A DNA stretch of 16,412 nucleotides from assembly GCA_019242465.1 (NCBI GenBank), contig JAFAVL010000288.1:1-16412 (forward strand), read 5' to 3'. Positions within the stretch are counted from its first letter, which is position 1. The number at the start of each line of letters is the position of its first letter. Position numbers and translations under genes: made by a program. This document shows, piece by piece, positions 1 through 16,412 of the stretch. Under the pieces are notes generated by a model. That model was given only the letters and a program-made list of their open reading frames with translations, was not told the DNA's origin and did not search any database. This DNA is from Chroococcidiopsidaceae cyanobacterium CP_BM_RX_35 (GTDB lineage: Bacteria; Cyanobacteriota; Cyanobacteriia; Cyanobacteriales; Chroococcidiopsidaceae).

Positions 1-208
1 TTTTGATGAATGGCAAGGAGAAATTGCTAAACTGCTGCAAGCAGGTGAAGCTCGATTGAAGCCAGACGTTAATCCCAACGTTCTGGCACAACAACTCTTA
101 ACCGCGATTGAGGGGGCGTTATTACTCGGTCGTCTATACAACAATCCAGAACATCTAAAACAAGGTTGTGATACTGTTCGGCACCTGTTGATATCAGCGC
201 TACAATAA
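1..208 (+). CDS. TetR/AcrR-type regulator, C-terminal part only
   Basis: An open frame enters at the left edge (first full codon at base 2) and stops with TAA at 206-208, giving 69 residues. The stretch is all helical, with AIEGALLLGRLYNNPEHLK near the end. This pattern, ending in a short helix (DTVRHLLISAL), is typical of the C-terminal ligand-binding/dimerisation domain of TetR-family repressors. The N-terminal helix-turn-helix lies outside the window, so the family call rests only on the C-terminal pattern and the target cannot be guessed. The gene points towards, and is convergent with, the dioxygenase-like gene at 484-840. Confidence 0.6.
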   Translation, partial: FDEWQGEIAKLLQAGEARLKPDVNPNVLAQQLLTAIEGALLLGRLYNNPEHLKQGCDTVRHLLISALQ

Positions 209-483
209 AATCTTTTTGTCAAACTGGAGCCAACGATTCAAGCCAGCGAAACCTGAACAAATCACGGTGCATGACTACACCTGTAACATCTCTGTGGACT
301 CTTTCAGAAAGAGACTTTGTGATGCGCTCCCCATTCAGGTGAGTCTGGGATAGCAAGGCGAAGCAACGTCTGCCCCCCTTCTTCCAAAAATGGAGTTGAA
401 CCGATTTAGCACCTTGAAACGTACCAACTTTGCCTTGCCAATGCCCAGCATTAGCTTCATTGACTTCATTTCCGTGCTATTCG
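209..483. other. Intergenic stretch with a possible decayed reading frame
   Basis: This 275-bp gap between the convergent TetR-type and DODA-like genes has no intact gene. An open stretch on the plus strand (213-350) reads through KPEQITVHDYTCNISVDSFR and stops at TAG (348-350), with no plausible start and no family I recognise. It may be a remnant of a lost gene or IS. No clear rho-independent terminator was found. Confidence 0.3.
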
Positions 484-840
484 TTAGGTTGTTGTCACCC
501 GTCGCAAGACCTCGATATTCAACGCGAGCTTCTCGCCGAGCCATAAAGCATGATCTGTATGATCTGCCACATCGTCACCTGTTGTCGGATGAACAAGAAT
601 ATCCAACCCTTCACGATTGAGCATAAGCCAAGGGACAACCTCACTGAACTGTTGCGGTGAGAAAGCGACTTGATACATTGATTTGGGGTGAGGACCAATT
701 GGCTGATTATGCCACCGTCCAAGCTGCACGTCGAATCGAGCCCCCAATCCTTCTCTCACCTGTGCCGCTGCATCCCGACTGGCAGAATCAAAGTAGATAT
801 GAGCGTGAAATCCGGTAATTTCAATTTGCTTTTCGTTCAT
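484..840 (-). CDS. DOPA 4,5-dioxygenase family protein
   Basis: A 118-residue protein of the small DODA-like family, cytosolic, non-haem metal (Fe) extradiol dioxygenases that cleave catechol rings such as L-DOPA. The substrate in cyanobacteria is not settled. Visible signatures are the N-terminal FHAHIYFD (His12, His14), then GRWHNQPIGPHPKSMYQVAF, then LVHPTTGDDVADHTDHALWLG, which supplies the further conserved histidines (His84, His94, His97). Length agrees with the family (about 110-120 residues). An upstream in-frame ATG at 855 exists, but its ATGGAG supplies the GGAG ribosome-binding site for the ATG at 838-840 (spacing about 10), so the inner start is preferred. It stands alone: the upstream GNAT gene is on the same strand but more than 100 bp away. 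Confidence 0.85.
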   Translation of the reverse strand: MNEKQIEITGFHAHIYFDSASRDAAAQVREGLGARFDVQLGRWHNQPIGPHPKSMYQVAFSPQQFSEVVPWLMLNREGLDILVHPTTGDDVADHTDHALWLGEKLALNIEVLRRVTTT

Positions 841-946
841 CGCTGTTAACTCCATTGCCTGTTAGGTCACTGGTCGGCTAAATTTCAACAGTGAGTAACC
901 TCTAGGTCATATATGTTTACTATAGGTACTGAGAAGGTAGCAGATT

Positions 947-1396
947 TTATTCTTGGGAGTTATAAAGCTTGCTGGCATCTTTAGAAAGCTCCATGAATAT
1001 TTCAGGTTTCGTTAGGTTTTGAAATTCATATCGATGATAAAGCTCATGGGCATCCCTGGTTGCTAGTAACCACCTTCTGTGTCCTTGAAGATCGCAGTGT
1101 TTCAGGATACTTTCAATTAACCACTTTCCTAGCCCTTGTCCACGGTAAGCTTCTAAAACAAAAACATCTGCAATATAAGCAAAAGTTGCATAATCAGAAA
1201 TTACCCTGGCAAAGCCTATTTGCTTGTTACCCTCATATACTCCAAAGCATAAAGAATTCTCTATCGATTTCTTCACAATGAATATAGGTATATTTTCAGC
1301 CCAGTAAGAGTTCTTGAGAAAATCATGGATGCTTAATATATTTAGTAGAGATTTATCGGTACTGATGTAAAATCTATCGCTGAGTTCTTGATTCAT
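947..1396 (-). CDS. GNAT family N-acetyltransferase
   Basis: A 149-residue soluble protein with a single GNAT fold, transferring an acyl group from acetyl-CoA to an amine; the acceptor cannot be inferred. The CoA pyrophosphate-binding motif A is clear: IADVFVLEAYRGQGLGKWL with R85-G-Q-G-L-G90. The preceding strand GFARVISDYATFAYIADVFV and the C-terminal LLATRDAHELYHRYEF (the usual '..A..lY.k.GF' end of GNAT proteins) are also present. Length is normal for a stand-alone GNAT. The start ATG (1394-1396) has no strong ribosome-binding site. Same strand as the dioxygenase-like gene but spaced by about 106 bp, so an operon is not evident. Confidence 0.85.
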   Translation of the reverse strand: MNQELSDRFYISTDKSLLNILSIHDFLKNSYWAENIPIFIVKKSIENSLCFGVYEGNKQIGFARVISDYATFAYIADVFVLEAYRGQGLGKWLIESILKHCDLQGHRRWLLATRDAHELYHRYEFQNLTKPEIFMELSKDASKLYNSQE

Positions 1397-1535
1397 ATTG
1401 CTTTGATATCGGTTGGATTTGTCTCTATAGAGAACGCTTTAGTAGAATGATATCCACCAACTAGAGGTTAGCTGTCTCATATAGAGCTGTCTACAAGTTA
1501 AACATCGAGAGTAGTTGGTTGCGACAAATAGTGAC

Positions 1536-1979
1536 TTAGAATGTCCCTGGATAAGCACCGCCATCAATAAGAAGGTTTTGTCCAGTGATATAGCTTGCCT
1601 GAGCACTACATAAAAAGGCACAGGCTTCACCAAACTCAGCTGGGTTGCCAAACCGTTTGGCTGGATTTCTGGCTTTCCATTCCGCAGCAATTTCTTCAGG
1701 CGATCGCCCATTCGCTTGGGCGGAAATCTCTATGTTTGCACGGAGGCGATCGGTTTCAAAGGGACCTGGTAAGAGGTTGTTAATAGTGACTTTGTAGCGC
1801 ACCGTTTGACGAGCCAACCCAGCCACAAATCCAGTTAATCCACTTCGCGCACCATTTGATAGACCCAAGGTGTCAATCGGGGCTTTTACCGCACTCGACG
1901 TGATATTAACAATACGCCCAAAGTGACGGTCAATCATACCATCAACTGTTGCTTTGATGAGGGCAATCGGCGTCAGCAT
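1536..1979 (-). pseudogene. SDR family oxidoreductase, N-terminal part lost at IS boundary
   Basis: The C-terminal ~147 residues of a FabG-like short-chain dehydrogenase/reductase: MLTPIALIKATVDGMI, GRIVNITSSAVKAP, a PGPFETDRL segment and the terminal FLCSAQASYITGQNLLIDGG, which is diagnostic of the SDR C-terminus. Family members are about 260 residues, so roughly 110 residues including the Rossmann TGxxxGIG nucleotide-binding motif are missing. The open frame can be extended a few codons into the IS end (a TTG at 1985), but that is IS sequence. Beyond the IS there is no continuation of the gene on the minus strand; a different transposase fragment is found instead. The usual YxxxK site is replaced by SNGAR in LGLSNGARSG, a variant I associate with a divergent SDR subgroup. 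The product cannot bind NAD(P) and is almost certainly non-functional. Confidence 0.85.
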
Positions 1980-1998
1980 CAGCAATTCTCATTTTGAA
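1980..1998 (+). repeat. Left terminal inverted repeat of the ISNCY-like element
   Basis: 19 bp, CAGCAATTCTCATTTTGAA, matching the complement of 3381-3399 with one mismatch (T versus A at position 15). Confidence 0.9.
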
Positions 1999-2069
1999 GA
2001 GAAGCTGTTCAAGCCCCGGAAATATCAGTATTGTAATGACATCTGAGTGAACCAAGAGAGCCAGAACCG

Positions 2070-3377
2070 TTGAGAGAACGGGGGTTGTTTGACACAGTAG
2101 TGAGTTCTTTTCGCCAAGTGCTGTCATTGTTACCGGACAAACGCACTGGTAAGAATACCCGCTATGGGATGGAAGATGCTGCTTTGAGCGCGTTTAGCGT
2201 ATTCTTCACCCAAACCGCTTCATTTCTGGCATATCAGCGCATGATGGAAGGCAGCAAAGGGCGAAGTAACGCCCAAAGCCTGTTTGGGGTTCATCAGATT
2301 CCCAGTGACAACCACATCCGGGATTTGCTCGACCCAGTGAAGCCGGAGCAGGTGTTTCCTGTGTTTGAGAAAATCTTGCAGGTGTTGGAACAGCAGGGGC
2401 AATTGAGGGGCTGGCGCTCGTTTGCAGATACGCTGTTACTGGCGTTGGATGGCACTGAATATTTCGGTTCGAGCCAAATCCACTGCCCTCACTGTTCAAC
2501 ACGCACCCTGCAGTCAGGAGAGACGCACTACTTCCATACTGTAGTTACCCCGGTCATTGTCGCTCCGGGGCAGGCTCATGTGATTCCATTGGTGCCTGAG
2601 TTTGTCGTGCCGCAGGATGGGTCTGAGAAACAGGACTGTGAGAATGCGGCTGCCAAACGATGGTTATTGCAGTACGGACAACGCTACTGCCCCTTAAAGG
2701 TGACCGTTTTGGGCGATGACCTCTACTGCCACCAGCCCTGATGCCAGCAGCTTTTAGCCCAACAGTTCAACTTCATCCTGGTGTGTCGTCCAGCATCTCA
2801 CAAGACCCTGTATGAGCATCTGGAGGGCATCAACTTACCAACGGTGACAACGAAACGGTGGACGGGCAAAGTGGAGGAAACCTATACCTACCGCTATCTC
2901 AACGGGGTGCCACTGCGAGATGGTGAGGATGCTCTGCTGGTCAACTGGTGTGAACTCACGCTGAGCCGTCCTGATGGGAAAGTGACTTATAAAAACTCAT
3001 TTGCCACTAATCACACCCTGGCCAATGCAACCGTGGCAGAAATCGTCCTCGCAGGTCGTACGCGATGGAAGGTGGAAAACGAGAATAACAACACCCTCAA
3101 AACCAAGGGCTATAACCTGGAACACAACTTTGGCCATGGCAAGCAGTATCTCTCCTCCTTGCTGGCGACCCTCAATATTCTGTCCCTTCTATTCCATACG
3201 TTACTGGAGTTACTCGACCAGAAGTACAAGCTGCTGCGAGCGCACTTGCCCACTCGCAAAACCTTTTTTGATGATTTGCGAGCTTTAACCCGTTACATGT
3301 ACTTCGACAGTTGGGAGCATCTGCTGACCTTCATGCTGCAAGGTCTAGAGTTAGACATCCCTCCCAATACTAGTTGA
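2070..3377 (+). pseudogene. ISNCY-like DDE transposase with one in-frame TGA
   Basis: The two open frames 2070-2741 and 2742-3377 are in the same phase, and together encode a full-length transposase of about 435 residues interrupted only by TGA at 2739-2741 (…DDLYCHQP-stop-CQQLL…). From memory of relatives the interrupted position is usually Leu, so a single TTA/TTG to TGA change would explain it. The DDE residues are recognisable: LALDGTEY (first Asp), VLGDDLYC (second Asp) and RTRWKVENENNNTLKTKGY (Glu, in the Y-less 'KVENENNN' block), followed by LEHNFGHGKQYLSS. The apparent start is TTG at 2070; the frame is open back to 2040, so a CTG or other upstream start is possible. The stop falls right after the second catalytic Asp, so the N-terminal product should be inactive. 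Confidence 0.85.
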
Positions 3378-3380
3378 AAT

Positions 3381-3399
3381 TTCATAATGAGAATTGCTG
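3381..3399 (-). repeat. Right terminal inverted repeat of the ISNCY-like element
   Basis: 19 bp, TTCATAATGAGAATTGCTG, the near-perfect complement of 1980-1998. It starts 3 bp after the transposase stop codon. Confidence 0.9.
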
Positions 3400-3403
3400 T
3401 CGT

Positions 3404-3641
3404 CAATACCTATTGCTGACAATCCTGATCAACCTGTTGCAATCTATCAAGACAGTCAAACTGGAAACGCTCTTCTGCTGCTCTACCTTTACCAATTCTG
3501 TTTGAGAGCCGACGTCATAAACTACAAATTTTTTTGTCTATGCTGGGAGAAAAGGTTGAACAGTTGTGGTTTCCCCTGTTTACCAGTTGGTTAAAGGCAA
3601 ACTGTCCTGATTACCGAGTTCTCTATCTAGCTATTGACCGC
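3404..3641 (+). pseudogene. IS4-type transposase, N-terminal remnant with frameshift
   Basis: Two phases of the plus strand join into one recognisable transposase segment. First phase: LLTILINLLQSIKTVKLETL (to about 3470). After a shift of +1: ALPLPILFESRRHKLQIFLS, then VEQLWFPLFTSWLK and YRVLYLAIDR, ending at 3641. This matches the N-terminal third of cyanobacterial IS4-family transposases ('…FESRRRKLQRFL…', '…LYLAIDRTQW…') as I know them. The first catalytic Asp (AIDR) is just retained, then homology stops and the frame ends at 3668 with unrelated residues. The 5' end is cut exactly at the right end of the ISNCY-like element. It is non-functional. Confidence 0.7.
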
Positions 3642-3724
3642 AGGGTAAGCGCATCTAATTATAAATAAAACATTAAGCAGTCTTGTAAGTTCTAGTGCGA
3701 CGGTTGAATGACAATTTTCAGTGA

Positions 3725-5518
3725 TCAAACTAGATAATAGAGGGGTGCCCTCCGTGCATCGTGCTTCTGGAGCGAGGCACAGTGGTTGCAGTTATTAGCA
3801 TCATCACCCAGAAGCACATAGGCATAGCGGACTGCCTTAAGAGTGGCTGAATCAGTATCATCATCCTCCTGTTCTTGGAAAAGTCGGTCTTTGGAAAACC
3901 ACTCGGCAAAACCAGCTTTGCTGAACAATCGCGCCAACTCTGGGCGCACCCCTGCCAATAGGACTGTGAGCCCAAGCTTCTGAGTATTATGCAGGAAGTG
4001 TTCAAGCCGCTCTAGACAAACAATATCTGGGTTGCGAATGCGCTTAACGCGCAAGACGATCATACGGATGCCTGATTGAATTGCCCGCTCCTTGAGTCCG
4101 TCGAGATAGAGATCGAGAGTGGGTGCAGCTCCAAAGAATATCTCCCCTTCAAGATCAAACAGGATGAGGGAGGTGCAAATTGGATCACTCGCCACTCGTT
4201 CGCGCACAACGCCTTCGTCACTCACTACAAGCTCTGCCCCCTTAATTTTGGCTGCTCGTGACACAAATAGAGCAACAGACAGGACAACACCTGTCAAAAT
4301 TGAGTATTCAATGTCAATGAAAATTGCCGTAAAAACTGTGATCAATACCAGACCAACATCAAACCTTGAAGCTTGAAAGGTATAGCGCAATCGTTTGAGG
4401 TCAATCAATCGGGCGGCAGTAATAATCAGCAGAGCCGCCAGTGCCGCTTTGGGAATGTATTTTGTTAAAGGAGCCAGCACTATCACTGCAATAGCAATGA
4501 TAGTCGCTGTTAAAACACCTGAAAATCGAGTCCTTGCGCCCGCTTGGAAATTGATAGCTGAGCGACTCAAGGAGCCAGAACCGGGTAAGCATTGCATGAA
4601 ACCACCGCTGAGATTGCCTATTCCTTCGGCTAGACACTGCTGGTTGTAGTTGAGTATCTGACCTGTCTGGCTGGCAATTGCTTTAGCAATCGCCAAAGCC
4701 TCTAACAAACCTAGCAAGGCGATTGCTAAAGCACCACGAGACAATTGCGGAATCCAGGCAAACTTAATCTCCGGGATGTGTGGCGGTGGCAGATTGGCAG
4801 GTACAGAGGCAGAAACTGCCACCAGTGTTTTGCCATCAGCACCAGGTATCGTCCAACCCAAGAGATATGTGACAACAGATACGATAACCAGAACAACCAG
4901 CATATCTAATTGGGGCAGTCTGTACCGACGCACCAATCTTCTCAATGCCAGGGCAAGCGCAATTGTCACTATGGTGATCGCCAGCGCCTGGAAGCTGATC
5001 TTGCCCCCAGTAAGTGTAAGCCAAAGGCGAGAGAAAACTTGATCGTGAGCTGTGCCTTTGTCACGCAGACCGAGGGCATTGCCCACTTGTCCAATTGCCA
5101 ACAAAATAGCCGCACCTGTCATGAAGCCTAGAATCACCGACTCTGATATGTAGCGAGTCAAATCACCGAGCTTGAACACGGCAATCAGTATTTGGATGCT
5201 GCCGACCATGATGCCTAGCAGGAACATTGCCTCATATGCATCAAGTCGAGCATCGGGTTCAAAGAAACCCAGGGTACTAAAAACGACGAGCGAAATCGCG
5301 CTTGTCGGACCATTAATCAGATGTGAAGATGAGCCAAAAATGGATGCGATCGCCGTGATAAAGATCGCTGAGTAGAGACCGAAGCGTGGATCAACTCCAG
5401 CAATGAGAGCATAGGCGATACCTTGTGGCAATGCAATTGCTGCAACTGTTAACGCTGCAATCAAATCGGCACGACCCTCGCTCCAGCTATAGTTTAAGTG
5501 TTTCTTCAGGTATGGCAC
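3725..5518 (-). CDS. SulP family sulfate permease with STAS domain
   Basis: A 597-residue inner-membrane secondary transporter of the SulP/SLC26 family, moving sulfate or another anion. Residues ~18-420 form the multi-span transport core: AALTVAAIALPQGIAYALIAG (SulP signature region) and the GGFMQCLPGSGSLSRSAIN segment at ~305-323. A cytoplasmic STAS domain spans ~446-545 (LILFDLEGEIFFGAA … MIVLRVKRIRNPDIVCLERLE), followed by an acidic linker (EQEDDDTD) and a short tail with NCNHC. The start is GTG at 5516-5518 with AAGGAA six bases upstream. It lies 67 bp downstream of the sulfate-binding protein gene and is probably co-transcribed with it. That neighbour favours sulfate as substrate; bicarbonate (BicA-like) is the main alternative. 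Confidence 0.88.
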   Translation of the reverse strand: MPYLKKHLNYSWSEGRADLIAALTVAAIALPQGIAYALIAGVDPRFGLYSAIFITAIASIFGSSSHLINGPTSAISLVVFSTLGFFEPDARLDAYEAMFLLGIMVGSIQILIAVFKLGDLTRYISESVILGFMTGAAILLAIGQVGNALGLRDKGTAHDQVFSRLWLTLTGGKISFQALAITIVTIALALALRRLVRRYRLPQLDMLVVLVIVSVVTYLLGWTIPGADGKTLVAVSASVPANLPPPHIPEIKFAWIPQLSRGALAIALLGLLEALAIAKAIASQTGQILNYNQQCLAEGIGNLSGGFMQCLPGSGSLSRSAINFQAGARTRFSGVLTATIIAIAVIVLAPLTKYIPKAALAALLIITAARLIDLKRLRYTFQASRFDVGLVLITVFTAIFIDIEYSILTGVVLSVALFVSRAAKIKGAELVVSDEGVVRERVASDPICTSLILFDLEGEIFFGAAPTLDLYLDGLKERAIQSGIRMIVLRVKRIRNPDIVCLERLEHFLHNTQKLGLTVLLAGVRPELARLFSKAGFAEWFSKDRLFQEQEDDDTDSATLKAVRYAYVLLGDDANNCNHCASLQKHDARRAPLYYLV

Positions 5519-5585
5519 TGTTGTTCCTTATGTTTTCTTTCAATCGCTGATTAGTGGCAATCAAATTAAGTTCAGGTGGATCTCG

Positions 5586-6635
5586 TTAAAAGGAGGTGTG
5601 TTGCTGTACTTTAGGTTTGTAGACGCGATCGATAATGCCGTTGTCGTCGAAAAATTTCTGCTTAGTATCGTTCCAATCTTTGGCAATGAGCGAAATTGGA
5701 AAGAGTTCAATCTGAGGAAACTGAGTGCTATATTTGTGCAAAATGTCTGGATTAATCGGGCGATAACCAAATTTAGCGATCGTTTCCTGCGCCCGAGCAG
5801 TAAACAGAAATTGTAAGTAGGACTTGGCTTCAGTCGCTGTCTTGTGAAGAGCGACATTAGCATCTACCCATGCCACATAGGGCTGCGCGAGAATGCTCAC
5901 AGGCGGATAGACGATTTCCAAATCTCCCTTCGATTCACTCACTTCTCGAATTGCTTCATCTTCCCAAGTGAGATGGACATCACCAATTTTTTCAACGGCA
6001 AAGTTGATTGCGGACGCGCGTGCACCAGCAGCTAGCACCGATGTATGGTCATAGAATGACTTGAGGAAAGCTAGTGCTTCAGCTTCACTACCACCTCGAT
6101 TGATTACCGCTCCCCAAGCTGCTAAAGCACTAAGTTTGCCATTGCCAGAGCTTTTGGGGTCGGGCGTGATGATTTCTACTCCAGGGCGAACCAGATCAGA
6201 CCAATCGTGGATGTCCTTTGGGTTCCCTTTACGTACAACAAAGATGATAGTTGAGGAGTAAGGCTGCGAATCGTGCGGCAGTCGTTTGGACCAGTTTGCT
6301 GGAATCAGCCCTTGTTTACGGAGCGCATCTACATCGGAATAAAGTCCTAACGTGACAACATCGGCAGGTTCACTACCATCTATCACTGCACGGCTCTGAT
6401 GCGAAGAGCCAGCATGGGATTGCTTAATCTCTAAATGCTTGCCGGTTTCTTTTGTGTATTTTGCTAGAAATTGCTCGTTCAGACTGAGATAAAGTTCTCG
6501 CGTTGGGTCGTAAGAAACGTTCAACAAATGAGGTGCTGTATTGCCTTCCACATTTTTGATTAGGACCAGGGTGATTGCCAGAAAAACAGCCGCTACACCA
6601 GCCAGATCAACCCAGGAAATTCGTTTGACTTTCAT
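5586..6635 (-). CDS. sbpA: Sulfate ABC transporter periplasmic binding protein
   Basis: A 349-residue protein with an N-terminal hydrophobic segment (LAGVAAVFLAITLVLI, residues 11-26) serving as signal peptide or anchor. It carries the marks of the sulfate/thiosulfate-binding family: LLNVSYDPTRELY (37-49), KQSHAGSSHQSRAVIDG (71-87, anion-contacting loop) and the ITPDPKSSGNGKLSALAAWG block (155-174). Length is normal. It captures periplasmic sulfate, normally for CysT/CysW/CysA, but none of those genes is nearby; instead a SulP permease follows 67 bp downstream. The ATG at 6633-6635 has a weak ribosome-binding site. A partly palindromic motif 81-105 bp upstream (6716-6740) recurs before the sulfonate-binding gene and may confer sulfur control. 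The symbol follows family usage; a phosphonate- or molybdate-type ligand is unlikely given these motifs. Confidence 0.88.
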   Translation of the reverse strand: MKVKRISWVDLAGVAAVFLAITLVLIKNVEGNTAPHLLNVSYDPTRELYLSLNEQFLAKYTKETGKHLEIKQSHAGSSHQSRAVIDGSEPADVVTLGLYSDVDALRKQGLIPANWSKRLPHDSQPYSSTIIFVVRKGNPKDIHDWSDLVRPGVEIITPDPKSSGNGKLSALAAWGAVINRGGSEAEALAFLKSFYDHTSVLAAGARASAINFAVEKIGDVHLTWEDEAIREVSESKGDLEIVYPPVSILAQPYVAWVDANVALHKTATEAKSYLQFLFTARAQETIAKFGYRPINPDILHKYSTQFPQIELFPISLIAKDWNDTKQKFFDDNGIIDRVYKPKVQQHTSF

Positions 6636-6715
6636 TTTGACAAATTCAGGGAGCTATGAGTGAAAGGCATAGGCTCACTACTGATTAGAGGCGAAGTGAG
6701 ACTTAACTGCATATT

Positions 6716-6740
6716 CTACAGTAAATCTATCGATTTACAG
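6716..6740 (-). promoter_or_regulatory. Candidate sulfur-responsive operator upstream of sbpA
   Basis: A palindrome GTAAATC-TATC-GATTTAC (6721-6738) is embedded in a 25-bp block that begins CTACAG and ends TTTACAG. It shares 18 of 25 bases with 10806-10830 upstream of the sulfonate-binding gene, including CTACAGTA and CTATC. In gene orientation the common core is GATAG-RTWTACTGTAG. The block ends 81 bp upstream of the sbpA start. Identity of the regulator (for example a LysR-type CysR/CbsR-like protein) is inference. Confidence 0.55.
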
Positions 6741-6982
6741 ATTGTTTTTGGTAAAGGAGCGCTAAAGTTCATATCCTCACTGTAAGCAACAGGGCATTAC
6801 GAAATTTGCCGTTCGAGACGCCTCCTGCTGATTAGGGTAGTGGTAAATAGTGAGGGTCAGGCGCCAAGCTGCTTGACTGACAAAACTTGAATAGGAGGGA
6901 GGTTTAGCCTTTGGAGACAGGGCATTCGCAGTTTAGTGTGAAAGTTACCACACCTCGATGAGAAGTGAACGCAACCTGGTTA

Positions 6983-7154
6983 GAGGATGTTTGAAAGGTA
7001 AAATTTAATACTGTACTTTGTTTTTAACCGTATAATGGCTGAGGCAAAAGAAGCATTTTAGAGAGCTAATCATCCAGTTTTTCCAGTTTTAGCCATCAAT
7101 CTCTGCTAAGTCATTGTCATTTTGAGTTAAACAAGCTACTTTTCATACATCCTC
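6983..7154. mobile_element. MITE-like element, 172 bp
   Basis: Bounded by inverted repeats: GAGGATGTTTGAAAGG at the left and CTTTTCATACATCCTC at the right. The right end complemented is GAGGATGTATGAAAAG, 14 of 16 identical. GAGGATGTTTGAAA is reminiscent of IS5-group ends in cyanobacteria. The interior is AT-rich and contains only an 8-codon ORF starting ATGGCTGAGGC, so it would depend on a transposase elsewhere. Flanking trinucleotides are TTA and TCA, both TNA-like but not an exact duplication. Confidence 0.6.
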
Positions 7155-7211
7155 TCACCGTGGGTTATCTATTCACCGCGAACGAGTCGCACATAAACCG
7201 TTTCTTAACAG

Positions 7212-9587
7212 TTATGAGGCAATGTTCTCAAACGTGATAAAGAGGGGACTTGTCCAAGCTTTAGAGTCATCTACCTGACGACCAAATAAGTAGACTGGTA
7301 GAAAACCGTGAGCTGTAGGTTGAGGTTGTAGCAGAAAACTGCCGCTAACTTCTAGAGGTAATGGATTGGCACTCAGGCGCTCTGCTGACACAAACATATA
7401 GGCTCCACCTAATTCCTGACGTAGAATTCCTTGCTCCAAAAGGTCAATACCTGTGAATTCCCAATTAAATTCAGGACAGTGGATGTATGGGTTTCTTTTC
7501 AAGGGGTTGCCCACCTTGGTGTAGCTGTCAATTTGAATGTGGAGCTGAAAGCGGGCATGAAGCAGATCGGAGAGTTCCAACTCAATTGTATCGGAGTCAC
7601 CATATGTATCAGAACGAAACTCTAGTCTCAAAGGTCCGGCTCGTCTAACATACTCTTCTGGATGCTCGAATCCATATGCTCGATAGCTCTGAACTAGAGT
7701 GTGAGAGTATTCCAGAAATCCCAGCCACTGGCAAGAGCGGTAGCGGTCTTTAATTCTCGCACCCCCCCAACGTAAGCGGATTCGATTCGGTGCATAACCC
7801 GCTTCCGACTGAAGATGGCGATGCCATAGCAAGCCCCGGTCAGTATAAGCCGTAAGTTCGTCCCAACCACAAGTGCCGAAGAATCGGTAGTGGACGTTGA
7901 CTGGTCCTGATGCAGTAAATTCGTCTCCTTGAATGTGCGAACCAGACCAGAGTAGTGCTACAATCCGTTCGCCTGTAGTAGCCCAGGTATGGCGAGAGCG
8001 CAGAGCATGATTAATGGCTGTTTTCGTTAAGGATGGGGCAATAATTCCGGTTACACCCCCCTTCACTCCAAAAACAGCAGAGCCGGGAACTCCGCCACCG
8101 CAACGCCCTCGATGCTCATCACCATTAGCTGAAACTCCCAGCTTATATCCTCGGCTGATAGCATCTTGATAAAACCAGGGAAAGTGTCCCCAAGCCGAAC
8201 CGATTTCAATTAGACGCTCCAGTTTGGGATGATGCCAATCTAGAATGGCACGTCGTCCTCCTACATGAGGAATCAGCAAATGTTGTTCGGGAGCATGAAT
8301 GTAAGCAGCATAAAGGCGATCGACGGGCCAGGCTCCAGGCAAAAGTTCCTGACCCAACATATCTTCGTTCCACTCAAAGGAGCGAACCGATTTACCTTGG
8401 CGATCGCAGGGAAACAGCACCTCGTCATCTAAGAAAACAACGTTGCGATCTCCCCCAGCAGCCGAATTGCCGCACCATTCAGTACCCGGATAGCAGACAA
8501 ACTCTCCTGCTTGCGTCACCTCCCGGCACAGCTTCACGTCCTGCCACCACCGCGACTCATTAATGTTAAAGTCGTTGGCGGTATAGCCAAGAACATCCAG
8601 TCCAGCAACATCCCGACCATAGGCAAAGTTATACTCAGTGCTATTAGTGCCAACGGTGTTGTTGGAGTGGACGTGCAGATCGGCAAAAAAGGCGCGGGGA
8701 TACGCCAAATCGCGCTCGACAGTCACAGGTGCTGGTTCGCTGTACAAGTCGGTACCAATCAGTGCCGCCTGGAATATTGTTTCCCCCATGGTGTCGAGGC
8801 TCAAGTCAGTCCTAGCTACTGCCCAACCTTGTTGTGGAAAGTCGAGTAGTTGAGACTGAGGCAGAAGAGTAGAGGTATTGGTTAAACGGAGCTTTCCTAA
8901 AAGCCCCCGACAAGTATTTCCCCATGCATCTTCTGCTCGTACCCGAAGTGGGAAAGAAACCTCAGTTTTGACCAAGCGCGGACTAATAATGGCTAAACTG
9001 GCTGGCGGTCCCGGAACAACATCAATAACCACATCACCGGGAATTTCAGCAAAACGAGAAGTTCCCACCGGATCGATGTAAGCTCGAAAGCAAAAACCCT
9101 GTTCCACAAATGTTTGTACCCGCGTTCCCGGACCTCCAGCACGGCGATCACCTAGCCGAATTAGGATGTGGTCTCCAGGTTTCAAATAGCCATCCACAAT
9201 GTCAACGATCACTGCCTTTTGGTATGGTCGCTCATGCCCTTTCTGCTCAAAACGGACTGGGAGCGATTGCACTGTTGCTGGGCTTTCGCCTGGAAGGGTT
9301 GGACGAGCTTGATATTCGGCAGAGAGATAATTCGCATCTGTAGGCTCTTCTGTTTGAAACAGTGCCCAGTCGGAGTAGAACTTAAACGTAACCTTGAGCC
9401 AAGCACCATCTGCAATACCAGACGCACCGACCTCATAATCCAGCAACAGCTCTTGCCAACTGCCTGCTTCGATCTGCCTGTGCGAGCAGTACATACGACC
9501 CAAAAAGGGTAAAGTGCTTACATACTCTAGATATCCTTGGGGGCAATTATACTCCCCTAGTAGGGTCTCAAAAGTTTCGTCTGACAT
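7212..9587 (-). CDS. PHP/DUF3604-like metallohydrolase in a sulfonate operon
   Basis: A 791-residue protein with no signal peptide, so probably cytosolic. Residues 1-~190 are beta-rich and unassigned; ~190-290 resembles an Ig/invasin-like repeat (SFPLRVRAEDAWGNT). The core starts at RAFFADLHVHSNNTVG (Asp303, His305, His307), the PHP-superfamily metal motif DLHxH. Then GRDVAGLDVLGYTANDFN, PGTEWCGNSAAGGDRNVVF (Glu370), IPHVGGRR (His441), LIEIGSAWG (Glu461) and SANGDEHRGR (Asp490, His492), in the order found in DUF3604/CehA-McbA-type hydrolases. The second motif, usually TDH, reads TAND (336-339), which would lose a metal ligand. Residues ~550-791 are another beta-rich region. It is 94 bp downstream of the SsuA-like gene on the same strand and likely in its transcript. 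Function is inferred only: cleavage of an ester or similar bond in an organosulfur compound. The family call could be off, but a PHP-like fold is well supported. Confidence 0.65.
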   Translation of the reverse strand: MSDETFETLLGEYNCPQGYLEYVSTLPFLGRMYCSHRQIEAGSWQELLLDYEVGASGIADGAWLKVTFKFYSDWALFQTEEPTDANYLSAEYQARPTLPGESPATVQSLPVRFEQKGHERPYQKAVIVDIVDGYLKPGDHILIRLGDRRAGGPGTRVQTFVEQGFCFRAYIDPVGTSRFAEIPGDVVIDVVPGPPASLAIISPRLVKTEVSFPLRVRAEDAWGNTCRGLLGKLRLTNTSTLLPQSQLLDFPQQGWAVARTDLSLDTMGETIFQAALIGTDLYSEPAPVTVERDLAYPRAFFADLHVHSNNTVGTNSTEYNFAYGRDVAGLDVLGYTANDFNINESRWWQDVKLCREVTQAGEFVCYPGTEWCGNSAAGGDRNVVFLDDEVLFPCDRQGKSVRSFEWNEDMLGQELLPGAWPVDRLYAAYIHAPEQHLLIPHVGGRRAILDWHHPKLERLIEIGSAWGHFPWFYQDAISRGYKLGVSANGDEHRGRCGGGVPGSAVFGVKGGVTGIIAPSLTKTAINHALRSRHTWATTGERIVALLWSGSHIQGDEFTASGPVNVHYRFFGTCGWDELTAYTDRGLLWHRHLQSEAGYAPNRIRLRWGGARIKDRYRSCQWLGFLEYSHTLVQSYRAYGFEHPEEYVRRAGPLRLEFRSDTYGDSDTIELELSDLLHARFQLHIQIDSYTKVGNPLKRNPYIHCPEFNWEFTGIDLLEQGILRQELGGAYMFVSAERLSANPLPLEVSGSFLLQPQPTAHGFLPVYLFGRQVDDSKAWTSPLFITFENIAS

Positions 9588-9681
9588 GCAATTTCTGTAA
9601 ATAGAGCGATCTAGTTGATGTTACCTGCGGTGCAGCCACTTTCCCTACACAACCGCCAGCCGAGCCCTTGAAAAATGTTGC

Positions 9682-10743
9682 TTACTGTTTGCTCGACCCA
9701 GCGGCATCCGTCACCTTAATTGGCTTGGGTATCAGCTTGAGTTGAAAAAACCGATCGGCTAGCTTTTGTTGCTCTGCCAATGCCTCCGACTGAATTGGTA
9801 GGGCAACAAAGCGGTTATTTCGACCTACAGCTAACTGTGTTGTTGGTAGATCGAGCTTCAAATAGGGAGCTAAAAACTTGGCAACTTCCTGAGGATTTTT
9901 CCGTGCCGCAGCTCCCGCGTCTTGAATTTCCTGAAGTAACTCTTTTACCAGGTCAGGATTTTTCTGAGCAAAACTACGGGAAGCCAGGTAGAACTCTCTA
10001 AATGGTACTAAACCTTCTCCATCTACTAAAACACGAGCATTTGCCGTTCGCTGTGCTGACGCAAAATATGGATCTGGAACTGCCCATGCATCTATACTAC
10101 CGCGTTCAAACGCTGCTAGTGCATCTGGTGGTTGTAGGTTGACTGGCTTGATTTGCTCATACTGCAACCCAGCAGCACTTAATGCTTGAACTACGAGGTA
10201 ATGGGGACTAGAACCCTTAGCAAATGCCACCTTTTTGCCTTTGAGGTCCGCCACCGTTTTAATCGTTGAATCGTTAGGCACTAAAATGGCAAGACTCTTA
10301 GGACTAGCTGAGGTATTAGCAATGTATACCACATCTGCTCCTGATGCCTGAGCCACCACCACAGGTGTATCTGCAGTTTGGGCAAAATCAAGCGCACCTG
10401 CACCGACTGCTTGCAACTGTGGTGGACCCGAAGTAAATTCACTCCACTCGACTGAAGTTTTTAGTCGTGCCAGTCGCTTCTCCAATCCTCCCTTGAACTT
10501 AACTAAGAATAGTTCGCCCGATTTCTGATAACCGATCCGCACCACTCTTGCTCCTGTTGCATTGTTAGTAGTGCAAGCAGAAATCGTCAAACTTATACAT
10601 AGTCCTAAGCAAAACAATAAACAAAAGAGATTGAAGCGAGAACAAACTTCTTTAAAGTTAAGTCTTGTCGCTCCTCCAGAGTCTCTTTCCCTAAACCAGT
10701 CCCAAAGAGCCAATAAACTAAAAGCCCAAACCCACCTAGTCAT
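9682..10743 (-). CDS. Aliphatic sulfonate ABC transporter binding lipoprotein (SsuA-like)
   Basis: A 353-residue periplasmic solute-binding protein of the SsuA/TauA/NrtA type. The mature part begins VVRIGYQKSGELFLVKFKGGLEKRL and continues VEWSEFTSGPPQLQAVGAGALDFAQTADTPVV and VADLKGKKVAFAKGSS, the usual sulfonate-binding pattern. A hydrophobic segment (NLFCLLFCLGLCISL) ends in the lipobox LTISAC with Cys57, predicting a lipoprotein. The ~37 residues before the signal segment are unusual; a GGAGGAG sequence lies inside them (10671-10677, minus strand) but no in-frame start codon follows closely, so the ATG at 10741-10743 is kept although its ribosome-binding site is poor. No SsuB or SsuC is next to it. 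The next gene downstream (94 bp) is the PHP-like hydrolase. Upstream at 10806-10833 lies a motif shared with sbpA. Nitrate or taurine as ligand is possible but less likely. Confidence 0.83.
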   Translation of the reverse strand: MTRWVWAFSLLALWDWFRERDSGGATRLNFKEVCSRFNLFCLLFCLGLCISLTISACTTNNATGARVVRIGYQKSGELFLVKFKGGLEKRLARLKTSVEWSEFTSGPPQLQAVGAGALDFAQTADTPVVVAQASGADVVYIANTSASPKSLAILVPNDSTIKTVADLKGKKVAFAKGSSPHYLVVQALSAAGLQYEQIKPVNLQPPDALAAFERGSIDAWAVPDPYFASAQRTANARVLVDGEGLVPFREFYLASRSFAQKNPDLVKELLQEIQDAGAAARKNPQEVAKFLAPYLKLDLPTTQLAVGRNNRFVALPIQSEALAEQQKLADRFFQLKLIPKPIKVTDAAGSSKQ

Positions 10744-10805
10744 TATTTCTAATTACTTAACTGATTTGACTAGACCAATAGCACTCTAGCGATCGGTCTT
10801 TAAAT

Positions 10806-10833
10806 CTACAGTATACCTATCAATGCGCTGTAG
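10806..10833 (-). promoter_or_regulatory. Candidate sulfur-responsive operator upstream of the SsuA-like gene
   Basis: CTACAG (10806-10811) and CTGTAG (10828-10833) form a perfect 6-bp inverted repeat around a 16-bp centre that contains TATACCTATC. The left 25 bp match the block upstream of sbpA at 18 of 25 positions. It lies 63-90 bp before the start codon. A second small inverted repeat AGACC/GGTCT (around 10772-10799) lies between it and the gene. Confidence 0.55.
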
Positions 10834-10916
10834 TTTATTGGTAATGTCATTTAATTTGGGCTCTTCCGAGCTTTTGATACTGGTGGTATTGCTTAACTTA
10901 GCTCGACTTTAGCCAA

Positions 10917-11075
10917 TCAGTTGGAGTAGCAGAGTAGCTCGACCCAGGAGTCAAGCAGGACCTTTGGCACTTTTATCATTTCAGCTGCCGGAGTGGATGT
11001 ATCAAAAAGTCGTTGTTTCCAAAGTAGACAACGAACTAACGCTAGTGCATCGACAAAGGTAGGGAGTGGTTTACT
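10917..11075 (-). pseudogene. Transposase C-terminal fragment (tentative)
   Basis: The minus-strand reading YSKPLPTFVDALALVRCLLW … LLDSWVELLCYSN ends at TGA (10917-10919). The pattern 'PLPTFVDALALVR-x-LW' followed by a helical tail is what I associate with the C-terminus of cyanobacterial transposases, but I cannot name the family. The nominal ATG (11102) lies in the adjoining plus-strand IS1 fragment, so the upstream part is not native. Only about 50 residues remain. It meets the IS1-type fragment head-on near 11076. Confidence 0.4.
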
Positions 11076-11078
11076 GTA

Positions 11079-11316
11079 AACGGGCATCGTCGAGGCAGAC
11101 AATGCTACAAGTGCAAGCAGTGTGGTCGCCAGTTCCTTGAATCTTATCGCCCAGGAGCGCTACTCAGATGATGTCAAACAATTGTGCATCAAAATGGATC
11201 TCAACGGTATGGGACTACGCGGAATTGAACGAGTCACAGACATTCACCACACGACAGTCATGCACTGGGTTCGAGAAGCTGGACACCAACAAGATCGTAA
11301 AGCGCCATTCTCTTGA
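11079..11316 (+). pseudogene. IS1-type transposase fragment with frameshift
   Basis: The first phase (11079 onward) reads NGHRRGRQCYKCKQCGRQFL then ESYRPGA. At about 11158-11161 one extra C shifts the frame, and the second phase continues YSDDVKQLCIKMDLNGMGLR, GIERVTDIHHTTVMHWVREAG. Together these give the InsA-like zinc-ribbon and helix-turn-helix of cyanobacterial IS1-family transposases. The first zinc-ribbon half is missing upstream, and after WVREAG the similarity is lost; the frame stops at 11314-11316. The DDE part is absent, so the copy is dead. Confidence 0.72.
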
Positions 11317-11346
11317 CTCACTGCATTTGATGTCGTACAGGGTAAT

Positions 11347-11775
11347 CTAGATCTGGGTCGATTGAATTTGGTGGGCAGAAGTTTTAAGGATGCGTTTGAG
11401 TGAGGCTTTCTTAACCTGCCTAGCGGCTTGGGTAATATTTAGCCACTGCCGCTGTCTTTGACTAGCTTCTGGCCAATCTTCAAGCACGGTCTCGACTGGT
11501 AACAAGAATACCTTCACCCGATAAGTTTTGCCCTGTTTGTGATCCTTGTAGGTGCCAAGCTGAATGTCATCCACCTGACCAGTGACCCCAGCTTCTTCCC
11601 ACGCTTCTTTGGCGGCTGAACTGGGTGGAGTCATCGCCTTGGAGATTCCCCCTTTCGGAATCACCCAGTTTTTACTTTTGCGGCTTGTAACCAGCAAGAC
11701 TTCGATCTTACCCTTGTTAAGGCGATACGGAATGACCCCCGATTGCTTAAATGTTCTGCTAGCTTTTCGACTCAT
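11347..11775 (-). CDS. Nudix hydrolase
   Basis: A 142-residue cytosolic hydrolase of nucleoside-diphosphate-linked compounds. The Nudix region is clear: GVIPYRLNKGKIEVLLVTSR (strands), WVIPKGGISKAM, then the helix SSAAKEAWEEAGV, giving the catalytic REUxEExGU block as K-E-A-W-E-E-A-G (56-63). The upstream Glu of the canonical GX5E box is replaced (AMTPP), as in several bacterial Nudix proteins similar to diadenosine-polyphosphate hydrolases. Substrate is unknown; an inositol-pyrophosphate or ApnA type substrate is possible. The start ATG lies 26 bp after the stop of the MgtC/DUF4010 gene, with GGAAGGAA upstream, so the two genes are probably one transcription unit. Confidence 0.85.
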   Translation of the reverse strand: MSRKASRTFKQSGVIPYRLNKGKIEVLLVTSRKSKNWVIPKGGISKAMTPPSSAAKEAWEEAGVTGQVDDIQLGTYKDHKQGKTYRVKVFLLPVETVLEDWPEASQRQRQWLNITQAARQVKKASLKRILKTSAHQIQSTQI

Positions 11776-11801
11776 GCGACTCTAGTTCCTTCCTAAAGCA
11801 A

Positions 11802-13196
11802 TTATCGGATAGCGAAAACGGTACCGACTAGACCCAGTAGTACAACTAATCCCAATGCTATAGCAAGTTGCTGAGTCAATCGGTGCTCATGGGATAGTCG
11901 AGCTATCAAAGGTAAGTTCACTAGCGCACTGGCAATCGATGCCAGCACGGCTCCAGTCCCTGCTACGTGAGCAGAGAGAGTACCATGAGTAGCCAGGGTC
12001 GCTGCTGTAGCTACTGCACTGGCGCTAGAAATCAATCCCCCAACAACACTGACAGCGTAAAAACCCAATTGACCGAGCAGCTTCTGCGCTAGAACTGCAC
12101 CAATTTGGAGTGCTAGAAAAATTAGTCCAAACTTCAATGCTGATTTGAGCGAAAAAGGCGACTCAAAATTCAGAGCTGGAGGAGCGTCTTCTGCCTGTTT
12201 GCTCCCTGGCTCTGAGTCAAGCAGCATCAAGGGCGACCTGACCAGTAGCAAGCGGCGGGCAGTCACCCCCATGCAGGCGGCAAGCATCAGAGCTAGTGCC
12301 AGCACCGAAGACCGCAAAGCCTGTGGCGATAGGATAAGCAACAGCACCGCATTGCGTACTACCATAGCCGCTGTAGCCAGCATAATCCCCCGATAGGCCA
12401 CGTCTGCCAAACGCCCCTGGGTTTCGTACACCCGCTTGGATAGCTCGACGACTGCGACACTGCTGTTGACCAAACCACCTAAAAAGCTAGCTACCTCAAT
12501 GCCTCGTGTCCCATAAATCTTCCACAGCACGTAGTTAATAAAGCCAATGCCTGCTACCAGAATCACAGTTAACCAAATCTCCTGGGGCTGCACCAATCCC
12601 CACGGATCTATACTGCCCTTGGGCAAAGCCGGATAGATGACAAACGTTAACATCGCCAGCACGATTGCTGACCGGAGTTCGGCGGCGCTCAGTCCCAGGC
12701 TGAAGCCTTTGAGTCGTTCTTTCCCAGAGAGTGTAGCCGCCGCGATCGCCGCCACAGCCACAGGAGTCACGGTCTCCCCCTGTCCACATAACACCCCAGT
12801 GAGTCCTGTTACCAGCAGGGCCACAGAAGTCGTCAGCTCAGTACCCTTACCAACTCGCAAAGTCTGAAGGTTCAGGAAAACGAGCGGCACTCCCAATAGG
12901 GCGATACTCAACAGGGCGTAGTTTTGACCAAGTAAGCCACCCAAGCTCCCTAACAGCGCCACAAAACCGAAGGTACGCACTCCCGCCTGCTTACGTCGCC
13001 ACTCTCGCTCCAGACTGACAAACAGTCCAATTGCCAGAGCCAGCAGCAGACGCTCGATCTTTTGCCAGTACAGCAACTCAGAGAAACCTGAGGGGATGGA
13101 ATCTGGAGTGGGAGCAACGGCAATCCAATCAAGCGTCAGGAGGTCCAGGGCTTGGTTGCATATGACTGAGAGCGTTTCAACATCGTAAGAGGGCAT
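11802..13196 (-). CDS. MgtC/SapB family membrane protein with DUF4010 domain
   Basis: A 464-residue polytopic inner-membrane protein with about a dozen hydrophobic segments. The N-terminal MgtC/SapB-like module carries LLLALAIGLFVSLEREWRRK followed by AGVRTFGFVALLGSLGGLLG, the typical 'GLxxGLERE…GVRTF' signature. The C-terminal half fits DUF4010: LRSAIVLAMLTFVIYPALPKG, YGTRGIEVASFLGGLVNSSV and the GGLISSASAVATAATLA repeat. Function is not settled; MgtC relatives act in growth under low Mg2+ or phosphate stress and modulate ATP synthase or phosphate uptake in enterobacteria. The ATG at 13194-13196 has GGAG about 11 bases upstream. A Pho box on the same strand lies about 355 bp upstream (13552-13581), compatible with control by phosphate limitation. 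The Nudix gene follows after 26 bp. Confidence 0.85.
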   Translation of the reverse strand: MPSYDVETLSVICNQALDLLTLDWIAVAPTPDSIPSGFSELLYWQKIERLLLALAIGLFVSLEREWRRKQAGVRTFGFVALLGSLGGLLGQNYALLSIALLGVPLVFLNLQTLRVGKGTELTTSVALLVTGLTGVLCGQGETVTPVAVAAIAAATLSGKERLKGFSLGLSAAELRSAIVLAMLTFVIYPALPKGSIDPWGLVQPQEIWLTVILVAGIGFINYVLWKIYGTRGIEVASFLGGLVNSSVAVVELSKRVYETQGRLADVAYRGIMLATAAMVVRNAVLLLILSPQALRSSVLALALMLAACMGVTARRLLLVRSPLMLLDSEPGSKQAEDAPPALNFESPFSLKSALKFGLIFLALQIGAVLAQKLLGQLGFYAVSVVGGLISSASAVATAATLATHGTLSAHVAGTGAVLASIASALVNLPLIARLSHEHRLTQQLAIALGLVVLLGLVGTVFAIR

Positions 13197-13389
13197 AGCT
13201 TTTGGGAACTCCGGCAGAGACTGTTGACCTAGTCGGCGGTCGAGTGCCCAGACCGACCCCAGCCGATTCTTTGAAAAAAGGTGCGCCTCACCCCCTAAGA
13301 CTATCTGGAGATAAAAGTCTAGTCAGCGACTCAAGGCAAGCCTCTTGAAAGCTCCGGCGCGGCGGATAAAGGAGAAGCGTTTTCCATTA

Positions 13390-13414
13390 CTCAAGGGAGG
13401 CAACCTCCTTTGAG
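13390..13414. repeat. Hairpin, 11-bp stem
   Basis: CTCAAGGGAGG and CCTCCTTTGAG pair over 11 bp (one G-T) around a CAA loop. There is no T-run after it on either strand, so it looks more like an interspersed palindrome than a terminator. Confidence 0.6.
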
Positions 13415-13551
13415 AATGGCGGGACGAGGCTCCCTTGCCCAACCGCCTTGACTTCCAAAAGAGCTTGCTCAATCGCCGCTCGATGAGGTCTGAGCGATTG
13501 GCTCAAAAGTGATTGAGGGGAATTCGCTCTCGTTAACTGTAAATTCATCTT

Positions 13552-13581
13552 AGGTTAAGAATAGGTTAAGAAAAAATGAAG
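13552..13581 (-). promoter_or_regulatory. Pho box facing the MgtC/DUF4010 gene
   Basis: On the minus strand three 8-mers repeat every 11 bp: CTTCATTT, CTTAACCT, CTTAACCT, with 3-bp spacers TTT and ATT. Two are perfect and one has a single deviation from PyTTAAPyPy(T/A), the SphR/PhoB binding unit described in cyanobacteria. Orientation points at the minus-strand gene starting at 13196, but the ~355-bp distance is long, perhaps because repeats were inserted between. Confidence 0.7.
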
Positions 13582-13605
13582 TTTTGACGCCTCCTTTAGC
13601 TTCAA

Positions 13606-13656
13606 CCGCCATTCATCCCGTCGCTTCCCGAAGGGAGGCGACGGGATGAATGGCGG
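13606..13656. repeat. Long near-perfect hairpin, 24-bp stem, GAA loop
   Basis: CCGCCATTCATCCCGTCGC (13606-13624) is exactly complementary to 13638-13656. The inner bases add TTCCC/GGGAG with one T-G pair, leaving a 3-base GAA loop. It ends 13 bp before the small left-end hairpin of the tnpB element. It could be a structural part of the element's left end, an independent palindromic repeat, or a bidirectional terminator-like structure; there is no strong T-run. Confidence 0.8.
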
Positions 13657-13697
13657 AAGGGGTTTATCGCACACAAAAGTTGTGCTAAACTATAGTC

Positions 13698-14942
13698 ATG
13701 CTAACACTTAATCACACTTACCGAATTTATCCAACTCTAGACCAACAAGCTCAAATGCTCGAATGGTTGGAGACTTGTAGGCGGTTATATAATCGCTGTC
13801 TACGAGATTTAAAGGATTGGATAAGCAGTCGTAAGTGTAGTATTGATTTCTGCTCTTTGGATAGGGAGTACATCCTGTCTCCTGACATACCTTTTCCTAA
13901 TTACTTGGAGCAGAAAAGACAACTAACCCAATGGAAGAAAACTAACCAATACCTAAAGAAGGTGTATTCTCAAGTCACACAGGATGTGGTTAAAAGGATG
14001 CACAATACTTGGGAAACTTTTAAACAAAGAGGTTATGGATTTCCTCGGTTTAAAAAGTTTGGTCAGTACCGTTCTTTATACTACCCTCAGTTTAAAGCTA
14101 ACCCAATAACAGGTTGTCATATTAAACTGCCGATGATAGGTAACATACCTATTAACCAGCATCGACCTATTCCTGATGGTTTTAAGGTTAAGGGTGTCAG
14201 GGTAGTATCAAGAGCAAGAAATACTCAATGGTATGTAGTTGTCACAATTCAGTGTGATGTATCTACACCAGACACCAAACCATTTGGTAGGGCGATTGGC
14301 ATAGACATTGGGCTGGAAAACTTCTTGACAACCTCTGACAACTTCACGGTAGAACCTGCTCGTTTCTTTCGGGATTTACAAAGTAGGCTGAGAGTGCTGC
14401 AACGTAGAGCCAGTAGAAAGCAGAAGCGGTCTAAGAACCGGGAGAAGTCACAAGTTAAAGTTGCTAGATTACACCATGAAATATCGAATATTCGTAAAAA
14501 CTTTCACGCTTCTGTAGCTCATCAACTGTGTGACCAAGCGGATACTATTTTTGTTGAAGATATAGATTTTCGTGTGTCTTCAAAAGGATTCCTTGGTAAA
14601 CATATGTTGGATGGTGCCTTTGGTCAATTCAGGACGTTGCTGCAATGGGTCTGTTGGAAAAGAGGTAAATACTTTGGCGAAGTAGACCACAAATTTACTT
14701 CTCAAATTTGCCCAAGTTGTGGGTCTCATACTGGAAAGAAAGAGCTTTCAAACCGAGAGCATCATTGCCCTGAATGTGGGTATCAAACTACCCGTGATCA
14801 TGCTGCTGCTCAAGTGATAAAATTACGTGGTGAATCTAATATAGTACCCATGGACGGTGGGGAAGGGAAACTGTCTGCTGACTGCGTACTAACGGGGAAG
14901 ACAACTTCTAGTCAAGTGCAACGCAGAAATGTCTCAATGTGA
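13698..14942 (+). CDS. tnpB: TnpB, RNA-guided nuclease of IS200/IS605 type
   Basis: A 414-residue TnpB, ancestor-type relative of Cas12, cutting DNA guided by an RNA made from the element's right end. Layout: N-terminal helix-turn-helix/wedge part (HTYRIYPTLDQQAQMLEWLE), a wedge region with GYGFPRFKKFGQYRSLYYPQ, then the split RuvC nuclease: GRAIGIDIGLENF (Asp203), ADTIFVEDIDF (Glu287) and TTRDHAAAQV (Asp367). A zinc ribbon lies between the last two RuvC parts: CPSC (338, 341) and CPEC (357, 360). All catalytic and zinc residues are present and length is normal, so it may be active. The ATG follows TAAACTATAGTC, a possible -10 region. No tnpA is nearby; movement would need transposase in trans. 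Confidence 0.92.
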   Translation: MLTLNHTYRIYPTLDQQAQMLEWLETCRRLYNRCLRDLKDWISSRKCSIDFCSLDREYILSPDIPFPNYLEQKRQLTQWKKTNQYLKKVYSQVTQDVVKRMHNTWETFKQRGYGFPRFKKFGQYRSLYYPQFKANPITGCHIKLPMIGNIPINQHRPIPDGFKVKGVRVVSRARNTQWYVVVTIQCDVSTPDTKPFGRAIGIDIGLENFLTTSDNFTVEPARFFRDLQSRLRVLQRRASRKQKRSKNREKSQVKVARLHHEISNIRKNFHASVAHQLCDQADTIFVEDIDFRVSSKGFLGKHMLDGAFGQFRTLLQWVCWKRGKYFGEVDHKFTSQICPSCGSHTGKKELSNREHHCPECGYQTTRDHAAAQVIKLRGESNIVPMDGGEGKLSADCVLTGKTTSSQVQRRNVSM

Positions 14943-14990
14943 GTTGAGAAGCCCACGCTGTCACGTAAGTGCAGCGCTGGGAGTACGTCA
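14870..14990 (+). ncRNA. Candidate omega RNA (reRNA) at the tnpB 3' end
   Basis: TnpB guide RNAs normally overlap the end of tnpB and run through the right end of the element into flanking DNA, which serves as guide. Here the last codons of tnpB are followed at once by the hairpin 14952-14981, a suitable scaffold end. The 5' limit is a guess and the guide would begin near 14985-14990. There is no direct evidence of transcription. Confidence 0.35.
14952..14981 (+). repeat. Right-end hairpin of the tnpB element
   Basis: CCCACGCTG (14952-14960) pairs with CAGCG and TGGG (14972-14981), giving 9 bp with a single C bulge at 14977 and an 11-base loop. The preceding GAGAAGCCCAC resembles the AAGCCCAC found at many IS605-type right ends. 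Confidence 0.6.
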
Positions 14991-15139
14991 CAGCGCATCT
15001 ACTTCCACTTCACCTAATCCAGTTTTCCGACTGGTAAATAGCTCCTTAATCCGTCAGTTGTCGCGCTTTGAAGCGGCGAAGCCGCCTGAGCGAAAGTTAA
15101 TAGCTAGACACAGCTCTATCTACCTCAATGAGGCTTGAA

Positions 15140-15169
15140 ATTTACCTTCACTTAACTTAAATTTAACCA
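15140..15169 (+). promoter_or_regulatory. Pho box facing the methyltransferase pseudogene
   Basis: Three 8-mers repeat every 11 bp: ATTTACCT, CTTAACTT, TTTAACCA, with spacers TCA and AAA. The last two fit PyTTAAPyPy(T/A) perfectly; the first fits at 6 of 8. The box ends 59 bp before the ATG at 15229, a normal position, with a possible -10 (GATTAT) near 15184-15189. It points away from the Pho box at 13552-13581. Confidence 0.65.
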
Positions 15170-15228
15170 CAACAGCTCGATCGGATTATCGGAGATTCAG
15201 CCGCCAAGTTGACGAGGAAGGACAGAAG

Positions 15229-15622
15229 ATGACCAACTCTAGGCTCAATCGGTTACTAGAAGAGCAAATCGCCTATTACAAGGCGCGCGCCAACGAGTAT
15301 GATGAGTGGTTTCTGCGCCAGGGACGTTATGACCGAGACCACGAACTCAACCAGCAATGGTTTGCGGAAGTAGCACAACTGACAGAGGCACTGGCAGCTA
15401 GAGTTCCCACAGAGAGGGTATTGGAGTTGACCTGTGGGACAGGACTATGGACATAACATCTTGTCCGCTTGGGTCAAAGCGTCACTGCTACGAACTCAGT
15501 TTAAGCGAGTGATTGGTGTCGATCCAGATCCGGAAATGCTGAGAGAAGCTCAACAACATATCCGGTTGATTAGTCAATATCAGACGGCATCAAACCAGGC
15601 ACTTCGTAGCGCAGCGCAATAG
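15229..15622 (+). pseudogene. SAM-dependent methyltransferase, broken and apparently chimeric
   Basis: The first 75 codons read as a class I SAM-dependent methyltransferase start: RLNRLLEEQIAYYKARANEY, DEWFLRQGRYDRDHELNQQW, then motif I VLELTCGTGLWT. TAA at 15454-15456 interrupts it; reading through gives HLVRLGQSVTA, the expected next strand, so a single change made the stop. From about 15485, in another phase, LLRTQFKRVIGVDPDPEMLR-EAQQ appears. This is also a motif I/II methyltransferase piece, but it repeats the 'VDPxPEML' acidic-residue step already covered by the first part. So two different methyltransferases seem to be joined. The frame ends at 15620-15622 after unrelated residues. The start ATG has GGAAGGA upstream and lies 59 bp after a Pho box. 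The product is non-functional as it stands. Confidence 0.7.
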
Positions 15623-15629
15623 CAAGTAA

Positions 15630-15656
15630 GACACAAAGAACCTATGGCTTTGTGTC
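15630..15656. terminator. Hairpin after the methyltransferase pseudogene
   Basis: GACACAAAG (15630-15638) and CTTTGTGTC (15648-15656) form a perfect 9-bp stem with a 9-base loop. It is followed by CTTTGTGCC rather than a T-run, so a terminator role is only possible; a small repeat is the alternative. Confidence 0.4.
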
Positions 15657-15669
15657 CTTTGTGCCTAAC

Positions 15670-15718
15670 GCGCTGTCACGCTAACGCCTTCGGCTTCGCT
15701 TCGCTAGCGCTACGATGA
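15670..15718. repeat. Cyanobacterial palindromic repeat
   Basis: CGCTA (15679-15683) and TAGCG (15705-15709) flank a core with repeated GCTTCG/CTTCG words. GC-rich palindromes of this kind are frequent between genes in filamentous cyanobacteria. It lies downstream of the porin stop and may help end that transcript. Confidence 0.5.
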
Positions 15719-15762
15719 GCGTGGTTAATTATTAACCAAGGGTATTCACGCCGTAGATGGTA

Positions 15763-16412
15763 TTAGAACGTAAAGGTGGTACGCAGGGTGCCAACATAAT
15801 CTGCCGCGTTTCTGCTGTTGGCTTCAGGGTTGAAGATAATTAATGCACCAGGCGTGATGGCAATATTGTCATTCAGTCGGTAGCGGTAGAATATCTCTGC
15901 TTGATAGGAAACGCTGTTATCGATACGGCGTCTGTTCCTGAAACCCCCTTGGCTGGAGCTAGAAGCAGATTCTCGGGCATCGTTAGAAGTCACGCGCGGC
16001 GGTTGACCAAACAGCAGCCCCAACAGGCTGCCCTTTGAGCCAATGTCTGGTAGGGCAATGCCGCCAGCGAAGTACCAAATATCGGCTTTCGCTCCCCTAT
16101 TTCCACTTACGCTACCTCCATTGGCAATGTTGGCACTACCACCGGCCAGGGGCGAGATACTTCTGGAAGCAATCGCCTGAGTATAGCCGCCCCAACCAAA
16201 AATAATCAGATGTTTGTTGGGACGAATGCTGGCTTCCACACCATAGTTGTTGGCTGAGGTGGGAACGTTACCAAATGGTGAGTTTGCTAATTGAGTCCCT
16301 GTGTTGTCAAAAATGGAGACTGTACCATTCCGTCTTCCAACGCTGTCGTAGGAGCGGGCGTATGTTAGACCTAGGTTGAAGTATTTGCTGGCATTGATAT
16401 CGACCTGAGCGA
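15763..16412 (-). CDS. OprB-type / iron-uptake porin, C-terminal part
   Basis: The minus-strand frame is open to the window edge and gives about 216 residues; the GTG at 16239 is not the true start, since coding continues upstream (FNLGLTYARSYDSVGRRNGT … NNYGVEASIRPNKHLIIFGW). Alternating beta-strands, Gly/Asn-rich loops, and an end in TLRTTFTF with a terminal aromatic residue mark an outer-membrane beta-barrel. The segment FYRYRLNDNIAITPGALIIFNPEAN is the hallmark end of cyanobacterial SLH-OprB porins, often annotated as iron uptake porins. The N-terminal SLH domain lies outside the window. It would form a passive or solute-selective pore in the outer membrane. Convergent with the methyltransferase pseudogene. 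Confidence 0.88.
   Translation of the reverse strand, partial: AQVDINASKYFNLGLTYARSYDSVGRRNGTVSIFDNTGTQLANSPFGNVPTSANNYGVEASIRPNKHLIIFGWGGYTQAIASRSISPLAGGSANIANGGSVSGNRGAKADIWYFAGGIALPDIGSKGSLLGLLFGQPPRVTSNDARESASSSSQGGFRNRRRIDNSVSYQAEIFYRYRLNDNIAITPGALIIFNPEANSRNAADYVGTLRTTFTF

Follow-up and report, generated by a model that had tools for sequence, protein, structure and literature searches.

A DUF3604 hydrolase of the PHP superfamily with a probable role in organosulfur use in a cyanobacterium

We have analyzed a stretch of 16,412 nucleotides from Chroococcidiopsidaceae cyanobacterium CP_BM_RX_35 (contig JAFAVL010000288.1), which we call the window. It codes for a DUF3604 hydrolase that probably helps the cells to obtain sulfur from an organic compound. 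The reading that we favour, with somewhat better than even confidence, is that of a cytoplasmic, metal-dependent enzyme of the PHP superfamily, which would belong to an organosulfur regulon and act on an imported organosulfur anion. An earlier note on this DNA had suggested that the hydrolase releases sulfur, or a sulfonated moiety, from a compound delivered by the SsuA-like protein encoded beside it. This proposal is partly supported. The features are listed in Table 1.

Table 1. Position of the hydrolase gene, its neighbours and the operator copies in the window
Feature	Position	Strand	Evidence
SulP-family permease	3725..5518	-	PF00916 281 bits; sulP TIGR00815 351 bits, under cut-off 380
Sulfate-type binding protein Sbp, 349 aa	5586..6635	-	TIGR00971 327 bits, cut-off 155.5
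Second operator copy, ahead of the Sbp-SulP pair	6717..6742		3 mismatches to TACRGTAAATYGATNRATTTACYGTA; 21.8 bits
DUF3604/PHP-superfamily hydrolase, 791 aa	7212..9587	-	PF12228 match, motif positions, invariant alignment columns
SsuA-family substrate-binding lipoprotein, 353 aa	9682..10743	-	TIGR01728, PF09084, lipobox-like ISAC
Sulfur-regulon operator before the SsuA-like gene	core 10807..10832		5 mismatches to TACRGTAAATYGATNRATTTACYGTA; 19.3 bits

The hydrolase reading frame is intact and starts with ATG. Its PF12228 (DUF3604) match reaches 29.9 bits, above the gathering cut-off of 20.4, and covers only residues 509–567; many of the homologues listed carry the same annotation. At least 1664 homologues are found at E <= 0.001 (among 7993 scored candidates), and the nearest relatives are 75–83% identical among the matches listed. 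Such a number of homologues, the best other one with 83% identity over the full length, indicates a real protein. The metal-type motifs are DLHVH (H305/H307), IPHVG (H441) and NGDEH (H492). In an alignment of 42 homologues, no variation is seen at H305, H307, E370, G378, G379, D380, H441, D490, E491 and H492, and hardly any at N382. The protein thus has the HxH pair of the PHP superfamily, followed by its E, H and D-x-H: H305, H307, E370, H441, D490 and H492 form a candidate metal site, their ligand roles being presumably those of the superfamily pattern. Close to the motif blocks stand the conserved arginines R445, R446 and R495, which might hold a sulfonate. The translation has no signal peptide, as judged by eye, so the substrate would have to be imported. 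A search of PDB sequences with the single protein gave no match, and a profile search gave one (E 0.63), an uncharacterised protein of 138 residues aligned outside the PHP region. The sources that our literature search returned on DUF3604, in the parts available, give no function and have transposon mutants of another organism as their only context. A literature search for PHP-domain hydrolases acting on sulfonates or sulfur found nothing.

The hydrolase gene lies 94 bp (9588–9681) behind the SsuA-like gene on the same strand, and no terminator-like site is found between them on the minus strand. The SsuA-like protein belongs to the SsuA family (TIGR01728, 239 bits, cut-off 163.5) and also matches NMT1 (PF09084, 76.6 bits). 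It stays below the cut-off of the taurine equivalog TIGR01729 (95.9 against 304), and its lipobox-like ISAC was recognized by eye. No ssuB/ssuC, permease or ATPase gene adjoins this unit in the window. SsuD, TauD and sulfatase are absent from the 10 of 25 window ORFs scanned with profiles and from a transposase, and the ORFs scanned do not make up an Ssu/Tau sulfonate operon, with SsuD or TauD and an ABC permease/ATPase in the unit. Besides the transposase, the window contains broken reading frames.

The operator is a near-palindrome, roughly TACGGTAA-n-TCGATnnA-n-TTACCGTA. One copy is found 63 bp upstream of the SsuA start. A second one, which the earlier note did not mention, precedes the Sbp start by 81 bp. 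Neither score was reached by any of 300 shuffles; the matrix derives from sites at 30 other cyanobacterial ssuA loci, which had been selected by means of a consensus taken in part from the window. In other cyanobacteria the operator adjoins ssuA, ssuD, sfnG and a dszC-like gene. The ssuA-DUF3604 unit, with an operator common to ssu/sfn genes upstream, is a probable member of a cyanobacterial organosulfur regulon. The operator also begins 73–87 bp ahead of the Sbp-CysT-CysW-DUF3604 operon in three of nine other cyanobacterial loci tested; it is weak in two (L006, L008) and absent from four (L001, L002, L009, L011). Genome G002, which carries the hydrolase at L006, has no operator site at two mismatches. 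A narrower pattern tried at first, with no mismatches allowed, was found in 1 of 39 genomes, with no obvious sulfur gene beside it, and was discarded. A literature search on cyanobacterial sulfonate or CysR regulation returned only other subjects, as far as the parts of the sources available go. These results agree with what the earlier note had described: the order, strand and spacing of the two genes, the hydrolase motifs, the candidate sulfur operator and, among the ORFs scanned, the lack of SsuD, TauD and sulfatase.

Few cyanobacteria have the hydrolase (4 of 388 genomes). Taking the window and other genomes together, 73 of 81 loci have a gene for an importer or for a binding protein no more than four genes away; these partners fall into four unrelated types. 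As neighbours, relatives have Sbp-CysT-CysW, TauABC-like, DASS or tripartite (TctABC) importers. The commonest is DASS, with a match within three genes in 36 loci; DASS genes account for 39 of 432 near genes and for none of 521 far genes. DASS and tripartite importers also carry di- and tricarboxylates. These counts come from an ORF caller based on codon usage, since in 10 high-GC loci the main gene had escaped the first caller. Among 12 other cyanobacterial genomes, 11 have a CysT-CysW-type importer with a divergent Sbp as the partner, and none has the SsuA pairing of the window. In these DUF3604-linked Sbp proteins the SYDPTRE block is without its Asp. Given the presumed role of this residue in Sbp proteins, their ligand is probably not free sulfate.

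Sulfur enzymes are found near the gene in some species: SfnB and SfnG in R. etli, SsuD, MsuE, SfnG and SsuA in Azospirillum B510, SfnB or NtaA/DmoA in Burkholderia-type loci and, elsewhere, an annotated sulfite dehydrogenase. A similar neighbour in Methylocella was rejected: it is a formate dehydrogenase. Within the stretch covered around each of 80 genome loci, SsuD/SfnB/NtaA-type enzymes occur in six, and a complex which we call SoeABC-like by inference occurs in three more; the other 71 have neither. LysR (5 near, 12 far), FMN monooxygenase (4 near, 9 far) and SfnB (0 near, 2 far) genes are not concentrated among the nearest three genes.

The earlier note had proposed a tabulation of gene neighbours, and had regarded homologues with no link to sulfur genes as evidence against its reading. 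The tabulation is largely favourable: sulfate/sulfonate-type and other anion importers are concentrated beside the homologues, the operator is that of the cyanobacterial organosulfur gene set, and the result that would have spoken against the reading did not turn up. The enzyme may release sulfur, or it may act elsewhere on the molecule. Delivery of the substrate by this SsuA is a possibility, in view of the CysT-CysW permeases and divergent Sbp which 11 of the 12 other cyanobacterial genomes have in its place. A sulfur theme in the proteobacterial loci is tentative, given the 71 of 80 genome loci mentioned above.

The Sbp of the window was rejected as the usual partner of the hydrolase. It is 30–34% identical to the DUF3604-linked Sbp of other cyanobacteria and, judging by sequence, is of another clade. 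Of 388 genomes, five have matches of 74–87%, and one of these matches is a fragment. SulP is conserved behind this type of Sbp: the pair is adjacent in three other loci (L152, L153, L154), where it occurs without DUF3604.

In the mechanism that we propose, sulfur shortage would lead a regulator to let ssuA-DUF3604 and sbp-sulP be expressed through the TACGGTAA-type operator, as suggested by the operator position and by the genes which it accompanies elsewhere. An organosulfur anion would be imported, here by the orphan SsuA with permeases presumably encoded elsewhere, in relatives by the importers listed above. The compound would be hydrolysed at the predicted metal centre of HxH, E, H and D-x-H, and a sulfur group, or a sulfur-bearing part, would be freed for assimilation. 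The hydrolase would occupy the place of SsuD, TauD or sulfatase in known cassettes. Points against this reading are the small number of loci with sulfur enzymes, SfnB and FMN monooxygenase genes that are no closer than chance, the carboxylates that DASS and tripartite importers also carry, the cyanobacterial Sbp-DUF3604 loci with a weak operator or none, and the fact that the characterised enzymes with the most similar motif layout act on carbamates and are not sulfur enzymes. A further claim is tentative and, in our opinion, somewhat unlikely: the proteins of this DUF3604 clade may be organosulfur hydrolases of a new mechanistic kind, in which a PHP-fold metalloenzyme itself releases sulfate or sulfite from an imported sulfate ester, sulfamate or sulfonate, common to cyanobacteria and proteobacteria, each lineage with a different anion importer.

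The unit resembles SsuABC-SsuD and TauABC-TauD in its upstream SsuA-family binding protein, in an operator common to ssu genes and in an enzyme lacking a signal peptide coupled with part of an importer. It differs in having a PHP-type hydrolase in place of an FMN- or 2-oxoglutarate-dependent oxygenase, and no adjoining permease or ATPase. A similar case is that of the AtsR/AtsBC importers: they are SsuA-like and go together with AtsK or AtsA, which open sulfate esters, but AtsK and AtsA have other folds. Distant DUF3604 proteins of Alphaproteobacteria belong to the same Pfam family and are 28–30% identical to the window protein. A GntR regulator and an importer adjoin them in two of three loci read, the importers and neighbours differ from those of window-type loci, and in the one protein read (P0121) DLHGQ replaces DLHVH.

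The nearest characterised enzymes that we have found are the carbamate hydrolases CehA/McbA, whose family cut-off the window protein fails (NF038032, 20.7 bits against 80). This model has matches in all of 21 genomes, none over the cut-off, and 12 of 14 control genomes have matches to it as well. Neither plasmid searches nor a search for homologues of a distant DUF3604 protein gave an entry named CehA among the matches listed. According to the parts of the CehA papers available (PMC4850150, PMC8292978), the gene has 2385 bp, the enzyme cuts carbamate esters and its activity requires His313, His315, His453 and His495; no sulfur context appears in them. The window protein, like CehA, would have a PHP-type domain, and the putative counterparts His305, His307, His441 and His492 come in the same order with similar spacing (2/134/51 against 2/138/42 in CehA, counted from residue numbers).

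An alternative that we regard as possible but doubtful is that the hydrolase only trims its substrate: it would cut an ester, amide or carbamate bond and yield a simple sulfonate (taurine or isethionate, for example), to be desulfurated by other enzymes (SsuD, TauD). On chemical grounds, an unactivated C-S bond is unlikely to be hydrolysed, CehA does cut carbamate esters in the sources cited, and the SsuD, SfnG and MsuE of Azospirillum B510 or the SfnB and SfnG of R. etli could act downstream. Against it, no SsuD, SfnG, SfnB or NtaA/DmoA-type gene is found in the cyanobacterial Sbp-CysT-CysW-DUF3604 loci or among the window ORFs scanned.

An unlikely explanation is that the hydrolase acts, like CehA, on an ester or carbamate, its substrate being some organic anion in which sulfur is optional; each lineage would use its own anion carrier, and the sulfur context in cyanobacteria and some proteobacteria would be due to local recruitment. 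The order of the four His residues, the frequency of DASS, the presence of TctABC and the 71 loci lacking the sulfur enzymes searched for agree with it. Nevertheless, the NF038032 score is low, and in genome G005 the sole match to this model is on a contig other than that of the DUF3604 gene (C3). The sulfur operator, found in two different cyanobacterial arrangements, and the SsuD, SfnB, SfnG and sulfite dehydrogenase neighbours also disagree with it. Finally, the SsuA-DUF3604 adjacency might be an accident of this genome, in which the usual Sbp-CysT-CysW partner was lost and the hydrolase gene is read through from ssuA. The lack of this pairing in the other cyanobacterial genomes, the transposase and the broken frames would fit, but the short gap on one strand with no terminator-like site, the intact frame with close relatives and the operator common to ssuA-DUF3604 and sbp-sulP make it very unlikely.

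In summary, a large family for which we have found no function in the literature gains a testable role. To our knowledge, the solutions for the release of sulfur from organic matter are oxygenases, formylglycine sulfatases and metallo-beta-lactamase-type sulfatases; if our reading is true, a PHP-type hydrolase would be added to them. The operator is an independent handle on the cyanobacterial organosulfur regulon. The family might also hint at the natural setting of the PHP-type carbamate hydrolases which degrade pesticides.

The hydrolase, the DUF3604/PHP-type protein of the window, is encoded in a row of four genes, listed in the table below. To judge from its sequence, the gene is genuine and unbroken. 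With its best relative the protein shares 83% identity along its whole length, and at least 1664 homologues with E 0.001 or better are found among 7993 scored candidates. H305, H307, E370, D380, H441, D490 and H492 (window numbering) are invariant across 42 homologues; we take them to be residues of the kind which bind metals in PHP hydrolases. The gap between ssuA and the hydrolase gene is 94 bp, and no terminator-like site was found in it on the minus strand. Gene order, strand, spacing and motif blocks are all as described in the earlier note.

Features of the window and their positions (L numbers are loci compared)
Feature	Position	Strand	Remarks
Operator, core copy	10807-10832		Before ssuA
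SsuA-family binding lipoprotein	10743-9682	minus	First in transcription order
DUF3604/PHP-type protein, 791 residues	9587-7212	minus	Second
Operator, core copy	6717-6742		Before sbp
Sbp, sulfate-type binding protein	6635-5586	minus	Third
SulP permease	5518-3725	minus	Fourth
Possible transposase remnants	2070-3377 and ~11000-11340		By eye
MgtC/DUF4010 membrane protein	11802-13196		MgtC/SapB gene annotated near the Rhizobium N324 homologue (L173)
IS605 OrfB/TnpB-type transposase	13698-14942		Between porin region and MgtC-DUF4010 gene
Third operator-like site	15165-15196		17.7 bits by the matrix; ~33 bp before the next feature
Broken methyltransferase-like reading frame	from 15230	plus	By eye; a similar frame lies near the Sbp-SulP pair of L152
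OprB-type porin reading frame	15763-16412		Near the window end; in L195, another cyanobacterium, an OprB gene adjoins the same operator

A near-palindrome is common to the upstream regions of both units, ssuA-DUF3604 and sbp-sulP. Its consensus, TACRGTAAATYGATNRATTTACYGTA, was derived from both regions and from matches in related loci, and scanned with up to 6 mismatches. Matches number 31 in the 30 cyanobacterial ssuA loci (112,405 bp), 10 in the 30 cyanobacterial sbp loci (114,065 bp) and 2 in the 14 cyanobacterial DUF3604 loci, two of them duplicates of others (228,863 bp). A further 69 loci (L012-L080, most of them proteobacterial, L010 not included; 1,285,901 bp) have none. Five mononucleotide shuffles of the ssuA and sbp sets gave a mean of 0 to 0.2 sites. 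A matrix was trained on 22 sites and their reverse complements from the ssuA loci, chosen with the same consensus, so that the training sites come from outside the window while the pattern still depends on it in part. The matrix scores 19.3 bits before the window ssuA and 21.8 bits before sbp, each reached by 0/300 first-order Markov shuffles. In front of the hydrolase gene itself the matrix finds no clear site (2.9 bits, 3/300 shuffles).

When at most 2 mismatches were allowed in a genome-wide scan, the operator turned up in 10 of 12 cyanobacterial genomes, mostly picked for SsuA or Sbp matches: 51 strand-hits, with palindromic sites often counted twice, versus 0 for the reversed pattern. At this threshold none was found in G107 or in G002, which carries the hydrolase. 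We have scanned 20 of the 37 flanking reading frames listed; both flanks are represented, which means that not every frame is a regulated gene. They include two SsuD, two SsuA, two NMT1-type binding proteins, one SfnG, one DszC/SfnB-like protein (404 and 302 bits, under both cut-offs), a mercaptopyruvate sulfurtransferase-like protein (117 bits, cut-off 250), an ABC permease, an OprB porin, a glutathione S-transferase, an aldo/keto reductase, a Na/Pi cotransporter, an ApbC-like protein and an alpha/beta hydrolase; four had no match. The operator also marks ssu/sfn gene clusters (loci L176-L199), for example at five places in a 26 kb stretch of contig G366:C56. Four of five orthologues of the window Sbp have it (L122-L125), and the L126 stretch begins inside the gene. 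In L152, L153 and L154 its end lies ~34-92 bp ahead of the aligned Sbp start, with SulP directly after Sbp, and no DUF3604 was found near the pair in the 18 kb read. The site scores in the window and the ssu/sfn neighbours in other cyanobacteria thus support the candidate sulfur operator of the earlier note. Its presence before both units, together with its gene company elsewhere, suggests that a single kind of organosulfur operator serves both ssuA-DUF3604 and sbp-sulP.

The hydrolase is rare in cyanobacteria: at E 1e-50 it was detected in 4 of 388 genomes, and two of the four (G001, G002) had been included through already known loci. Besides the window, we have compared 12 cyanobacterial genomes which carry it (L001-L009, L011, G104, G052). 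The window-type ssuA-DUF3604 pair is found in none of them. CysT/CysW-type permeases lie upstream of the hydrolase in 11, the exception being L004 (L089 and L090 were read by eye), and an Sbp-like protein accompanies them wherever the stretch extends far enough. In nine loci this protein is 70-96% identical to the L002 copy and 30-34% to the window Sbp. It has SYGVAK in place of the SYDPTRE of the window Sbp, and may therefore not bind free sulfate. The operator starts 73-87 bp before the Sbp-CysT-CysW-DUF3604 operon in L003, L005 and L007 (0/300 shuffles), is weak in L006 (12/300) and L008 (8/300), and was not found with the matrix in L001, L002, L009 and L011. A cluster of PstS-like proteins lies upstream of the hydrolase in L001, L002, L004, L009 and L011, directly except in L001, where it is one gene away; the L001 copy, the only one scanned, is a PBP_like_2 protein with a double zinc ribbon.

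Importers or binding proteins of several types lie near the hydrolase in most loci of a set made up of the window and the best 80 of 130 loci confirmed by genome scan. Within four genes, these 81 loci have a DASS symporter alone (35), TauABC-like genes (22), both (1), Sbp-CysTW (8), tripartite TctABC (5), SsuA only (1), SsuA plus Sbp (1, the window) or none (8, including contig-end stretches such as L014 and L029, and L001, whose Sbp is one gene too distant). Counts near the hydrolase (1-3 genes, 432 genes) and far from it (5 or more, 521 genes) are: DASS 39/0, SsuA-like 25/2, ABC ATPase 25/5, SBP_bac_11 21/0, TauC-like 19/5, Crp 17/3, CysT/W 16/1, GntR 13/0, TctC 7/2 (p 0.05), Sbp 6/1 (p 0.037), TctA 4/1, LysR 5/12, FMN monooxygenase 4/9 and SfnB 0/2. 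The names DASS, TauB/TauC-like, SsuA_fam, GntR-UTRA, Crp, TctC, TctA and TctB rest on single representatives, and the proteobacterial SsuA-like proteins are only ~22-36% identical to the window SsuA. Since the profiles were built from the same loci, many of them related, this contrast shows concentration beside the hydrolase gene, not sulfur specificity. The small SBP_bac_11 protein, present in 22 of 80 genome loci (for example L010, 6434-7315) and often on the opposite strand, has a very weak likeness to CysP.

Sulfur enzymes are less frequent. SsuD, SfnB or NtaA/DmoA-type enzymes are found in 6 of 80 genome loci (L065, L067, L069, L074, L076, L079), of which L065 and L069 are near-copies in the stretch compared and L076 and L079 look alike. 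A PhsA-like molybdoenzyme is found in three (L029, L032, L035). In L035 it is accompanied by identified Fe-S and DmsC-type partners, a gene make-up which could be that of the sulfite dehydrogenase SoeABC. In 21 genomes drawn as P. xenovorans relatives (~127 Mb), SfnB exceeds the cut-off 22 times, in 9 genomes, and a chance SfnB within 10 kb is therefore well under 1%. Close copies (55% or more to that of L069) occur only in L065, L069 and L074, two of them near-copies. Of nine plasmid loci belonging to the clade of the hydrolase, four carry sulfur enzymes: Methylosinus trichosporium OB3b (annotated sulfite dehydrogenase), Rhizobium etli NXC12 (SfnB, SfnG), Azospirillum B510 (SsuD, MsuE, SfnG, SsuA) and Rhizobium C104 (NtaA/DmoA and DszC-like genes). 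Rhizobium N324 has a TauE/SafE exporter only, IE4771 an oxidoreductase 33% like SsuD, and in those of Klebsiella, Pantoea and A. brasilense no sulfur enzyme was annotated or found. On an Agrobacterium vitis plasmid (L171), the gene of a distant DUF3604 protein with only 28% identity comes after a GntR-SBP-permease-ATPase set, and a TauE/SafE sulfite-exporter-family gene lies ~4.5 kb away. The proposal of the earlier note, release of sulfur from an organic compound, agrees with this comparison in part: importer types are concentrated near the hydrolase, but sulfur enzymes occur only in a minority of other loci.

No signal peptide was seen by eye on the hydrolase, in keeping with a substrate that has to be imported. 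Among characterised enzymes, a similar layout was found only in the carbamate hydrolases CehA and McbA. His313, His315, His453 and His495 of CehA are important and McbA has a PHP domain (PMC8292978), and the cehA gene is 2385 bp long (PMC4850150). Histidines of the hydrolase lie at 305, 307, 441 and 492, a layout which may correspond to the described CehA positions. The hydrolase may thus work like a PHP hydrolase; we have not classed it as CehA, because it is under the cut-off of the family model NF038032 (20.7 versus 80) and the comparison is with described CehA positions only. Release of a sulfur group and release of a sulfonate are both possible. In the open-licence literature searched under these names, nothing combines PHP domain, sulfonate, hydrolase and sulfur, and DUF3604 occurs in a single paper, apparently on an unrelated subject. 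A new class of PHP-fold organosulfur hydrolases is a prediction which we consider rather unlikely. The link of the hydrolase to sulfur acquisition is well supported in the window and in some of the cyanobacteria; among the other loci, a minority show it.
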